64,000 bases of DNA from Armatimonadota bacterium (GCA_028871815.1 JAGWMJ010000002.1:248001-312000), one strand, 5' to 3'. Numbered from the stretch's first letter, positions 1-64,000 are shown. Notes: generated by a model from the sequence alone, not told the origin. Numbers and translations: made by a program.

Positions 1-174
1 CGGGTCGACAACTGGCAGCTTCTGGTCTGGTCGCATGCCGTACCCGAGCCTGTGGCCGTACGGTATGGATGGTGCGATTACGGACCACTGAACCTGTTCA
101 ATGGCTCCGGACTTCCTGCGTCTCCGTTCCGCACAGACAGTTGGCCGGACCCAGCCGCAAACGGCAAGTGGTGA
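1..174 (+). CDS. Sialate O-acetylesterase, C-terminal fragment (5' end outside window)
   Basis: The reading frame is open from base 1 and ends at a TGA at 172-174. The 57 visible residues carry the characteristic end of the SGNH-type sialate O-acetylesterase family: a V-R-Y-G-W segment, then N-L-F-N, then [11 protein letters not shown]. In that family this stretch closes the C-terminal beta-domain. The enzyme removes O-acetyl groups from sialic acids or related acetylated carbohydrates and is usually exported. The catalytic Ser and Asp/His lie upstream of the window, so activity cannot be judged from this fragment. The ending is distinctive, so the family call is fairly secure. Confidence 0.75.
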
Positions 175-723
175 ACCGCGTCGCTCCGTGATTTGGCACG
201 GCGAAGTTCAAAATTATCGTCATAAAGGCTATAGGTGTTATCTGTCTGACCCCCGGCAGCGCCGTCCGGTTGTAGCGGGGCGCAAGCATGCTCATAGGGC
301 GAGTGAGACATACGGGACATGCGAGTCGTACTGAGGTTGCGACCATATGTCAGGTAGAAGCCCGTTCTCGCGCCGGTGCAGGTGTGTAGAATCCGTTGTT
401 CCCTACATCCGCAATTGTCACCGGCAGCGAAGAAACTGTGCGGCATATCGGGTTGCTCTCGCATCTCCCTTCGTGTGTCTCGAACCGCAGTATACTGTTA
501 CGGTTCTCCGACCCAAAATCTGGGTCTGGATTGCGAATGCCTTAGCGGATAGGTTCGCGGGGCTGCGCGTTTCGACAACCGGCCTGAATCGCCGGGAGCG
601 GGTGGAGCGGGCATGGTTGGCCGGTTACCCGGCAGCACTTTGGGCTGGGTACGCCGGTACCGCGTCGTATCGTTCACCGTGCGCAATGGCCACGAGATTT
701 TGCAAATAGCGAGGGGGCAGAAA
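175..723. other. Intergenic region with no convincing gene
   Basis: Short open frames exist on both strands but none has protein-like composition or a ribosome binding site. The only structured element I see is a 10-base palindrome CAGTATACTG at 488-497. It lies inside a weaker inverted repeat, AACCG at 483-487 and CGGTT at 501-505. It contains TATACT, so it may be part of a promoter for the DinB gene at 724, but no good -35 is evident. Confidence 0.4.
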
Positions 724-1248
724 ATGGAGCTGCGAGAGGCGCTCAAGGAGCAGTACCACGCCGGGTTGGCGATGCTCGCGGAGTGCGTGGAGAAGTGTCC
801 GCCGGGGTTGTGGATCGAGGGGCAGTACCCGCGCCGGTACTGGCGGATCGCCTTCCATGCTGCCTTCTTCACGCACCTCTACCTCGGCCAGAAAGAAGAA
901 GCGTTTGAACCATGGCCCGCCAGAAAGGAGGGCGTCGACCACGGCCTCTGGCAGCAGCCACCGGACGTGGAACCGTACGAACTGCCCGAAGAAGCGCTGG
1001 TCTACACGCGTGTCGAAATCCTGGACTACATCCGGTTTGTGGATGCACTCATTGACCCCACCGTCGATCGACTCAACCTGGAAGCAGACGAGACGGGCTT
1101 TCATTGGTATCCGAATATGAGCAAGCTGTCTCACGAGCTCATGAACATCCGCCATCTGCAGGGCCATGTTGGGCAGCTGTCGGAACTCTTGATGGCGGCA
1201 CAGGTCGATACCCGTTGGGTTGCCAGGTCAAGCGGCTTGTCGAACTGA
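724..1248 (+). CDS. DinB-family protein
   Basis: A 174-residue protein starting at ATG 724, preceded by a strong GAGGGGG ribosome binding site. The open frame extends upstream to 613, but that extension has no initiation signal. The sequence reads as a DinB/YfiT four-helix bundle: an N-terminal helix with E-Q-Y-H, a central A-F-H-A-A-F-F-T-H helix, and a C-terminal H-E-L-M-N-I-R-H-L-Q-G-H helix. The spaced histidines match the metal-binding triad of the superfamily. Members are often damage-inducible or are thiol (bacillithiol/mycothiol) transferases, so no specific reaction can be assigned. It stands alone on the strand. Confidence 0.75.
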   Translation: MELREALKEQYHAGLAMLAECVEKCPPGLWIEGQYPRRYWRIAFHAAFFTHLYLGQKEEAFEPWPARKEGVDHGLWQQPPDVEPYELPEEALVYTRVEILDYIRFVDALIDPTVDRLNLEADETGFHWYPNMSKLSHELMNIRHLQGHVGQLSELLMAAQVDTRWVARSSGLSN

Positions 1249-1377
1249 CGACTGATCTGGGCGCCGTTCGGGCAAGCTGCCCTGCGTACGCGTCGCCTTC
1301 GCTGCACAGCTGCAGAATTCGTGCTCGAGCGTGTTCACTTCGGTACCACTGCCTTCCCGGGCGCGGTAGACTTGCCC

Positions 1378-2310
1378 ATGAATCTTGCGGATGACGTCAG
1401 GCTGCTGCGTCGGCGCCGACGGCAATGCCTCATCATGCTTATTGGGGGGCAGGCGGTAATCGGCTCCAGCGCGCTCATGGTCCGGGTTGGTCTGAGTGCG
1501 CACATCGATCCGGTCACGCTCTCTGCGTGGCGGCTCACACTCGCCGGACTCGCAGCACTGGCCCTGCTGCCACTATCGCCTTATCCTGAGAGCTTGCGGT
1601 TGGCGCCTGGTGAGTGGATGCGTCTTCTACTCGCCGGCGGGGCGTTGGCCGCACATTTTGCCCTGTGGATCGCCTCACTGCAGTACATCTCGGTAGCGAA
1701 CAGCACGCTTCTGGTTTGTACCACACCGATTTGGGCCGGCCTGCTGTCATGGGTGGTCGGGAAGAGGCCGCCGGAGCGTTCTTTCTGGTTTGGTATGGTA
1801 GGCGCCGCTGCCGGAGCAATTCTGGTGACGCGCAGTGGCGCCGTGCACGTTTCCAACCAGCCGGCGCGTGGTGCGACGTTAGCCCTGGGCGGCGCTCTGC
1901 TCTTCGCTCTCTACCTGCTCCTGGCAGCCGGCCTGCAGCCCCGACTCGGTGTTGCGCGGCTCATCGCGGGCACATACTCGTCTGCAGCCTGTTGGCTATG
2001 GATTGTACTGCTCGCTCATCACGCTGCGCCCCTTGTACCGTATAGTGAAAGCGGCTGGGCAGCGATCATCGGAATGGCGGCGCTCCCGCAGATGGTGGGT
2101 CACACCAGTATGAACTGGAGCCTTAAGCAGCTGCCGGCCCATGGCGTTGCCGCAGCAACGCTGCTTGAACCGGTGTTTGCCTCGGTGCTGGCATGGTTGC
2201 TCCTCGGTGAGCCGCTGGTTGTGTTTCAGGTGCTGGGCGGTGTCGTGCTGCTCGTGTCGATCTGGTCCACGCTCTCAACGCCGCTAGCCGTCGTCGAACC
2301 TGACCTTTAA
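1378..2310 (+). CDS. EamA/DMT-superfamily exporter
   Basis: About 310 residues, almost entirely hydrophobic, arranged as roughly ten membrane segments in two tandem EamA halves, as is usual for drug/metabolite transporters. Family marks include the G-S-S-A-L/L-S-A-W-R-L region in helix 1-2, the A-A-H-F-A-L-W-I-A-S-L segment, and in the second half a P-A-H-G-V-A-A-A-T-L-L-E-P-V-F-A-S motif. I take ATG 1378 as start; a GTG at 1321 is in frame but adds a non-membrane tail. A TAGACT hexamer ends five bases before this ATG and no Shine-Dalgarno is present. The substrate is unknown. Confidence 0.8.
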   Translation: MNLADDVRLLRRRRRQCLIMLIGGQAVIGSSALMVRVGLSAHIDPVTLSAWRLTLAGLAALALLPLSPYPESLRLAPGEWMRLLLAGGALAAHFALWIASLQYISVANSTLLVCTTPIWAGLLSWVVGKRPPERSFWFGMVGAAAGAILVTRSGAVHVSNQPARGATLALGGALLFALYLLLAAGLQPRLGVARLIAGTYSSAACWLWIVLLAHHAAPLVPYSESGWAAIIGMAALPQMVGHTSMNWSLKQLPAHGVAAATLLEPVFASVLAWLLLGEPLVVFQVLGGVVLLVSIWSTLSTPLAVVEPDL

Positions 2311-2372
2311 TAGGCAAAGCAACCGGTAATCTCGCCACGTGCGGCACAACCAGCGCCGACTGGACGAGAAGT

Positions 2373-2394
2373 GCAAGAGGCGTTAACCTCTTGC
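2373..2394. terminator. Hairpin, possible terminator
   Basis: A perfect eight-base-pair stem, GCAAGAGG at 2373-2380 and CCTCTTGC at 2387-2394, closes a six-base loop. It lies 62 bases after the EamA gene. There is no T-run after it on either strand, so termination is only a suggestion. Confidence 0.4.
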
Positions 2395-2589
2395 AGTCTG
2401 TATGGCTCCGATCAGATAATGCAGACTCGCGGCAGATCCACGATCCCGCCTATCTGTGGCCCATTACCAGCTGCCCGGTCGCAGTTGGTCTGCGCTCGCC
2501 CCATTGGCGAGGCATTCTGGTCGGCGACCCGGTATCGCGAGCGGAACCGGAGGCAGGCCAGGGCGCCGGCCACGGAACCACGGCATCAG

Positions 2590-3459
2590 TCAGCCCCGCG
2601 ACGGCTCGGACATCCGTTCGCGGGCTTCGCGCGCCAGCGCCGGTAGGTGGTCGGAGTTCGCCAAAACCTGCTCCAGATGCCGCCTCCGCGTCGGCCCGGC
2701 CGTGCGCAGCATCTCATCGCCAAACGGGCAATCCACCCAGAACCGGGCAAAAGAGGCGACGTAGTTTCGCAACTCCGGTAGAAGCGCATCCGGATAGTGT
2801 TGCGAAAGGTTGATCGTGAACATTCGCCGGCTGGTGCTGCCGCCAAAGCTCGAGTGTTTGGTATTGTGATGGAAGCACACAACATCGCCGGGTCGCGTTT
2901 CCAGCGCCACGGCCGGCAGTTCCGACCCGGCAATGCCCAATAACTCCTGCGACCTTCCAATATCTCGATGTAGGGCGTCGGCATATCGGTCGCCCTTGAT
3001 GTGACTGCCGGGAATTACCCGCAGGCAGCCGGTCTCGCGCGTCAGGTCGTCCAGGTAGAACGCGATCTTGAGGTACCTCATTTCGGAGTACCAGCCGTCC
3101 GAATGCCAGGACGTATCGCCCGTGTAGTAGTTACCGTCGCTGCCCATATAGTTGAAGTCGGCGCCGAGCAGCGAGTTGCAGATTGCCAGGATGCGATGAT
3201 CATCCAGAAGGGCACAGAGCCGCTCGTGTTGATCGAGGAACGGGACGATACAGGATCGGGCTGCTCCACTATGCGCGCTGCCGTTATGGCCGCCGCCGCG
3301 TTGCGACCAGATTTCCTCAAAGGCTTCCTCGATCTCGTTGATACAGTCCGCCATCAGGCCGGGTAGGCCGATGTAACCGAACGTGTCAAAGAAGCGCGTA
3401 TTCGTCTCGGGAAGCATCGGCGCCTCCTCGGGATTTGTCGGAGGATAGGGCGGTTGCAT
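2590..3459 (-). CDS. Phytanoyl-CoA dioxygenase (PhyH) family protein
   Basis: A 289-residue protein whose start is fixed by AGGAG a few bases before ATG 3459. It has the 2-oxoglutarate/Fe(II) PhyH fold signature: an H-S-D-G-W segment supplying the His-x-Asp pair, the L-T-R-E-T-G-C-L-R-V-I-P-G-S-H segment typical of PhyH, and H-H-N-T-K-H-S-S-F-G-G supplying the distal His, followed by an R-R-M-F-T-I-N stretch. Such enzymes hydroxylate small organic molecules; the substrate cannot be inferred. Two more PhyH genes occur in the window, at 7419 and 30140. They differ clearly in length and sequence, so this is not a recent duplication. Confidence 0.85.
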   Translation of the reverse strand: MQPPYPPTNPEEAPMLPETNTRFFDTFGYIGLPGLMADCINEIEEAFEEIWSQRGGGHNGSAHSGAARSCIVPFLDQHERLCALLDDHRILAICNSLLGADFNYMGSDGNYYTGDTSWHSDGWYSEMRYLKIAFYLDDLTRETGCLRVIPGSHIKGDRYADALHRDIGRSQELLGIAGSELPAVALETRPGDVVCFHHNTKHSSFGGSTSRRMFTINLSQHYPDALLPELRNYVASFARFWVDCPFGDEMLRTAGPTRRRHLEQVLANSDHLPALAREARERMSEPSRG

Positions 3460-3575
3460 TGCATTCTCCTGTCAGAACATCTGTGGATAGTGCCTATCGC
3501 TGAGTAGTCGATTGCCGCAAGGTTCGGACCGATGGCAGTTCGGCGCGGATCCCGTTGCTCCACGGGCAGGGGCGC

Positions 3576-5243
3576 CTACTGTGGCACAACCAGTGGCGGC
3601 GTTACTTTGGTACCGGCGTCGGTGACCGCCTGCGTCAGTTGGTCCTGCGATATTCCCGTGACCCCGGTGCTGGTTGAGAGCAGATTCGCCTCGCGAAGGT
3701 CGGCGCCAGCCATATTCGCTATAGAAAACGAGGCGCCCCGGCAATCCGCGCCAAGCAATCGCGCACGGTTGAGGTTCGCGTTGAGAAAGCTTGCGCCTCG
3801 CAGGTCGGCGCCTGTCAGATCCGCGCCGGTAAGGTTGGCGTCTGTCAGGTCGGCGTTTCTCAGGTTGATGCCGCGCATGTCGGCTTCGCGCAGATCTGCT
3901 CCTCTCAGCCGCGCGTAGCGCAGATCGGCGTCCGTCAGAATCGCTCTGCGCAGGTGCGCCCACCGCATGTTAGCCCTTACCAGAAACGCGATCCCCATAT
4001 TCGCGCCACGGAGGTCCACAGACTGCAGCTGAGCTCCACGCACCAGTGCAAAGTCCGCCGGGCTTGTTCCACGCCAATCCGACGGATGCCGCGAAAGCTC
4101 GGTGTCGGCCATCTGGGCGAATGGCGCGAGCGGCCCGCGGAGTATCAGCGGTACGACGCGCTCCAGCAGGCTCCCCGAACCGGTACCCTCGGTTTGTGCT
4201 CGAATTGGTACGCCATTGATGCCTCCATAACTAGCTGCGGCTGTGATCAACGCGACTGCAACCATGGTAACTGCAGCGGAGGTAGATTGAAGGCCACGGC
4301 GGAGCGTTGTGGACGTGAGCGTCTGAACGCATCGGAGGTAGAAAGCAACGGCAACCCCGCTGAATAGTGATACGAGAGCAACATGGAGGCCGCTCACGAT
4401 CCAGTTGTGCGCTCGAAGGCCGCGCAGCCAGAAAGCCGCAGCCGTTACTGGGGCCGCTCCCCAAACAAGCAGCACAACCAGCGCAACCTGTAACTTGAAC
4501 ACGGCAGGTTGAGACGACCGGAGTGTTGGTGACCAGGCGCGCACGATTGCTGTCAGCGCGCCGCCGCCTACGGTAATGTCCACCGGCAGTCCATCCGTGA
4601 ACACGGCCGGTAGGAGGGCCAAACGCTCCCAAAGGCGCTGCATGGCCACCGCGAGATAGATCCACGATATTCCAACCAGGAGGGGACCCAACACCAGCAG
4701 CGTACTCCCCGAGACCTCCACCCCCGTCAACGGCATCGTTGCGCCATACTGCGGAACAAACAGCGTGGCATCGCGCATCGCGGTGAGCGCCAGCAGCACC
4801 CATGCCGCGCACGTAAGGTAGACCACCAGGGAGATGACCGCGCTCTTTACGCTGGCGCGTGTAGTAAAAATGGCGTCAAAGTGCAGGTTTGCCGGCAAGG
4901 TGGCGCTGCGCAAATCGGCGCCTGATAACTGCACCGTCGTGAGATCGGTGCTCTTTGACATATTGGCGCTCCAAAGCGTCGAGCGCTGTAATCGAGTGTC
5001 CCTCAGGACGGCTTCGTGGAACTCAGCGCCGCTCAGGAACGAACCCCTGAGGTCTGCACCGGTAAGGTCGGCGCCGGTGAAATCTGCGTTGGAGAGCTCC
5101 TGATCGGAGAGATCTACGTTCCGCAGCGAGCAGTGAGCAAAGTTGGCCGGTTGCGCGTCCTGCTCCTGTCGGACCCATCGCCGGTGTGCATCCAGGCGCG
5201 ACGTAAGCTCGGCAGCAGTAATGGAGCGTAGTTTATTCGCCAT
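3576..5243 (-). CDS. Pentapeptide-repeat membrane protein (repeat - membrane - repeat)
   Basis: About 555 residues from ATG 5243; an upstream open stretch to 5375 has only a TTG start and crosses the intergenic palindromes. Residues ~33-117 are A(D/N)LxG-type pentapeptide repeats. Then come about five membrane segments between residues ~130 and ~340. A second run of pentapeptide repeats, with units such as A-D-L-T-G and A-D-L-R-G, spans ~400-520. The last part (I-S-x-D-Q-L-T-Q-A, then T-K-V-T-P-P) is the common closing segment of pentapeptide proteins. Pentapeptide repeats form right-handed quadrilateral beta-helices. Two such helices separated by a membrane domain is an unusual layout. Function unknown. 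Confidence 0.75.
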   Translation of the reverse strand: MANKLRSITAAELTSRLDAHRRWVRQEQDAQPANFAHCSLRNVDLSDQELSNADFTGADLTGADLRGSFLSGAEFHEAVLRDTRLQRSTLWSANMSKSTDLTTVQLSGADLRSATLPANLHFDAIFTTRASVKSAVISLVVYLTCAAWVLLALTAMRDATLFVPQYGATMPLTGVEVSGSTLLVLGPLLVGISWIYLAVAMQRLWERLALLPAVFTDGLPVDITVGGGALTAIVRAWSPTLRSSQPAVFKLQVALVVLLVWGAAPVTAAAFWLRGLRAHNWIVSGLHVALVSLFSGVAVAFYLRCVQTLTSTTLRRGLQSTSAAVTMVAVALITAAASYGGINGVPIRAQTEGTGSGSLLERVVPLILRGPLAPFAQMADTELSRHPSDWRGTSPADFALVRGAQLQSVDLRGANMGIAFLVRANMRWAHLRRAILTDADLRYARLRGADLREADMRGINLRNADLTDANLTGADLTGADLRGASFLNANLNRARLLGADCRGASFSIANMAGADLREANLLSTSTGVTGISQDQLTQAVTDAGTKVTPPLVVPQ

Positions 5244-5370
5244 AAAGTGGCTTTGGTGGGGATACGGTGCGGCAGCGCATTGCGTTATGTTTCGTTGCCA
5301 TGGCGCCGCACTCCTGCCCTGGCGAACTCCTCGCCCACAGGCGCCATACCGGTCGGATGGCGCTTTGGTG

Positions 5371-5385
5371 TACAATTGTATACAA
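5371..5385. promoter_or_regulatory. Overlapping palindromes, candidate operator
   Basis: TACAATTGTA at 5371-5380 and TTGTATACAA at 5376-5385 are both perfect 10-base palindromes sharing five bases. They lie between the divergent pentapeptide gene (start 5243) and the 83-residue gene (start 5527). TTGTATACAA resembles sites of FadR-type GntR regulators. The regulator itself is not in the window. Confidence 0.4.
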
Positions 5386-5526
5386 CGTACGGCTCCGGCC
5401 TGTCACTGTCAACGTCACTTAAGCGTTAATTGGTGAGTAACGCCTTATCCGCGTTGCACAACTCGGGAACTGTGTGGAACTAGGTAGCGTGCGCCGATTG
5501 GCGCCAACAGGGAAAGGAGCAGGACT

Positions 5527-5778
5527 GTGAAACGCGAAACTCCGGTCCTCATGATATCGCTGCAGATTCCGGTGGAAGACGAGACCACACCGAACGATGT
5601 GCTGGAAGCCATCGCGTCGGAGGTCAGGGCGGCCTTTGACCGGCTCCGGAGGGAACAACAGGCCCGCGCCGATGGCAATGACATCGCTGAGATGCGCGTC
5701 ACCGCCGAAACGCAGGAGCCGCTTAGCGAGGCGACGCAGCACAACCTGCTCAAGGAGATGGGCTACCCAGACGATTGA
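5527..5778 (+). CDS. Small conserved-looking hypothetical protein (83 aa)
   Basis: Starts at GTG 5527 after a good AAAGGAGC ribosome binding site. The product is small, acidic and soluble, with a beta strand (residues ~6-14) followed by a long amphipathic helix (~22-48) and a short C-terminal tail ending in M-G-Y-P-D-D. I recognise no family. The ribosome binding site, codon pattern and the strong terminator 80 bases downstream argue it is a real gene. It is divergent from the pentapeptide gene and may share the palindromic operator at 5371-5385. Confidence 0.6.
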   Translation: MKRETPVLMISLQIPVEDETTPNDVLEAIASEVRAAFDRLRREQQARADGNDIAEMRVTAETQEPLSEATQHNLLKEMGYPDD

Positions 5779-5854
5779 TCAACCGCCGTGCACGGGCGCT
5801 CGGCACCTGGTCACGCTATAGTGGCTGGTCCTGGCATCAGCGGTAAAAGCTACA

Positions 5855-5894
5855 AAACGGGGCTGGATTGCAGAGCAGCAATCCAGCCCCGTTT
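5855..5894. terminator. Strong bidirectional terminator hairpin
   Basis: A 17-base-pair perfect stem (5855-5871 with 5878-5894) has a six-base loop AGAGCA. It is flanked by an A-run on the left and TTT on the right, so it works as an intrinsic terminator for both converging genes: the small + strand gene ending at 5778 and the - strand oxidoreductase ending at 5915. Confidence 0.85.
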
Positions 5895-5914
5895 CTATGT
5901 TGGATTGCTCCGCT

Positions 5915-7219
5915 TTAGAGGGAGTAGTTGGCGCGGAAATGCGGGTGGATGATCCGCTGCACTTCCGGAGCGTTGGTTGCGCGCAGGCGGCGGGCGTCCC
6001 ACTCAATCTTCTTGGGACTGGCCCAAACTGCCAGGTTGCCCAGCACCACCGTCTTCGTAAGCGGTACCGCATAGTTGGGGAAGTTCGATACTGCCGGGAT
6101 ACCGCCCTGAATTGCGCGCACCCACTCGCGAAAATGACCCGGCGAATGTGGATAGTCAACCTGCCCAACGTCCACGCCGCCATCGATAACCTTGCCATGA
6201 CCACCGTAATCGCCGGGAGCGTATACCGTACCGGAGCTGCCGATCATAAGTGAACCGCTGCTGGAGACCGGTTGGCCATGGAAAAGTTCGGTGGGTGGCA
6301 GCTTACCGCCGTCGTACCAGGTCATCGTGAGCGGGGGATGCAGGTTTGTGCGGTCGAACTTGTAGGTGATCAAGCTCCACGCCGGATACGAGTCGTGGTT
6401 GGTACCCGAGGTCTGCGCCTGAACGCTTAATGGGTCTCGCAGGTCCAGCGCCATGAATGGCAGATTCATGGTGTGACACGCCATATCGCCGAGGGCGCCA
6501 CAGCCGAAATCCCACCAACCGCGCCACGAGAAGGGGTGATAACCCGGCGCATAGGGCCGTGCGGGCGCGGAACCCAGCCAGGCGTCCCAGTGCAGCGTTG
6601 AGGGAACCGGCGCCGGCGCCGGGCGCTCGATGCCCTGAGGCCAGATTGGCCTGTTCGTCCAGACGTGTACATCGGTCACCTTGCCAATTGCGCCCTTTTG
6701 AACCTGCGCAGCCATCTGTCGCAAACCGTCAGCCGCAGTGCCCTGGTTTCCCATTTCGGTGGCAACGTGCATCTGCTCCGCAATATCAGCAAGGCGCTGC
6801 GCTTCCCAAACGCTGTGAGCCAGCGGCTTCTGGCAGAAGCAGTGTTTGCCCATCTTCATGGCCATCCCGGCGGCTACGGCATGGTTGCAATCGGGGATGC
6901 TCACGGTTACGGCATCAATATGCTTTCCGTACTGCTCCAGCATCGTGCGGAAATCGAAGAACTGCTCCGCCTTCGGAAACCGTGCGGCGCCACGAGCCCG
7001 CGTGTTGTCGTCCACATCACAAATCGCCACCATGTTTCCGTGGCTGGCGGCATCATCGCTATCGCTTTCGCCCTTGCCGCCAACGCCGATGCTGGCAAAC
7101 GAAATCTGCGAATTGGGTGACTGTTTGGCCGCGCGCGCCGCCGTGTCGCCCACCCAAACCGAAAAGCTGGTAAACGCGGCCTGCGTAATAAACTGACGCC
7201 GTGATCGCCGGTTGCTCAT
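5915..7219 (-). CDS. Gfo/Idh/MocA-family oxidoreductase, Tat-exported
   Basis: About 434 residues from ATG 7219, chosen because AGGAGG lies just upstream and because the protein then begins with a Tat signal, R-R-S-R-R-Q-F-I-T-Q-A-A. The Rossmann region (S-I-G-V-G-G-K-G) and the K-P motif (C-F-C-Q-K-P-L-A-H-S) for NAD(P) and catalysis are present. The C-terminal half has the H-P-F-S-W-R-G-W-W-D-F-G-C-G-A-L-G-D signature common in exported planctomycete/Armatimonadota Gfo/Idh proteins. These oxidise or deoxygenate sugars and polyols; the substrate is unknown. The Tat signal suggests folding with bound NAD(P) before export. Confidence 0.85.
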   Translation of the reverse strand: MSNRRSRRQFITQAAFTSFSVWVGDTAARAAKQSPNSQISFASIGVGGKGESDSDDAASHGNMVAICDVDDNTRARGAARFPKAEQFFDFRTMLEQYGKHIDAVTVSIPDCNHAVAAGMAMKMGKHCFCQKPLAHSVWEAQRLADIAEQMHVATEMGNQGTAADGLRQMAAQVQKGAIGKVTDVHVWTNRPIWPQGIERPAPAPVPSTLHWDAWLGSAPARPYAPGYHPFSWRGWWDFGCGALGDMACHTMNLPFMALDLRDPLSVQAQTSGTNHDSYPAWSLITYKFDRTNLHPPLTMTWYDGGKLPPTELFHGQPVSSSGSLMIGSSGTVYAPGDYGGHGKVIDGGVDVGQVDYPHSPGHFREWVRAIQGGIPAVSNFPNYAVPLTKTVVLGNLAVWASPKKIEWDARRLRATNAPEVQRIIHPHFRANYSL

Positions 7220-7418
7220 AGATGGAATCCTCCTGGAGCCGCGGCCCGCACCATGCAGGCTCGACGTGCATCCGTGCCTGCATTCGCGCGCCGAGTTCAA
7301 AACTCCTGCATCATACGTACGCCGTCGGCCGGTCGTGGCAGGAGGCGGGGTTGAGAGCGTCGAACCGCTTTTGAGTTACGGGCAAACTGAACCTAAACGA
7401 CTCGCGCAGAGGAGCTTG

Positions 7419-8213
7419 ATGAATACAGACACCGCGCTGAAATACCGGCGCCAGCTCACGGACGACGGCTTTTGCGTGATTGAGAACGTAGTGCCGGAAT
7501 CGCTTCTCGAAGAACTGCGGGTCGAAACCGACCGGCTGCTCGATTCTGTGGAGCATCCGGAGCACTGGAAATACCAGGGATCCGACCTTCACGTCCGTGG
7601 TAGCGAAAACGACGTCATCGACCGGCTCGACAAGTTACCGGCGGCGCGCCAGGCGCTCGATGCCATGGGGCTTGTGGACTTCAAGTCGCGCGGCGGCTTT
7701 ATCATCCTCAGCAAGCCGCCCGGGGGGCCGGCGCTGTACTGGCACCAGGACTGGACGCAGTGGAACGATCCGATCAGCGCCGCACCATGGCCGCAGTATC
7801 TATTTCTATCGTACTACCTGGTAGATACCAGTGTGGAGAACGGTTGCTTCCAGGCGATTCCTGGTACACATCGCCAACGCATTCCGCTCCACGACAAGCT
7901 GGCCGTGGCCCATACCGACGCCAGTTATTTCGCTCCGGAGTCGGAGCAGCATCTGTTCGGCGAGCCTGACGGCGCGGTCGATGTGCCGGTGAAGGCCGGC
8001 TCGCTGGTTATTGGTGAAGGCCGGATGCTGCACGCGGCACGTGCCAATCAGAGCCTGAACAGGCGTACGCTGCTGCTTGGATGGTACGACCGGCCGGCAA
8101 CCATACCGGACTACTGGACCGGGTCGGTACCGGAAGAGATTCTAAGCCGCCGGCCGGATACAACCTGGCCGAGCACGCGCGAGCCGGGCGTCTACCTCAA
8201 GCCGCACGGCTAG
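7419..8213 (+). CDS. Phytanoyl-CoA dioxygenase (PhyH) family protein
   Basis: A 264-residue protein with AGAGGAG before ATG 7419. The frame extends upstream to 7212 but without an initiation signal. Motifs: a W-H-Q-D-W segment giving the iron-binding His-x-Asp, V-E-N-G-C-F-Q-A-I-P-G-T-H in the expected following position, and a distal His in M-L-H-A-A-R-A-N, followed by R-R-T-L-L-L-G-W. It is divergent from the Gfo/Idh gene, sharing a 199-base intergenic region. A joint role in sugar or small-molecule oxidation is only an inference. Its stop codon overlaps the stop codon of the convergent membrane protein gene. Confidence 0.85.
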   Translation: MNTDTALKYRRQLTDDGFCVIENVVPESLLEELRVETDRLLDSVEHPEHWKYQGSDLHVRGSENDVIDRLDKLPAARQALDAMGLVDFKSRGGFIILSKPPGGPALYWHQDWTQWNDPISAAPWPQYLFLSYYLVDTSVENGCFQAIPGTHRQRIPLHDKLAVAHTDASYFAPESEQHLFGEPDGAVDVPVKAGSLVIGEGRMLHAARANQSLNRRTLLLGWYDRPATIPDYWTGSVPEEILSRRPDTTWPSTREPGVYLKPHG

Positions 8214-8704
8214 GGGGTTACGGTGGCCCCAGGAGCCGCCGGTGGGCTGACGGCCGCGTCCGGCTTGCGCAGGAGACTCCCGTCGACGCGACCCATGTTA
8301 AGTCGTGATGAGATGCCAATCACCACAATCCCGAGCAGAACCAGAATGAGCATACCCACGGCACGCTTCTGCTGCAAGGGAGCAAATATCTTGACCGGGT
8401 GCAGCATTGCAACCGACAGCACCAGCATCAGCATCACGATGCCGATCTTCATGCCCACAAGCATGTGATATGTCGCGGCAACATGGGGCGACACAACATA
8501 GTAGTTGTAGAACCCGGTGACCAGCACCACTACCCAAAGACCCATCAAAGCCATACCTGCCTTGCGCCACTGCGCCTTGATGAGATCCGCCGCGGGAGAT
8601 TCCGGGGCTACGGTTATCGTGCACAGTAACAGCCACATAAAGAAGCTGCCGCCCAGAACGCCAATAATGCTCATCACGTGCAGCCACTTACTGATGAAAG
8701 CCAT
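8210..8704 (-). CDS. Four-helix membrane protein of unknown function
   Basis: A 164-residue protein starting at ATG 8704 with GGAGGA upstream. It has four clear transmembrane helices near residues 10-32, 47-70, 78-103 and 112-133, then a short P/A-rich tail. The N-terminal helix carries a His in K-W-L-H-V-M-S and the third region a His in T-Y-H-M-L-V-G-M-K. This resembles small integral membrane proteins of the CopD/DUF2269 kind that may bind haem or copper, but similarity is only by pattern. Its TAG stop shares two bases with the TAG of the convergent PhyH gene. Confidence 0.6.
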   Translation of the reverse strand: MAFISKWLHVMSIIGVLGGSFFMWLLLCTITVAPESPAADLIKAQWRKAGMALMGLWVVVLVTGFYNYYVVSPHVAATYHMLVGMKIGIVMLMLVLSVAMLHPVKIFAPLQQKRAVGMLILVLLGIVVIGISSRLNMGRVDGSLLRKPDAAVSPPAAPGATVTP

Positions 8705-8743
8705 GGGAATCCTCCGGAGCCACTACCGTGGCCGACCGACCTG

Positions 8744-10024
8744 TTACCTGGGCAGGAGGCCCGCAAGGTCGCTCGGCGGATACCGACGGGCCCTAACGCT
8801 GAACGGCTCACCGTAGTGGACCGGCGGCCGCTTTATGAACCCGCCTGTCGCCAGATAAAAGCGATTGCCGCTCACGCCGCCGCCATAGTCCTTGCGCTCG
8901 GTTTTACCGGTGCCATCGTGGCTGAAGCTTGCTTCGGTTAGCGGCAGCCACTTGCCATCTGTTGTATGCAGCCAGCCGCCACCAAAGCGCGCAAGCCGCG
9001 GTAAGTTGCCGTTGTCACCGCCAAAGTCCTCATCGAAAGAGTACAGACCGCGCAGCCAGTGGCCATCATGTGGCGCGCTGAATCGGGCGATCAACCGCCA
9101 TTGCCCGGGATCCGGAAACCAGAACCAGGCGGTATAAATCGTGCTATCGCCCTCAACCTTTGCCGTAACCGCCAATCGGTAGGTCTTTCCGGCCAGCCAC
9201 GGAAACACGAGGTGACTGTGACCGCCCGTACCTTCATTACCGAAGCTGCCGGCATACACGCCATCACCCTTTGCCAACAGTGTAACGCGGTTTGACTGTG
9301 CCACCTTGCTGCGGCTTACGGCCTCATTACCCGCATCCCACACCGAGAAGATAATGCGCCGTTCGGTTGGACTGTTCACCTGAATGCCAAAGTAGCCGCG
9401 GTCGAATCCGCAGGCCATGTAATAGGTCCATAACGGATCGGCAACCGGCGTCACCTCGTTGTAGAAAAGGTCAACGCCGGCGCCGGCCGGAGTTGGATAG
9501 AAGAGGTGAACCGAGGCGCTGTTCCGCCGCTCAGCGGTGTTGAAGTGCGCGCCATCCGAGGCGTCACCGGATATCGTCAGGCTGCCAATGCGTCCGAAAG
9601 ACGGGCCGGACTTTGCGAGACCGCTCAAGACGATCGGTACATAGCCGGGCCGTGTGATCTGGAACTCGCCAAAATCGGCATTGACCGGAGCCGCGATTCC
9701 GCGACCGGTTACCGTATTCTGCGATTTGCGGTGTAAGCATTGAACCTGCAGCGTCGCGGATGAGCCTACAGCCAGGGCAACCGAAATCTGCACGTGCAGG
9801 CGGCCTGTGTTCTCAAAGTGACCGTACCACACCACATGATTCGAGCCATCGCGCCAGCCGGTGACGCCGTCGGCGGAAATCTGCAGCCCCAATGGGTTGG
9901 GAACGGAGTAGGCCGTGTAGGCCGGAATAGTCAACTCGGGCTTCTGATGAACCATACCATTCAACCACAACGCGCTAGAGCCAAGGATGAGAGCCAGGAG
10001 TTTTAATGGGGTCGTTTTCGGCAT
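8744..10024 (-). CDS. DUF3472 domain secreted protein
   Basis: A 426-residue protein with an N-terminal hydrophobic signal segment (L-K-L-L-A-L-I-L-G-S-S-A-L). The first ~150 residues form a beta-rich region resembling DUF5077, which often precedes DUF3472. Residues ~200-400 match DUF3472: Y-Y-M-A-C-G-F-D-R-G-Y-F-G-I-Q-V-N-S-P-T-E-R, then I-I-F-S-V-W-D, and later T-A-W-F-W-F-P-D-P-G-Q-W. These proteins are exported and likely bind or act on carbohydrate, but the activity is not established. It lies 39 bases downstream (upstream in + coordinates of transcription order) of the four-helix membrane protein gene and could be cotranscribed with it. Confidence 0.75.
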   Translation of the reverse strand: MPKTTPLKLLALILGSSALWLNGMVHQKPELTIPAYTAYSVPNPLGLQISADGVTGWRDGSNHVVWYGHFENTGRLHVQISVALAVGSSATLQVQCLHRKSQNTVTGRGIAAPVNADFGEFQITRPGYVPIVLSGLAKSGPSFGRIGSLTISGDASDGAHFNTAERRNSASVHLFYPTPAGAGVDLFYNEVTPVADPLWTYYMACGFDRGYFGIQVNSPTERRIIFSVWDAGNEAVSRSKVAQSNRVTLLAKGDGVYAGSFGNEGTGGHSHLVFPWLAGKTYRLAVTAKVEGDSTIYTAWFWFPDPGQWRLIARFSAPHDGHWLRGLYSFDEDFGGDNGNLPRLARFGGGWLHTTDGKWLPLTEASFSHDGTGKTERKDYGGGVSGNRFYLATGGFIKRPPVHYGEPFSVRARRYPPSDLAGLLPR

Positions 10025-10188
10025 GGCGAGCTAGGTCCTGCTGATTAGTATAGCCGCCGCGGCACAACGTGCGACTGCTGCCGGGCCATCGGTCCAAGGC
10101 GGCGAATAGCAGCCGGACGCCAGCCCGCCCCGTGGCGCAGCGGTATCCGGATGCTGCCAACAAGGAATGAAGGCGGCTCCCGCAGAAT

Positions 10189-12261
10189 ATGCGCGTGTTG
10201 GGGCATGCGGCGAGCCAGCTGGTACCAGGAGCCCGCTCTGCCTTGCAGGAGCCGTTTTTGGCAGTCTCTCCGGAATCCAGCCGGCATTCTCCCCCAGTCG
10301 CCGACACTGTTACTCCTCAAGAACCGATCCGGGCACGGTGGCTCAGCCCTCGTGCCATGGCGCTTGCGTTTCTCCTTGCCCCGCTGACGGCGTACTGGAC
10401 GGCCGATCAGGGCATGGATGTGATCTTCTCACTGATGGTGCCGCCTCTGGCGATGACGCTGGTGATCGCCTGCATCAACCTGGTTGTACGCAGGCTCGCC
10501 CCAAAGGCTGCGTTGCGAGAAGGCGAGCTCATCATTTTTTATGCCATGCACACGGTGGTCTGCACCATGTGCGCCGAGTGGATGAGCGTTGTCAATCCCG
10601 CAATCCAGTCATTTGCTCTGCAGCACAAGCAGAACACCGCCTTCGATACCTACATCAATCCATATACGAGCAAGTGGTTTTTTATTCCGGTAAAGGACGC
10701 GAAGCTCTATAAGGACTATGGGTACGGTGGCTACAACTTCGCCTGGTTCTGGGCGCATCTCCATCTTTGGTGGCGATACATCCTGTCGTGGACCACACTG
10801 ATTGTCTGCATCTGCGGCGGCATGCTCTGCATCAATAGTCTGATGCGCGATGAGTGGACCAATCGCGAAAAGCTCAGTTTTCCTATCATCCAAGTTCCAA
10901 TGGCTGTTATCGCTGTTGGTGCCGGTCGATCGAATGTATGGCGGAGCAAGTACTGCTACGTCGCGTTTTTTGCGATGTTTGCTATCGACATGCTCAATGG
11001 CTTCCACTTCATGTTTCCCAGTGTGCCGCAGATCAATGTGCGGTTTATTGGCGATCTATCCCAGTTCCTGCCGAATCCGCCGTTTAGCGCCATTGGTTGG
11101 ACGCCGATCGGTATCTTTCCATACATGGCGGCCATCGGATTCTTTATGCCCACCGATCTGCTCTTCTCCTGCATCTTCTTCTTCTTTTTTCGTAAGGCCA
11201 TGCAGGTATTTACTTACGCCATTGGCTATACCGACAGCGCCGGCGTTTTCGGAGGAGGCAGTTTGGTACCCGGTCCGCCGTACTTCAGCGAGCAGAGTTG
11301 GGGCGCCTTTCTCGCTCTGTTTGTAGGCGCCATCTGGGTTGCGCGAAGCTACCTGAAGGATGTATGGCGACAGATCTGGACCGGACGAGATGAGAACGGC
11401 ACCGGCGTGCCGCACCGCATCGCGTTTATCGGCCTCATCCTGTCACTGGGAGCAATCGCCTGGATAAGCAGCAAAATCGGGATTCCGCTATGGATGGTCG
11501 CCTTTGAGGTCTTTCTGTTCCTCATGTTCAGTGTTGCTCTCACGCGCCTGCGCGCTCAAATCGGCGCTCCCTCCCACGAGATGGCCTTCATGGGCCCAAA
11601 TCAGATGCTCGTGGACTTTGTCGGCAGCAGTTCACTGCCGGTCGCAGGGCTCAGCCGCACCGTAACCACGTTCTACGTGTTCAATCGTATTCACCGTACG
11701 CATCCCATGCCCTCACAGCTTGAGTCGATGAAAATGGGTGAGACGGCCCAATTCAACCAGCGCGCGATCTTTGTGGCCGTCCTCCTGGCAACAGTGGTTG
11801 GCTGTCTCCTCGGGCATCTTGTTTATATCTATCGCGGCTACCATTTCGGCGCCCAACAGGCCGGTGGTGGGAGGGCGGACATCGTTTCGCAAATCACGAA
11901 CCAGCACAAGGGACCCAATGTGGTTGCGATCGTGTTCGTCGTAGTTGGTTTTGCGATTGTGGCTCTGCTCGACCTGATCCGTTTCCAGTTCCCGGGTTTC
12001 CCGCTGCACCCGGTCGGCTACGCGCTGGCCATGAACTTCGGCCTGGACTACTTCTGGTTCGGCCTGGTGATCGTTCTCATTGTCAAGGTCTTCGTAGAGC
12101 GCATCTATGGCTTGAAAGGGCACGATAAACTGCACCAGGTCGCTATCGGTATCATCGTTGCCGAGTTCGCAGCCGAAACGATATGGTCGCTTTATGCCAT
12201 CACGCACCACCAGGCTACCTACAGCATCTCGATCAACGGCCGGCTCAGTTGGGATCAGTAA
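10189..12261 (+). CDS. Large polytopic membrane protein, DUF6785/DUF6784-like
   Basis: 690 residues with about fifteen hydrophobic segments. The long soluble N-terminus (~45 residues) suggests the start may be internal, for instance ATG 10357, since no ribosome binding site precedes 10189. Features: a W-T-N-R-E-K-L-S-F-P-I-I-Q-V-P loop after helix ~4, a G-Y-T-D-S-A-G-V-F-G-G-G-S-L-V-P-G-P loop in the middle, and a final V-E-R-I-Y-G-L-K-G-H-D-K-L loop. I associate this layout with the DUF6785/6784 proteins common in Armatimonadota and planctomycetes, which resemble oligopeptide-type carriers. The transported substrate is unknown. A strong terminator follows directly. Confidence 0.6.
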   Translation: MRVLGHAASQLVPGARSALQEPFLAVSPESSRHSPPVADTVTPQEPIRARWLSPRAMALAFLLAPLTAYWTADQGMDVIFSLMVPPLAMTLVIACINLVVRRLAPKAALREGELIIFYAMHTVVCTMCAEWMSVVNPAIQSFALQHKQNTAFDTYINPYTSKWFFIPVKDAKLYKDYGYGGYNFAWFWAHLHLWWRYILSWTTLIVCICGGMLCINSLMRDEWTNREKLSFPIIQVPMAVIAVGAGRSNVWRSKYCYVAFFAMFAIDMLNGFHFMFPSVPQINVRFIGDLSQFLPNPPFSAIGWTPIGIFPYMAAIGFFMPTDLLFSCIFFFFFRKAMQVFTYAIGYTDSAGVFGGGSLVPGPPYFSEQSWGAFLALFVGAIWVARSYLKDVWRQIWTGRDENGTGVPHRIAFIGLILSLGAIAWISSKIGIPLWMVAFEVFLFLMFSVALTRLRAQIGAPSHEMAFMGPNQMLVDFVGSSSLPVAGLSRTVTTFYVFNRIHRTHPMPSQLESMKMGETAQFNQRAIFVAVLLATVVGCLLGHLVYIYRGYHFGAQQAGGGRADIVSQITNQHKGPNVVAIVFVVVGFAIVALLDLIRFQFPGFPLHPVGYALAMNFGLDYFWFGLVIVLIVKVFVERIYGLKGHDKLHQVAIGIIVAEFAAETIWSLYAITHHQATYSISINGRLSWDQ

Positions 12262-12264
12262 AAC

Positions 12265-12304
12265 GCAAATGCGACGCTCTCAACTGAGAGGGCGTCGCAT
12301 TTGC
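12265..12304. terminator. Strong bidirectional terminator hairpin
   Basis: A 12-base stem (12265-12276 with 12293-12304) continues, with small bulges, into an inner CTCTC/GAGAG stem capped by a short loop. It starts three bases after the stop at 12261 and sits before the 3' end of the opposing gene at 12342. A-rich sequence on the left flank suits termination of the minus-strand gene. Confidence 0.75.
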
Positions 12305-12341
12305 TGAATGTGTGAGCCGCATGGCGCGCGCTGATAGAGCG

Positions 12342-12737
12342 CTACAGGTACTTCTCGTCCAACCATGCTCCCTGGGCCACACGGCGAAGCGAACAGTGGG
12401 TGGCCAGGACGTAGTTGGCATGCGCCGCCCGCAGCCTGGCCAGTTGACTCAAGCGGCTCCGGCAGCCGGATGCCGATTTCATTCGCCGCCGTGTCGTCGC
12501 ACGGCTCTCCAGTAGGCCGATCAACTGTTCCAGCCGGTAAAGCTCACGCTGCTGGGCGGTTTGTCCCATCAATCGCCGGGCAGCTGCGCGACACCGCTCC
12601 CGAGATTCAGCTGCTGGTCGCAGCGGTATCAATGGCGCCGCTGCTGCCCTCAGTGCAACGCGAACGCGCGTTCGCCGGTTGCCAACTCGGTCAAGCCGCA
12701 GCTCAATATCTGTCTGTTCTGCGGTCAATGGTGTCAT
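12342..12737 (-). CDS. Helical hypothetical protein (131 aa)
   Basis: Starts at ATG 12737 with AAGGA eight bases upstream. The product is strongly basic (rich in Arg) and predicted almost wholly helical, with a likely coiled coil around residues 65-105 (Q-Q-R-E-L-Y-R-L-E-Q-L-I-G-L-L-E-S). No family recognised. It converges with the large membrane protein gene, shares its terminator, and is divergent from the TPR gene. The overlapping + strand frames have no initiation signals, so I prefer this one. Confidence 0.5.
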   Translation of the reverse strand: MTPLTAEQTDIELRLDRVGNRRTRVRVALRAAAAPLIPLRPAAESRERCRAAARRLMGQTAQQRELYRLEQLIGLLESRATTRRRMKSASGCRSRLSQLARLRAAHANYVLATHCSLRRVAQGAWLDEKYL

Positions 12738-12930
12738 GAGAACATCCTTCTGCCAATGTCAGTATTCCAAACTGGTGGAGCGAGTCGCCGGCCGTATCGC
12801 GGGCGCCCTGCTGCCGCGCTCGCTTAGCTTGGTCGGCCACCGGTTTAGACCGCGGCGTGTTCCCGGGGGTTTCGATTCTGTGATAAAGATAACAGAAGTC
12901 CGTCTGCTTCTTTTACGAACTGGGGATTGC

Positions 12931-12966
12931 TTGACGCCCGCTGCGCCTGTGAAGTATCTTCACAGG
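12931..12966 (+). promoter_or_regulatory. Promoter with overlapping 9-3-9 palindrome (operator candidate)
   Basis: TTGACG (12931-12936), an 18-base spacer and TATCTT (12955-12960) make a recognisable housekeeping promoter. A perfect inverted repeat, CCTGTGAAG (12946-12954), spacer TAT, CTTCACAGG (12958-12966), covers the -10 element. A repressor bound there would block this promoter, which reads toward the TPR gene at 13033. Confidence 0.55.
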
Positions 12967-13032
12967 CATTCCACACGGGGACTGGTGGCCGGTATGCCGA
13001 GCAGGTGCGATTGGTGTCGTCATAATATAAGC

Positions 13033-16020
13033 ATGCGAGCTTCGGCAACTGTTGCAGCCGTCGTCGCCGTTTGGGCCTGCTCCGCTGGATTTGCGAACGC
13101 TCAAAAGCCCCCGCCCGCTGTGCCGCCTGCTCTCTCGCCGGCCATGCGTCGAGCCGGAGCTCTTCTTCAAACAGCGCTGACGCTGCAGAAACAGAACCAT
13201 AACTCGGAAGCGATCTCAGCGTGGCAGAAGTTTCAGGTGGCTGCTGTTGCGGCGCATCTGCCGCCGGCTCAACTAGCTGGTTCGTGGCAAAACCTCGCGA
13301 TTCTCTACAGCAAGACCGCCGATACGACGCACGAGCTCGACGCGTTGAGCCACCTGGTGCAGCTTGAGCCGGCCAATCCAGCGATTCTCGTGGAGCTTGC
13401 CAATCTCGACAGCGGCCAGCACCGGACCGACGAGGCCGCCACGCTGGCCGAAAAGGCGCTCAAGCTGCATCCTGCGCCGGGGGTGGCGGCCGCGGCCCAC
13501 TTTATCCTCGGCGTGAACTTTGTCAATCACAAGAATCTGGCCGCTGCTGCACCGCAGTTTGCAGCCGCGGAGCATCTGGCGCCCGATAATCCCCGTGCAC
13601 AGCTGGACTACGCAGCGATTCTGGATGCTGCCGGCAAATACGCCGAGGCGTTGGTACATGCCGAAAAAGCCAGCGCACTTTCCCACGGATCCCTTCAGGC
13701 GGAGCTGCTTGTTGCCGGCATTCAATATCACCAGAAGGATTTCAACGGCGCCCTGAAGGTGTACGACGGCATCGTAAAGCAGGATCCGCGCAACGCGAAC
13801 GCGATGTTCAATCGGGCACTCATACTTCAACGGCTGGGCCGCGTGCAGGAGGCAATAACCGCCTACATCAACGTGTTGGAGGTGGCGCCAAACCTCGATG
13901 CCGCTCACCTCAACATGGGCCAGCTCTACAGTGCAATCGGCAACGGTGCTGCGGCGCGCCAGCAGTTTCTACTGGTTTATAAACATAACAAGGCGCCAAA
14001 AGTCGCCGCGGGCCTGGCGGATGCCGAAGCTCAGGACGCCTTTTCGCTGCACGACCCGGCACAACGCGCCGCGGAGCTGGCGTCGGCGGAACGGCATTTC
14101 CAGGCGGCGCTGGCCGCCAGCCCGAACGACCTCTCGATCAACGTCGACCTGGCCGATCTCGATGAGAAGATGCTGCGATATAATGATGCGATTGCTATCT
14201 ACAGGAAGCTGCTAACGCAGAAACCGGGCGACTACGACCTCTACAGCCACATAGCACGCGTCTATGGGATGCAGCGGAACGTCGACCAGGTTGCCGCAAC
14301 GTGGCATGAATACAGCCAATTGAAGCCCAATGACCCGAATGGCTACGCGGAGCCGGCCGGCGCATTGGAGGCTGCAGGTAGGTTCGCAGCCGCAGCGGAT
14401 GAGTGGCGCGCTCTGCTGAAGCACCAGCCGCAGAGCGGCAGCGTCATGGTGTCACTGGCAAAGGATGAGCTCAAGTTGAAGCAGACCGCTGCGGCCACGG
14501 CGCAGCTGCACCAGGTGCTTCAGCTGGATCCCAGTGGCGCGACAGCGCCAACACCCGCCATGCGCGGTCAGGTGGCGGCAGCCGTTCAGGCCGAGCAACT
14601 GGATGCGCTGCGCGGCCTCGCCAATATTCACCACGACGCTGGTGATACAGAAGGCGAACTCAAGTGGCTGCGAGAGCTGAAAAAGCGTGATATGGCAATG
14701 GCAAACGCCAACCACATCGCCGTAAATACGGAAGCGTGGGATGGTATCGCTGCCATCTATCTCAAACAGAAGAACCTGGCGATGGCGGCGCAGCAGTACG
14801 AACAACTCGCGGCGAAAGCGCCGGGAATGGCAGAGCCGTGGGAACATCTGGCCGCTATTTACGAGCAGCAGAATCTGATCGACAAGTCAGCCGCGGCATG
14901 GCAGAGCGCTGCTGCGCGCTCGGTAGATCCGCTGCCCGATGCGATGAAGGCCGGCGACCTGTACCAGCGCAAAAACCAGCTGCCGAAAGCGCTGGCCGTG
15001 TATGAAGCGCTGACGCCAAAGTACGGTAAAGATCCGCGACTTAACTCAGTGCTGGCGCAGCTCTACGAACTGGTCGGCCGGGATGCAGACGCGGTAACTA
15101 CGTACGACCGGCTCCTCAAGCAGAACCCGCAGGCGTACTGGGCGGAGGATCGTCGTGCGGTAGCGTTGATGCGGCTGGGAAGGTATCCGCAGGCGCAAGC
15201 GGCATTTGAGACGGAGTTGAACCGCATCCCCGAGCAGGATCAAACGTATGCGGAGCTCGCGCTGCTCTATGCCAAACAGGGCAAACAGGATCAGTATCTC
15301 GCATGGCTTAAAGCGCGGTTAACCCAGTTCCCAGACAGGCGGACGGCCATGCAGGCGATCGTAAATGCCTATGCAGCCCGCAAAGACGAGAATGCAGGCT
15401 GGTCGTGGCTCTCGGCCTTTGCCAAACAGCACGATTCCAACCAGAAGGTGCTCCTTGCCTGGGCTCAACTGCTCGACAGCCAGAACAGGCCGGAGCAGGC
15501 GCTAGCTGTGTATCAGGAGATCGCCGCCAGGAATCCTGCGGACCTCAATGCCCAGACCGAGCTGGCGGACCGGCTCGATGAAGCCAAACAGACCTCGGCG
15601 GCCGACCTCGTTTACACGACTCTCATTGCGAACACTACGTTGACGCCCGATGAGCGCGACTCAGTACGCGCACTACTGGCGCAGCGGTACGTTCGCCAGG
15701 CCCGGTACGCATTGGCACTGCAAGTGTATCAAACGGTACTGAAGGACCGTCCGAACGATTTGAGCACATTGGGACAGATGGCCGAGATCTATGTGCTGCA
15801 GGGTCAAACCGGCAGCGCGCTGCCCATCTACCGCCAGATTGCCGCCGACGCCGGAGCTGACCGCGTAACGCAGGCTATGGCGCACTTCCGCATTGGTGAC
15901 ATTGAGCAAAAACTCGGAGACAATTCGGAAGCCATCACCCAGTACAAGCAGGCGCTGATGCTGAACCCCGAGCTCACTCCCGCCGAGCAGGCGCTGAACA
16001 GCCTGGTGCACCAGCCCTGA
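13033..16020 (+). CDS. Large exported TPR-repeat protein (995 aa)
   Basis: ATG 13033 gives a classical signal peptide (M-R-A-S-A-T-V-A-A-V-V-A-V-W-A-C, cut after A-N-A-Q). The frame is open from 12679 but that extension is not protein-like. From residue ~35 to the end the protein is a chain of about 25 tetratricopeptide repeats, with frequent A-x-A-x-Y and L-x-x-x-P-x-N/D-x-x-A units. It likely acts as a periplasmic or outer-membrane-associated scaffold, as TPR proteins of secretion or polysaccharide export systems do, but no partner is encoded beside it. No Shine-Dalgarno is present; CATAAT lies exactly six bases before the ATG. Weak coupling to the ABC ATPase 74 bases downstream is possible. 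Confidence 0.8.
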   Translation: MRASATVAAVVAVWACSAGFANAQKPPPAVPPALSPAMRRAGALLQTALTLQKQNHNSEAISAWQKFQVAAVAAHLPPAQLAGSWQNLAILYSKTADTTHELDALSHLVQLEPANPAILVELANLDSGQHRTDEAATLAEKALKLHPAPGVAAAAHFILGVNFVNHKNLAAAAPQFAAAEHLAPDNPRAQLDYAAILDAAGKYAEALVHAEKASALSHGSLQAELLVAGIQYHQKDFNGALKVYDGIVKQDPRNANAMFNRALILQRLGRVQEAITAYINVLEVAPNLDAAHLNMGQLYSAIGNGAAARQQFLLVYKHNKAPKVAAGLADAEAQDAFSLHDPAQRAAELASAERHFQAALAASPNDLSINVDLADLDEKMLRYNDAIAIYRKLLTQKPGDYDLYSHIARVYGMQRNVDQVAATWHEYSQLKPNDPNGYAEPAGALEAAGRFAAAADEWRALLKHQPQSGSVMVSLAKDELKLKQTAAATAQLHQVLQLDPSGATAPTPAMRGQVAAAVQAEQLDALRGLANIHHDAGDTEGELKWLRELKKRDMAMANANHIAVNTEAWDGIAAIYLKQKNLAMAAQQYEQLAAKAPGMAEPWEHLAAIYEQQNLIDKSAAAWQSAAARSVDPLPDAMKAGDLYQRKNQLPKALAVYEALTPKYGKDPRLNSVLAQLYELVGRDADAVTTYDRLLKQNPQAYWAEDRRAVALMRLGRYPQAQAAFETELNRIPEQDQTYAELALLYAKQGKQDQYLAWLKARLTQFPDRRTAMQAIVNAYAARKDENAGWSWLSAFAKQHDSNQKVLLAWAQLLDSQNRPEQALAVYQEIAARNPADLNAQTELADRLDEAKQTSAADLVYTTLIANTTLTPDERDSVRALLAQRYVRQARYALALQVYQTVLKDRPNDLSTLGQMAEIYVLQGQTGSALPIYRQIAADAGADRVTQAMAHFRIGDIEQKLGDNSEAITQYKQALMLNPELTPAEQALNSLVHQP

Positions 16021-16094
16021 CGCCGCGATACCGGGCTGCCGGGCCAACAGGTATATGGGCAGGTGCTGCCGTATCTATATCGTAATATTGGCAG

Positions 16095-17612
16095 ATGACA
16101 CAAACTGAGACACAACTCCAGCCTCCCGCGCTCGAAATGCGCGGAATCACGAAACAGTATCCCGGCGTGCTGGCGCTGGATAATGTGTCCCTTACCGTGA
16201 TGCCCGGCGAAGTGCATGCGCTTCTGGGCGAAAATGGCGCCGGCAAATCCACGCTGGTCAAAATCCTGGCCGGCGCAGTGCGGGCCAATGCCGGAGAGAT
16301 TCTCCTGAATGGCGCGCATGTTTCCGCCGACACGCCGCAGAAAGCGATGGAACTCGGCATCGCGATCATCTACCAGGAGTTCAACCTGGTTCCCTACTTG
16401 TCAGCCGGGGAGAACATTTTCCTCGGTCAGGAGCCACGGTCGCGCATACCCGGATTTGTAGACTATGCCCGATTGTACGGAGAATCGCAGCGAATCCTCG
16501 ATAGCCTGGGTGTTAAGCTCTCGGCGCGAACGCCGGTCAATCGACTTAGCGTTGCGCAGCAGCAGATGGTGGAGATTGCGAAGGCAACGAGCCGCAAGTC
16601 GCGCATCATCGTCATGGATGAACCGAGCGCCACGCTTACGCAGCACGAGTTGGAAGCCCTGTTCACTCTGGTACGGCAGCTGCGCGCCTCCGCGGTAAGC
16701 GTCATCTACATCTCGCACCGACTGGAGGAGGTTTTTGAAGTATGTGATCGGGCAACGGTTATGCGCGATGGCAAGGTGATCGATACGCGGCCTGTAAACG
16801 AGCTCTCCCGCGATGAGATTATCCGGCTGATGGTCGGACGTGAGCTGAAAGAGGCTATCCCTAAGAAGGCCGCGGTGCCCGGGGAAGCCGCGCTGGAAGT
16901 TCGCGGGCTGAACCGCAAGGGCATTCTCCACAACGTCTCGCTATCCGTCCGAAAAGGCGAAATCCTGGGTATGGCCGGGCTGGTTGGCGCAGGGCGCACA
17001 GAAACGGCACGAGCACTATTTGGCGCCGATCCAATCGATAGCGGCGAGATACGGATCGATGGCAAGCCGGTCGTCATAAGGTCACCACGAGATGCGATAC
17101 GTTTCGGAATCGGCCTGGTCACCGAGGACCGGAAGGAACAGGGCCTCGTTCTGCCGATGGCTGTCCGAGAAAACACGACGCTTGCCAACCTGCAATCGCT
17201 GTGCTGGATGGGCTTCGTGAAGCGTCCCCAGGAGCGCGCAGTCGCAGAGGAGTACCGAGCGAGCCTCGACATCCGTACTCCCAGCATTGAACAGACCGTG
17301 CGCAATCTCTCGGGAGGCAACCAGCAGAAAGTGGTGTTGGCAAAGTGGCTATTTACCGGCTCGCGCGTGCTAATCTTTGACGAGCCGACACGCGGTATCG
17401 ACGTTGGGGCTAAGAGCGAGATTTATAAGCTGATGAACCAACTTGCCGCGCAGGGCTGTGCCATCATCATGATATCGTCGGAGTTGCCCGAGGTTTTGGG
17501 GATGAGCGACCGTATACTGGTGATGCACGAAGGATCGGTCGCCGGGGAGCTGAGCCGCGATCAGGCGACGCAGGAGGCTGTTATGCACCTCGCCACCGGA
17601 GGATCTGCCTGA
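16095..17612 (+). CDS. Sugar ABC transporter ATP-binding protein (RbsA/MglA type)
   Basis: 505 residues with two tandem ABC domains, the layout of CUT2 (ribose/galactose/xylose) importers. The first domain has Walker A G-E-N-G-A-G-K-S-T (~40-48), signature L-S-V-A-Q-Q-Q-M-V and Walker B I-I-V-M-D-E-P-S. The second has the degenerate Walker A G-L-V-G-A-G-R-T-E, signature L-S-G-G-N-Q-Q-K and Walker B L-I-F-D-E-P-T-R-G-I-D. It energises sugar uptake at the inner membrane. No permease or binding protein is adjacent; matching ones lie at 41138-43116 on the other strand. There is no Shine-Dalgarno; TAATAT ends six bases before the ATG. Confidence 0.9.
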   Translation: MTQTETQLQPPALEMRGITKQYPGVLALDNVSLTVMPGEVHALLGENGAGKSTLVKILAGAVRANAGEILLNGAHVSADTPQKAMELGIAIIYQEFNLVPYLSAGENIFLGQEPRSRIPGFVDYARLYGESQRILDSLGVKLSARTPVNRLSVAQQQMVEIAKATSRKSRIIVMDEPSATLTQHELEALFTLVRQLRASAVSVIYISHRLEEVFEVCDRATVMRDGKVIDTRPVNELSRDEIIRLMVGRELKEAIPKKAAVPGEAALEVRGLNRKGILHNVSLSVRKGEILGMAGLVGAGRTETARALFGADPIDSGEIRIDGKPVVIRSPRDAIRFGIGLVTEDRKEQGLVLPMAVRENTTLANLQSLCWMGFVKRPQERAVAEEYRASLDIRTPSIEQTVRNLSGGNQQKVVLAKWLFTGSRVLIFDEPTRGIDVGAKSEIYKLMNQLAAQGCAIIMISSELPEVLGMSDRILVMHEGSVAGELSRDQATQEAVMHLATGGSA

Positions 17613-17613
17613 G

Positions 17614-18219
17614 ATGATGCCAACCGCCCCTCCGCCTATGCCGAATGTGACTCCGCCTGTGCCCGTCCGACGTCGCGGCGGCAGTGGATGTCTGGTACCG
17701 GGAATCCTGGGATGTGGAGCGCTGGTTGTCATCCTGGTCGTTATAGGCATAATTGGCGTCAGCAACCTGAACAAGCACGGGGGATTCGGAAATATCGTGC
17801 GAAGCGCGGAGGCTACTACGCCCGCTGCCCGCAAACTCTGGTACCTCCGCGAAGGGATGGACCTGTATCGTCGCGCGCACAAGGGGGCGTATCCCAAAAC
17901 ACTGGACGCGGTACTGCCATTCATTCCGCCTGCCGATGAGGATCCGACAACCTGCACGGAATGCAGTCAGCCTCAAGCAATCTATATTCGGCCCGGCCCT
18001 GCAACCAATCCTCACGCGCCAATCGTTCAGTTCTTTGCCGGTGAAGGCGACCTGACCATTGGACCCGTTACGCAGCGCCATCTCACCTATATTTCGTTGC
18101 TTGCCAATGGCGAGATTACACAGGATCAAAACGTCCAGCAGGTGCTCTATCCGGCTGCCGACACGTCGGCTCCAATACCTCCAGCGCCGCTACGCACAAC
18201 CGGCAGCGGTGCAAAGTAG
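17614..18219 (+). CDS. Membrane-anchored hypothetical protein, pseudopilin-like topology
   Basis: 201 residues from ATG 17614, one base after the ABC ATPase stop, with GGAGG inside the end of that gene: tightly coupled. A proline-rich cytoplasmic N-terminus (~20 residues) and R-R-R precede one transmembrane helix (residues ~25-50). A soluble domain follows, beginning with a helix L-R-E-G-M-D-L-Y-R-R-A-H-K-G-A-Y-P-K-T-L. That part recalls the exported domain of type II pseudopilins, but the N-terminus lacks the usual G-F/E prepilin cleavage motif. Two Cys (C-T-E-C) at ~113-116 could form a disulphide or bind metal. Function unknown; coupling to sugar uptake is inferred from position only. Confidence 0.6.
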   Translation: MMPTAPPPMPNVTPPVPVRRRGGSGCLVPGILGCGALVVILVVIGIIGVSNLNKHGGFGNIVRSAEATTPAARKLWYLREGMDLYRRAHKGAYPKTLDAVLPFIPPADEDPTTCTECSQPQAIYIRPGPATNPHAPIVQFFAGEGDLTIGPVTQRHLTYISLLANGEITQDQNVQQVLYPAADTSAPIPPAPLRTTGSGAK

Positions 18220-18243
18220 CATTCATCCTCATACGGTACCAAT

Positions 18244-19191
18244 ATGTCACGACCGCTGAATAGCTGCCTGGTTACCGGCGGGGCCGGGTTCATCGGATCG
18301 CACCTGGTGCATGCGCTTCTAGAGCACGGCGCGCGCGTCCGCATTCTCGATAACTTCACCAGCGGCAATCGGCACAACCTTCACGGAATCGAAAACCGGA
18401 TAGAGGTGATGGAGGGTGACGTGCGGGATGCCGCCACTTGCCACGAGGCATGCAGCGGGATGCAAACCGTGTTTCACCTTGCCGCGTTGGTTTCAGTGCC
18501 CGAGTCGGTGGAACAGCCGCATAGGGCCCACGAAGTCAATATCAACGGCACACTGAACATCCTGATGGCCGCCCGCGAGACGGGTGCGGAGCGCGTGGTA
18601 TTCTCCAGTTCTTCGGCGGTTTATGGCGATACCATAGTATTGCCGACTCCGGAGGATACCTTGCCGGTACCGACCTCGCCCTATGGGCTGCAAAAGCTGT
18701 GCGGTGAGCACTACTGCCGCCTGTTTTTCCAATTGTACGGCCTGGAAACCGTTAGCCTGCGCTACTTCAACGTGTACGGGGCGCGACAAGATCCAAACTC
18801 CGCGTACGCTGCGGTCATACCCCGGTTCCTCACTCGCCTCGCTTCCGGCCAACATCCGGTGGTGTACGGTAACGGCGAGCAGACGCGTGATTTCCTGCAC
18901 GCCTCCGATGTGGCGCGCGCCAACGTTCTTGCCGCCACGGTAGTGCAGGAAGCAGCTATTGGCAACGTGTTCAATATTGCAGGCGGCGGAGCGACGTCGA
19001 TCAACCAGCTGCTCAATCTGATGCGCGAAGTGCTCGGGGTTAACATCGATGCGGTCTATGAGCCGGCCCGGATTGGCGATATCCATGACTCCGTCGCAAA
19101 CACGTCTCGAGCCGCTACTCTGCTTGAATTCCATCCTCACCTTACACTGAGTGATGGCCTTGCCATTACGGCCCAGGGCTATCGCCACTAG
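18244..19191 (+). CDS. NAD-dependent epimerase/dehydratase (nucleotide-sugar, UDP-glucose 4-epimerase-like)
   Basis: 315 residues, extended SDR. Cofactor motif T-G-G-A-G-F-I-G-S-H at residues ~11-20; catalytic S-S-S-A-V-Y-G then Y-G-L-Q-K (Tyr-x3-Lys); R-Y-F-N-V-Y-G-A-R-Q-D-P substrate loop. This is the GalE/WbpP-type pattern, so it interconverts or modifies NDP-hexoses for surface polysaccharide. Close relatives include UDP-glucose and UDP-GlcNAc 4-epimerases; the exact substrate is not decidable. It follows the pseudopilin-like gene by 24 bases. No ribosome binding site is seen; a TACGGT hexamer ends exactly six bases before the ATG, hinting at an internal leaderless start. Confidence 0.85.
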   Translation: MSRPLNSCLVTGGAGFIGSHLVHALLEHGARVRILDNFTSGNRHNLHGIENRIEVMEGDVRDAATCHEACSGMQTVFHLAALVSVPESVEQPHRAHEVNINGTLNILMAARETGAERVVFSSSSAVYGDTIVLPTPEDTLPVPTSPYGLQKLCGEHYCRLFFQLYGLETVSLRYFNVYGARQDPNSAYAAVIPRFLTRLASGQHPVVYGNGEQTRDFLHASDVARANVLAATVVQEAAIGNVFNIAGGGATSINQLLNLMREVLGVNIDAVYEPARIGDIHDSVANTSRAATLLEFHPHLTLSDGLAITAQGYRH

Positions 19192-19213
19192 TAAGCTTCC
19201 GGGCCGCCAATCC

Positions 19214-19243
19214 TTGACTTGCCGAATTAGGCGCGAATATAAT
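19214..19243 (+). promoter_or_regulatory. Housekeeping promoter for hrcA operon
   Basis: TTGACT (19214-19219), 18-base spacer and TATAAT (19238-19243). The predicted start of transcription falls on or next to the ATG at 19250. No CIRCE inverted repeat (the usual HrcA operator) is visible in 19192-19290. Confidence 0.7.
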
Positions 19244-19249
19244 GGTGGT

Positions 19250-19294
19250 ATGCAATCACTGAGCCAGCCGGCGCCCAGGCTTCACCATGAGTGA
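19250..19294 (+). CDS. Putative leaderless upstream mini-ORF (14 codons) overlapping hrcA start
   Basis: ATG 19250 lies exactly six bases after the TATAAT box, at the predicted transcription start. The 14-codon frame ends at TGA 19292-19294, overlapping the hrcA start at 19287 by eight bases (ATGAGTGA). It could permit translation of hrcA by termination-reinitiation, since hrcA has no Shine-Dalgarno. Coding status is inferred only from position. Confidence 0.3.
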   Translation: MQSLSQPAPRLHHE

Positions 19295-20333
19295 ACTGGA
19301 CGCACGGAAAGGGGTGGTTCTCAAGGCAGTCGTCCGGGATTTTGTCAACACGAACCGGCCCGTCGGGTCGGACCGTCTGATTGATGCCTTCAGCATCACA
19401 TGGAAATCGGCAACCGTTCGCAACGAGTTGTCCGACCTCGACGACCTGGGCTTCCTCCGCCAACCACACGTTTCGGCAGGTCGCGTCCCAACGGAGCGGG
19501 GATACCGCTACTATGTGGACCAGCTCATGGACATTCCAGACGCTGTGCCGGCCTCGGAAGCACAGACCGCTCAGCGCGCATGCCGGCGCGCAAAGGCGGA
19601 AGTCGATGCGATCCTCCTCGAAACCTGCCGAATTCTGACTCGGCTCACATCGTATCCGGCGGTTGCAAGCAATCCCGATACCAACTCCACCTATCTTCGC
19701 CAGGTGTTCCTTTCGCTGGTTCCACCCCGCAGCGTGCTTCTAGTTGCCGTATTCTCGAACGGTAAGGTGGAGCATAGCATGTTGGAGCAGAGCGGGCCGA
19801 CTACGGCCCAGTGCGTCGAGCTTGCTGCCAGGCAGGTGAATGCTGTCGTGGCCGGCAAGGCGCTTCGACAACTCGGCTTGGTGCACCTCCAGGCGAACAG
19901 CGCTAACACGCCCTCGGCCGTCGTGGCACAGCGCGCTCTGGAAGCCCTGCAGGGCGTGGCAGCCTCGCTAAGTCGCCAGCGTGTCTGGCTGGAAGGCACC
20001 AATCAACTGCTCCACCAGCCTGAATTCCGCGATGCCGAGCGGCTGGAAGCTCTCCTGCGGATCCTCGATCAGCATAACGCGCTTTACCGCATCCTCGCCG
20101 CAACCGCTCGCCCCGGCAGGCTCATGGTTTCCATCGGTAAGGAGAACAGTCACGAGGCGATGCAGGCGTGCAGCGTGGTTTGCACCACCTACCAGATCGG
20201 CGGGCGCACAGCGGGTTACCTGGGCGTGTTTGGACCGACGCGCCTCCATTACGACCGGGCTGCAGCGGCCGTTAATTTGATGGCGAACTCATTATCGCAA
20301 GCGTTGACGCAGGTGAGCAAGTCCTGGGATTAG
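19287..20333 (+). CDS. hrcA: Heat-inducible transcription repressor HrcA
   Basis: 348 residues, the family's usual length. The N-terminal winged helix is classical: L-D-A-R-K-G-V-V-L-K-A-V-V-R-D-F-V, then R-P-V-G-S, then S-A-T-V-R-N-E-L-S-D-L-D-D-L-G-F-L, then H-V-S-A-G-R-V-P-T-E-R-G-Y-R-Y-Y-V-D. The C-terminal part ends with a G-Y-L-G-V-F-G-P-T-R-L-H-Y segment typical of the GAF-like domain. HrcA binds CIRCE elements and represses heat-shock chaperone genes. It is followed by grpE and glmM, a heat-shock cluster without dnaK/dnaJ in the window. No CIRCE is evident upstream, so autoregulation may be absent or use another site. Confidence 0.95.
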   Translation: MSELDARKGVVLKAVVRDFVNTNRPVGSDRLIDAFSITWKSATVRNELSDLDDLGFLRQPHVSAGRVPTERGYRYYVDQLMDIPDAVPASEAQTAQRACRRAKAEVDAILLETCRILTRLTSYPAVASNPDTNSTYLRQVFLSLVPPRSVLLVAVFSNGKVEHSMLEQSGPTTAQCVELAARQVNAVVAGKALRQLGLVHLQANSANTPSAVVAQRALEALQGVAASLSRQRVWLEGTNQLLHQPEFRDAERLEALLRILDQHNALYRILAATARPGRLMVSIGKENSHEAMQACSVVCTTYQIGGRTAGYLGVFGPTRLHYDRAAAAVNLMANSLSQALTQVSKSWD

Positions 20334-20525
20334 GCGGTCAAGTCGCCCTCCGGCGCCTGCACGGCCCACGATTCACGCTTAGCCGTTCCCGCGCTGTGTA
20401 GTGACCGCTCACGATGAACGTTCGGCGGCAGTGTCGCGACACCTGCCGGCGGTTCGGCGCCACGGGCATGGGCGCCTCGCAGCGCTACCCGTCGGAGTTG
20501 GTTGAAGCAAGGAGCAGAAGGCAGG

Positions 20526-21125
20526 ATGCGTAGGAACATACCGGGTGACGACGGCGAACCTCTGAAGCGACCATCAGAGGTTGGATCCGCCGATGATATC
20601 GCGCCTCTGGCCGACCCGGCCGATGCCGACCCGCCGGGTCCATCGGAAACGGCAGCCGCGGTAGCTCAACTTCAGGTCGAACTTGCTGCGGCGCAGGCAG
20701 CCGCGGAATCCGCAAAATCCGACCTGCTGTACGAGCGCGCCAGCTTTCAGAACTTTCGCCGGCGCAAAGAGGAAGAGGCGCGCGAACAGGCGCGCTTCGG
20801 CGGTCGCGAGGTCGTCGCTCTGCTTCTACCTGTGCTCGATAACTTTGAGCGGGCGCTGGCGGCCGCAGAGCAATCGGCCAACTTCGACGCGTTGGTCACC
20901 GGAGTTCGGGCGACGATGAAGCTTTTGACCGGCGTTCTGGAGAAGTCCGGCGTTACGCCGATTGAGGCGGTTGGGATGCCGTTCGATACCGCGCTTCATG
21001 AGGCCGTTGGGCAAACCCACCGTCCTGACCTGCCGGTGAATACGGTTGCTGAGGAAGTTCAGCGCGGGTATCGGATGCACGATCAGGTGCTTCGGCATGC
21101 CCTTGTGAAGGTCTCGGAACGGTGA
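20526..21125 (+). CDS. grpE: Nucleotide exchange factor GrpE
   Basis: 199 residues from ATG 20526, preceded by AAGGCAGG; a TTG at 20502 is an alternative. The N-terminal ~60 residues are acidic and disordered. A long coiled coil follows (A-V-A-Q-L-Q-V-E-L-A-A-A-Q-A) with N-F-R-R-R-K-E-E-E, then V-V-A-L-L-L-P-V-L-D-N-F-E-R-A-L and the terminal beta domain with G-M-P-F-D-T-A-L-H-E-A-V, ending V-L-R-H-A-L-V-K-V. These are the hallmark GrpE blocks. It releases ADP from DnaK. A 192-base gap separates it from hrcA. The stop overlaps the GTG start of glmM. Confidence 0.95.
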   Translation: MRRNIPGDDGEPLKRPSEVGSADDIAPLADPADADPPGPSETAAAVAQLQVELAAAQAAAESAKSDLLYERASFQNFRRRKEEEAREQARFGGREVVALLLPVLDNFERALAAAEQSANFDALVTGVRATMKLLTGVLEKSGVTPIEAVGMPFDTALHEAVGQTHRPDLPVNTVAEEVQRGYRMHDQVLRHALVKVSER

Positions 21126-22483
21126 CGGAGACGCGCCTATTTGGTACGGATGGAGTGCGCGGCGTCGCCAATCAGGACCTCACCGGCGAGCTGGCGATGG
21201 CCCTCGGCATGGCGGCTGGCGTAGTTCTACAGCGCCACAGCACCGCGAAAAACGTGATCGTTGGGCGTGATACGCGCATCAGTGGCGAGATGCTGGAGGC
21301 CGCGTTGTGCAGCGGTTTTGCCGCTGTTGGTGTCTCAAGCGTCTGCGTTGGCGTTCTACCGACGCCCGGCGTCGCGCGTCTAGTCCTTGCCGAACGTGCT
21401 CTGGCCGGCGCGGTGATTTCGGCCTCGCATAATCCCTATTGTGACAACGGCATCAAGCTCTTTGGTGCGGACGGCCATAAACTGGCAGATGACGTTGAAG
21501 ACGAGATAGGAGCGCTGGCCCAACGGCTAGTTGACGCGCCAAGGGCGGTGGCCCACGCGGTTGGGCGAATACGGCATATGCCGGAAAAACGCGAGCAGTA
21601 TGTAGATGCGGTGCTTCGCGTCGCGGAGACACAAGACGCGTTGAAGGGCCTACGTATCGTCCTCGATTGCGCAAACGGCGCGGCCAGTGAACTAGCGCCC
21701 GATATCTTTCGCGCGCTCGGCGCCGAGGTGATCGTAGAACATGCCGAGCCCGATGGCATTAACATCAACGCGGATTGCGGTTCCACGCATCCGAAATCCA
21801 TGGCGGCCGTTGTGGCGGCGGCAGACGCGCAGGCTGGCGTGGCGTTTGATGGCGATGCCGATCGGGCGATACTCGCAGACGAGGTGGGATCGATCGTCAA
21901 CGGCGATCACATCATGGCGATTATCGCGCAGGATTTGGCGGCGCGTGGTGGCCTGACTAACAATGTTGTTGTTGCAACTATCATGAGTAATGTCGGGCTC
22001 GAAGAGGCACTTGCCGAGTTTGGCGCGCACCTGCACCGGACCAACGTCGGCGATCGATACGTGGCCGAAGCGATGAAAACGCAGGAAGCGGCCGTTGGAG
22101 GCGAACAGAGCGGCCACATTCTGCTGCCGCACCTGACACCCACGGGCGATGGCATTGTTACCGCGATCCAGACGCTCTCAGTAATGCTCCGGACCGGCAA
22201 GAAGCTCTCGCAGCTCGCTGCCACAGTCAAAGAGCGGCCCCAGATGCTCACAAGCATCGAAGTCCGCAGTAAGGAGGGGCTTACAACCAACGAGCGCATC
22301 GCATCCGCCATCAAGGCGGCGGCCTGCAAAGTCGGCAATCCAGCGTGGGTTTCGGTACGCGCGTCCGGTACGGAACCGCTAATCCGGATTATGGTTCAGG
22401 GCGCGGATGACAATGCGGTCCGGGAATCGTTCGAGTCTCTCTGCTCCACCGTCGTGGAAGCCCTCGGTCAGCCGGAAGCCTGA
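21122..22483 (+). CDS. glmM: Phosphoglucosamine mutase
   Basis: 453 residues, full length. Start GTG 21122 overlaps the grpE stop (GTGA), so translation is coupled. Motifs: L-F-G-T-D-G-V-R-G-V-A-N at residues 6-17; the phosphoserine loop I-S-A-S-H-N-P with Ser ~102; metal loop F-D-G-D-A-D-R; sugar loop G-G-E-Q-S-G-H; and phosphate-binding R-A-S-G-T-E-P near the C-terminus. It converts glucosamine-6-phosphate to glucosamine-1-phosphate for peptidoglycan and lipopolysaccharide precursors. The linkage of a cell-wall gene to hrcA-grpE is noteworthy but not unique. Confidence 0.95.
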   Translation: MTETRLFGTDGVRGVANQDLTGELAMALGMAAGVVLQRHSTAKNVIVGRDTRISGEMLEAALCSGFAAVGVSSVCVGVLPTPGVARLVLAERALAGAVISASHNPYCDNGIKLFGADGHKLADDVEDEIGALAQRLVDAPRAVAHAVGRIRHMPEKREQYVDAVLRVAETQDALKGLRIVLDCANGAASELAPDIFRALGAEVIVEHAEPDGININADCGSTHPKSMAAVVAAADAQAGVAFDGDADRAILADEVGSIVNGDHIMAIIAQDLAARGGLTNNVVVATIMSNVGLEEALAEFGAHLHRTNVGDRYVAEAMKTQEAAVGGEQSGHILLPHLTPTGDGIVTAIQTLSVMLRTGKKLSQLAATVKERPQMLTSIEVRSKEGLTTNERIASAIKAAACKVGNPAWVSVRASGTEPLIRIMVQGADDNAVRESFESLCSTVVEALGQPEA

Positions 22484-22516
22484 TGTTGTGGCGGAGCCGG
22501 AATCGGGCGGACTCAG

Positions 22517-22615
22517 TATAATGATCCGGTGAAGAGAGCGCACATCGCGGGTAACCAGCCTGCAATTGCTTCGCTCCATCTAACCTGTATACTGCGGCAG
22601 ACTTGTATAACGTAA
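22517..22615 (+). promoter_or_regulatory. TATAAT box with possible leaderless 28-codon ORF
   Basis: TATAAT at 22517-22522 is followed after exactly six bases by GTG 22529, which opens a 28-codon frame ending at TAA 22613-22615. The encoded peptide is basic and contains three Cys/Thr-rich positions but resembles nothing known. It may be a small leaderless ORF or chance. Confidence 0.25.
22566..22593 (+). promoter_or_regulatory. Promoter for the redoxin/monooxygenase fusion gene
   Basis: TTGCTT (22566-22571), 16-base spacer, TATACT (22588-22593); predicted start about 22600, giving a ~53-base leader before ATG 22653 with GGGAGG as ribosome binding site. Confidence 0.5.
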
Positions 22616-22652
22616 TAGCAGCTACAAGTGTGCGCCGGGAGGCGCCGCGTTG

Positions 22653-24587
22653 ATGACTCAACCGTTCCCACGAAGGTTTGCGCTCTGTTGCGCCGGCATG
22701 TTTGCACTCATGAGTGCTGCCCTCATCGGCCCGGCTGCCGGCGAGCAGCAGGGGCTCGGCGCCCTCGCCTCCAGCCTGCGCGCACAGCCGCTCGGCGTCG
22801 TCCCCGCCACACTTACCTTCGCCAGTCTCGGCGGGCGTCGTTACTCAGGCACCTCACTCCGACGGTATCGCGCCAGTGTATTCTTCTTCGTTTCGGGTCA
22901 GTGCCCCATATCCACGACGTACGCGCCGCGCATCGCGGAGTTCGCAAAGCAGGCGATGCAGAAGGGCGTGCAGGTTTTCGCAGACTATCCGGACCGGCAG
23001 GAGACCCGAGCGGCCATCCGCGCCGACGCTGCGGCGCATGGCTACCATTTTGCCGTCGTCGCCGATCCGCGGGCGCGCGTTGCGACGGCGGTCGGCGCTA
23101 TCGCAACACCGGAAGCCGTGATTGTGGACGCCAACGGCGCCATACGGTACCGGGGACGGATCGATGACAACGTGGTAACCACGCTCGTTACCCATCACGA
23201 TCTTGAGGATGCGCTGGATGCGGTGTTGAGCGGTAAGCCGGTCCCGCACCCAGAGACGCTTGCCATGGGCTGCGCCATCCGCCAGCCTGCCGTGGCGCCT
23301 GCACCGGCCGCCGGCGTGCCAACATGGTCCGGTCAGATTGCCTCGATCATCCTCGACAAATGCGCCAGCTGCCATCGCTCGGGGCAGGTCGCGCCATTTT
23401 CTCTGACGACATGGCGCCAGGCCAATGCGTGGGCGCCCGATATCGAGCGCTATACGCAGACCGGCGCCATGCCGCCCTGGAAGCCGGCAGAAGGCTTCGG
23501 CTGCCGTTTTGTCAATGCTTCGCAGCGAACGCTGACATCCAACGAGCTTGCTGCGATTCGCAAGTGGGCTGAAAACGGGGCGCCGGAGGGCGATCCCGCT
23601 GTGGCGCCACACATGCCCAACTACCCGCGCGGCTGGCAAATCGGCAAGCCCGACATGATCCTTCAAGCGAGCGCTCCGTTCCATGTCCCGGCCGATGGCG
23701 CCGACATCTACCGCAACTTCGTGGTGCATACCAACTTTACTCAGGATCGGTACCTTTCGGCGGTGGAGGTCCATCCGGGAAATCGCGCCGTTGTCCACCA
23801 TATCATCGTCTACATCGATGGCAACCGCGTTTCGGATCGGTTGGATGGCCGGGACCACGATGGCCAACCCGGCTATACAAGCTTCGGCGGCCCGGGCTTC
23901 ATTCCCACGGGAATGTTGGCCGGTTGGGCGCCCGGCAACGAGCCGGTGCACCTGCCGCAAGGCATCGGAATCTTCGTACCGAAGCATGCCAACCTTGTTA
24001 TTCAGGTTCACTACCACAAGAACGGTGAGGCTCAAACGGACCTGTCGCAGATTGGTCTGCGCTTCGCGCGCCACACCATCCAGCAGACGATCAACAGCAT
24101 CTGGCTGATCAACTTCTTCTTCAAGATCCCGCCGGGCGACGCCAACTATACCTGCACCGCCCAGACCACGGTTACGCGGAATATGCACCTGCGAGCCGTT
24201 ACACCACACATGCACCTGCTTGGTCGTCAGATGAAGATCTGGGCAGACCTGCCAAACGGCACGCGTAAGGACATCATCTGGATAAAGGACTGGGATTTCA
24301 ACTGGCAGATGAGCTACGGACTGCGCCAACCCATCGAGCTGCCGAAAGGCACGGTACTGCACTTGTGGGCCAGCTATGATAACTCCAACGATAATCCGCG
24401 AAATCCAAACCTGGGACACCTGAAACCCGTTGGTTGGGGTGAGAACACCACGGACGAAATGTGCATCGCGTTTCTCAGCGTCACCAGCGACAGCCAGCAC
24501 CTCGCGGTCCGCGATCCGATTGCAGATACTGTGCGGAGCGCCGGCGCGGGCGCCGAAACGCCCGCAGTTCGCAGCGGCACGCGGTAA
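22653..24587 (+). CDS. Redoxin - cytochrome c - copper type II monooxygenase fusion protein
   Basis: About 644 residues with a signal peptide (R-R-F-A-L-C-C-A-G-M-F-A-L-M). Order: (1) redoxin/thioredoxin-like domain (~55-190) with S-G-Q-C-P-I-S-T in the active-site position and D-P-R-A-R-V-A-T-A-V-G/E-A-V-I-V-D; (2) short cytochrome c-like segment (~225-310) with C-A-S-C-H and Met in A-M-P-P-W; (3) a C-terminal copper type II ascorbate-dependent monooxygenase-like domain, with V-V-H-H-I-I, Q-V-H-Y-H and T-P-H-M-H-L providing copper-type histidines. Such fusions occur in planctomycetes and Acidobacteria. It likely acts in the periplasm; the substrate is unknown. Start ATG 22653 is supported by GGGAGG. 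Confidence 0.8.
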   Translation: MTQPFPRRFALCCAGMFALMSAALIGPAAGEQQGLGALASSLRAQPLGVVPATLTFASLGGRRYSGTSLRRYRASVFFFVSGQCPISTTYAPRIAEFAKQAMQKGVQVFADYPDRQETRAAIRADAAAHGYHFAVVADPRARVATAVGAIATPEAVIVDANGAIRYRGRIDDNVVTTLVTHHDLEDALDAVLSGKPVPHPETLAMGCAIRQPAVAPAPAAGVPTWSGQIASIILDKCASCHRSGQVAPFSLTTWRQANAWAPDIERYTQTGAMPPWKPAEGFGCRFVNASQRTLTSNELAAIRKWAENGAPEGDPAVAPHMPNYPRGWQIGKPDMILQASAPFHVPADGADIYRNFVVHTNFTQDRYLSAVEVHPGNRAVVHHIIVYIDGNRVSDRLDGRDHDGQPGYTSFGGPGFIPTGMLAGWAPGNEPVHLPQGIGIFVPKHANLVIQVHYHKNGEAQTDLSQIGLRFARHTIQQTINSIWLINFFFKIPPGDANYTCTAQTTVTRNMHLRAVTPHMHLLGRQMKIWADLPNGTRKDIIWIKDWDFNWQMSYGLRQPIELPKGTVLHLWASYDNSNDNPRNPNLGHLKPVGWGENTTDEMCIAFLSVTSDSQHLAVRDPIADTVRSAGAGAETPAVRSGTR

Positions 24588-24636
24588 GGCAGAACTCTAT
24601 CCGGCAGCCTCCATTCTCACCGAGTCGACCGTGGGG

Positions 24637-24642
24637 TATACT
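24637..24642 (+). promoter_or_regulatory. -10 element of tRNA-Ala gene
   Basis: TATACT lies 13 bases before the tRNA 5' end. A matching -35 is poor. Confidence 0.4.
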
Positions 24643-24655
24643 CACACGGTTTCGG

Positions 24656-24728
24656 GGGGCTGTGGCTCAGCTGGGAGAGCGCCTCGTTCGCAACGAGGAG
24701 GTCGGGGGTTCGAATCCCCCCAGCTCCA
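24656..24728 (+). tRNA. tRNA-Ala (anticodon CGC)
   Basis: A 73-base cloverleaf: acceptor GGGGCTG pairs with CAGCTCC (one G-U); D arm GCTC/GAGC; anticodon stem CCTCG/CGAGG with loop TTCGCAA, giving anticodon CGC for GCG codons; T arm CGGGGG/CCCCC region with TTCGAAT. The discriminator is A. The CCA end is not encoded (ACT follows), unlike the tRNA-Phe in this window. Confidence 0.95.
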
Positions 24729-24730
24729 CT

Positions 24731-25015
24731 CTACGTGGAAGCCTTTGCATTCCGTGCGGCAATTGCCACCTCGTTCGGTTCCGTGCTCGACTCGTCGCTC
24801 ATGAATGGCTTGCCGTGTGGTCGGCCGGAGTCGGCAGCGTGGCGTTGGTCGGCCATCGCGTGCTCCACAAGCTCGGCGGCGTAAGCATCGGCTCCGCCCT
24901 CCCGCCACCAGGCCGACAGGAGCTTCCGGAGAGCTGAACAACTTCTGGGATCCAGGACGCGGTAGGCCTCGCGCCGAACCGCACGCTGGTGAGTCGCCAG
25001 CTTATGGTCGTGGTG
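24731..25015 (-). CDS. Small hypothetical protein (94 aa)
   Basis: ATG 25015 is preceded by GGGAG at good spacing; the frame is open to a GTG at 25093 but that start has its purine run too close. The product is His-rich at its N-terminus (M-H-H-D-H-K), with a central amphipathic helix (S-A-L-R-K-L-L-S-A-W-W) and a second helix (A-Y-A-A-E-L-V-E-H-A-M). No family recognised. It converges on the tRNA-Ala gene with two bases between them. Confidence 0.45.
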   Translation of the reverse strand, partial: HHDHKLATHQRAVRREAYRVLDPRSCSALRKLLSAWWREGGADAYAAELVEHAMADQRHAADSGRPHGKPFMSDESSTEPNEVAIAARNAKAST

Positions 25016-25502
25016 CATTTCGCTACTCCCAGGGGCATTGGCTGCAGCTGGCTCACTGCCGGGTCCAAGCGTTCGCAATTCGTCAGCGGTCACCCCTTCA
25101 TTTGCATCATACGTTCCGGGGGTCGCTGGGCGGCGGTCCGCGAGTTCCGCTGGAGCTACAAATGGCCGGACGATTTGATCTCGTAGCGCGCGGCGCTAAT
25201 GAGACGGCGGATGAAGTCCGCCGGCGCTACGATGGAAGGTCCCGCCGGTCCCGGGAGGTATCCGATTGAAGGTTCACATACTTTCCCGCCGGCTACTGCC
25301 CGCCGAGCCGGTTCCGGGCATCCGATTTGGACGATCGACTGAGTTTGAGCGCGAGACCCAGGGCGCTTGCCGCGCCCGAATTCACAACAGCGATGCGCAC
25401 AATCAAATCCGCTGCCCTGTCCGGCAGTCGCTTTCTCCTCGCACCGCCGTCACACGGTAGCTGGTAGCGCCCGCGAGAGCGCGATGCCGGCGCCAAGCCG
25501 TC
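25016..25502. other. Intergenic stretch, no gene recognised
   Basis: Short frames on both strands have neither ribosome binding sites nor protein-like composition. The only structure is the hairpin at 25182-25231. The region lies between two minus-strand genes, so it should hold the promoter of the 94-residue gene and the 3' end of the DUF1501 transcript. Confidence 0.4.
25182..25231. repeat. Imperfect nested hairpin, REP-like element
   Basis: An inner perfect stem GGCGGA (25206-25211) / TCCGCC (25217-25222) with loop TGAAG sits in an outer stem CGTAGCGC (25182-25189) / GCGCTACG (25224-25231). The inner unit, GGCGGA-TGAAG-TCCGCC, resembles dispersed extragenic hairpins in some genomes. Only this copy is seen here. 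Confidence 0.45.
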
Positions 25503-26984
25503 TCACACGATCAACTGCTTGATCACATTGCCGTACACATCCGTCAGGCGATAGTTGCGCCCCTGGAACTTGTAGGTAAGGCGAGTGTGATCGATGCCCA
25601 TCTGGTTCAAGATGGTTGCATGCAGATCATGTACATCCACAGGATCCTCAACCACGTTGTAACCCAGATCGTCGGTTGCGCCCATGTTGAACCCCGGCTT
25701 GATGCCGCCGCCTGCCATCCACACCGTAAACGCGTGGGGATGATGGTCCCGACCTAGAAACTTGGATCCGTCGCGGCCTTCATTCATCGGGGTGCGACCA
25801 AACTCACCGCCCCAAACGATCAACGTCTCGTCGAGCAAGCCGCGCTGCTTCAGGTCCGTAACCAGCGCCGCAGCTGCTTGATCGGTGGCTTTGCAGATGT
25901 TCGGAAGCGCATGCATCAAGTCATCCGACTCGCTGGTTCCGTGAGTGTCCCACCCACGATGGTACAACTGCACGAATCGCACACCACGCTCTACCAAGCG
26001 GCGCGCGAGCAGACAGTTATTGCTGAATGCCGATTTGCCGGGTTCTGTTCCGTACATCGTCTGAATGGCTGGCGGCTCTTTGCTGATGTCCATTAGTTCG
26101 GGAACGCTCGTCTGCATCCGGTATGCCAGTTCGTACGCCGCGATGCGGGTAGCGATCTCCGGGTCATCCTCCTTGTGGAGGTGATCTTCGTTCAATGAGC
26201 GGAGCGCATCCAGGGAGTCGCGTCGTACTGCGCCACTCATGCCGGACGGGTCCTCTACAAACAGTACCGGTTCGCCCTGCGAGCGGAACTCCACGCCCTG
26301 GAACTCGGTCGGCAAGAATCCGCTGCTCCAAAGCGCTTTACCGCCGTCCGGCTCGTTGAGACCGGATACAAGAACAACGAAGCCCGGCAGGTCGGCATTC
26401 TCACTGCCAAGGCCGTAGGTAAGCCACGATCCCATGCTCGGCCGGCCGGCGATCTGAAAGCCCGACTGCATGAAGATTTGCGCCGGTGCGTGGTTGAATT
26501 GCGTGGTACTTACGCCGCGAACGATGGCAATATCGTCGGCGATCTTTCCTGTAAAAGGCAGGAGGTTCGATATCTCCTGGCCCGACTTGCCGAACTTAGA
26601 GAAGCTGTACGGCGATGCGAGTATCTTCGGGTCTCCCTTGATAAACGCAAATCGCTCGCCTTTGATGATCGATTCGGGAATCTTCTGGCCGTTGTACTGG
26701 GCCAACTTGGGCTTGTAATCGAACAGGTCCACCTGCGATGGTGCGCCAACCATGAAGAGAAAGATCACATTCTTCGCTTTTGGCGCGAACATCGGCGGCC
26801 GCGGCGCCAAAGGATTCTTCGCCGGGCCGGGAGCAGCCATCGCTGCCTCTGCGAACAACGCCTCATTCAGCAGACTGCCAAGCGCCAGCGTGCCGATTCC
26901 GTATCCGGCCCGCCCAAAGAACTGCCTGCGAGTAACCTGCTTCAGCGCTTCAAGCTGTAACTTCTGGAGCCTGTCGTGTTCCAT
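25503..26984 (-). CDS. DUF1501 domain protein, Tat-exported
   Basis: 493 residues with GGGAG before ATG 26984. N-terminal Tat-like signal [10 protein letters not shown] followed by a hydrophobic stretch. The body is typical DUF1501 (sulfatase/alkaline-phosphatase-like fold): [19 protein letters not shown], then Y-H-R-G-W-D-T-H and G-G-E-F-G-R-T-P, then [17 protein letters not shown]. It ends with an [14 protein letters not shown] segment. DUF1501 genes nearly always pair with DUF1549/DUF1553 genes, as here (five bases downstream of that gene's stop). The catalytic role is not established. Confidence 0.9.
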
Positions 26985-26989
26985 CGTTC

Positions 26990-29455
26990 TTACTCCCGCG
27001 TAATGGTCTCATCCATGTTCAGCAACACGTTGGCCACCACGGTCCACGCAGCACGCTCCGCATCATCCGGCGTTGGCGACTTCTCCGCAAGAAGGGCCGT
27101 GGCGGCAGTGCGGTCGGCTAAGTAATGCAAACGTTCTCGCTTAAACAGGGCCGTAAGAGTGCTCGATTCCCTTGTGTTGGGCGGCCGCGCTGTGCAGAGC
27201 AGAAACCCAAACCGGACTCTCGAAGCCGGGGTGGCGCCACCCTCCAGCATCATCCGGCTCGCCAGGGCGCGAGCGCACTCAAAGAACTCCTTCTCGTTGA
27301 GCGTTGTCAGAGCCTGCAGCGGAGTGTTTGTCCGCATCCGGAGCGCGGTGCAGAACTCGTGGCTGGTTCCGTCGAAGTTCACGAAAACCGGGTAGGGCGC
27401 TGAGCGCCTCAGGAACGTGTAGATACCGCGACGATACTGGTCTCCGCCCTTGCTCTCCACCCACTTGTCGCCGCTGTACGGAACGTTCCATACGCCGGCC
27501 GGCTGGTACGGATATACGCTCGGGCCACCGATCTTGGGGTCGAGCAGGCCGCTGATGGCCAGCGCTTCGTCGCGAATCAGTTCGGCGCCGAGCCGAAATC
27601 GCGCGCCGCGAGCCAGGAGCGCATTATCCGGATCGCGTTCGATCATCTTCGGCGGGATTTCGGAGCGCTGCATATATGTGGCACTGGTAACTATCAACCG
27701 GATCATGGCCTTCATGTCCCATGGCTGTACCGATATGGCGTGGCCGTTTGCGTCGCGCCGCCAGGCAGCATTCGGGGTCGGGTGCTGGAACTCTACAGCG
27801 AGCCAGTCCAACAGCCTTCGGTGCGAAGGCGGCGAACCCTGCGTACCGAAGTCGTAACTCGTCTTGACGATACCAATGCCGAATAGATCCTCCCAGAAAC
27901 GGTTGACCGCAACTCGAGCCGTCAGCGGGTTAGCCGGGCTTACGAGCCACTGAGCCAGCCCCAACCGGTTATGCGGGAGGCCGGCGGGAAATGGATTGAG
28001 TGAGGCGGGAGTATTTGCGGTTACCTTCGCGGCACGGCTCAGGTATGCGCCCTTAACACGGATATGCGTAGATGGCGTTTTGCCATCTGCGTCCTCATGG
28101 AACACCATCGTGGTGGGACCGGTTATCGCCGCCAGCTGCCCCTGGAGCGATGCCAGCCGCATCGTTGCCTTTGGCAGCGCAGCCGCGTCTCCGCCCGGTT
28201 TCGCGTCGGCGGCCTTGGCAGCCGATGCCTGCATTATCCATGCACCGATCCGCTCCCGGTCGGCCTTCTGGTCTGGAGTCAAAATCTCGAGATCGGGCTC
28301 TGTGCAGTGATTCCAGAAGGCCAGCATGCTGTAGAAGTCCTTCTGGGTAAATGGATCAAACTTGTGGTCGTGACACTGTGCGCACATCAGCGTTGTGCCG
28401 AGGAAGACGGTGCCCAGAGTGCCGACGCGGTCCACATTCGTCAGCCACCGCTGCTCGTCCGGGTCAACACCGCCTTCCTGGTTCAGCATCGTGTTGCGCT
28501 GAAAACCGGAGGCGATCCTGTCGTTTACCGTCGCGTTCGGCAGCATGTCGCCCGCAATCTGCTTGACAACGAACTGATCGAACGGCATATCCTTGTTGTA
28601 AGCGTTGATCACCCAGTCTCGGTATGGCCACATTGAACGCGGCAGGTCCTTCTCATAACCGTTGGAATCGGCATAGCGGGCCAGGTCGAGCCAGCGGATG
28701 GCCCATTTTTCTCCAAAGTGCGGCGAAGCCAACAGCCGGTCTACCACCTTTGACCAGGCGTTTGGTGAGCGATCCTTCAGGAATGCGGCTATCTCCGCGG
28801 GCGTCGGCGGGAGGCCGATGAGATCCAGGCTGACACGTCGGATCAGGGTGCGTCTGGAAGCCTGTGCCGCGGGACTCAAACCGTTTGCCTGCAGCTTGGC
28901 AAGTACAAAGACATCAATGGGATTCCTGGCCCACGCTCTATCCTGAACCTTTGGCAGCATCGGCCGCTTTGGCGCAACATACGCCCAATGTGTCGGCGCC
29001 GGCGCTCCTTTCCATACGGCGCCGCCGTCAATCCACGCGCGGATCTTTGCAATGTCGGTGGCCTTGAGCGGGCCGAAGCCCATCGGCATACGTGGCTTTC
29101 CAAGCTGGCCCAGTAAGCGCTCGACCAACAGGCTGTGAGCGCTGTCACCAGGCGCCACAATCGGCCCACTGCTCCCACCCTTGAAGAAGTCAGGGCTGTT
29201 GTCCATCCGCAGGCCGCCCATCTTCTGGGGGCCGTGGCACTCAAAGCAGTGGGCTTTCAGGATCGGCAAAACCACACGTACAAAGTTGACTGGCGGGGCG
29301 GTGGGCTGCGCGGGCGATGGAGGTGCAAACGCCGCCGCAGCGATCAGCGCCAGCACGGTTCCGCCCACGTGCCACGCCCTCCGCAGCGTGCAGTGGAATA
29401 ATCGCGCCTGCGTTCTTGTGGCGATTCCGTACAGCTCTGGTTCACCGAGTTTCAT
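26990..29455 (-). CDS. PSCyt1/DUF1549/DUF1553 cytochrome-domain protein
   Basis: About 821 residues from ATG 29455 (no clear ribosome binding site; a TTG at 29461 is in frame). Signal-anchor segment at residues ~31-45. Order: planctomycete cytochrome c domain with haem motif C-F-E-C-H (Cys70, Cys73, His74) and K-P-R-M-P-M-G supplying Met; DUF1549 (~140-340) with [13 protein letters not shown] and [17 protein letters not shown]1553 (~490-800) with [13 protein letters not shown]. Found exported and paired with DUF1501; the pair probably forms a periplasmic complex in polymer degradation, an unproven idea. Confidence 0.9.
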
Positions 29456-29596
29456 CAACAATCAGTGTTCTGCACGCGCACTGCGTCGTCCTGCCAGTTC
29501 GTCAGCAGGGTGGCCGCGTTACGGATTGGGACGCGTCGAGTCCACTGCACGGCGCACTTCCTGCAGGTGGCATCACCAAGTTGTTCGCGCTCGCTG

Positions 29597-30001
29597 TTAC
29601 TTCTTCGTTGCCAGATAGGCTCCAAGCGCCTGCAAATTGCTGTCGCTGATGTTTCCGCCGCCCATTGGTGGCATCCGCGAACTGGAGTCTACCGACTGCG
29701 GATTCTTGACGTACGATGCGATCCACTGGGCGGTGTGCTGGGGGTTGGCGCCCACATGCGTCAGATCTGGCGCACGACGCCCGCCCTGACCATCCATCGA
29801 GTGGCAGCGGGTACAGCCGGATGAGGCAAACAGGGCTGCGCCACCGGTGGTTGCCGACCCTGCGCCGGCTGCCGGACCTGCGCCCGGAGCGCTTCCTGCG
29901 GCTTGCGGGCTCTTCGAGCATCCGGCGACGGCGATCAGTGTTACATATGCCGCGACGGCCAACACCGCCGTCAGAGCTACCGAAAGTCTACCGTTACGCA
30001 T
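29597..30001 (-). CDS. Lipoprotein c-type cytochrome
   Basis: 134 residues with GAGGAG before ATG 30001. A lipoprotein signal ends in L-I-A-V-A-G-C (Cys28). A flexible G/A/P linker leads to a single class I cytochrome domain with haem motif C-T-R-C-H (Cys63, Cys66, His67) and distal Met in R-M-P-P-M-G. It is on the same strand 141 bases upstream of the DUF1549/1553 gene and may pass electrons to or from its cytochrome domain; that is inference from position. Confidence 0.85.
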   Translation of the reverse strand: MRNGRLSVALTAVLAVAAYVTLIAVAGCSKSPQAAGSAPGAGPAAGAGSATTGGAALFASSGCTRCHSMDGQGGRRAPDLTHVGANPQHTAQWIASYVKNPQSVDSSSRMPPMGGGNISDSNLQALGAYLATKK

Positions 30002-30139
30002 CGTTATGGCTCCTCACCCAGTCACGCGGGCCAACGGGCGCGTCAGACCGCAACCGTCAAGACAACTGCGAACAAGTATGGCACAAGCGGACAATTGGCG
30101 CGCGGCAAGCCAACACGAGCGTGAAGGATTAACCGGTTC

Positions 30140-30886
30140 ATGTCGCTAACCGAACCGGACGATGCTGCCCACAAAGTCCCGGCAAAGGCAATGACCGTTA
30201 CACACCGCGACAGTTCGATCACGACCGACTTCCGGCGGGATGGATTCGCGTTCGCTCGGTCGATGTTTTCACCGGACGAGGCGGCGGCCATGAAGGCGGA
30301 GATTCGCTCGATACTCGCCGACCACTCGCACGTTGGCGGCGTCTATGTAGGTCTGGCGGCAGTGAGCCAGCTGTTCCGCCGCGCCGCCCGCAACTCTGCC
30401 ATGCTGGATGCGCTGGAGCACGTGATCGGTCCGGACATTGAGTTCCTGAGCGACAAGGTCGCGCTCAAATCCGGCGACGTTCAGTTCGGCTCGCCATGGC
30501 ACCAGGATTGGCCCTATTGGAAGGGCGCTCACAAGGTTTCGGTATGGATCGCGCTGGATCCGGCGGATCGCTCAAACGGCTGCCTGCGCCTGCTGCCGGG
30601 CAGCCACCATCATCCCGTTGAACATTCCGGTGTTGCCCCCGAAGGCGAAGGCTTCGGCAACCGGCTTGCACCGGGCTCTGTGGATGAATCGCGAGCCGTC
30701 GACGCGGTGTGTGCGGTGGGTGATGCAGTGCTGTTTCACGATCTTACGCTGCATGCGTCGTATCCAAATAGATCGGGCAACGACCGGTACTCGCTGATTA
30801 GCACCTACCGGAGCGCGGCGGAACCCGACATCCGGTACGATTGGGCCGTGGCGGCCGAGGTGGTGCGGGGCAGGGCGCAGGCATGA
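30140..30886 (+). CDS. Phytanoyl-CoA dioxygenase (PhyH) family protein
   Basis: 248 residues. PhyH motifs: the G-S-P-W-H-Q-D-W-P-Y segment supplies His-x-Asp, S-N-G-C-L-R-L-L-P-G-S-H follows, and D-L-T-L-H-A-S-Y-P-N supplies the distal His with a later R-Y-S-L-I-S-T-Y. 2-oxoglutarate/Fe(II) hydroxylase on an unknown small molecule. The stop codon overlaps the start of tag by four bases (ATGA), so the two are translated together, although no functional link between them is established. Divergent from the cytochrome c gene. Confidence 0.85.
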   Translation: MSLTEPDDAAHKVPAKAMTVTHRDSSITTDFRRDGFAFARSMFSPDEAAAMKAEIRSILADHSHVGGVYVGLAAVSQLFRRAARNSAMLDALEHVIGPDIEFLSDKVALKSGDVQFGSPWHQDWPYWKGAHKVSVWIALDPADRSNGCLRLLPGSHHHPVEHSGVAPEGEGFGNRLAPGSVDESRAVDAVCAVGDAVLFHDLTLHASYPNRSGNDRYSLISTYRSAAEPDIRYDWAVAAEVVRGRAQA

Positions 30887-31491
30887 CGACCGACTTAACT
30901 CGGTGTCCATGGTCGGAATGCAATCCGGCTATGCAGCGCTATCACGATGAAGAGTGGGCTGCACCGGTGCACGACGACAAAAGGCTGTTTGAGTTTATCA
31001 TCCTTGAGGGAGCACAGGCTGGCCTCAGTTGGAACACCATCCTGAACCGGCGTGACGGCTATCGCGAGGCGTTCGCCGGATTCGATCCGGTCGCCGTGGC
31101 GTCGTTTACCGATAGTCGGGCCGCGGCGCTCATGGAGAACCCGGCCATTATCCGAAATCGGGCCAAAATCATGTCGGCGATCTCCAACGCGCAGGCATTC
31201 CTTGCCATACAGGAAGAGTTCGGCTCGTTCGCCATCTGGATGTGGGATTTCGTTGGCGGCCGCCCAATCCAGCATCGCTTCAAGGAGCAAAGCGAGATTC
31301 CTGCCGTAACCGCGGAAGCGGAGGCGTGGAGCAAAGCGCTTCGAGAGCGTGGTTTCCGCTTCATGGGGCCAACGATCTGCTACGCCCATATGCAGGCCGT
31401 CGGCATGGTCAATGACCATCTGATCAGCTGCCATCGTTTCGAACCCTGTGCACAGCTTGGCGCCTCCATCGCCGGATCTGCCGGCGGCTAG
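30883..31491 (+). CDS. tag: DNA-3-methyladenine glycosylase I
   Basis: 202 residues from ATG 30883, which overlaps the PhyH stop. Strong match to Tag: R-C-P-W near the N-terminus, Y-H-D-E-E-W, L-F-E-F-I-I-L-E-G-A-Q-A-G-L-S-W-N-T-I-L, I-I-R-N-R-A-K-I, then G-F-R-F-M-G-P-T-I-C-Y-A-H-M-Q-A-V-G-M-V-N-D-H. Zinc ligands Cys8, His21 and the C-terminal His-x3-Cys (H-L-I-S-C) are in place. It removes 3-methyladenine from alkylated DNA in the cytoplasm. Confidence 0.95.
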   Translation: MTTDLTRCPWSECNPAMQRYHDEEWAAPVHDDKRLFEFIILEGAQAGLSWNTILNRRDGYREAFAGFDPVAVASFTDSRAAALMENPAIIRNRAKIMSAISNAQAFLAIQEEFGSFAIWMWDFVGGRPIQHRFKEQSEIPAVTAEAEAWSKALRERGFRFMGPTICYAHMQAVGMVNDHLISCHRFEPCAQLGASIAGSAGG

Positions 31492-31790
31492 CGGGCCAAA
31501 GCGCCGCCGGCTCAATCCGGGTCGACAAAAATGCACGACGGCTGGACGTGTTCCGACATGACAGCTACCGCTTCAAGGTATCCAGGCGCCGTAGCGGTTG
31601 TCCTGGATAGAAAACGAAAGGCGATGCTGGGCCGGCGACGGCCTGACTTCCAGCGTTCCGCGCTCTTCAAGTGCAACTGAACGGACCGGCCGCGCCGGCA
31701 GCCGGCACGAGCCGGTCCACGGCATCCGCACTGCCGGAAACCACCGACGACTTCATCTCATATTCGCGCAAGGGTCACCAGTCCACGCCT

Positions 31791-33272
31791 ATGACAACGA
31801 ATTCACGGCGCATGCCCACAGCGGTCTGTTTCGATGTGGAAGATATCATCTCACCAGCTGCCAACGATGCGGAACTGTGGATGGCGTCGGATCTTGCCGA
31901 TTCCGGCCTCACGGGCACGATGCTGGTTATGGGCGAATCGGCCCGCCTTTGGGAACGACGCGGACGGCTTGACGTCATTGAGGCCATGAAGCGCCATGAT
32001 ACCGGCTACCACTCCACCTGGCATTCTGTCCACCCGGTTACAGCCGAGATATGCCTGGAGACCGACTTCCGGGAAGGAATGGACGCGCTGTGGGCATGGG
32101 ATGGCGATGGTTGGCAGGATACAGAGCGGATTATGCAGCGCCCGCTGCTCGGCTGGGGCCGCACCGGCTCGAGTTGGGCGCCCTCCATCCAGGGGTTGAT
32201 GGCTCGCCTGGGACGGGCGTACATCTACAGCCCGGTCCGCCTTCCGGGCCATAACGTCTGCTGGTATGCCGGATGCCTGGGATTCCACGATGATGGTATC
32301 CGGGCTTTCGACTGGGCTCTGGCCGACGATGCGGCATTTGCCGGCCACCTTGCAGCGCAAACCGCGCGGCTTAGAGCCCATCTTGGCGAACAGCGCAGCG
32401 GCGCCCGGTGGCTCTGCTGGTTCATGGGGCACCCGACGCGCGCTGTCCATTCAGACTTTTGGGATGCCGACAACTTCAGCGCCGGAGCCAATCCGCCACG
32501 GTCACAATGGAAGGCGCCGCCTGTATTGGGAGAGGACCAGATTGCGACGGCGCGGCGCAACTATTTGCGCCTTTGCCGGATGCTGGCTGACGATGACCGG
32601 CTGGAGATCGTGGGATGGTCGGAGCTTATTCGTCGTTATAGTGGGCAAGCTGCCGGCGCCACACAGCAAGAGCTGCTACAGGCTGCGCAATGCGTGATTG
32701 ACGCCGGCCGGCCCGTGCTCACCGATCGTTTCTCCGCCGGCGAGCTGCTGGTTATGTTCTGCCGTGCTGTCACGCACCCCAGTGCCTGCTACGCGCGTCC
32801 CGAAGTGCTTGGCCCTCTGACGATACCGCAGTCAATCGGATCGATTGCCAACCGGGCAGAAGCGGCTGCGGCGGCTGAACGGCTGTTCAGGTCGCTTCAG
32901 CCAGTCAGTGCGCCGCGCTGTCCGCATCCCGGCGCACCGTACAATCCGGATACCGGCAGCCCGATGATTCTGCCTTCAGAGATTACGACCGCGAATGGCA
33001 GTGTGGGCATCGACAGCCTGATGGTAAGTCTGGCTCATCTGTTACTCGGCCGGTTCGAAGCCGGGCTGACGAGCAGCGCGCCCTGGCCCGCAGAGGCGGA
33101 TGACATTGCGCGCTATGTCGGCGAGGAGGTCCCAGGCTGGATCATTCACCCACCCCAGATGGATCTTTCCAGGGTGCTGGAGCAGACGCGCTTACAGTGC
33201 TGGGCGCTCAAACCGGCGTGGGACCGCGCCGACCTGGTTGTGCCACAGGATGGCGGCGGGCTGGTAAGATAG
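31791..33272 (+). CDS. Polysaccharide deacetylase-like (NodB-fold) protein
   Basis: About 493 residues from ATG 31791; the frame is open from 31671 and ATG 31812 is another option, none with a clear ribosome binding site. The start of the domain, A-V-C-F-D-V-E-D-I-I, and the segment H-D-T-G-Y-H-S-T-W-H-S-V-H-P match the metal motifs 1 and 2 of NodB-type deacetylases in position and kind. The C-terminal ~200 residues are helical and unrecognised. It probably acts on carbohydrate or a related ester/amide. The 299 bases before it contain only a possible 49-codon frame with no initiation signal. Confidence 0.55.
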   Translation: MTTNSRRMPTAVCFDVEDIISPAANDAELWMASDLADSGLTGTMLVMGESARLWERRGRLDVIEAMKRHDTGYHSTWHSVHPVTAEICLETDFREGMDALWAWDGDGWQDTERIMQRPLLGWGRTGSSWAPSIQGLMARLGRAYIYSPVRLPGHNVCWYAGCLGFHDDGIRAFDWALADDAAFAGHLAAQTARLRAHLGEQRSGARWLCWFMGHPTRAVHSDFWDADNFSAGANPPRSQWKAPPVLGEDQIATARRNYLRLCRMLADDDRLEIVGWSELIRRYSGQAAGATQQELLQAAQCVIDAGRPVLTDRFSAGELLVMFCRAVTHPSACYARPEVLGPLTIPQSIGSIANRAEAAAAAERLFRSLQPVSAPRCPHPGAPYNPDTGSPMILPSEITTANGSVGIDSLMVSLAHLLLGRFEAGLTSSAPWPAEADDIARYVGEEVPGWIIHPPQMDLSRVLEQTRLQCWALKPAWDRADLVVPQDGGGLVR

Positions 33273-33311
33273 CGGCAGCAAACAGGCGGCCCGACCGGTA
33301 ATCGACTTGCG

Positions 33312-34544
33312 ATGATCCTCTACCTTCTGCTCATGCTCGGCCTGCGCCACGCGTCGGTCATCAAGGTAGGAGACGGGTGCGAGTACCCGCGGATAGAACA
33401 GGCCGTGGCGGCTGCAGCGCCGGGCGACACGATTCAGGTATATGGCGCCACAGCCGGATATCATCGTGTGGCCGTAAAGGTAGACGTGGCAGGCATCACG
33501 ATTCAGGGAATGGGCCCGACGCGCATTGTACTGGACGGCGTCGGCTTCGACTACAGCGGCGCGGGCAAAGTACCTCGCGCGGTTTTTCAGGTCGATCCTT
33601 CCGCCGCCGGAACTACGATTGAGAACTTTGAGATTTCCGGCGCACATAACTCAACATTCAACGGCGCCGGAATCCGCATCAACGCGGCAGATGGTGTAAC
33701 CGTTCGCGACTGCGATATTCATGACTGCGATATGGGCATCATGTCCAACGGGTCAAGCGCTGCCACCGGCGGTTCCGACCAGGTCATCACGCGCTGCCGC
33801 ATTCATGGCAACGGCAGCCTGAAAGACCCGGGGTTCAACCATAACCTCTACCTGGCCGGGCAGAGTGTCACGGTGCGCTTCTGCGATATCTTCGGCTCTC
33901 TTACCGGGCACAACCTGAAAAGTCGCGCGCACTTTATCAAGGTGGAGTACTGCTTCATTCACGATGCGGCGAACCGCGAGCTCGATCTGGTTGAAGATAA
34001 CGCCACTGCGCGGCCGAATTCGAACGCTCTCCTGCTGGGCAACCTTATTGTGAAGGATCCTGCCTGCAGCGGCAACCGGGTCGTCATCCAGTTTGGCCGT
34101 GAGACCGGTATGCGCACCGGCACAGTCTATCTCATCAATAACACCATTATCACGCCTTTTGTGTCTGCAGTCGTCAGCATTACGTCGCCCGGCTGCACGG
34201 CGCGCCTTTACAACAACATCATCTGCAACCAGACCTCATCGCGTCCTCGGCTTCTGGAAGGCGCGAATGGCGGAAGCTGCCTGAGTGCCGCCGGATCCGG
34301 CAACTGGTTCAGCGATGGCTATTCGCTCCAGGGTACGAACCTGCTCCGATCGAGTCAGACGTTTGGGCGCCGCCGCGGTGAGTCTCCGTTTTTGGGCAGC
34401 AGACGTGTCTGCGCACTGCGCGTGGCTCCTGGCGTGGCTCATTGGCGGGATGGCAGCGGTCTGGTCCACGATGCGGTCGTGCGGTATCGGTATGCCGGCG
34501 CCGGCAAATGGCGCCGATCTGACGGCAGTCATATCGGTGCCTGA
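33312..34544 (+). CDS. Right-handed parallel beta-helix protein
   Basis: 410 residues. A short hydrophobic N-terminus precedes a V-G-D-G-C-E-Y-P-R-I-E-Q-A-V-A-A-A-A-P-G-D-T-I segment, the usual cap of Nos-D/pectate-lyase-like beta-helices. Many turns follow, with I-x-N-x-x-I and V-x-x-C-x-I periodicity (e.g. V-R-D-C-D-I-H-D-C-D). The end has W-R-R-S-D-G-S-H-I-G-A, matching the common closing D-I-G-A-x motif, so the gene seems complete despite a poorly conserved stretch at residues ~350-385. Such proteins bind or cleave polysaccharide. A low-scoring stretch near 34360-34480 might hide a double frameshift. Confidence 0.65.
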   Translation: MILYLLLMLGLRHASVIKVGDGCEYPRIEQAVAAAAPGDTIQVYGATAGYHRVAVKVDVAGITIQGMGPTRIVLDGVGFDYSGAGKVPRAVFQVDPSAAGTTIENFEISGAHNSTFNGAGIRINAADGVTVRDCDIHDCDMGIMSNGSSAATGGSDQVITRCRIHGNGSLKDPGFNHNLYLAGQSVTVRFCDIFGSLTGHNLKSRAHFIKVEYCFIHDAANRELDLVEDNATARPNSNALLLGNLIVKDPACSGNRVVIQFGRETGMRTGTVYLINNTIITPFVSAVVSITSPGCTARLYNNIICNQTSSRPRLLEGANGGSCLSAAGSGNWFSDGYSLQGTNLLRSSQTFGRRRGESPFLGSRRVCALRVAPGVAHWRDGSGLVHDAVVRYRYAGAGKWRRSDGSHIGA

Positions 34545-34647
34545 GCGCGCGTCGCCGGCCGCGGTGGAATCCTCGCCCTCCGTCGTGGCGTCGGTCGCAG
34601 CGGGCCCTCCGGCAGCCAGATCTGGTTCACCGACCTCAGGGAGCTCG

Positions 34648-35928
34648 ATGAGGTCGATCGTTCGCCTCTGGCTTCCACTTGCCATCAGCTACGAAATGAT
34701 GATGATGGAAGGCCCGACCGTTCAGGCGGCGATGGGACGCCTTCCCGCGGCACAACTCAACCTGGCGGCATTCGGTCTGGCGTTTTCGCTGTCGCTTCTC
34801 GTGGAGAGCCCTGTGATCATGATGCTGCCCACGACGATTGCCCTGGTCAGCGACAAACAGTCGTGGGAAGCGATGCGCCGGTTCACGCTGTCGCTCTGCG
34901 CGTTCTGTACCGCGCTTACCGCTTTGGTGGCATTCACGCCGCTGTTTGGCTTTATCGCACAGCGCCTGATGGGCCAGCCGGTGGCGATCGTTTCCGCGGC
35001 ACAGCCGGTTATGCGGATTATGCTGTTCTGGAGCGCGGTCATCTGCTGGAGGCGATTCTGCCAGGGCACTCTGGTAAAGCACGGAATCACCCGGTACATC
35101 TCTGTTGGTACCGCGATTCGCATTCTGACGACTATCGCGGTTGCGGGAGCGCTTGTTGTCTCTCGGCGACTGCCGGGCGCTGAGGTCGGCGGTTGCGCGG
35201 TTGTGGCTGCAGTCACCGTGGAGGCGTTCGTTATCACGCTGTTCGCGTGGCCGGTGATCCGTGACGATATCCCGCATGCGCACGCCTCGGCCGCACCGCT
35301 GACGCAGCGCGCCATCATCAAGTTTCACGCACCGCTAGCCGCCACAACCGTGCTCAACCTCCTGGGACTGCCGTTGACGGCCGCGGCTCTGGGCCGACTT
35401 GCTCACAGTACGGTTACGCTCGCGGCCTGGCCGGTGGTCGCGGGGATGATGCTCGTGGTTCGAGGCTGGGGTATCGCTTTGCAGGAGATTTCCGTGGCAG
35501 TCGCTCCCGATCCGGACCGACGCCCGGACCTCCGACGTTTTGCCTGGCTCGTGGCATGGATCAGTTTCGGCGGCGCCGCCGTGTTCCTCTTCTCGCCGTT
35601 GGTTCAGCTCTACCTGGTCCATGTGGTACACGTGCCCCTGGCCGTGCTGCCTTATGCCAAAACAGGCGCGTATGCGTGTATCCTGCTGCCGGTAATCACG
35701 GCCGTGGATGCGTGGCGCCGTGGAATGCATATGGCGGTTCATCGTTCTCGTACCATCTACCAGGGTATGGCCGTCAGCGTGGTGGCCCAGATAGCTGTTC
35801 TCGTGCTGGGTGTTGCCGTGCGTGCTCCGGGTATGCTTTTGGCTGCCGCCGCATTCACGTCCGCCATTGCCGCCGAGTACCTGTACCTCACATGGCGATG
35901 GCAGGTTTACGAGATGGAATCGCTGTAG
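34648..35928 (+). CDS. Multi-pass MATE/ANKH-like membrane transporter
   Basis: 426 residues from ATG 34648, supported by AGGGAG; the frame is open from 34285 but the extension overlaps the beta-helix gene. About twelve membrane helices. The regions L-N-L-A-A-F-G-L-A-F-S-L-S-L-L-V-E-S-P and G-T-L-V-K-H-G-I-T-R-Y resemble those of ANKH-type and MATE-family carriers, though weakly. ANKH exports citrate and ATP/pyrophosphate in animals; bacterial homologues are uncharacterised. The substrate is unknown. I am confident that it is a transporter-like membrane protein but not of its family. Confidence 0.6.
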   Translation: MRSIVRLWLPLAISYEMMMMEGPTVQAAMGRLPAAQLNLAAFGLAFSLSLLVESPVIMMLPTTIALVSDKQSWEAMRRFTLSLCAFCTALTALVAFTPLFGFIAQRLMGQPVAIVSAAQPVMRIMLFWSAVICWRRFCQGTLVKHGITRYISVGTAIRILTTIAVAGALVVSRRLPGAEVGGCAVVAAVTVEAFVITLFAWPVIRDDIPHAHASAAPLTQRAIIKFHAPLAATTVLNLLGLPLTAAALGRLAHSTVTLAAWPVVAGMMLVVRGWGIALQEISVAVAPDPDRRPDLRRFAWLVAWISFGGAAVFLFSPLVQLYLVHVVHVPLAVLPYAKTGAYACILLPVITAVDAWRRGMHMAVHRSRTIYQGMAVSVVAQIAVLVLGVAVRAPGMLLAAAAFTSAIAAEYLYLTWRWQVYEMESL

Positions 35929-36021
35929 AGGCCAATAAGCTGGTCTGGAACAGAAACGTGCTGCGGTTCGTCAGGTTAACATAACGGCTGCCGTTGAAGC
36001 CGCTACGCTGGAGGAAAGAAT

Positions 36022-37089
36022 ATGTTGAAACCCATTCGAACGACATTGCTCGGTGTTATGGCCATTACAATCTCTGCGGCTAGCCTGGCCGGCCAGATCA
36101 CCGTAACCGTAAACTCGGTTCCAGTTCACTTTTTGGATGTGCAGCCGCAAATGGTAAATGGCCACGTGCTGGTCCCACTTCGCGGAGTGTTGGAGAGTAT
36201 GGGAGCGAAAGTCGATTGGAATGCCGCCACACAGACCGTAGTCGCCGTTCGACAGGGTACTGAGATCGATCTTCCGATCGGCAGCCACGCCGGCACCGTG
36301 AATGGCCGCCAGGTGGATGTGGCCGTTCCGGCTACCACAATAGGCGGGCGAACGATGGTGCCGCTCCGCTTCATGAGTGAGGCGCTGGGCGCCAATGTTG
36401 GATGGTCCGACTATACGCAGACGGTCTCGATCACGACGAGTGGAGGCGCCGAACGCGTCGGGGCTGGCGGTGGACCGCGCAGCCGTCCGAACGGCGGCCG
36501 TCCCGCCGCGCACCACGCGCCAATGGCCTATGTAGCGGCTGGGACCGTGGTCCCGCTCACGCTGGATGAGGCGCTGAGCAGCCGGAACAGCCAGCCTGGC
36601 GATCGATTCACCGCGTCCGTCGAGAACGGATCAGCGTCGGCTGGGCTGCCAAACGGCACGCGCTTCCACGGAACCGTGAGAAGCGTTGTACCGGCGTCGA
36701 ATGGCCGACCGGGCGTGCTCGATCTGGCGTTCCAAAGCGTTGAACTGCCCAATGGTGACATTCGTCCGGTTTCCGGTTCTGCGTACAGCACCGATGCGAA
36801 ATACGTATCTCGCCGGGCCGATGGAGTACTGGTGGCGAAAAACACCTCCAGCAACGATACGCTGAAGTGGGTGGGTATCGGCGCCGGAGCTGGTCTGGTT
36901 GTCGGCACGCTGTTGAAGGGAAACAAGCTCGTTGATACCGTGCTCGGCGGCGGTGCCGGATACCTTTTCAGCAAGGTACAGGGCAAGAAGGCATCCGACG
37001 TCAACCTTGCGGCAGGAACAAGAATGGGCGTACGGTTCGACAAACGGTTCGCCTACTCCACCGAGGGCCTGAGCCAGTACCACAACTGA
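36022..37089 (+). CDS. Exported stalk-domain (copper amine oxidase N-terminal-like) protein
   Basis: 355 residues with GGAGGAAAG before ATG 36022 and a signal peptide ending S-A-A-S-L-A-G. The region ~22-140 holds the copper amine oxidase N-terminal-like fold: V-L-V-P-L-R-G-V-L-E-S-M-G-A-K-V-D-W-N, then M-V-P-L-R-F-M-S-E-A-L-G-A-N-V-G-W. That module serves as a wall-binding stalk, not an oxidase. The C-terminal half (~175-340) has a TrbI/VirB10-like region with G-D-R-F-T-A-S-V, then a G-G-G-A/G-Y-L glycine zipper near 320, possibly membrane-inserting. A strong terminator follows. Confidence 0.7.
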   Translation: MLKPIRTTLLGVMAITISAASLAGQITVTVNSVPVHFLDVQPQMVNGHVLVPLRGVLESMGAKVDWNAATQTVVAVRQGTEIDLPIGSHAGTVNGRQVDVAVPATTIGGRTMVPLRFMSEALGANVGWSDYTQTVSITTSGGAERVGAGGGPRSRPNGGRPAAHHAPMAYVAAGTVVPLTLDEALSSRNSQPGDRFTASVENGSASAGLPNGTRFHGTVRSVVPASNGRPGVLDLAFQSVELPNGDIRPVSGSAYSTDAKYVSRRADGVLVAKNTSSNDTLKWVGIGAGAGLVVGTLLKGNKLVDTVLGGGAGYLFSKVQGKKASDVNLAAGTRMGVRFDKRFAYSTEGLSQYHN

Positions 37090-37117
37090 AGGTAAGGGTC
37101 AGGGCTCGTCGCTAATT

Positions 37118-37151
37118 CAGCCCCTTGCCGCCGGCCGGCGGCAAGGGGCTG
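37118..37151 (+). terminator. Perfect 34-base palindromic terminator
   Basis: Positions 37118-37134 are exactly complementary to 37135-37151, starting CAGCCCC and ending GGGGCTG, with a central CCGG/CCGG and no true loop. It lies 28 bases after the stalk-protein stop. There is no T-run downstream, so it may also act as a cruciform or recombination site. Confidence 0.65.
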
Positions 37152-37362
37152 ATATGCGTTGGCGCCGCCCGAACCACCGGTTCGCGGAATACGTGTGTCA
37201 CATAGGTAGTCTCGGCACAAAACCAACAGGCAGCAAGTGACAACAGGCGCCAGTCTACCGCCAGGCAGCGCCGTGCGCGGACACGGTGGTATCCCCGCTT
37301 CGGTCAAACCGGGCGGTTTCGTTTCCGGCCGGAGCCATCAGCCATCTACGGCTCAGCGACCC

Positions 37363-37392
37363 TTGATCCCGGCGCGCCGCTTTGGGTATTAT
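37363..37392 (+). promoter_or_regulatory. Promoter of the tRNA-Phe gene
   Basis: TTGATC (37363-37368), 18-base spacer, TATTAT (37387-37392); the tRNA starts 20 bases after the -10. Confidence 0.55.
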
Positions 37393-37411
37393 TCCTTGCG
37401 TCCAGCCGTAT

Positions 37412-37487
<76 letters not shown>

Positions 37488-37610
37488 CTTTCGTCACGTT
37501 CTCCCACGTGGTTCCGCTTTGCCAGGCTGCCTTCAGCAGCGCCGCGCGATGCCAACGCGAAACGTTATGCAAGGCGGTGGCGCCCAACTGGCGCCTTTCG
37601 GCGCACGCCG

Positions 37611-38552
37611 GTGACCGGCGCCGCCCAACCGCCGCCGACTTCCAAAGCGCGTGCGGCACGCCTTTCCGCCGGCATCAACGCCACGCTGGCGGTCCTCAAG
37701 TTTGCAGCGGCACTGGCTACCGGGTCAATCTCGGTACTCTCGGACGCGGTGCACTCCACCACCGATGTGATCGCTGCCACCGTCACATGGTATTCGGTAG
37801 TCCGGTCCGAAGCGCCGCCCGACGCTGATCACCCGTTCGGCCACGGCAAATACGAAAGCATCTCCGGGCTCGTTGAAGGCTGTATTGTGCTGGCAGCGGC
37901 CGGGTTTATGCTGCTGGACGCGGTGACTCACCTGCTTGCGCTGCATCGCGGCGCTGCCCTGCCGCTGCTGCACCCGGGATTCGCGACCGGCGTGATGACC
38001 GTTTCGCTGTGCAGCAGCCTTTGGCTCAACCGGGCCCTGTACGGCGCGGCAAGCTCCACCGATTCCCCGGCCCTGATGGCCGAGGCGCGCCACATGCTCA
38101 CCGATGTACTGACCTCGGCCGCCGTGATTGTCGGCTTGATCGTATCGCAGATATCCGGCGCGGCCGGCGCAGATGCCGTCGCAGCCCTTGTCGTAGTAGC
38201 GGTAATCGCACAAATCGGCGTCCGAATACTGCGCGACGCAACCCAGCCACTGCTCGATTCCAGCCTCCCGCAGGAGGAGGAAGCAAAGATAATTCAGATT
38301 CTTAACGCACATCCGGCGGTTCTCGGGTATCACAAGTTACGTACCCGGCGCGCAGGTTCGGAACGGCACGCAGATGTGCACGTGCAATTGGATGACGACT
38401 GCACTCTGGTGCAGGCGCATACATTGACCGAGGAGTTGGAAGACAGTATACGGGCGGCGCTGCCGGCTATGCGTATAACGATCCACACGGAGCCGTTTCG
38501 CGCTGAATTGGAACACCAGGCGGCCGAACGCCGCCACGACAGCGACCCGTAG
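37611..38552 (+). CDS. Cation diffusion facilitator (CDF) efflux transporter
   Basis: About 313 residues. The open frame runs back into the tRNA-Phe gene, so I use GTG 37611; no ribosome binding site is clear. Motifs: L-S-D-A-V-H-S-T-T-D (metal site in helix 2), H-P-F-G-H-G-K-Y-E (signature after helix 2), E-A-R-H-M-L-T-D-V (second metal pair, His-x3-Asp, in helix 5). Six membrane helices and a cytoplasmic C-terminal ferredoxin-like domain with H-x-D-V-H-V-Q-L-D-D. It exports Zn, Fe, Cd or Mn in exchange for protons. The specific metal cannot be set from motif reading. Confidence 0.9.
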   Translation: MTGAAQPPPTSKARAARLSAGINATLAVLKFAAALATGSISVLSDAVHSTTDVIAATVTWYSVVRSEAPPDADHPFGHGKYESISGLVEGCIVLAAAGFMLLDAVTHLLALHRGAALPLLHPGFATGVMTVSLCSSLWLNRALYGAASSTDSPALMAEARHMLTDVLTSAAVIVGLIVSQISGAAGADAVAALVVVAVIAQIGVRILRDATQPLLDSSLPQEEEAKIIQILNAHPAVLGYHKLRTRRAGSERHADVHVQLDDDCTLVQAHTLTEELEDSIRAALPAMRITIHTEPFRAELEHQAAERRHDSDP

Positions 38553-38570
38553 GCTTGCTTCATCAGCGTG

Positions 38571-39794
38571 ATGCAAGCATTGGATGTTCTCTGGATTCAG
38601 GCGCCTATGATCTTCCATTATCTGCTGCGACACCTCGGTCCGGTAAACGCTCTTCTTGCAGCGTCAGCATTCGCCGCGTGGGCGTCAGGCATCACCCTGC
38701 TGATCCTGCATCGCGGCCGATACCCATCGTTGGACCGCGTGGATCTCTCGCAGTCGGAAATGGCGAACTTGCCGCCACTCTCAATTCTGGTGCCGGCGTG
38801 CGACGAAGAGGCAACTATCGAGCGCGCCATGCGCAGTCTGATTGACCTGGACTACCCGGGTTACGAAATTGTGGCCGTCAACGACCGCTCCACCGACAGC
38901 ACGGGAAGTATCCTGGAGGCGATGGCGCGCGACTGTCCGCGACTGAAGGTAATACATATCGACCATCTTCCGTCCGGATGGCTGGGCAAGAACCACGCCC
39001 TGCACGTCGCATCGCAGCACGCTTCCGGAGATTGGCTCCTCTTCACGGACGCAGACGTGATCCACAACGCCGACACGCTCAGTAGAGCGGTTGCCTGGGC
39101 GCGCAAACGAAGTCTCGGCCATCTGGTGCTCTGCCCGCGCGTAGAGACGCACGGCTTCTGGGAGAAGCTGTTTGTCAGCTACTTCGGCTTGATGTTCAGC
39201 TTTCGGGTTAGGCCGTGGGCGGTGCCGGATGCAAGCAAGAGCGCCTACATCGGAGTCGGGGCCTTCAATCTCGTACGGGCCGATGCGTACCGTTCATTTG
39301 GAGGCCACACTGCGCTGCCGATGGAGGTGTGCGACGATACGAAACTGGGAAAGCTCATCAAGCAGCACGGCTTCCAGCAGCAGGTGCTGAACGGACCCGG
39401 TCTCCTCTCCGTGCGTTGGGTGGTGGGTCTGCGTGGCGCTATTGATGGTTTGAGCAAGAATGCATTTGCCGGCTTTGAGTTTCGGCCAACCGAGATGCTT
39501 GCCTCGGTCGGCTGCCTTGCCGTGTCCGGTGTCTATCCCGTTATCGCGCTGGCCACGCACAGCAATGCGATTCGCCTGCTTGGCCTCGCCTCTCTGCTCC
39601 TGATGGTGGTGGGCGGGGCGTGTATGCGGCGGATCGCAGATGCCCGGTTGTGGATCGGCGCCGCGTATCCGCTTGCTGCGCTCCTCCTCATCTTCATCAT
39701 TCTTCGATCCACGTACCGCGTCTATCAGTGCGGTGGAATCGTCTGGCGTGGAACGCACTATGCTTTGGATGAACTTCGCCGTGGCGTGGTGTAG
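38571..39794 (+). CDS. Family 2 glycosyltransferase, membrane-anchored
   Basis: About 407 residues; ATG 38571 or the GTG three bases earlier starts it, with no clear ribosome binding site. A transmembrane helix at ~25-50, the GT2 catalytic domain at ~70-300 (I-L-V-P-A-C-D-E-E, N-D-R-S-T-D, then L-F-T-D-A-D-V as the D-x-D site, and a later E-V-C-D-D-T motif), and three C-terminal helices. The layout resembles HpnB/cellulose-synthase-like enzymes that transfer sugars to lipid or polymer. The acceptor is unknown. It follows the CDF gene by 18 bases. Confidence 0.8.
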   Translation: MQALDVLWIQAPMIFHYLLRHLGPVNALLAASAFAAWASGITLLILHRGRYPSLDRVDLSQSEMANLPPLSILVPACDEEATIERAMRSLIDLDYPGYEIVAVNDRSTDSTGSILEAMARDCPRLKVIHIDHLPSGWLGKNHALHVASQHASGDWLLFTDADVIHNADTLSRAVAWARKRSLGHLVLCPRVETHGFWEKLFVSYFGLMFSFRVRPWAVPDASKSAYIGVGAFNLVRADAYRSFGGHTALPMEVCDDTKLGKLIKQHGFQQQVLNGPGLLSVRWVVGLRGAIDGLSKNAFAGFEFRPTEMLASVGCLAVSGVYPVIALATHSNAIRLLGLASLLLMVVGGACMRRIADARLWIGAAYPLAALLLIFIILRSTYRVYQCGGIVWRGTHYALDELRRGVV

Positions 39795-39832
39795 CGCGTA
39801 GTAAGCGATAACAACGCTGAACCGGTGGTGAA

Positions 39833-41098
39833 CTACCCTACCGTCATCGTGGAGTAGACCGCGGTGAAGACCTCGCGCGGGGTGGTCAGCCCGCTGGATA
39901 TCTTGTCGTAGCCGTCATCCAGCATCGTGCGCATCCCCTGTTTCGCAGTCATCGCGGTTTTCAGTTCTGTGATGGTTGCGCGGCGCGCGATCATCTCACG
40001 CAGCTCCGGCGTGCTGATAAAGATCTCAAAGATACCAAGTCGCCCTTTGAAGCCCGTGTTGCGGCACAACTCACACCCCGTTCCGCGCTTGAACTTCCAG
40101 TTTTGCACCTGGTCGGGCTCCAGCCCGATCTCAAGGAGCTCATCGTTCTCGGGCTTGTAGTCGGTTTTACAGCTGGTGCACACGGTGCGAACAAGGCGCT
40201 GAGCCATTACAGCCTGTACCGTGCTGGCGATCAGATACGCTTCGGCTTCCATGTCGATCATACGGCCGATCGTCTCCACGGCGTTGTTGGTGTGCAATGA
40301 ACTGAGCACAAGGTGGCCGGTAAGGCTGGCCTGAATGCCGATGCCGAGTGACTCCGGGTCACGCATCTCTCCCACCATCATCACGTCTGGATCCTGGCGC
40401 AGAAACGAACGCATGACGCGCGGAAACGTCATCTTGTCGGTGACGCCTACCTGCGTGATGTGGTCGCTGAATTCGTACTCGATCGGGTCCTCCACCGTGA
40501 CGATGTTCCGCTTGGTGCGATCCAGCTTGTTCAGAGACGCGTAGAGCGTGGAGGTTTTGCCCGAACCGGTTGGACCGGTGACCAGCACCATTCCATACGA
40601 GCTCTGGATGGCATTCGACCATTTGCCTTTTACGTCTTGCGGCATGCCCAGCTTGTCCAGCTCCACACGCGCAGAAGCTGGGTCCAGCAGGCGCATCACC
40701 ACCTTCTCACCGTTCAACATCGGCAGGCAGCTCATTCTGGCGCTCAGTTTGCGAGCGCCATACTCCATATCCACACGGCCATCCTGTGGTTCGCGACGTT
40801 CGTCGATATGCATTCCCGCGCTCAGTTTGAGGCGGGCGAGGATGTTTGGCACGATGTCCGGGCTGTACTGGCCCACGTCGTGCATCACGCCATCGATGCG
40901 ATAGCGTACGAGGAGGCGGCTGCGCTCCGGCTGCAGATGGACGTCGGATGCGCCAAGATCAAGCGCCTTGCGGAGCAGGAAGTCCACCGCAGTCACCGCC
41001 TCGGTTAAATCGCCGCCCATCTCGCGCGAAACACCCGATTCGCGGATAATCAATCGGAACTGGGCCGGCGCTCCGGTGCGGGACGTTACCTGGGTCAT
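39833..41098 (-). CDS. GspE/PilB-type secretion/pilus assembly ATPase
   Basis: 421 residues with GAGGAG before ATG 41098. Type II secretion/type IV pilus ATPase: Walker A G-P-T-G-S-G-K-T-S-T, Asp box I-V-T-V-E-D-P-I-E-Y, Walker B M-M-V-G-E-M-R-D-P-E, His box S-S-L-H-T-N-N-A, and a C-terminal zinc tetracysteine (C-T-S-C ... C-E-L-C). It lacks the N1E/N2 domain that binds GspL or PilC partners in full-length enzymes (about 560 residues). No other T2SS or pilus genes lie nearby. It may thus be a stand-alone assembly motor. Confidence 0.9.
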   Translation of the reverse strand: MTQVTSRTGAPAQFRLIIRESGVSREMGGDLTEAVTAVDFLLRKALDLGASDVHLQPERSRLLVRYRIDGVMHDVGQYSPDIVPNILARLKLSAGMHIDERREPQDGRVDMEYGARKLSARMSCLPMLNGEKVVMRLLDPASARVELDKLGMPQDVKGKWSNAIQSSYGMVLVTGPTGSGKTSTLYASLNKLDRTKRNIVTVEDPIEYEFSDHITQVGVTDKMTFPRVMRSFLRQDPDVMMVGEMRDPESLGIGIQASLTGHLVLSSLHTNNAVETIGRMIDMEAEAYLIASTVQAVMAQRLVRTVCTSCKTDYKPENDELLEIGLEPDQVQNWKFKRGTGCELCRNTGFKGRLGIFEIFISTPELREMIARRATITELKTAMTAKQGMRTMLDDGYDKISSGLTTPREVFTAVYSTMTVG

Positions 41099-41137
41099 TG
41101 TATCTGCTCCTCTATTCGACCGTTCTGCGGTACGTGG

Positions 41138-42130
41138 CTACGGGCTCGATGGTTGTAGAAACTGGCCGACGTTCGCCTTTGTTACGATAACACATGGCGT
41201 CTCCACCACCTTCGGCGCCTTCTTCTCCTGGAAGTAGAGGTTCATGGTGTCGATAATCGCCTGACCCATCTTGCGTGGCTGTGTAGCGAGCGTGGCTGTC
41301 ATTTTGCCCTGGCTGATGTCTTTCAGCGAGTCGCTGTTTCCATCGATCCCAACCGTTAATAGCGTTCGGCCCGAGTCGCGGGCTGCCTGTGCCGCGCCTT
41401 GCGCCATGGCGTCGCTGCAGCCGAAAACCAGGTCCAGCCCGGGGAAACGCTGCAGCCAGTCTCGCGTTATCGATGTGCCCGGCGCCCGCAGCCACTGGCC
41501 GTTCTGCTCAGCCACCACCTTGATGCCGGGGTATTTCGCTAGCGCCTGCTTAAAGCCGCCGGCTCGGGCATCTGTATGGTCACCGGGCTCACCGTCCAGG
41601 ATAGCCACCTCGCCCTTGTAGGCGCCGTTTTTCTGTTTCAGCAGGCTGGCGGCCTCGGCGCCGCACATCTCGCCGCCCTTCAATTCGTCGTAGCCGATAT
41701 ATGAAACGACGTTGCCTTTCACCGGTGTGATCTGGTTGTGTACAAAAATCGGTACTCCGGCAGCGTTGGCCTTCTGAATGATGGTGTTGAGTGCATCGGG
41801 ATTAATGCCGCAAACGCTGATCGCGGCCGGCTGCTTCTGAATAATGTCCTGCGCCAGCGCCACCTGGCCGGCGTAGTCGCTCTCCTTTTGCGGGGCCTGG
41901 TCAATGATCGGCGGCCAGCCGAGCTTCTGTGCTTCAGCCGCGGCTCCCTTGGGCAGCTCCACATGGAACTCGCTCGTTTTGGCCGGCGAGATAATCGCAA
42001 CGAGACGGCTGTTTGCCCCGGAGCCGGTTGAGGCTGCTCCACCTCCGTGACAGCCACTGAGCAGGATCGCGGAAATCACCACGCCAAGCAGAGCCGCCCG
42101 TTCCGACCGGTGAATGTGTCTGCCGCTCAT
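41138..42130 (-). CDS. Sugar ABC transporter substrate-binding lipoprotein
   Basis: 330 residues. AAGGAG precedes ATG 42130, and the start overlaps the permease stop (ATGA). Lipobox L-L-S-G-C (Cys ~27). The mature part is a type I periplasmic binding protein of the ribose/galactose class: A-I-I-S-P-A-K-T-S-E-F-H, I-S-V-C-G-I-N-P-D-A-L-N, I-L-D-G-E-P-G-D-H-T-D-A-R, and V-G-I-D-G-N-S-D-S-L near the end. It delivers a sugar to the permease at 42127. The ATPase partner is not adjacent; the RbsA-like gene at 16095 is the only candidate in this window. Confidence 0.9.
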   Translation of the reverse strand: MSGRHIHRSERAALLGVVISAILLSGCHGGGAASTGSGANSRLVAIISPAKTSEFHVELPKGAAAEAQKLGWPPIIDQAPQKESDYAGQVALAQDIIQKQPAAISVCGINPDALNTIIQKANAAGVPIFVHNQITPVKGNVVSYIGYDELKGGEMCGAEAASLLKQKNGAYKGEVAILDGEPGDHTDARAGGFKQALAKYPGIKVVAEQNGQWLRAPGTSITRDWLQRFPGLDLVFGCSDAMAQGAAQAARDSGRTLLTVGIDGNSDSLKDISQGKMTATLATQPRKMGQAIIDTMNLYFQEKKAPKVVETPCVIVTKANVGQFLQPSSP

Positions 42131-43116
42131 GTCCTCGATCTCCTTCGCTTCTGAAACTCATCAAATGCTACCGCAAGAATGATGACGCTGCCGATTGTGA
42201 CACGCTGCCAGTTCGAATCGACATTGGTCAGGTTAAGGCCGTTTCTGATGGTGCGCATCAGCAGCGCTCCTGCAAACGTGCCTGCCAGACTGCCCTGCCC
42301 GCCAAAGAGGCTTGTGCCGCCAATCACAACTGCGGCGATGGCGTTCAATTCAAGATCGGTTCCGGCATCCGGAACCGCAGCGCCTACGGTCGCCGCCTCG
42401 ATAATGCCGCCAACGGCAGCCAGCACCCCGGCTGAAATGTAAACGCCAATCAGGATGCGGTCTACGGGCAAGCCCGAGAGGCGCGCAGCGGACTCGTTGC
42501 CACCGATGGCATAGATCGACCGTCCCACCGCGGTCCGCGTCAAAACGATATAGCCGATGGCATATATAACAGCCATCACTAGAATTGCCAGGGTGAGATT
42601 CGTCTCAAAGCCGTTGGATGAGCGGATGCTGATGAGGTTGCGCGCCGTAACTTCAAACAGCGGCGGGATGCCGGAGGATATTCCGGTGCCGTGCGATGCG
42701 ATATATACCAGCCCCCGCAGCATCGTCATGGCGCCCAGGGTCACGATGAATGGCGGCACGCGCAGGCGCGTCACAGCCAGGCCGTTGCACAGGCCGGCGG
42801 CCGCTCCGGTTGCCAGGGCGATCACAAACCCGGCCAGGGCCGTTCCGGCGAGCCCGCCCAGTGCGTGCGCCTCGTGCGTCATCACCCACGCCGCGAGAAA
42901 TGCGGACAGGGCGGCGATGCTGCCGACCGAGAGATCGATGCCGGCCGTGAGAATCACCGCCGTCATGCCGACAGCCACGATGCTGATTTCAACCGATTGG
43001 TCGAGGATGTTGAGCAGATTGGACGGTTGGCGAAACTGCGGCTGGAGTACGGCAAAAACTACTATTACAACAGCAAGGGCTATATAGGCGCCAGCGTTTC
43101 GCCAGGCGGTTCGCAT
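42127..43116 (-). CDS. Sugar ABC transporter permease (RbsC type)
   Basis: About 329 residues from ATG 43116, chosen because the upstream open frame to 43224 lacks signals while an extended -10 (TGTTATACT) ends six bases before this ATG. Eight to ten membrane helices. Conserved RbsC segments: I-L-T-A-G-I-D-L-S-V-G-S, F-I-V-T-L-G-A-M, G-G-N-E-S-A-A-R-L-S-G, and V-V-I-G-G-T-S-L-F-G-G-Q-G-S. Forms the sugar channel of a CUT2 importer. It overlaps the downstream binding protein by four bases, so both are translated as one unit. Confidence 0.9.
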   Translation of the reverse strand: MRTAWRNAGAYIALAVVIVVFAVLQPQFRQPSNLLNILDQSVEISIVAVGMTAVILTAGIDLSVGSIAALSAFLAAWVMTHEAHALGGLAGTALAGFVIALATGAAAGLCNGLAVTRLRVPPFIVTLGAMTMLRGLVYIASHGTGISSGIPPLFEVTARNLISIRSSNGFETNLTLAILVMAVIYAIGYIVLTRTAVGRSIYAIGGNESAARLSGLPVDRILIGVYISAGVLAAVGGIIEAATVGAAVPDAGTDLELNAIAAVVIGGTSLFGGQGSLAGTFAGALLMRTIRNGLNLTNVDSNWQRVTIGSVIILAVAFDEFQKRRRSRT

Positions 43117-43827
43117 GGCGAAAGTATAACACAACCCGTGGCTCGCCGCGGCGGCCATGCCTCGTGCCGGCATCCAGTGTGGATGCCTCGTGGCAGGGCT
43201 GGAGGGGTCGGTTCCACCGGCCATTTTCTAAGGTGTGCGTTTGTCGGCGCCGCACATCAGGTGCAGGGGCTCAAGCGCCGGCGCCTCCGGCGGCGTTCCG
43301 GCTCTGCCCTGGTCTCAACTCACGGCTCCCGCCAGCCACAAGCAGCGATACTTGCGCACCGACAGCCTCAGCACGTCGCTCCGTTACCCAACCCGCCGCA
43401 TAGTCTCGCGGGCGTGATACGCCCTATATGTCGCGTACGTCTCATTTGTCCCATTCTCGGTACACACCAGGGTGAACCGCTCAAACGTGAGACGCAGGAA
43501 CCGACTTCAGGTTCGATTGCCGCCGGGCGGTCTCAGCGGGCATCGAATGTAGTGCCTGGTGATGACGAGCACCAGTCGTCACCACAACTGTCCGCCCGGC
43601 CGTCATCCCATACGTCTGCACGAAACGGCATCCCAAGCAGCGCCGAAGGATAGGCAGTTGATGGCGCCGGTTCCCGCCACCGCGCTCACCACTGCATAGT
43701 TCAACTCTTAAACGTCAAAACGAATTGAATAAGGTCGCTCGGATGGAACTTTCCGGCCCGAAAAACTCGCTTTACCTTTTGAGTGCAGGATGCGTGCGAA
43801 CATTTTCAGATAAAGGTCGTATACTCC
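43117..43827. other. Intergenic region upstream of the Rhs array, no gene recognised
   Basis: No frame on either strand looks coding. The longest + frame overlaps the permease on the other strand. The permease promoter (extended -10 at 43123-43131, minus strand) is at its left edge and the Rhs promoter at its right. GC-rich inverted segments around 43240-43330 (GCCGGCGCC-type) are weak. It may be decayed DNA left by rearrangement. Confidence 0.4.
43123..43131 (-). promoter_or_regulatory. Extended -10 promoter of the sugar permease operon
   Basis: On the minus strand the sequence reads TGT TATACT followed by exactly six bases and the ATG at 43116. The TG motif one base upstream of the hexamer makes it an extended -10, which needs no good -35. 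A leaderless mRNA is predicted. Confidence 0.5.
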
Positions 43828-43856
43828 TTGACAGGCTTTGTCTGGTAGATTATGAT
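43828..43856 (+). promoter_or_regulatory. Near-consensus promoter at the start of the Rhs array
   Basis: TTGACA (43828-43833), a 17-base spacer, and TATGAT (43851-43856). The predicted transcription start is around 43863, which lies downstream of the ATG at 43852 inside the -10 itself. Confidence 0.7.
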
Positions 43857-44892
43857 CACTTTGGTTTCGATTTCCTATACCGTGGATCCGGTTGGAAACC
43901 GCACCGGCGAAACGGTGGGAAGCACCTCTACAAGCTTCACGATGGATAACGACGATGAGCTTACGGCGACCAGCGGCGGATTCGCGAACAGCTATTCGTA
44001 CAACGCCAACGCCGAGCAGTCCGGCCGCACGCTGGCCGGCACGGCGTACACCCTCGCCTTCGATTACGACGGCCAGCTCAAGTCGATCACCCAAGGTACG
44101 GCGGTGACCGGTTTCGGCTACGACGCCCTGGGCCGCCGCGTGAGCCGCACCGCTTCAGGCACCACCACCTCCACGCAGTATGCCGGCGGCGCGCCGGTGA
44201 CGGAGATGCAGGGTTCAAGCTTCACCGCCGCGTACACCGTTGGTAACGACCTGCTGCGCCGCAACGGCGAGTATCCGGCATTCGATGGCCTCGGCTCCGC
44301 CCGCGCGGAAACCAACAGCTCCGGCACGGCCACCGCGACGCAGGATTTCGATGCCTTTGGAAACAGCATCGCGAGCAGCGGCTCGACTTCGAGCCCGTAC
44401 AACTTCGCCGGCGATTGGGCGTACCAGAGCAACGGCGACGCCGGGCTGCAGCACGTAGGAGCACGCTACTACGACCCGCAGGTCGGGCGATTCGCCAGCC
44501 GCGACAGCATGCTGGATCAGATGCCGTATGCGTATTGCGGTGGTGAGCCGAACGATTTCGTGGATCCGGAAGGGGACAAGCCGAGCTGGTGGCAGAAGCT
44601 GAAGGCGGCCGTCGGCATCGCCATAGGAATCGGGAGTGGTCGCCTACCGGGCGTGCCGGTTAACCTGGGCGGCGACCAACTCCCACCAGCGGTATCGATC
44701 GATCCGAAAAGGGAGGCCGGTAGCGGCCAAGGCTCTGGCGGCGATGGCGACGGGGATCCGCCGAGCGGCGGCGTGCCCTGGGCCGAGATCGGCGAGGGCG
44801 CTCTAGCGATTGGAGCTCTTGCTGTATTAGCGATCGTCATAGTCGGCAGCGGCGGCGCCGCCACGCCCGTACTGCTCTTGGCAGCCGGGTAG
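43852..44892 (+). CDS. Orphan Rhs C-terminal module A (core end plus membrane-type tip)
   Basis: 346 residues by the longest frame. Residues ~8-240 are YD-repeat/Rhs core: Y-T-V-D-P-V-G-N-R, F-D-Y-D-G-Q-L, G-Y-D-A-L-G-R-R-V, then G-A-R-Y-Y-D-P-Q-V-G-R-F, with the boundary N-D-F-V-D-P-E-G at codons ending 44574. Past it lies a unique ~105-residue tip: a G/P/S-rich linker and a hydrophobic helix at the end. The module lacks everything N-terminal of mid-core. The ATG at 43852 is inside the -10 box, so translation may start at TTG 43861 or further in. Core homology with modules B and C begins at ~43868. Companion gene 33 bases downstream. Confidence 0.75.
   Translation: MITLVSISYTVDPVGNRTGETVGSTSTSFTMDNDDELTATSGGFANSYSYNANAEQSGRTLAGTAYTLAFDYDGQLKSITQGTAVTGFGYDALGRRVSRTASGTTTSTQYAGGAPVTEMQGSSFTAAYTVGNDLLRRNGEYPAFDGLGSARAETNSSGTATATQDFDAFGNSIASSGSTSSPYNFAGDWAYQSNGDAGLQHVGARYYDPQVGRFASRDSMLDQMPYAYCGGEPNDFVDPEGDKPSWWQKLKAAVGIAIGIGSGRLPGVPVNLGGDQLPPAVSIDPKREAGSGQGSGGDGDGDPPSGGVPWAEIGEGALAIGALAVLAIVIVGSGGAATPVLLLAAG
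43868..44574 (+). repeat. Rhs core repeat, copy A
   Basis: DNA-level repeat with copies at 46169-46979 and 47799-48394. In a counted stretch, 43882-43980 matches 46288-46386 at 95 of 99 positions. Copy A lacks the first ~115 bases present in B and C. Confidence 0.85.
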
Positions 44893-44925
44893 ACGCGGTT
44901 GGCTCGTCGTGAGAGGGCGGGTAGC

Positions 44926-46098
44926 GTGGTCGCGGAAGACGGTCAGATGCGGGCGATCGCCGCCGAGGCATATCAACAATGCACGCGCTTGTTTGGCGCG
45001 CCGCGAGATGCGGGATGGGACATGGTCGTGGTCCCGGACCGACGCCGCGGGGCCACGGACTGGCAGCCACCAGATGTAAGGCGGAGGCCTTGGCGCCGCG
45101 ACTACCTGCTCATCATGCCGGTGCCATCTCCTCCCGACAGCGACGCGCGTACCTTGGTCGTGGAGCTTGTAGCGCAACGCGTGATGCTGATGAGGCTGCT
45201 GTGGCTTACCCGTGCGGACCTGCTTTGGACGCTTAGCGCGGCGGCCACGACGCTGGATTATTGCCGTCGGGGGGAGGGGATTTCGGCCGCCGAGATCGGC
45301 GCCTCGTGCCGCCTGATGATAATTGCACGCCGCGGCGTCGCGGTGCGAAAGGCACCGTCGGATCTCTGTACCTTCATCCCAGGCCGGCGACCCAGCCGGG
45401 AAGACGCGCTTGCGGCCCAAGTCGTGGGCGCAAGCTCGAGATGCGCTGCGTTGGCGCTACTCGCGCTAGTTGGACCGAAGCACACCTGCCGCCTTGCGCA
45501 GGAACGCGATGTTCGGCGGTGGCTGGACCCGCTGCCGTTATGGAAGCAGTCGCTTGCGTTAGAAGTGATCGCCACCGTCACTGCTGATTTCGCACGCCTT
45601 GGCGCTGGCCCGCCGGCCGGCATCCTTCCAACCGAGGATGCAGGTCCGGGCGCGTGGGCACGAGCGGCCACCGCGCTGGCCCTCGCTGCGGAGCATGCGC
45701 GCGCGCTGGCAGTGTGCCGGACTGCGCTCGAACTCTATCCGGACTGCCCAGCGCCGTGGCGGGTTATGGCAACTGTGTTTGACGACATCGGCCCCGTTGA
45801 CGAGGCCATCGCGTGTTCGCGCCGATACCTTGAAGCGCGCCCAACGAGTTGGCGCGTCCGCGCGCAGTTCGCGTACCAGCTTCTCCGTGCTTCGGAACCC
45901 GCCGCGGCGGCCGCCGAATTTCGCCGCACACTTACTCTACGCAACGACGCCTACGCGCGATACGGACTCGGCAAGGCCCTCTGGCAGTTGTCCGATCCCG
46001 ACGGTGCGCTGGCGCAGTGGCGGATCGCTGCGGCCAGCCCACAACACCGACCTGCCGCCGCCGCGCGCGGTGAGCTCGCGGCATACTCACGGGCCTGA
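44926..46098 (+). CDS. TPR-containing companion of Rhs module A, candidate immunity/chaperone
   Basis: About 390 residues from GTG 44926, with AGAGG upstream; ATG 44947 is the alternative. Residues 1-230 form a domain I do not recognise: an M-V-V-V-P-D segment, basic R-R-R-P-W-R-R-D-Y-L-L-I-M-P, and helices. Residues ~240-390 hold about four TPR-like helical pairs (A-L-A-V-C-R-T-A-L-E-L-Y-P-D-C-P-A-P-W, Y-L-E-A-R-P-T-S-W-R-V). Its place directly after the tip, on the same strand and inside the module, is where Rhs immunity genes normally sit. Size and TPR content suit a chaperone or cognate factor better than a small immunity protein. Function inferred from position. Confidence 0.6.
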   Translation: MVAEDGQMRAIAAEAYQQCTRLFGAPRDAGWDMVVVPDRRRGATDWQPPDVRRRPWRRDYLLIMPVPSPPDSDARTLVVELVAQRVMLMRLLWLTRADLLWTLSAAATTLDYCRRGEGISAAEIGASCRLMIIARRGVAVRKAPSDLCTFIPGRRPSREDALAAQVVGASSRCAALALLALVGPKHTCRLAQERDVRRWLDPLPLWKQSLALEVIATVTADFARLGAGPPAGILPTEDAGPGAWARAATALALAAEHARALAVCRTALELYPDCPAPWRVMATVFDDIGPVDEAIACSRRYLEARPTSWRVRAQFAYQLLRASEPAAAAAEFRRTLTLRNDAYARYGLGKALWQLSDPDGALAQWRIAAASPQHRPAAAARGELAAYSRA

Positions 46099-46137
46099 CC
46101 GGAGCCCATGTGAGAATGGTGAGTCGCTACGGGTCCC

Positions 46138-47318
46138 TTGCATTGGCGAGCACCGGACCGCATCGACGGCCGCACGACGCAGGTTACCGACGCCAACAGC
46201 AACGTGGTAAAATTCGGATATGACTGGGGCAGCCGCCTCACGTCGGAAACGCGAACCGGCTCGAACCCGTACTCCATTTCGTATACGGTGGATCCGGTAG
46301 GAAACCGCACCGGCGAAACGGTGGGAAGCACCTCTACAAGCTTCACGATGGATAACGACGATGAGCTTACATCGACTAGCGGCGGATTCTCGAACAGCGA
46401 TTCGTACAACGCCAACGGCGAGCAGACCGGCCGCACGCTGGCCGGCACGGCATACACCCTCGCCTTCGATTACGACGGCCAGCTCAAGTCGATCACACAG
46501 GGTACGGCGGTGACCGGTTTCGGCTATGACGCCCTGGGCCGCCGTGTGAGCCGCACCGCTTCAGGCACCACCACCTCCACGCAATACGCTGGCGGCGTGC
46601 CGGTGACCGAAATGCAGGGAAGCGCCTTCACGGCGGCTTACACCCTCGGCAACGACCTGCTCCGCCTAACGGCGCGTACCCCGCATTCGATGGCGTGGGA
46701 TCGGCACGCGCCGAAACCAACAGTTCCGGCACAGCCACGGTCACGCAGGATTTCGACGCGTTTGGAAACACGATCGCGAGCAGCGGATCTACCTCCAGCC
46801 CATACAACTTCGCCGGCGACTGGGCGTACCAGAGCGACGGGGACGCCGGGCTGCAGCACCTAGGAGCACGCTATTACGACCCGCAGGTCGGGCGGTTCGC
46901 CGGCCGCGACGGCATGCTGGACCAGATTCCGTACGCATATTGCGGAGGCGAGTCGAACGATTTGATGGATCCGAGCGGGTGTTGGCCTAAATGGCCGTTC
47001 TGGCGCGGAGTGATCGCCGGCGGAGCGGCCCTAATCTTGGTTGGCGTCGGTGGAGCGATCGTTGTACTAGCCCTCGGCGGCGGACTGATCGTAGGGACAA
47101 TCGTCGGGGCTGTGGGCGGGGCTACGGTTGGGGTGATTGGCTGGGGATGGGGTCTGGCCCGGACGGATCCCGACGGCGTCACTCCGGGGGGCCTTGAAGA
47201 GGCGGCGTTAAAGGGGGGCATCCTCGGCGCCTTGCGTGGCCTGCCATATGGCAGCTTTACCGCCCGCCTCGATCCGCCTCCGGTGCGATTGCCGTACGGG
47301 ATACAAGGGCCGTTCTGA
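46138..47318 (+). pseudogene. Orphan Rhs module B, core frameshifted, tip hydrophobic
   Basis: Core homology starts at ~46169 (R-T-T-Q-V-T-D-A-N-S-N). Compared with copy A, one base is missing close to 46666, in the codons after N-D-L-L-R. The frame from 46138 therefore runs off into another reading frame and ends at 46863, while the correct continuation from about 46667 is open to 47318. It resumes with G-S-A-R-A-E-T-N-S, reaches D-P-S-G at 46968-46979, then gives a ~112-residue tip with a long Gly-rich hydrophobic segment (~47 residues). Either GTG 46695 reinitiates the second part, or the gene is dead. It has no signal sequence. Confidence 0.75.
46169..46979 (+). repeat. Rhs core repeat, copy B
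   Basis: The longest copy. It includes the early part missing in A (R-T-T-Q-V-T-D through S-N-P-Y) and the middle part missing in C. Carries the one-base deletion near 46666. Confidence 0.8.
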
Positions 47319-47415
47319 TGCGAGCGCACGGCCAAATCCGCGCATGTTGCTGGCCCCGAAGCTGTGCGCAACCTGGTTGCGGTGGGGTGCTGCCCGGCTG
47401 GATCGGAGGGTTCCG

Positions 47416-47829
47416 ATGACGAGCGCCGTCGCACCGGCGGCATGTTCGGACATGATAGAGCATATCATCATCGCGTTCGGATTAGCCGCGCTCGGGTTAT
47501 TGTATACGATCATCGTCGGGCCGCCGTTAGCCGCTATCATGCGCCGGTCGCCCGACGGCGTTGACCGCGTGGTGCGGGGATTGATCGTCGGTCCCAGCTT
47601 CGCTCCCGGGCCGCTCGGGTTCATGGTACTCATCGGCACTTTCGACGACCGCGCCGCGTCACCGGAACGCTGGCTTGCCGCTGTGGGCTATCTCGTCATA
47701 TGGGGTATCACCGTTCGGTCCATTGCACGCCGTCGGCAACTCTGGTGCGAAATAATCGGCGTGCCGATCGGCGACACGGCGCCGGGTAGCGCGAGTCGGT
47801 CGCACGACGCAGGTCACGGATGCCAATAA
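47416..47829 (+). CDS. Three-helix membrane protein, candidate immunity protein of module B
   Basis: 137 residues from ATG 47416, with perfectly placed GGAGG. The frame is open to 47236 but only this start has a signal. Three transmembrane stretches: I-I-I-A-F-G-L-A-A-L-G-L-L-Y-T-I-I-V, L-I-V-G-P-S-F-A-P-G-P-L-G-F-M-V-L-I, and W-L-A-A-V-G-Y-L-V-I-W-G-I. It sits 97 bases after tip B, whose own sequence is hydrophobic. Multi-helix immunity proteins protecting against membrane-acting toxins are known in colicin-like systems. The last ~10 codons lie inside the start of core copy C, so its 3' end was altered by the rearrangement. Confidence 0.6.
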   Translation: MTSAVAPAACSDMIEHIIIAFGLAALGLLYTIIVGPPLAAIMRRSPDGVDRVVRGLIVGPSFAPGPLGFMVLIGTFDDRAASPERWLAAVGYLVIWGITVRSIARRRQLWCEIIGVPIGDTAPGSASRSHDAGHGCQ

Positions 47830-48400
47830 CAACGTGATAAAATTCGGCTACGACTGGGGCAGCCGCCTCACGTCGGAAACGCGGACCGGCTCAAACCCGT
47901 ACTCGATTTCGTATACGGTGGATCCGGTTGGAAACCGCACCGGCGAAACGGTGGGAACCGCCGCTACGAGTTTCACGATGGATAACGACGATGAGCTTAC
48001 GTCGACCAGCGGTGGATTCGCGAACAGCTATTCGTACAACGTCAACGCCGAGCAGTCCGGCCGCACGCTGGCCGGTACGGCGTACAGCCTCGCCTTCGAT
48101 TACGATGGCCCCGGCTCGGCACGCGCCGAAACCAATAGTTCCGGCACGGCCACGGTCACGCAGGATTTCAACGCGTTTCGAAGCACCATCGCCAGCAGCG
48201 GCTCGACGTCGAGCACGTACAACTTCGCCGGCGACTGGGCCTACCAGAGCAATGGCGACGCCGGGCTGCAGCACCTAGGAGCACGCTATTACGACCCGCA
48301 GGTCGGTCGGTTCACCAGCCGCGACAGCATGCTCGACCAGATACCGTACGCGTATTGCGGGGGCGAACCGAACGATTTCGTGAATCCGAGCGGGTGCGGT
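47799..48400 (+). pseudogene. Orphan Rhs module C, degenerate (internal deletion, no tip)
   Basis: The open frame from GTG 47834 reads V-I-K-F-G-Y-D-W-G-S-R-L-T-S-E-T-R-T, through the core, to N-P-S-G-C at 48383-48397 (the boundary is D-P-x-G in A and B, so Asp is changed to Asn). Compared with A it lacks exactly 216 bases (72 codons, between F-D-Y-D-G and G-S-A-R-A) at a short repeat. Beyond 48400 the frame continues through smpB without protein-like composition, so no tip remains. Start codon, signal and companion gene are missing. Likely a non-functional remnant. Confidence 0.75.
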
Positions 48401-48714
48401 GTGCTGGCGGCCAGGCGGCATCGGCGCCAGCGGCCGGTGGTCACGACGTTTAATCGATGCTCGGCGCCTTCGGGACAGCTATCCACAAGAGTCCCGGCCC
48501 TCGACGCACACGTTTTGGGTTCAGGCAGCGGTCCGCAGCGGCGCTTGCGTTGCCATAACGACGGAATACCGCTCCGCATTCCAAACTCCAGGATCGTCGT
48601 GCCCGGGTTAGCTTCGGCCTACGCCGCGGTTTGTAAGTCCGCCTTGCCTCGGCCGCGCATCTCATCCCAGCGGCGGCAGGTACACTCTCTAGCTGCTGCA
48701 CGCTGCCACGAGCC
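48401..48714. other. Stretch between Rhs remnant C and smpB, no gene recognised
   Basis: Downstream of the last core repeat no frame on either strand is protein-like, though the C frame itself stays open until 48853 by chance. TACACT at 48681-48686 could be the -10 of smpB. It could represent the scar of a lost tip and immunity gene. Confidence 0.4.
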
Positions 48715-49215
48715 ATGCTCACCTCAACCCTTCCTCAAAAGCCTCAAAAGCAGCCACCACGCGCTCCGGTTATACAGAACCGTCGGGCGCGCCATGAGTA
48801 CCATATCCACGACACGCTGGTTGCGGGCATCGTGCTGGCCGGCGTCGAGGTGAAGTCGCTGCGTGCCGGCCGCGCCAATCTCTCGGACGCCTTCGCTCGC
48901 GTCGAGCACGGCGAGGTATGGCTCTACAATTTGCACATCTCTCCGTGGGCGCAGGGCAGCCAGTGGAATGGCGAGCCCACGCGTCGGCGCAAACTGCTCC
49001 TACATCGCGCGCAGATCGAGCAGATCCGCGTTCAGAGTGAGCAGAAGGGACGGTCGATCGTGCCGCTCAAGATATTCTTTGACCGCGGCTTCGCAAAGCT
49101 GGAGATCGCCATCGCAGAGGGAAAGAAGCTCCACGACAAGCGTGAGTCGATTGCAGAGAAGGACCGGCTGCGGGAGAGCGCGCGCGAGGCGGCACGCGGA
49201 GGGCGCGATGGGTAG
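48715..49215 (+). CDS. smpB: SsrA-binding protein SmpB
   Basis: 166 residues. SmpB blocks: N-R-R-A-R-H-E-Y-H-I, A-G-I-V-L-A-G-V-E-V-K-S-L-R-A-G-R-A-N-L-S-D-A-F, R-R-R-K-L-L-L-H, and the C-terminal K-K-L-H-D-K-R-E-S-I-A-E-K-D with a basic tail. The N-terminal ~20 residues are Pro/Gln-rich and extra to the family. It binds tmRNA and helps release stalled ribosomes. tmRNA (ssrA) is not in this window. Five bases separate it from galK. Confidence 0.95.
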   Translation: MLTSTLPQKPQKQPPRAPVIQNRRARHEYHIHDTLVAGIVLAGVEVKSLRAGRANLSDAFARVEHGEVWLYNLHISPWAQGSQWNGEPTRRRKLLLHRAQIEQIRVQSEQKGRSIVPLKIFFDRGFAKLEIAIAEGKKLHDKRESIAEKDRLRESAREAARGGRDG

Positions 49216-49220
49216 CCGCG

Positions 49221-50393
49221 GTGGATGACGCGGCGCTGGCGGAGTTGGTTGTCGAGGAGCATCGCCGCCAGTTTCGATGCTCGCCACAGCTTATTGCCCG
49301 GGCGCCGGGCCGCGTCAATCTGATCGGTGAGCACACCGATTACAACGATGGGTTTGTTTTTCCAGCCGCGATTGAGCGCAGCGTAATGATCGGCGCGTCA
49401 CCACGCGATGATCGCACCGTTCTTGCCTGGTCCGCCCAGTTTCAGCGCCCGACGCGCTTCAACCTCGACACGATCCAGCATGCCCGCACGCACGCCAGTG
49501 CCTGGAGCAACTACCTCCGGGCGATGGCGGCGCTCCTTCCGGATACCGGAATACCACTCTGCGGCCTCAACTGTACGATTGCGGGTTCCGTACCTCTCGG
49601 CGCCGGCCTCAGCTCCAGCGCCGCCATGCTGGTGGCATGCGGGCTATGCCTCAGCACGGCAGCCGGTGTGCCGCTCTCCGGGGTAGCTCTGGCGCTCCTG
49701 GCCCAGCGCGCCGAGCGTGAGTTCGTAGGCGTCAACGTCGGCATTATGGATCAGTACATCTCCGCGCTCGGCCAGCGCGGGCACGCTCTGCTGATAGATA
49801 CACGTTCACTCGAGTTCAAGCCGGCGCCGCTGCCGGAAGCCGGCCTCTCCATCGTGATCGCAGATACGCTGAAACCGCGTGGGCTTGTCAAATCGGCGTA
49901 CAACACACGGCGACGCGAGTGCGAACTCGCCGTCCAGCTTCTAAAGCCGGTGCTGCCCGGCATAACCGCGCTGCGCGACGTTTCGCTGCTGCAATTGGAG
50001 CAGCACGAGCAGCTACTGCCGCAGCCGGTCCGAAACCGTGCTCGCCACGTAGTTACGGAGGATGAGCGCACTCTGCAGGCATTCGACGCGCTCCAACGCG
50101 GTGAGTTTGAGTTGTTCGGATCTTTGATGAACCAATCGCACAGCAGCCTTCGTGACTGGTACGAAGTCAGCTGCCCGGAGCTCGATGCGCTCACCGAGGC
50201 CGCGCTCACTATTCCCGGTGTGCTTGGATCGCGCATGACGGGCGCCGGCTTCGGCGGTTGTACGGTGAGCCTTGTGCGTGATGAGTCGGTTGAACTGTTC
50301 CGGCAAGAGGTGCCCAGGCTGTACCATATAGCCACCGGCGGGCAGACCGAAATACTGGTAACCCGCGCGGCCAGCGGCGCCTGCCTGCTGTAA
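49221..50393 (+). CDS. galK: Galactokinase
   Basis: 390 residues from GTG 49221, five bases after smpB, probably cotranscribed. Galactokinase signature G-R-V-N-L-I-G-E-H-T-D-Y-N-D-G-F (residues 30-45); GHMP ATP loop P-L-G-A-G-L-S-S-S-A-A-M-L; I-M-D-Q-Y containing the catalytic Asp; and C-terminal R-M-T-G-A-G-F-G-G-C. It phosphorylates galactose at C1 in the Leloir pathway; the epimerase at 18244 could serve the same pathway. The sugar ABC proteins in the window might import galactose, an inference only. Confidence 0.95.
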   Translation: MDDAALAELVVEEHRRQFRCSPQLIARAPGRVNLIGEHTDYNDGFVFPAAIERSVMIGASPRDDRTVLAWSAQFQRPTRFNLDTIQHARTHASAWSNYLRAMAALLPDTGIPLCGLNCTIAGSVPLGAGLSSSAAMLVACGLCLSTAAGVPLSGVALALLAQRAEREFVGVNVGIMDQYISALGQRGHALLIDTRSLEFKPAPLPEAGLSIVIADTLKPRGLVKSAYNTRRRECELAVQLLKPVLPGITALRDVSLLQLEQHEQLLPQPVRNRARHVVTEDERTLQAFDALQRGEFELFGSLMNQSHSSLRDWYEVSCPELDALTEAALTIPGVLGSRMTGAGFGGCTVSLVRDESVELFRQEVPRLYHIATGGQTEILVTRAASGACLL

Positions 50394-50630
50394 CCGGTAC
50401 GGAGCAAGCTGCCCGCTTTCCGGACCGATTGTCCCCCCGTTCTAATCCGGAATTGTGTTGGATACTGCATAGCCGGCGAACAAACGGGCCGACCAGTCAA
50501 TCATACTTTTCCGTCAGGCGCCACAGCCCCGGTGCATAAGTCCCTAATCGGGTCGGCAGTGCCTGCACAAAAGTCCCTGTGCCGGCACACTTTTGGGTGT
50601 CTGCAATTCCAGTTTCGGTCCTGAGCAATC

Positions 50631-50846
50631 ATGATATCCACCACCCTCAAGCCAGTCCGGCCACTTATCGTTGATCCGCCCCGCAACCTTGACGTCTGGG
50701 TGCTTTCACGGCGGATGACAGAATCCACGGGAGACGACCGGGCGCAGCGTCTCGGCGCCAAGCCATCGTACCGATCCCAGAGTCCCGTTCGTGAGTTTGC
50801 GCAGATTGTGTTCCGTCCACTGCGTATGGGTTTCGTCCGAGGATGA
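50631..50846 (+). CDS. 71-residue ORF duplicating the exosortase N-terminus
   Basis: Starts at ATG 50631 and ends with a four-base overlap (ATGA) with the exosortase start. Residues 15-33 (D-P-P-R-N-L-D-V-W-V-L-S-R-R-M-T-E-S-T) align without gaps, and at identical residue numbers, with D-P-V-P-V-P-D-A-W-V-L-A-R-R-L-T-D-S-P of the following exosortase. DNA similarity covers ~50673-50740 versus ~50885-50950. The remaining ~38 residues show no similarity and no membrane helix. No clear ribosome binding site. It may be a truncated duplicate or a separately kept regulatory peptide. Confidence 0.5.
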   Translation: MISTTLKPVRPLIVDPPRNLDVWVLSRRMTESTGDDRAQRLGAKPSYRSQSPVREFAQIVFRPLRMGFVRG

Positions 50847-51847
50847 CCGATGCTGCCGGTAGAGCGGCAACATCACTTCATCACGATCCGGTTCCGGTTC
50901 CCGACGCCTGGGTGCTTGCGCGGCGACTGACAGACTCGCCGCGCGAGCAGCCGGCCCACCCGGACGCTTTGTCCGGCCGGAGCCCTGGACCACGGGCTTC
51001 CCAGGCCCTTCTTCTTGGGGCGTTCGGCGGCTTGATGGCGCTGGCCTTCCTTCTGGCATTCCTACCATTTGCACCGGTCTGGAAGTCAGACCCGAATCTC
51101 ACATTTGGGCCGGCAGTGGTAGCAGCTGCGATTGTTGTGGCAATCATCCGGCGTCGCAGCATCGCAGCGGTCACCCAGCCGCATGGCGCGGGTCTGGTGG
51201 TTGCGGGCGGGGCAGCGCTCCTGTTCGTAATCGGATCGCTGACGGATGTGGATCCGGCCTGCGCCCTCGGTGCGGCGCTGCTTGCAATTGGAGGCTGCCT
51301 CTGGCTGTTTGGATGGCGATCGGCGGCCGCGGCATCCGGTCCAGCAGCCGTTGCGATGTTCGCCGTACCGTGGCCATCCACTCTGGTGGCTCTGCTGGCC
51401 AATCCGCTCCGAGGCGCCAGTGTAACCGGCGCGCTGCTCATGACACGTCTGGTCGGCGTCAAGGTGCTGCCGGCCGGCATCCTTCTCACGGTGCTGCCTG
51501 CACATGCGGGCGGCGAGCCATTTCGCCTTATCGTTGCCGATGCCTGCGATGGTTACGGCTCCCTGCTGGTTCTTGGCGCCATCGCCACAATGGTTGCATG
51601 TTTTACGCCCGGGTCGTGGTTCAACCGCGGCTTACTGATCGCGCTGGCGCTGCCGCTCGCCGTCATCACCAACGCCGTGCGGCTGGCCAATGTATTGGTG
51701 ATGTCTGCTTATGCCGGGCGGGCCGCCGCTATGCGCGTTCACGAACTTGAGCATCCGTTCCTGCTCCTGCTGGTCTGCCTCGTCCTGATGGGTGCTCGAT
51801 CGCTTTTGATCCGAGCGGATCGACGCCGAAGTGGCGGCCCGGAATGA
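50843..51847 (+). CDS. Exosortase/archaeosortase-family transpeptidase
   Basis: 334 residues with about eight transmembrane helices. An unusually long soluble N-terminus (~50 residues) shares the D-x-W-V-L-x-R-R motif with the upstream ORF. The catalytic triad of the family is in place: Cys235 in V-A-D-A-C-D-G-Y-G-S-L (where most members have A-C-S-G), Arg280 in I-T-N-A-V-R-L-A-N, and His300 or His304 in R-V-H-E-L-E-H. Exosortases cleave PEP-CTERM-type tails and attach proteins to surface polysaccharide. No PEP-CTERM substrate is encoded here. It overlaps epsI by four bases. Confidence 0.85.
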   Translation: MTDAAGRAATSLHHDPVPVPDAWVLARRLTDSPREQPAHPDALSGRSPGPRASQALLLGAFGGLMALAFLLAFLPFAPVWKSDPNLTFGPAVVAAAIVVAIIRRRSIAAVTQPHGAGLVVAGGAALLFVIGSLTDVDPACALGAALLAIGGCLWLFGWRSAAAASGPAAVAMFAVPWPSTLVALLANPLRGASVTGALLMTRLVGVKVLPAGILLTVLPAHAGGEPFRLIVADACDGYGSLLVLGAIATMVACFTPGSWFNRGLLIALALPLAVITNAVRLANVLVMSAYAGRAAAMRVHELEHPFLLLLVCLVLMGARSLLIRADRRRSGGPE

Positions 51848-52491
51848 CCACACGGCTCCTTGTCATCAATAGCCTTGCCGCCGTGATGCTGCTTGCCGCG
51901 TGGGCGATTCGACCTGGTAAGGGCCCTGTGGCTACCCGGCATCTCGCGTCACTGCATCTCGCGCTTCCCGGTTGGACAACGGCCACGGAAACGCTGCCGC
52001 CGTCGGAAGACGCCATGCTGCAGGCGCAAGACGTTCTGTTACAGGACTACACGCTGCCCGGCGATGGCTGGCTGGACTTCGCACTCATCGTTGGCAGCCG
52101 GCGCCAGTCGCTGCACCGTCCCGAGGCTTGCCTGGCCGGCGACGGCTGGGTGACGCTTCAAACCGAGCCGGTCACGCTCAAGCTGGACGGCCTCGACATT
52201 CACGCCGAGCGCTCGCTGCTCAACCGCGAAGGCCATCTGGCCCTGGTTACCTGGTTCTTCACCGATGGCTCGGTTACTACTCCGGGTCAGGTGCAGTTGC
52301 TGTTACGCCAGGTGCAGGCGCGGCTGGCAGGAGGCCGCGGTGATGCCGCTCTCGTGCGGGTGATGACGGCGGTTACCGGTAAATCGGGAGAGGCCGATGC
52401 GGTAACGCGAGCATTCCTGGCCCGCAACATACTCACCATTCTGCGCGCCGCCGGACCGCCGGCCGCCAACACCGCAGGAGCGAATCAATGA
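51844..52491 (+). CDS. Exosortase-associated EpsI-family protein (DUF3485)
   Basis: 215 residues. ATG 51844 overlaps the exosortase stop. A single N-terminal membrane anchor (residues ~5-22), then a periplasmic domain with the family core around H-R-P-E-A-C-L-A-G-D-G-W (His91, Cys96), equivalent to the H-S-P-E-x-C-Y-P-G motif, and L-V-T-W-F-F-T-D-G. EpsI proteins partner with exosortases in polysaccharide-linked sorting; their biochemical role is not settled. The stop overlaps the start of the GT2 gene. Confidence 0.85.
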   Translation: MTTRLLVINSLAAVMLLAAWAIRPGKGPVATRHLASLHLALPGWTTATETLPPSEDAMLQAQDVLLQDYTLPGDGWLDFALIVGSRRQSLHRPEACLAGDGWVTLQTEPVTLKLDGLDIHAERSLLNREGHLALVTWFFTDGSVTTPGQVQLLLRQVQARLAGGRGDAALVRVMTAVTGKSGEADAVTRAFLARNILTILRAAGPPAANTAGANQ

Positions 52492-53660
52492 GCCTGGCGC
52501 TGATCGTTATCTTTTGGCTGATGTGGGGCCTTGCTGCCTTCACGTACGTGGTATTCCCGGTTTCGCTGTGGCTCGCCGCCAAAACCCGGCGTGCCGCAGC
52601 CGAGCCGGCGCTGCTGGACGACGCGGATTTGCCCACCGTGGTGATGGTGGTTGCGGCGCATAATGAAGAGCGACACATTGCGGCCAAGCTGGCCAACAGC
52701 TGGGCGCTGGACTATCCGCAGAGCAAGTTCACCCTCACGATCGGCTCGGATGGTTCCTCCGATGGCACCAACCATTTGCTGGCATCCTGCACGCGGCCCA
52801 ACTTCCGGGCACGCCTTTTCACGCAGCGCCGCGGCAAGCCTTCGGTACTGAACGACCTGGTTGCCGAGGTGGATGCCGACATTATCGTGATGTCCGACGC
52901 GAACACTCGGTATGCACCGGACGCCCTCCGGCGGCTGGTCCGCCACTTCCGCGATGCGAACGTGGGCTGTGTCAGCGGCGAGTTAAAGCTGGGGCAGAAC
53001 GGCGGCGTCTCAGGCGAGGGGCTCTACTGGAAGTACGAGGGCTGGATCAAGCGGTGCGAGAGCCGGCTGGGCTTTCTGATGGGCTGCAACGGCGGGATCT
53101 ATGCGATGCGCCGCTCGCTCTACCAGCCGCTCCCGGCGGGTACCATCGTGGACGACTATGTGCAGAGCCTGAGCGTACTCCGCGGCGGGAAGCAGGTAAA
53201 GTTCGATCCCACAGCTGTGGCCGTCGAGCCGCCCTGCGAATCGGCGCGCGACGAAATGGTTCGGAAGTCTCGCATCGGCGCCGGCGCGTTCCAGTCCATC
53301 GGCCTCACCGCCGATCTGCTGCACCCGCGCCATGGGCTGAAAGCCTATGCGTTCCTCGGGCACAAGGTGATGCGTTGGTTCGTTCCGTGGTACCTGCTAA
53401 TAGGTTTTGTAGCGAATATGCTTCTGGTGACGCATCCGTTCTACCAGGCGCTGATGCTGCTGCAGATGTCCGGCGTATTCACCGCCTGGCTGGCTTACCG
53501 CAATCTGCTGCCCCGATTCGCACCGCGACTGGCGCGCCCTGTCAGCTACTTCTACCTGATGAACTATGCTCTCTTCTGCGGATTCTGGCGGTTCGTGTGC
53601 CGCACGCAGAAGGTCACATGGGAGCGTGCCGCCACGGTGGTTCAGCCGGCAAACGCTTAA
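52488..53660 (+). CDS. Family 2 glycosyltransferase, processive-type
   Basis: 390 residues, overlapping epsI by four bases. One N-terminal helix, the GT2 domain at ~45-270 (V-V-A-A-H-N-E-E, S-D-G-S-S-D-G-T, I-V-M-S-D-A-N-T giving the D-x-N/D site, I-V-D-D-Y with the catalytic Asp), and three or four C-terminal membrane helices. A hyaluronan/cellulose-synthase-like layout, likely building or extending the exopolysaccharide of this locus on the cytoplasmic face. The final part lacks a Q-x-x-R-W motif; R-K-S-R-I-G-A-G-A-F is at that position, so it may not be processive. Confidence 0.85.
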   Translation: MSLALIVIFWLMWGLAAFTYVVFPVSLWLAAKTRRAAAEPALLDDADLPTVVMVVAAHNEERHIAAKLANSWALDYPQSKFTLTIGSDGSSDGTNHLLASCTRPNFRARLFTQRRGKPSVLNDLVAEVDADIIVMSDANTRYAPDALRRLVRHFRDANVGCVSGELKLGQNGGVSGEGLYWKYEGWIKRCESRLGFLMGCNGGIYAMRRSLYQPLPAGTIVDDYVQSLSVLRGGKQVKFDPTAVAVEPPCESARDEMVRKSRIGAGAFQSIGLTADLLHPRHGLKAYAFLGHKVMRWFVPWYLLIGFVANMLLVTHPFYQALMLLQMSGVFTAWLAYRNLLPRFAPRLARPVSYFYLMNYALFCGFWRFVCRTQKVTWERAATVVQPANA

Positions 53661-53703
53661 GAAGTGGCGCCGGCGGCATCCATTCCCGCCGGGTGCGCGT
53701 GCC

Positions 53704-54828
53704 ATGATCGAGCCACCCACGGATGACGGCGCGGCCGGTCCTGACCACCTCCGCATCCTCCATCTTGCCAGCAGCCTCCGGATCGGCGGGCTCGAGCAGT
53801 TTGTTGTGCGCCTTGCCGCGTATCAACGGAGTCAGGCCCAGACATCTGAGATCCTCACGTTTCGTGACGGGTCGCTGCGTGACGCCGCGCGAAGCGCCGG
53901 ATTGAACCCGGTGGTGGTACAGGCACGTAGCCGCGCGGTTCGCGTGGTCGCAGCGGCAGTGAAGATGCGCCGCTTCCGACCGTCGATTATCCACGCGCAC
54001 AACCCAACGACGCTTCACTACGCACGGATCGGGGCTCGTGTTGCCGGCGCGGCGCTGGTGCTAACCGATCACGGCCAGGGCGTTACGCCCGGTCGCACAG
54101 CCTCCGAATCCGAGTGGCGCTCGGTGCAGGCGATCGCGGCCGTATCCAGCGCCGTGGCGGAGCGCCATGCCGGGCGCCGCGGTTCGCTCGTGCGTGTCAT
54201 ACCCAACGGAGTGGCCTCTTCGGGCTCCAGTCTGAGCCGCGAAGCAGCGCGCGAACGGCTGGGACTGGGTGAAGAATTAGCCGCCATTATTGTCGCGCGG
54301 ATCGACGGCGCAAAGGGACACGACACACTGCTCCGCGCGCTCGCCCTGCTGCCGCCGGAGAGCCGCGTTCTGGCGATAGCGGCCGGCGACGGCGCTCGGC
54401 GCGCCGAAATGGAGCAACTGGCAGCGGAACTGGCGCTGAACGGCGGCCGCATTCGGTTCCTCGGCGCCCGTACCGACGTTCCCGAGCTGCTGGCCGCTGG
54501 CGATATCTTCGTGCTTCCGTCGCTGTCCGAGGGCATGCCACTATCGGTACTCGAGGCCATGGCAGCCGGCCTGCCGGTTTTGGCCTCCCGCGTTGGCGGC
54601 CTGCCGGACCTGGTAGCCGATGGCGAAACGGGGCGTCTCCTGGAGCCGGGTGATGCCACCCAGCTGGCAGCGGCGCTGCAAAGTCTGGAAGCCTCGCCGG
54701 CGCTGCGCATGCAGTGGGGTTGCAATGGCCGGCACAGGGTGGAGAGGCAGTTTTCATTCAGCGCAATGGCGGATGCCTATGGGAGGCTCTACCGTGAAGC
54801 GCTGGCGATGCGGTCGCGAGTGGCATGA
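53704..54828 (+). CDS. Family 4 glycosyltransferase
   Basis: About 374 residues; ATG 53704 chosen because earlier codons overlap the GT2 gene. GT-B fold: N-terminal half with L-A-S-S-L-R-I-G-G-L-E-Q-F-V and I-H-A-H-N-P-T-T; C-terminal half with I-V-A-R-I-D-G-A-K-G-H-D-T and the E-x7-E motif (P-S-L-S-E-G-M-P-L-S-V-L-E-A-M-A-A-G) for the nucleotide sugar. Retaining transferase adding a sugar to a lipid-linked oligosaccharide. Overlaps the next GT4 gene by four bases. Confidence 0.9.
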   Translation: MIEPPTDDGAAGPDHLRILHLASSLRIGGLEQFVVRLAAYQRSQAQTSEILTFRDGSLRDAARSAGLNPVVVQARSRAVRVVAAAVKMRRFRPSIIHAHNPTTLHYARIGARVAGAALVLTDHGQGVTPGRTASESEWRSVQAIAAVSSAVAERHAGRRGSLVRVIPNGVASSGSSLSREAARERLGLGEELAAIIVARIDGAKGHDTLLRALALLPPESRVLAIAAGDGARRAEMEQLAAELALNGGRIRFLGARTDVPELLAAGDIFVLPSLSEGMPLSVLEAMAAGLPVLASRVGGLPDLVADGETGRLLEPGDATQLAAALQSLEASPALRMQWGCNGRHRVERQFSFSAMADAYGRLYREALAMRSRVA

Positions 54829-55991
54829 GGGTGCTTCTTGTTACAAACCTGTTTCCATCAGAACAGGAGCCGACGCGTGGGACATTCACGCTTAACGCTC
54901 TAAAGGCTCTCTGTGCTATCGACGACGTGCAGGTGGTCTCGCCGCTGCCCTGGTGGGATACCTGGAAGAGGCCCTCACAGCTTTTCACCACACCGGTGCA
55001 GCTGCATGGAGGCGTACGGTCGCACTACCCCACGATGTGGGCCGTGCCGCGGATGCCGGTCGCAAGCGCGGCGGGGTGCGCCGCGTCGATCCGGCCGCTC
55101 TGCCGACGAATTCACCGCAGCTTTCCGTTTGAAGTGGTTCTGGGAGTTTGGGCCTGGCCGGACGCAGCCGCCGCGGGCGCCGTTGCACGCGACTTCAACG
55201 TACCCGTGGTGGTCAAGGTGGTGGGATCCGACATTAACAGGCTGGCGCAGCGCCCGGACCTGCGGCCGCGCATCGGCAGGGCGCTGAACAAGGCGGCCGC
55301 GGTGATAGCCGTGAGCGAACCTTTGCGCCACGCACTCATCGAACTCGAGATACCCGGCGACCGCATTACGGTGGTTCCCGGCGGTGTGAATGGCCAGATG
55401 TTCGCCATTGGAGATAGAGCGGTGGCGCGTGACCGCCTGGGGCTGCCTCACGGCGAGCAGATTCTGCTCTACGTGGGCAATTACCGAACAGAAAAGGGTG
55501 TGGATCTGTTGCTTGAGGCGATGCGGCTCATGAACACGGAGGGCGAGTGCCCACTGCTGCTGATGGTAGGCGGCGGCGAACTGGAGGCCGTACTGCGATC
55601 CCGCGCTGAAGAGTGGGGTATCACCGGGCGAGTGCGATTCTGTGGGCGTCAGCTCCAGAACGACCTGCCGACCTGGTTCGCTGCGGCCGACGCTTTTTGC
55701 CTGGCGAGCCGCAGCGAGGGCTGCCCCAACGTGCTGCTGGAAGCCATGTCATGCGGCAGGCCGGTGGTTGCCGCGGCGGTGGGTGGCATCCCCAACATGG
55801 TGACGCAGGATACCGGCATTCTGGTCTCACCGGAAAAGCCCGACGAGTTTGCTGCGGCAATACGAAAGGCGCTTGCCGCGGAGTGGACGCCGGAGCGTAT
55901 ACGTGCGGCCGGCGCCGGACGCACGTGGGAGGAAGTTGGCGGTGAGATTCACGGGGTCCTCCAGCGGGCCGTTGCCCAGATGCGCGGATAA
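54825..55991 (+). CDS. Family 4 glycosyltransferase
   Basis: 388 residues, coupled to the preceding gene (ATGA). GT-B fold with the N-terminal V-L-L-V-T-N-L-F-P-S-E-Q-E-P and, in the second half, L-Y-V-G-N-Y-R-T-E-K-G-V-D-L-L and A-S-R-S-E-G-C-P-N-V-L-L-E-A-M-S-C-G-R-P-V-V-A as the donor-binding E-x7-E block. Resembles WecA/TuaC-like transferases of exopolysaccharide loci. It is the last gene of the + strand run that begins at 50631. Confidence 0.9.
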   Translation: MRVLLVTNLFPSEQEPTRGTFTLNALKALCAIDDVQVVSPLPWWDTWKRPSQLFTTPVQLHGGVRSHYPTMWAVPRMPVASAAGCAASIRPLCRRIHRSFPFEVVLGVWAWPDAAAAGAVARDFNVPVVVKVVGSDINRLAQRPDLRPRIGRALNKAAAVIAVSEPLRHALIELEIPGDRITVVPGGVNGQMFAIGDRAVARDRLGLPHGEQILLYVGNYRTEKGVDLLLEAMRLMNTEGECPLLLMVGGGELEAVLRSRAEEWGITGRVRFCGRQLQNDLPTWFAAADAFCLASRSEGCPNVLLEAMSCGRPVVAAAVGGIPNMVTQDTGILVSPEKPDEFAAAIRKALAAEWTPERIRAAGAGRTWEEVGGEIHGVLQRAVAQMRG

Positions 55992-56258
55992 AGGCCGGGC
56001 CGGGAACTCCGACGGACTGCGGCCGCCGCACTCTGCTTTTGCTGCGGGACTCGGATCATCCCTGCGCTGCGGCGTTTTCGCCTTTCTGGCGCTGTGGCGG
56101 CGCCATATCGCGAACTTCACTTTCGATCGACGGGCGACGCGCTGCCTCGAGCGTGGGTGACGGGGTAGGAGACGCTTGCGGCAGGCGCGATCCCATAGGC
56201 CCACCAGACCGCCCCGGCCAGCCGGGACGTGGCGCGGTCGGCGCCGATTGACCTGGCG

Positions 56259-57356
56259 TTACCCGGCAAACGCCGGCCTCTGCAGCACGGCATCCCGCAG
56301 CGATTCCACTGGTCCCGGCAGGTCCAGTTCCGTGGCGCGAATGACGTTGAACATCTGCCGGGCGGTCACATAGTGGATGCGATAGCCGCTTCCCGGAGCA
56401 GTCAACTCCCCCGCAGCGGTGTAAAGCGCGTCCAGGTCGCTGCCAAGCAGCATCTCGCGATTGGCATCCGGTGCACCGTGGCAGTGCAGCTTGATGAATA
56501 GACGGTCCGGGCGGCCCATCACGTGAATGCCGGCTCCAAGCCATCTCGAAATGCGGTCGCGCTTGAAGCGGAATGTTGCAGCCAGGTCGCCGTCATCCAT
56601 GCCCAGCTTGAGCCTTCCGGAGTTGGCATCAGCGTATGGCGTCAGCGGTCCGCTAACGATCATCAGTCCCGGGGGCGGCGCATGGCCACGCCTTGCACGG
56701 ACGCCACGATCATGCGGCTTTCCCGGACGGGCGCCGGCATGCGCATAGAAGATGCTGTTGACCTGGCGCGGCTGCGAGGTCTTTTTCCAGGCCGGGAAGG
56801 TGAAATCTGCGTAGCAGCCTTCCTCCCACAGCACATCGGTTTCGTTCTGAACACCGCAGTAGTTCCGGCCGGCCTCGATCCGCGAGTTGTTTAACGCCCA
56901 GTTGCCGTGGATAAAGGCGAATGCCGGCTTGCCGTCGGGCCAGCGCGCCAGCGCACCGCCTGCGGTGTAGTGGCCGATTGCCTGCTGCAGCTTCTGCCGC
57001 AGACCGGCTTCGGTATCGTTCTCGTGGTGGAGATGGATCTCCACCTCGGCGTTCCCAGCGCGGCAGAAGTCACAGATCTGTTCAAAAGCGCCCGGTTCAA
57101 ACTCATCCCATGGATAGAAGAGGGTATGAGCCGGCATGCAGCCGGCTGAGTCACGATGGGCTTTGCGTATGCGCGGAAACCGCTCCAACCAATCTGCGGT
57201 GCGCCGGTACGCAATATCGTCGCTCGCGCCGCCCATGTGCGGTTCAAAGTGGTCAACCGTACACAGAAGCAGGTCCGTCGGAGGCGCAGGACGGCGGCGG
57301 CAAATGGAAAGAGCGGCCCGGAACGCCGTTTCCAGCGGATAGAGTGCGGCAGACAA
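56259..57356 (-). CDS. Polysaccharide deacetylase-like protein in the exopolysaccharide locus
   Basis: 365 residues; the start is probably TTG 57356, preceded by AAAGGG. C-T-V-D-H-F-E-P and E-I-H-L-H-H-E-N-D resemble metal-binding parts of the NodB/GH57-38-like beta/alpha barrel, and H-C-H-G-A-P-D-A-N is near the end. No signal peptide is evident. Such proteins sit in many exopolysaccharide clusters beside exosortase genes (polysaccharide-deacetylase-like family). It is transcribed opposite to its neighbours, divergently from the acyltransferase gene. The enzymatic activity is uncertain. Confidence 0.65.
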   Translation of the reverse strand: MSAALYPLETAFRAALSICRRRPAPPTDLLLCTVDHFEPHMGGASDDIAYRRTADWLERFPRIRKAHRDSAGCMPAHTLFYPWDEFEPGAFEQICDFCRAGNAEVEIHLHHENDTEAGLRQKLQQAIGHYTAGGALARWPDGKPAFAFIHGNWALNNSRIEAGRNYCGVQNETDVLWEEGCYADFTFPAWKKTSQPRQVNSIFYAHAGARPGKPHDRGVRARRGHAPPPGLMIVSGPLTPYADANSGRLKLGMDDGDLAATFRFKRDRISRWLGAGIHVMGRPDRLFIKLHCHGAPDANREMLLGSDLDALYTAAGELTAPGSGYRIHYVTARQMFNVIRATELDLPGPVESLRDAVLQRPAFAG

Positions 57357-57476
57357 CTGACAAACCCTTTCGTTCGGCGGCCCAATCCTTTCGGCGTCGG
57401 CGCATCATAATGCGTCCTCTGTTTACGCACGGACGTGCACGCAGGGCCGCAGCGAAGCACGTTTCATTTTAGCGTA

Positions 57477-57506
57477 TTGCCTGCAAATGCGGCTGCGGCG
57501 CATAAT
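57477..57506 (+). promoter_or_regulatory. Promoter for the acyltransferase/glycosyltransferase pair
   Basis: TTGCCT (57477-57482), 18-base spacer, CATAAT (57501-57506), in the gap between the divergent genes at 57356 and 57533. Confidence 0.45.
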
Positions 57507-57532
57507 GGTGCACGCCGCAGCACTTGCCGGCG

Positions 57533-58132
57533 ATGCCTCCCACTATGCTTTCACTTATTCGCAACGATCTCCGTCGCAAAGCGCAGATCTTCGGCCTGCG
57601 TCCGGGACCGCTAGCTTTGGTGCGCATGCTTTTCTCCGACGGCACAACCGCCCAGGTGCTGTACCGCATGACGCAGTACTGCCATAATCACCATCTCAAG
57701 CCGGTTGCGTTCCTCCTCTACCGCATCAATCATCTGGTGGGGCACTGCGTCATCGGGCGCGGCGCAGATTTTGGTCCGGGCCTTGCGATTATGCACAGCG
57801 TGGGACTTGTGGTGAACACACGCGTGCGTGCCGGAGCCAATATCATTCTGGAGCACGGCGTTACCATCGGTGATGCCAAGGGGCGCGTGCCGGAACTCGG
57901 GGACAATGTGTTTGTAGGCGCCGGCGCCAAGGTCATCGGCGGCGTGCACGTCGGCAGCGACGTGAAGATCGGAGCCAACGCCGTGGTTGTACATGACGTT
58001 CCGGATGGCGCCACCGTGGTCGGCATTCCTGGCCGCGTGGTCCGCATGTACGGCAAACGGCTGGCCGACGCGATGCCATCTGCGCCAAACGATGCGGATG
58101 TCGGCATTCCGGCGGTGACCGATGAACGATAA
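57533..58132 (+). CDS. Left-handed beta-helix (serine O-acetyltransferase-like) acyltransferase
   Basis: About 199 residues from ATG 57533 (ATG 57545 is equally possible). Helical N-terminal part, then hexapeptide repeats: I-G-R-G-A-D-F-G-P-G-L-A-I-M-H-S-V-G-L-V-V, then I-I-L-E-H-G-V-T-I-G-D, V-F-V-G-A-G-A-K-V-I-G-G and I-G-A-N-A-V-V-V-H-D-V-P-D-G-A-T-V-V-G-I-P-G-R-V. This is the CysE family end. Length is much below true CysE (about 270), and the catalytic His of H-S-V-G is kept; in polysaccharide loci such short forms usually acetylate sugars. Its last 11 bases overlap the next gene. Confidence 0.8.
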   Translation: MPPTMLSLIRNDLRRKAQIFGLRPGPLALVRMLFSDGTTAQVLYRMTQYCHNHHLKPVAFLLYRINHLVGHCVIGRGADFGPGLAIMHSVGLVVNTRVRAGANIILEHGVTIGDAKGRVPELGDNVFVGAGAKVIGGVHVGSDVKIGANAVVVHDVPDGATVVGIPGRVVRMYGKRLADAMPSAPNDADVGIPAVTDER

Positions 58133-59345
58133 GCCTCCCTGCCGGGATATTGTCTGCTTTGCCAAGGATTGGTTCGAGGATCCAACTAGCTGCAACCATG
58201 TGATGCAGGAGCTGGCCAAAACGCGGCGCGTCCTGTGGATCAACAGTATCTCCACGCGTGCGCCGAGCCTGACCAGCGGACGCGATGTTCGCAAGATATT
58301 CCGCAAGCTCGGCAGCTTCCTCAAAGGTCCGACGCGCGTGAGCGACAACCTTCTGGTGGCAACTCCAATCGTGATACCCATGCACGGCAGCGCGCTGGCG
58401 AAACGCATCAACCATTGGCTGCTGGCGGGAATGGTGCGCCGCCTGTCACGCAGAATGCACATGCGCGAGTACGAGGTTTGGACCTTTGTGCCCACATTTG
58501 CCGAGTATCTCGACCTGGCGGCCGGCAGGCCGTTGATCTACTACTGCACCGACAACTGGAAGGCCTTCAGCTCGATGGATGGCATCTCGATTGCCGGCAT
58601 GATGGAGCGCACGGCGCGCAAGGCCGATGTGGTGTTCGGCACCTCCAGTGCAATTGTCAGGATGCTCAGCCAGCTTCATCCGGATGCAAGGCTAGCCCCA
58701 CACGGCGTGGACTACGCGCAGTTCTCGGCTGCTCTCAGCCCCAGTACCGTTGCGCCAGCCGACGTGGCCCAACTCAGCCATCCGGTCCTGGGTTTTTACG
58801 GTTTGATTGAGGATTGGATGGATCAGGAACTGCTTGTCTGGCTCGCTGAACGTCATCCGGAGTGGAACATCGCGCTGATTGGGCGCGTTTGCGTGGACGT
58901 TTCTCGTATGGAGTCGCTTTCCAACATACACCTGCTTGGGCGCAAGCCGCATTCAGAGCTGCCGGCCTACTGCAAAGCCATCGACGTTGGCCTCATCCCC
59001 CACATCGTCAACGAATTGACCACGCACATGAACCCGATCAAACTGCGCGAGTATCTCTGCGCGGGTCTGCCCGTAGTCGCCACAGACCTACCGGAAGTCA
59101 AGGCGTATGGTGAACACTGCGCCACGGCGGCGGATTACGAGGCATTCGAGCGCGCCGTGGTCAGCGCGCTCAGCAAGGGATCGCCGGCTGAGCGTGCCGC
59201 TCGCAGCAGGGCCATGGCCGACGAAACCTGGCCGCACAAGGTTGCGGACCTGCGGCGGATAATCGACGAGCGCTGCCCACCACCGGCGCCCGGAGAGTCC
59301 GGCGGCGCTGCCGGGCGCGGTAGAGCAGCAGCCGGCGCCCGCTAG
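58122..59345 (+). CDS. Glycosyltransferase (GT-B, family 1/4-like) of the polysaccharide locus
   Basis: 407 residues, overlapping the acyltransferase gene by 11 bases. N-terminal half D-I-V-C-F-A-K-D-W-F-E-D-P-T-S and R-V-L-W-I-N-S-I; W-T-F-V-P-T-F-A-E-Y; C-terminal half with L-G-F-Y-G-L-I-E-D-W-M-D, I-G-R-V, L-L-G-R-K-P-H-S-E-L-P-A-Y and K-L-R-E-Y-L-C-A-G-L-P-V-V-A-T for donor binding. Resembles the TuaH/glycosyltransferase group that modifies exopolysaccharide. A G/A/R-rich tail ends it. Stops four bases before the convergent dehydratase gene. Confidence 0.85.
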   Translation: MNDKPPCRDIVCFAKDWFEDPTSCNHVMQELAKTRRVLWINSISTRAPSLTSGRDVRKIFRKLGSFLKGPTRVSDNLLVATPIVIPMHGSALAKRINHWLLAGMVRRLSRRMHMREYEVWTFVPTFAEYLDLAAGRPLIYYCTDNWKAFSSMDGISIAGMMERTARKADVVFGTSSAIVRMLSQLHPDARLAPHGVDYAQFSAALSPSTVAPADVAQLSHPVLGFYGLIEDWMDQELLVWLAERHPEWNIALIGRVCVDVSRMESLSNIHLLGRKPHSELPAYCKAIDVGLIPHIVNELTTHMNPIKLREYLCAGLPVVATDLPEVKAYGEHCATAADYEAFERAVVSALSKGSPAERAARSRAMADETWPHKVADLRRIIDERCPPPAPGESGGAAGRGRAAAGAR

Positions 59346-59349
59346 CGCT

Positions 59350-60528
59350 CTACCAGTCTCCTACAGCGCCGTCGGCGTAAAACACCCTCTGCGGCAGCTC
59401 CTGCTCAAAAGGATGCTTCGCTACTTCAGCCTCATTGATCTCGACTCCCAAACCCGGACGATTACCGGGAGCAACGGTGCGGCCCCGCGTTTCCACAACG
59501 AAGCCCTCGCTCACGACATCGGCGCGCCACGGCACGTCCAGGTGGACAGCCTCGCAGATAATGTATCCGGGTGTGGCAAACCCAAACTCCAGGGATGCCG
59601 CCGTACTGACCGGACCTTGCGGGTTGTGCGGCGCCAGCGAGATGCGGTACGCCTCGGCCATGGCTGCGATCCTGCGCGCCTCACTCAGGCCGCCGCAATG
59701 AGTGATGTCCGGCTGAATGACGGCGCACGCGCGCTTCTCAAATAGCTCACGGAACTGGTGCTGCGTAATCAGCCGCTCGCCCGTTGCAATCGGTGTGCTG
59801 ACCGCACGAGAAATCAGGGCGATGTCATCCATCGTCTCAGGCCAGCATGGCTCCTCAAACCAGTAGAGGCCGTACGGCTCCAGTGCCCTGGCGAAGAGCA
59901 GACCCATCTGCGGGGAGGGCCTTGCGTGGCAATCCACCATCACGTCGATGTCTGGCCCAACGGCGTCACGCATCGCCTTCACGCACGCCTCGGCGTATCG
60001 AACCGGCCGCTGCCCTTCCAGCGGCATCGTCCACGGCACCGCCATCGACTTGAACGCGGTAAATCCATCCTCGACAGCCCTGGCGGCCAGCTCGCCAAAA
60101 CGGGCGGCATCCGCGTTGGATGTCTCGTAAAAGTCCTCCATGCGGCCGCCACCCAGGTGGCAATAGGTGCGAACAGTATCGCGGACGGGCCCGCCCCAGA
60201 GCTTGTGGCAGGGGCAGCCGTGAACCTTGCCCATGATATCCCAGAGGGCGATGTCGATGCCGCTGATCGCCGTGCCGCGCACGATGCCGTTTCCGTGCCA
60301 GAAATGCTGCCGGTACATCATCTGCCACAGGTACTCGACGCGGGTAGGATCTTCACCGATCAGCAGCGGTTCGAGGTCCTTGATGGCGCCGACCACCGCC
60401 CGTGTGTGCCACTCCAGGGTCGCTTCGCCCCAGCCGTAAAGCCCGGGCTGATCCGTGAGGACCTTGACGAAAATCCAGTTGCGCATTCGCGCATTGCAGA
60501 CAAGAGCCTCGATGCCTGTAATCTTCAT
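59350..60528 (-). CDS. Enolase-superfamily sugar-acid dehydratase (galactonate dehydratase-like)
   Basis: 392 residues from ATG 60528 with GGAG upstream; the frame extends to 60579. Mandelate-racemase subgroup: D-I-D-V-M-V-D-C-H (first metal Asp), L-Y-W-F-E-E-P (second Glu), I-A-T-G-E-R (third Glu), H in L-A-P-H-N-P-Q-G-P as catalytic acid/base. Magnesium-dependent dehydration of an aldonate. The [12 protein letters not shown] pattern fits D-galactonate dehydratase and gluconate relatives. Not near other catabolic genes, so the substrate is open. Confidence 0.85.
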
Positions 60529-60709
60529 GAACTCCGCTCTCCGGGCGACCCGCCGAGCTGTGCCTGGCGTCGGCCACAAGTTACTACTTTCGGCAGGTTA
60601 CGCGAGGAATCCCCTGCCGCTCGCTGGGTCGCGGCGCGCGGCGGCGTCGCGGGCATGGCGCAAAGCAGGTTCGGTTGATGGAAACCGCGCGCGCCCGCGA
60701 ACCTGTGCC

Positions 60710-63700
60710 TCAGTTCGGCAGCACTTCCACGGCGTTGACGATCGGCGTGCCGTCGGGCACGTTGGTACCGTTCGAAAACGTGATGGTGATATTGCCGGTG
60801 CTGTCGGCCGTTGCGAAGAACTCCGGCGCTACGGCACGAAGCGGTCCGCCGGCAGCCGCTATCACATCGTAGTTGTTCAAAACGCTGCTGCCGTTGATCG
60901 CCACGCTGAAGAGCCGGATGCCGCTTACCGTGTAGTAGAGTTCGGCAAAGTGCAGCCGCACGGTGTAGAGAGCGCCAGGCGTGAGGTTAGGCAGCGTATA
61001 CGTGATGTCGCCATACGACTGCGTCTGGTAAACCGCCTCGGGCGCCGCGTTAGACACGCCGCCGGTATCGACGCTGCTGGAGGTGGAGGTGGGCGTTCCG
61101 CCCGTGGAGTCCTCGTCGGCAGAGTAGGGAGCGACCGCTCCGCCGCCGGAGTTGATCTGGTAGGCGGCCGGGTGCCGGTTCAGCAGGAACTTTGCGCGGG
61201 CAGTTTCGCTTGTACTCGACCCAACAAAGGCACGCGCACGCACGGTACGGGTTGCCGTGAGCGTAAACGGGCTGGAGTAGATTGTGGACTTGATGGTCGG
61301 CACCGTACCATCGGTGGTGTAATGGATTGTCGCGCCGGGCGTCTCCTCCGTCATCGAAACCTGTACGGACGGATCAAAGCTGCCGCCCGGCGGACCGATC
61401 ACCGGCGTATCGACGTGCAGTGAGAAGAGCTGACTCTGAGGAACCGGCGCCATGGGGTCCGCGGCATCCGCCCAGGAAAACTGCATCAGCGAGCCGCCGC
61501 CATCCTGGTAGTACTCAATGGTTACCGGATACTGGGTGCCGGCGTGGACGTAGACACTGGCCGTATCCACCGTGGGACCATGATCATTCCAGTCGTTGAT
61601 CACTTCGTTGTGGTTCCAGAAGAGCCGCACGCCGTCGTCGGAGAGCGTTTGCAGCGTTATGGTTCCGGTTACCTCGGCCTCAACTCGGCCGTACCAGCGC
61701 GCCGACCACTGCGTCTGCCCAACGCCGGGCGCCGGTGAGTTGCCGTTCCAGTTGAAGTTCACTTGCGGATCGACGCGAGCGAGCACGGGGGTGGTCAGCG
61801 TCATGTCGCTGAAGTAGGTTGCCCACAGGCCGTCGCCGTTTGCCGGGCCGATGCCGATCCGGATTGGGGCTTCGGTGATTCCGCTCGGAACCAGCCCGCT
61901 TGCGAACGCCCGCGCCTTTACCAGTTTCGTGGAGCTTACCGTGAAGGCGCCAACGTAACGGTGTGACACGGATGTTGGTGTACTGCCATCGGTGGTGTAC
62001 CGGATAGTTGCGCTGGGAGTTGCATCCGTAATGCTCACGCTCACCGGTCCGGTAAAGTTTCCGCTTCCGGGGGTGATCACCGGCGCGATGGCAAAGCGGG
62101 CAGGCCCGTATACCCCTACGGCGAATTGGGCCGGTACATATACCTTTCCGTTTGCAACCGTAGGCACCGCAAACTTCACATAACCGCCGGGATCGTCGCG
62201 GCCGCTTGTGGCGCCGGAGTTGTACAGTTCGTTAGTCAGATTCGTGGCATCATACGCGTGCAGGTTGACGTCGCCATTGCTGCCGTTTTCCAGCGCCCAC
62301 ACGATGCCATTGGTGTTGCCCCATGCCGACACAACGGGTGTCGCGCCGGGATACTGGTACGCCTCGGGCGAATAGGACGTGGGTGTGGCGCTGATCTGCG
62401 CTGCGCTCAGGCTGAACGCCTTCACCAGGTCGCCTGCGCCGCAGTAGTACAGGTTGCCGTTCCAGTAACTCGGGCCGCTCCAGGTTCCGGCAATCTGATA
62501 CGGGACGGTTTGCACAATCTGGCTGTCGCTGCCGCCGGTGTTGTAGTGGCCCATCGCATCCCGATTCACCAGGTAGATCTTGCCTTCCTTACCGCAGCCG
62601 ACCATCAGGTGTGGGTAGGTGGCGCTTCCGGCGGCATCCGGAAGCACCAGGCAGCCGCCCGATCCAAGGTCCGAATCGGAGCGGTTCAGGCCGTCCTGGT
62701 CGTACGGAGTGAAGTAGTCCGTGGCGGATAGGATGCCGGCGCCGGGTGTCAGCTTGACCATGCTGTCGCCGTAGTCGATGCCGCTTCCCAGCGAACTGTC
62801 CACATCAAACGTCCCGTTCCCGGTGAGGAAGTAGATACTCCCGTGGGGTCCGGACGCCAGGCCGTCGCCGCTCTGCCAGATTCCGCCGCCGCCGATCGGA
62901 TACCCGCTGGGATCGGTCAGGCCGTTTGGTGTGGTGCAGAAGATCGACGTTTGCGCCAGCGTCGATTCGTTGTAACCCACCACCCAACCATGGTACGGCG
63001 TGTTGTCTCCGTGCGAAGCGAAGCCGATGTACACCACGCCGTTATCCAGCAGCAGCGCGGGCCGGTTGTGGTGGCGCAGCGGGTCGAGGCTCACCATCCC
63101 TCCGCTGCTGCCGTCGCCGATGCCGGGAACCTGGGCAGTGATGACCACTGGGCTCCCGGGCCGCTCCTGGCCCGTCAGAATGTTCAGGGCGTGCAGCCGC
63201 TGCACGTAGGTGGTGACGCCGCCGCTGGTCTCTTTGGTCTTCGCCTCAACATAGATCGTACCGGTGCTTGTGTCGATCACCGGCGTGCTGGTTATACCGA
63301 TCTCGGGAACCAGATCGCCACTGCCGGTATCGCCACTGGGAACGGTTGTGACATTGGGCGGATTGATGAAACTTGTGCTCCAGAGGGGCTGTGAGTTCGA
63401 TCCGATCCGCTTGTCGGCATCGAAGCAGTAGACGCTGTCGTGCTCGGTCGCAACGAAAATACAATTGTGATAAGCCCCATTTACAGTGAGGCCCGACATA
63501 TAGAGTGGTTGGGCATAGACATACCCATCCACCGGCAATGTGAACACCAGACCAAAGCTGTTCGCCGTGACGTTTGCCGGCGTCAGCTTCTTCTCGTGGG
63601 TGTTGGCGCCGGTGCGCTGGTTGTTGCCCATTCCGGTCGAGACGTAGATCTGGGCCCGCGCGCTGCGCGGCACAGCCGATAAAGCGCAGATGGCGGCGAA

Positions 63701-63754
63701 CACGATCGCCGATTGCGCAAGCGCGCAAATAGGCCCGCGGTGGATTTGACTCAT
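60710..63754 (-). CDS. Large secreted beta-propeller protein with chitobiase-C, PA14 and malectin modules
   Basis: 1014 residues from ATG 63754 with GGAG upstream; signal peptide with S-A-I-V-F-A-A-I-C-A-L. Residues ~25-560: PQQ/YWTD-like propeller with repeated V-Y-x-G/G-x-I-Y-x-L strands. Then a CHB_HEX_C-like module around I-T-D-A-T-P-S-A-T-I-R-Y-T-T-D-G-S-T-P; a PA14 domain (~670-800: D-G-L-W-A-T-Y-F-S-D, S-D-D-G-V-R-L-F-W-N); a second T-P-G-A-T-I-H-Y-T-T-D-G-T-V-P module; and a C-terminal malectin-like domain (Y-T-V-R-L-H-F-A-E-L-Y). Both small modules and malectin bind carbohydrate, so this is likely a surface glycan-binding or -cleaving protein; no catalytic residue is identified. Confidence 0.8.
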   Translation of the reverse strand: MSQIHRGPICALAQSAIVFAAICALSAVPRSARAQIYVSTGMGNNQRTGANTHEKKLTPANVTANSFGLVFTLPVDGYVYAQPLYMSGLTVNGAYHNCIFVATEHDSVYCFDADKRIGSNSQPLWSTSFINPPNVTTVPSGDTGSGDLVPEIGITSTPVIDTSTGTIYVEAKTKETSGGVTTYVQRLHALNILTGQERPGSPVVITAQVPGIGDGSSGGMVSLDPLRHHNRPALLLDNGVVYIGFASHGDNTPYHGWVVGYNESTLAQTSIFCTTPNGLTDPSGYPIGGGGIWQSGDGLASGPHGSIYFLTGNGTFDVDSSLGSGIDYGDSMVKLTPGAGILSATDYFTPYDQDGLNRSDSDLGSGGCLVLPDAAGSATYPHLMVGCGKEGKIYLVNRDAMGHYNTGGSDSQIVQTVPYQIAGTWSGPSYWNGNLYYCGAGDLVKAFSLSAAQISATPTSYSPEAYQYPGATPVVSAWGNTNGIVWALENGSNGDVNLHAYDATNLTNELYNSGATSGRDDPGGYVKFAVPTVANGKVYVPAQFAVGVYGPARFAIAPVITPGSGNFTGPVSVSITDATPSATIRYTTDGSTPTSVSHRYVGAFTVSSTKLVKARAFASGLVPSGITEAPIRIGIGPANGDGLWATYFSDMTLTTPVLARVDPQVNFNWNGNSPAPGVGQTQWSARWYGRVEAEVTGTITLQTLSDDGVRLFWNHNEVINDWNDHGPTVDTASVYVHAGTQYPVTIEYYQDGGGSLMQFSWADAADPMAPVPQSQLFSLHVDTPVIGPPGGSFDPSVQVSMTEETPGATIHYTTDGTVPTIKSTIYSSPFTLTATRTVRARAFVGSSTSETARAKFLLNRHPAAYQINSGGGAVAPYSADEDSTGGTPTSTSSSVDTGGVSNAAPEAVYQTQSYGDITYTLPNLTPGALYTVRLHFAELYYTVSGIRLFSVAINGSSVLNNYDVIAAAGGPLRAVAPEFFATADSTGNITITFSNGTNVPDGTPIVNAVEVLPN

Positions 63755-64000
63755 AGTTGTCGCTCCAGAATCAGGCGGCGCCTTTGTGGGGGTGAGCGCG
63801 CGCCGGCCGCCCTGGGAGGCCGCCCCGCGGTCGCCCACAATCGCCGGCAGCTGCCGGGTCAGGCAGCTGCCACTCCTACGGTATGGACGTGGTGAAAAGC
63901 ACGAAGCGCACAGGCAATATCGGTATACGCTTCAGGCGCCGCGCACTTACGACGCGCCCGATACCAGTTCCTCACCGGGCCTCTTCAACGATGCGGATCA
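63755..64000. other. Window end, no gene recognised
   Basis: Upstream region of the beta-propeller gene. On the minus strand a frame from the window edge ends at 63972-63974 (I-R-I-V-E-E-A-R), which could be the tail of a gene beginning beyond 64000, but nine codons are too few to call. Confidence 0.3.

What the first reader, a model, noticed from the sequence alone, without database searches (positions are those of the whole stretch)
43828..48400. Tandem array of three orphan Rhs C-terminal modules without a parent rhs gene
Seen: three DNA-similar core ends (43868-44574, 46169-46979, 47799-48394) each reach the DPxG (NPxG in C) boundary and then diverge completely; A and B have unique tips and unique downstream genes. 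Known: Rhs toxin tips change by recombination with silent downstream tip/immunity cassettes that keep core homology (orphan Rhs-CT modules in Enterobacteria). Inference: this is such an array in a lineage where I know of little description, and here no full-length rhs gene is within about 43 kb upstream.
Basis: partly seen in the sequence, partly recalled or inferred. Interest (0 to 1): 0.8.

Follow-up and report, generated by a model that had tools for sequence, protein, structure and literature searches.

The report
Promoter-headed Rhs toxin cassette arrays
This bacterium (apparently from the poorly studied phylum Armatimonadota) carries rows of interchangeable toxin-and-antidote cassettes at about eight places in its genome, but lacks the large delivery gene such cassettes normally belong to; instead most rows start with one short gene that has its own shared control region, so toxin swapping may run here without the usual delivery shell.

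Summary
Three cores (A 43867-44574, B 46169-46979, C 47799-48394) are 84-95% identical over their ungapped blocks and diverge completely after DPEG/DPSG/NPSG. The reading as orphan Rhs-CT modules without a parent holds and grows. The genome has 44 Rhs-core matches (longest open frame with a core, 542 aa) and about 24 modules of this core family, mostly in tandem, at about eight loci. No full-length rhs was found; relatives have them.

It starts with a ~225-bp leader (promoter-like TTGACA-17-TATGAT, ATG at 43852) found at the first copy of seven arrays and in none of 250 other genomes of the phylum. B is frameshifted. C is a deletion relic of a cassette kept on another contig.

Whole core-tip-immunity cassettes recur between arrays, in head position in one and orphan position in another, while core identity (87±2.5%) does not follow tip identity: the footprint of recombination through the core. 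Best reading: promoter-bearing heads express a shell-less mini-Rhs toxin with its antidote, TA-like, and downstream copies are a swappable reserve. Expression, toxicity and swapping are inferred. This is a new variant of a known kind.

The parts
43626..43851 (+). Leader shared by the first copy of seven arrays (74-90% identical pairwise); absent from non-first copies
   Evidence: not found in 250 other genomes of the phylum
43828..43856 (+). Sigma-70-like promoter TTGACA-17-TATGAT (11 of 12); the -10 box contains the ATG of the head gene, so which is used is unsettled
   Evidence: exact hexamers at 4 of 7 heads, one further mismatch at the other three
43852..44892 (+). Head gene A: 346 aa, truncated Rhs core (242 aa) plus tip; no signal peptide by eye
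   Evidence: TIGR03696, 52.7 bits
43867..44574 (+). Core end A, homologous to B, C and more than 20 other places in the genome; ends DPEG
44575..44889 (+). Tip A: 105 aa, unique, hydrophobic C-terminal stretch (KD19 2.44)
   Evidence: no Pfam or NCBIfam match
44899..46098 (+). Gene after tip A, 399 aa, weak TPR signal; immunity candidate by position; only weak TPR-level matches in 31 genomes of the order
46169..46979 (+). Core end B, no leader, 1-nt frameshift near 46666; ends DPSG
46980..47315 (+). Tip B: 112 aa, glycine-rich, membrane-type (KD19 2.49)
47416..47829 (+). Gene after tip B: 137 aa, hydrophobic; immunity candidate by position, start codon by eye
   Evidence: no Pfam match
47799..48394 (+). 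Core end C, no leader, in-frame 216-nt deletion at about 48111; ends NPSG
48473..48564 (+). 92-bp relic (79%) of the end of the cassette still present on contig C9; tip and immunity gene of C are deleted

Best explanation
A dispersed, parentless family of Rhs tip/immunity cassettes. A module is [part of the Rhs core][variable tip after DPxG][downstream immunity gene]. Shown: modules are mostly in tandem at about eight loci; at seven of them (two joined only by contig ends) the first module carries a common leader with a promoter-like sequence and a start codon, later modules lack it and are 5'-truncated at varied points, often broken; whole cassettes recur between loci in head and non-head positions; core identity does not follow tip identity. 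Inferred: the head module is the expressed one and makes a short cytosolic Rhs-core/tip protein plus its antidote, like the internally expressed orphan Rhs pairs of Salmonella that act as toxin-antitoxin modules; the other modules are a reserve, and recombination through the ~700-bp core brings a new tip and antidote behind the leader. The F1 tips are mostly membrane-type. No full-length rhs and no T6SS sheath were found, so export of these tips as parts of a full Rhs shell is unlikely in this genome.
For: About 24 core copies in mostly tandem groups. Leader at 7 places, all at first copies; in the first eight head codons 7 of 8 variable sites are third positions. 7 of 7 heads unbroken over the sequence held, against 8 of 21 other copies with a frameshift or stop. 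Strong constraint on the core: dN/dS 0.07 among heads, 0.10 among others; private changes 26 syn/22 nonsyn in heads, 57/110 in others, Fisher p = 0.018. Tip and downstream gene co-recur: head vs orphan cassettes 88% over 1124 bp, 79% over 1458, 70% over 1046, and 77% over 798 within one array. Core identity of such pairs lies at the 23rd-82nd percentile of all pairs. PHI-type test p = 0.007. C shares the 216-nt core deletion and a 3' relic with a C9 cassette. Known toxin and antidote families in sister arrays: SitA6 tip followed by SitI6 immunity, Tox-REase-7, borderline Tlde1. No N-terminal rhs part in own genome; no T6SS sheath in 31 genomes of the order. Orphan Rhs pairs with internal promoters act as TA modules in Salmonella (PMC7043789).
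Against: No expression, toxicity or immunity data. The promoter-like -10 overlaps the ATG, so promoter and start cannot both be right as drawn. Tips A and B match no toxin family; most F1 tips are only hydrophobic. The immunity candidate of A is a 399-aa weak TPR protein, unusual for the role. Low dN/dS can be inherited from a time in full-length genes. The Fisher test treats related, recombining copies as independent and is partly driven by a few degenerate copies. Two heads are split across contig ends. The predicted head structure has low confidence (pLDDT 50).
Confidence: 0.5

Rival explanations
1. Graveyard: arrays are decaying remains of former full-length rhs loci, kept by drift; the common leader is a leftover of one fusion copied around the genome and nothing is expressed.
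For: 8 of 21 non-head copies broken; C is a relic; one array (C8) has no leader; leader and core relics at C1:551 kb are degenerate.
Against: All seven heads unbroken and the core strongly constrained; variable sites in the new start codons are mainly third positions; tip/immunity pairs stay together over large divergence.
Confidence: 0.2
2. Immunity bank: the leader serves to transcribe the downstream immunity genes against neighbours' toxins; cores and tips are baggage.
For: The immunity candidate of B remains open although its core is broken; orphan CdiI is made in E. coli EC93 although the toxin is not (PMC3150448).
Against: The core and tip of heads would not be expected to stay unbroken, nor the core constrained, if only immunity mattered.
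Confidence: 0.15
3. Ordinary silent orphans: a full-length parent with this core exists but is missing from the 22-contig, 98% complete assembly.
For: Contigs C1, C4, C5 and C20 end inside this repeat, and C7, C13, C15 inside another core family.
Against: The four F1 ends balance as two leader-bearing 5' halves and two 3' halves sharing an identical overlap, leaving no unexplained end for a parent; a long unique shell would assemble; the N-terminal part of a relative's rhs finds only weak repeat-level matches.
Confidence: 0.1
4. Mobile unit: leader plus head is or was a transposing element that seeded seven loci and then collected cassettes.
For: The leader has a shared 5' limit about 245 bp upstream of the core join at unrelated loci.
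Against: No transposase or terminal repeats seen at the window array; leader copies are 10-26% diverged, so no recent movement.
Confidence: 0.05

Closest known systems
Orphan rhs-CT/rhsI and cdiA-CT/cdiI modules of Enterobacteria (PMC3150448; recombination in Salmonella LT2, PMC3967940)
   Same: Tip fragments after a conserved boundary (DPxG/VENN), variable amounts of core homology upstream, linked immunity gene, tandem arrays, recombination via the core
   Different: No full-length main gene; about eight dispersed arrays in one genome; the first cassette of seven arrays has a common non-rhs leader and start codon
Internally expressed Rhs toxin-antitoxin modules of Salmonella Typhimurium (PMC7043789)
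   Same: A promoter directly upstream of a truncated Rhs core plus tip and antidote; a conserved promoter shared by different tips
   Different: There the promoter lies inside the rhs frame of a locus that keeps a full-length, T6SS-linked rhs; here the leader is not homologous to the rhs sequence preceding the join in other copies, and no delivery gene or T6SS sheath was found
Maf genomic islands of Neisseria (PMC4287609)
   Same: mafB-CT/mafI cassettes, some with a start codon, some silent; N. flavescens has CTs without a full-length mafB
   Different: Different core family (DUF1020), signal-peptide-dependent secretion, genus-specific islands
Full-length rhs with orphan in order relatives (e.g. 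L171, 1828-aa frame)
   Same: Same order, core end, DPxG-type boundary, tip and following orphan
   Different: Has the long YD shell and an N-terminal peptidase C39 domain that are missing here

Membership tests
Orphan rhs-CT/rhsI module array | Copies share core DNA up to DPxG and diverge after it | tested here: met
Orphan rhs-CT/rhsI module array | Tip and downstream gene inherited as a pair (toxin/immunity) | tested here: met
   co-recurring pairs, SitA6 tip with SitI6 gene in a sister array; not shown for tips A and B themselves
Orphan rhs-CT/rhsI module array | Lies downstream of a main full-length rhs gene | tested here: not met
Orphan rhs-CT/rhsI module array | Orphan tips lack translation start signals | tested here: inconclusive
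   core and tip of B are split by a frameshift and C has no tip, but A has a start codon with third-position variation
Orphan rhs-CT/rhsI module array | Tips are exchanged by homologous recombination in the core | tested here: inconclusive
   footprints only: PHI-type p = 0.007, core identity uncoupled from tip identity; no population data
Internally expressed Rhs type II TA module | Promoter directly upstream of a truncated core plus tip | tested here: inconclusive
   conserved promoter-like leader; no transcript data
Internally expressed Rhs type II TA module | Toxin neutralised by the co-expressed antidote inside the cell | not testable with these tools
   needs expression assays
Full-length Rhs effector | YD-repeat shell of about 1000 residues enclosing the tip | tested here: not met
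   residues 47-241 of A align to residues 952-1151 of the 1152-residue chain 8h8a; open frames with a core are at most 542 aa in the genome
Full-length Rhs effector | Associated delivery machine (T6SS tested) | tested here: not met
   no VipB/TssC sheath in own or 30 related genomes; other secretion routes not tested

The most novel reading that the evidence does not exclude
A tip-switching cassette system that runs entirely without an Rhs delivery shell: each array has one expression slot behind a common leader, cassettes move in and out of it by recombination within and between arrays, and the product is a cytosolic, membrane-acting mini-Rhs toxin with its antidote, a shuffled toxin-antitoxin repertoire rather than a weapon.
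Probability: 0.3. Interest if true: 0.78.

Novelty: new variant of a known kind. Interest (0 to 1): 0.57.

Why it matters
Orphan toxin cassettes are usually explained as spare ammunition for a full-length delivery gene. This genome is a natural test of that idea: it has the most Rhs-core matches of the 31 genomes of its order searched (44), yet no delivery gene was found. If heads are expressed, orphan modules are kept for an internal role (toxin-antitoxin, or antidote bank), as argued so far for a Salmonella locus. The shared leader gives a defined expression slot in which switching can be counted. No description of Rhs arrays in Armatimonadota was found in the searched library.

Tried and rejected
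Read the leader as a short coding gene (43725-43949): rejected by eye, because variation hits all codon positions and the C4 copy has a 1-nt insertion. Leader as structured RNA: no Rfam match and a covariation term near zero. Leader as a general genomic repeat: its 5' motif occurs only at heads in the 496 kb searched. AlphaFold model of head A: low confidence, so no fold search was made. Naming the organism by the core protein: no match; by glutamine synthetase the only Armatimonadota-labelled hit was a Chthonomonadia MAG at 70%, second after an unnamed MAG at 73%. Homologues of A's TPR gene next to another Rhs tip: none found, only weak TPR matches. The identical 117- and 216-nt core deletions in different copies were first taken as proof of tip exchange; for the 216-nt pair common descent of the whole cassette is simpler. 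Heads vs others in frameshifts alone (0/7 vs 8/21) is only suggestive.

Full report
Observation. The three core ends exist at the stated places. Repeat search returns exactly three copies for each half of the core, a 21-nt probe is found three times where 0.01 are expected, and the three-way alignment stops sharply at DPEG, DPSG and NPSG. A matches B at 95% and 87% in the two 300-nt blocks. C is shorter because it has lost 216 nt, in frame.

Genome context. The window is bases 248001-312000 of contig C2 of a 3.68-Mb, 22-contig, 98.3% complete genome. Its glutamine synthetase has its two best hits at 73% (an unnamed MAG) and 70% (a Chthonomonadia MAG, phylum Armatimonadota). The taxon is therefore probable, not proven. 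The core of A has 37 DNA matches and the Rhs-associated core 44. They fall into about five core families. Family F1, that of the window, makes about 24 modules at C2 (window), C1:294-298k, C1:712-717k, C9, C10, C12, C8 and C20, plus fragments.

No parent. The longest open frame with a core is 542 aa. The one long RHS-repeat protein (1061-aa frame at C5:177k) has no core. The N-terminal 1350 residues of a relative's full-length rhs find only weak repeat-level matches, and no YD-homologous stretch lies upstream of any F1 head in the sequence held. Four contig ends fall inside F1: two 5' halves with leader (C5 end, C4 start) and two 3' halves (C1 end, C20 start) that share an identical overlap. 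So these ends are explained by repeat collapse, and the arrays at C1:712-717k and C20 most likely own the C4 and C5 leaders. In the same order 29 of 31 genomes have Rhs cores, several with frames of 1000-2551 aa. One shows the classical layout, an 1828-aa frame followed by an orphan. Others have arrays with 3-9 kb held upstream and no long parent, so parentless arrays are not unique to this genome. The leader, as far as searched, is.

Leader and head. The first copy in seven places (window A, C1:298k, C9, C10, C12, C5 end, C4 start) is preceded by the same leader. Similarity reaches back about 245 bp from the core join, and the leader is absent from every non-first copy. It was not found in 250 other genomes of the phylum. 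It ends in TTGACA-17-TATGAT, the only promoter-like hit in the region. Sites this good occur about once per 90 kb of strand in the sequence held, and 4 of the 11 found are at heads. The in-frame ATG lies inside this -10 box. The first eight codons of the seven heads have eight variable sites, seven of them third positions, so the ATG is probably the start; then transcription must begin further upstream, or the hexamers are fortuitous. This point is open.

State of the copies. All seven heads are unbroken over the sequence held; 8 of 21 other copies have a frameshift or stop. Pairwise dN/dS is 0.07 among heads and 0.10 among the rest, so the core spent most of its history under constraint. Recent private changes differ: 26 synonymous and 22 nonsynonymous in heads, 57 and 110 elsewhere (p = 0.018). 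Because copies are related and recombine, and a few degenerate copies carry much of the excess, I treat this as suggestive.

Modules. Similar tips are followed by similar downstream genes: L021 head and an L026 non-head module (tip 68%, gene 70%), the two adjacent L022 modules (52%, 42%), L059 and L066 (97%, 81%), L056 and L057 (51%, 30%), plus the C1-end head and the last L021 module (83%, 82%) and the L026 head and an L022 module (44%, 52%). In three of these pairs the cassette is a head in one array and an orphan in another. Aligned as whole cassettes those three are 88, 79 and 70% identical. Yet the 3' core of these pairs is no closer than that of random pairs (23rd to 82nd percentile; all 153 pairs 87.1 ± 2.5%). 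Core and tip histories are thus uncoupled, as expected if cores recombine. A PHI-type test on seven full-length copies supports recombination (p = 0.007); the same test on the 3' core of 17 copies alone was not significant (p = 0.16). Window C is explained by the same comparison: it shares the 216-nt core deletion with a C9 module and keeps 92 bp of the end of that cassette, so its tip and antidote were deleted.

What the tips are. In other core families of the same genome tips match Tox-REase-7, SitA6/DUF2380 and (just under its cut-off) Tlde1, and the SitA6-like tip is followed by a SitI6-type immunity gene. That shows the arrays are polymorphic toxin arrays. F1 tips have no convincing family match; 12 of 20 contain a membrane-grade hydrophobic stretch, against 1 of 16 in the other families, and several antidote candidates are hydrophobic too.

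Mechanism. A covers only the last ~200 residues of an Rhs shell, has no signal peptide by eye, and no T6SS sheath gene was found in 31 genomes of the order. A delivered Rhs weapon is therefore unlikely here, though other secretion routes were not tested. The closest working precedent is Salmonella, where internal promoters express main and orphan Rhs tips with their antidotes as toxin-antitoxin modules (PMC7043789) and recombination moves an orphan tip onto the main gene (PMC3967940). I propose the head position is an expression slot and the rest a reserve. The leader, the modules and the cassette sharing are shown at sequence level; expression, toxicity, neutralisation and ongoing switching are inferred.

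Novelty. Orphan Rhs/CDI/Maf arrays are well known, including Neisseria flavescens with tips but no full-length mafB. New here are the genome-wide parentless scale, the shared non-rhs leader at array heads, the head/orphan exchange of cassettes between arrays, and the lineage, for which the searched library gave no description.

Noticed in passing
L059:10134-11507 (C14): Rhs tip of the SitA6/DUF2380 family directly followed by a SitI6-type double-CXXCG immunity gene, a pairing otherwise known to me from myxobacteria.
   Followed up: partly
L055:7501-10638 (C5:176.5-179.6k): 1045-aa protein with a twin-arginine-like N-terminus (by eye) and RHS repeats but no Rhs-associated core; the only long RHS-repeat protein in the genome.
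   Followed up: no
L064:7139-10737 (C1:97-101k): A two-module array of another core family starts overlapping the end of what looks by eye like a sugar-isomerase gene in a heptose-type operon, as if the head uses that operon's expression.
   Followed up: no
L059:9676-10114 and L066:8272-8712: A second core family (F5) also has two first copies sharing about 210 bp upstream of the core, missing from its second copy: the same leader logic with a different leader.
   Followed up: partly
L056:10094-10132 and L060:1099-1137: 39-bp near-perfect palindrome inside a HEAT-repeat immunity candidate, in both copies of a duplicated F2 module.
   Followed up: no
L172 (G017:C89) and L166 (G018:C43): Six tandem Rhs core ends in one array in two related genomes; in L172 the 7.6 kb held upstream show no parent.
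   Followed up: partly
L026:6834-7178 (C9): Transposase-like fragment (IS21-type by eye) after the last module of the C9 array.
   Followed up: no
window 48715-49215: The array ends about 150 bp before a gene that looks like smpB (by eye).
   Followed up: no
window 50843-52491: Adjacent exosortase-like and EpsI-like genes (by eye), suggesting an exosortase system in this genome.
   Followed up: no
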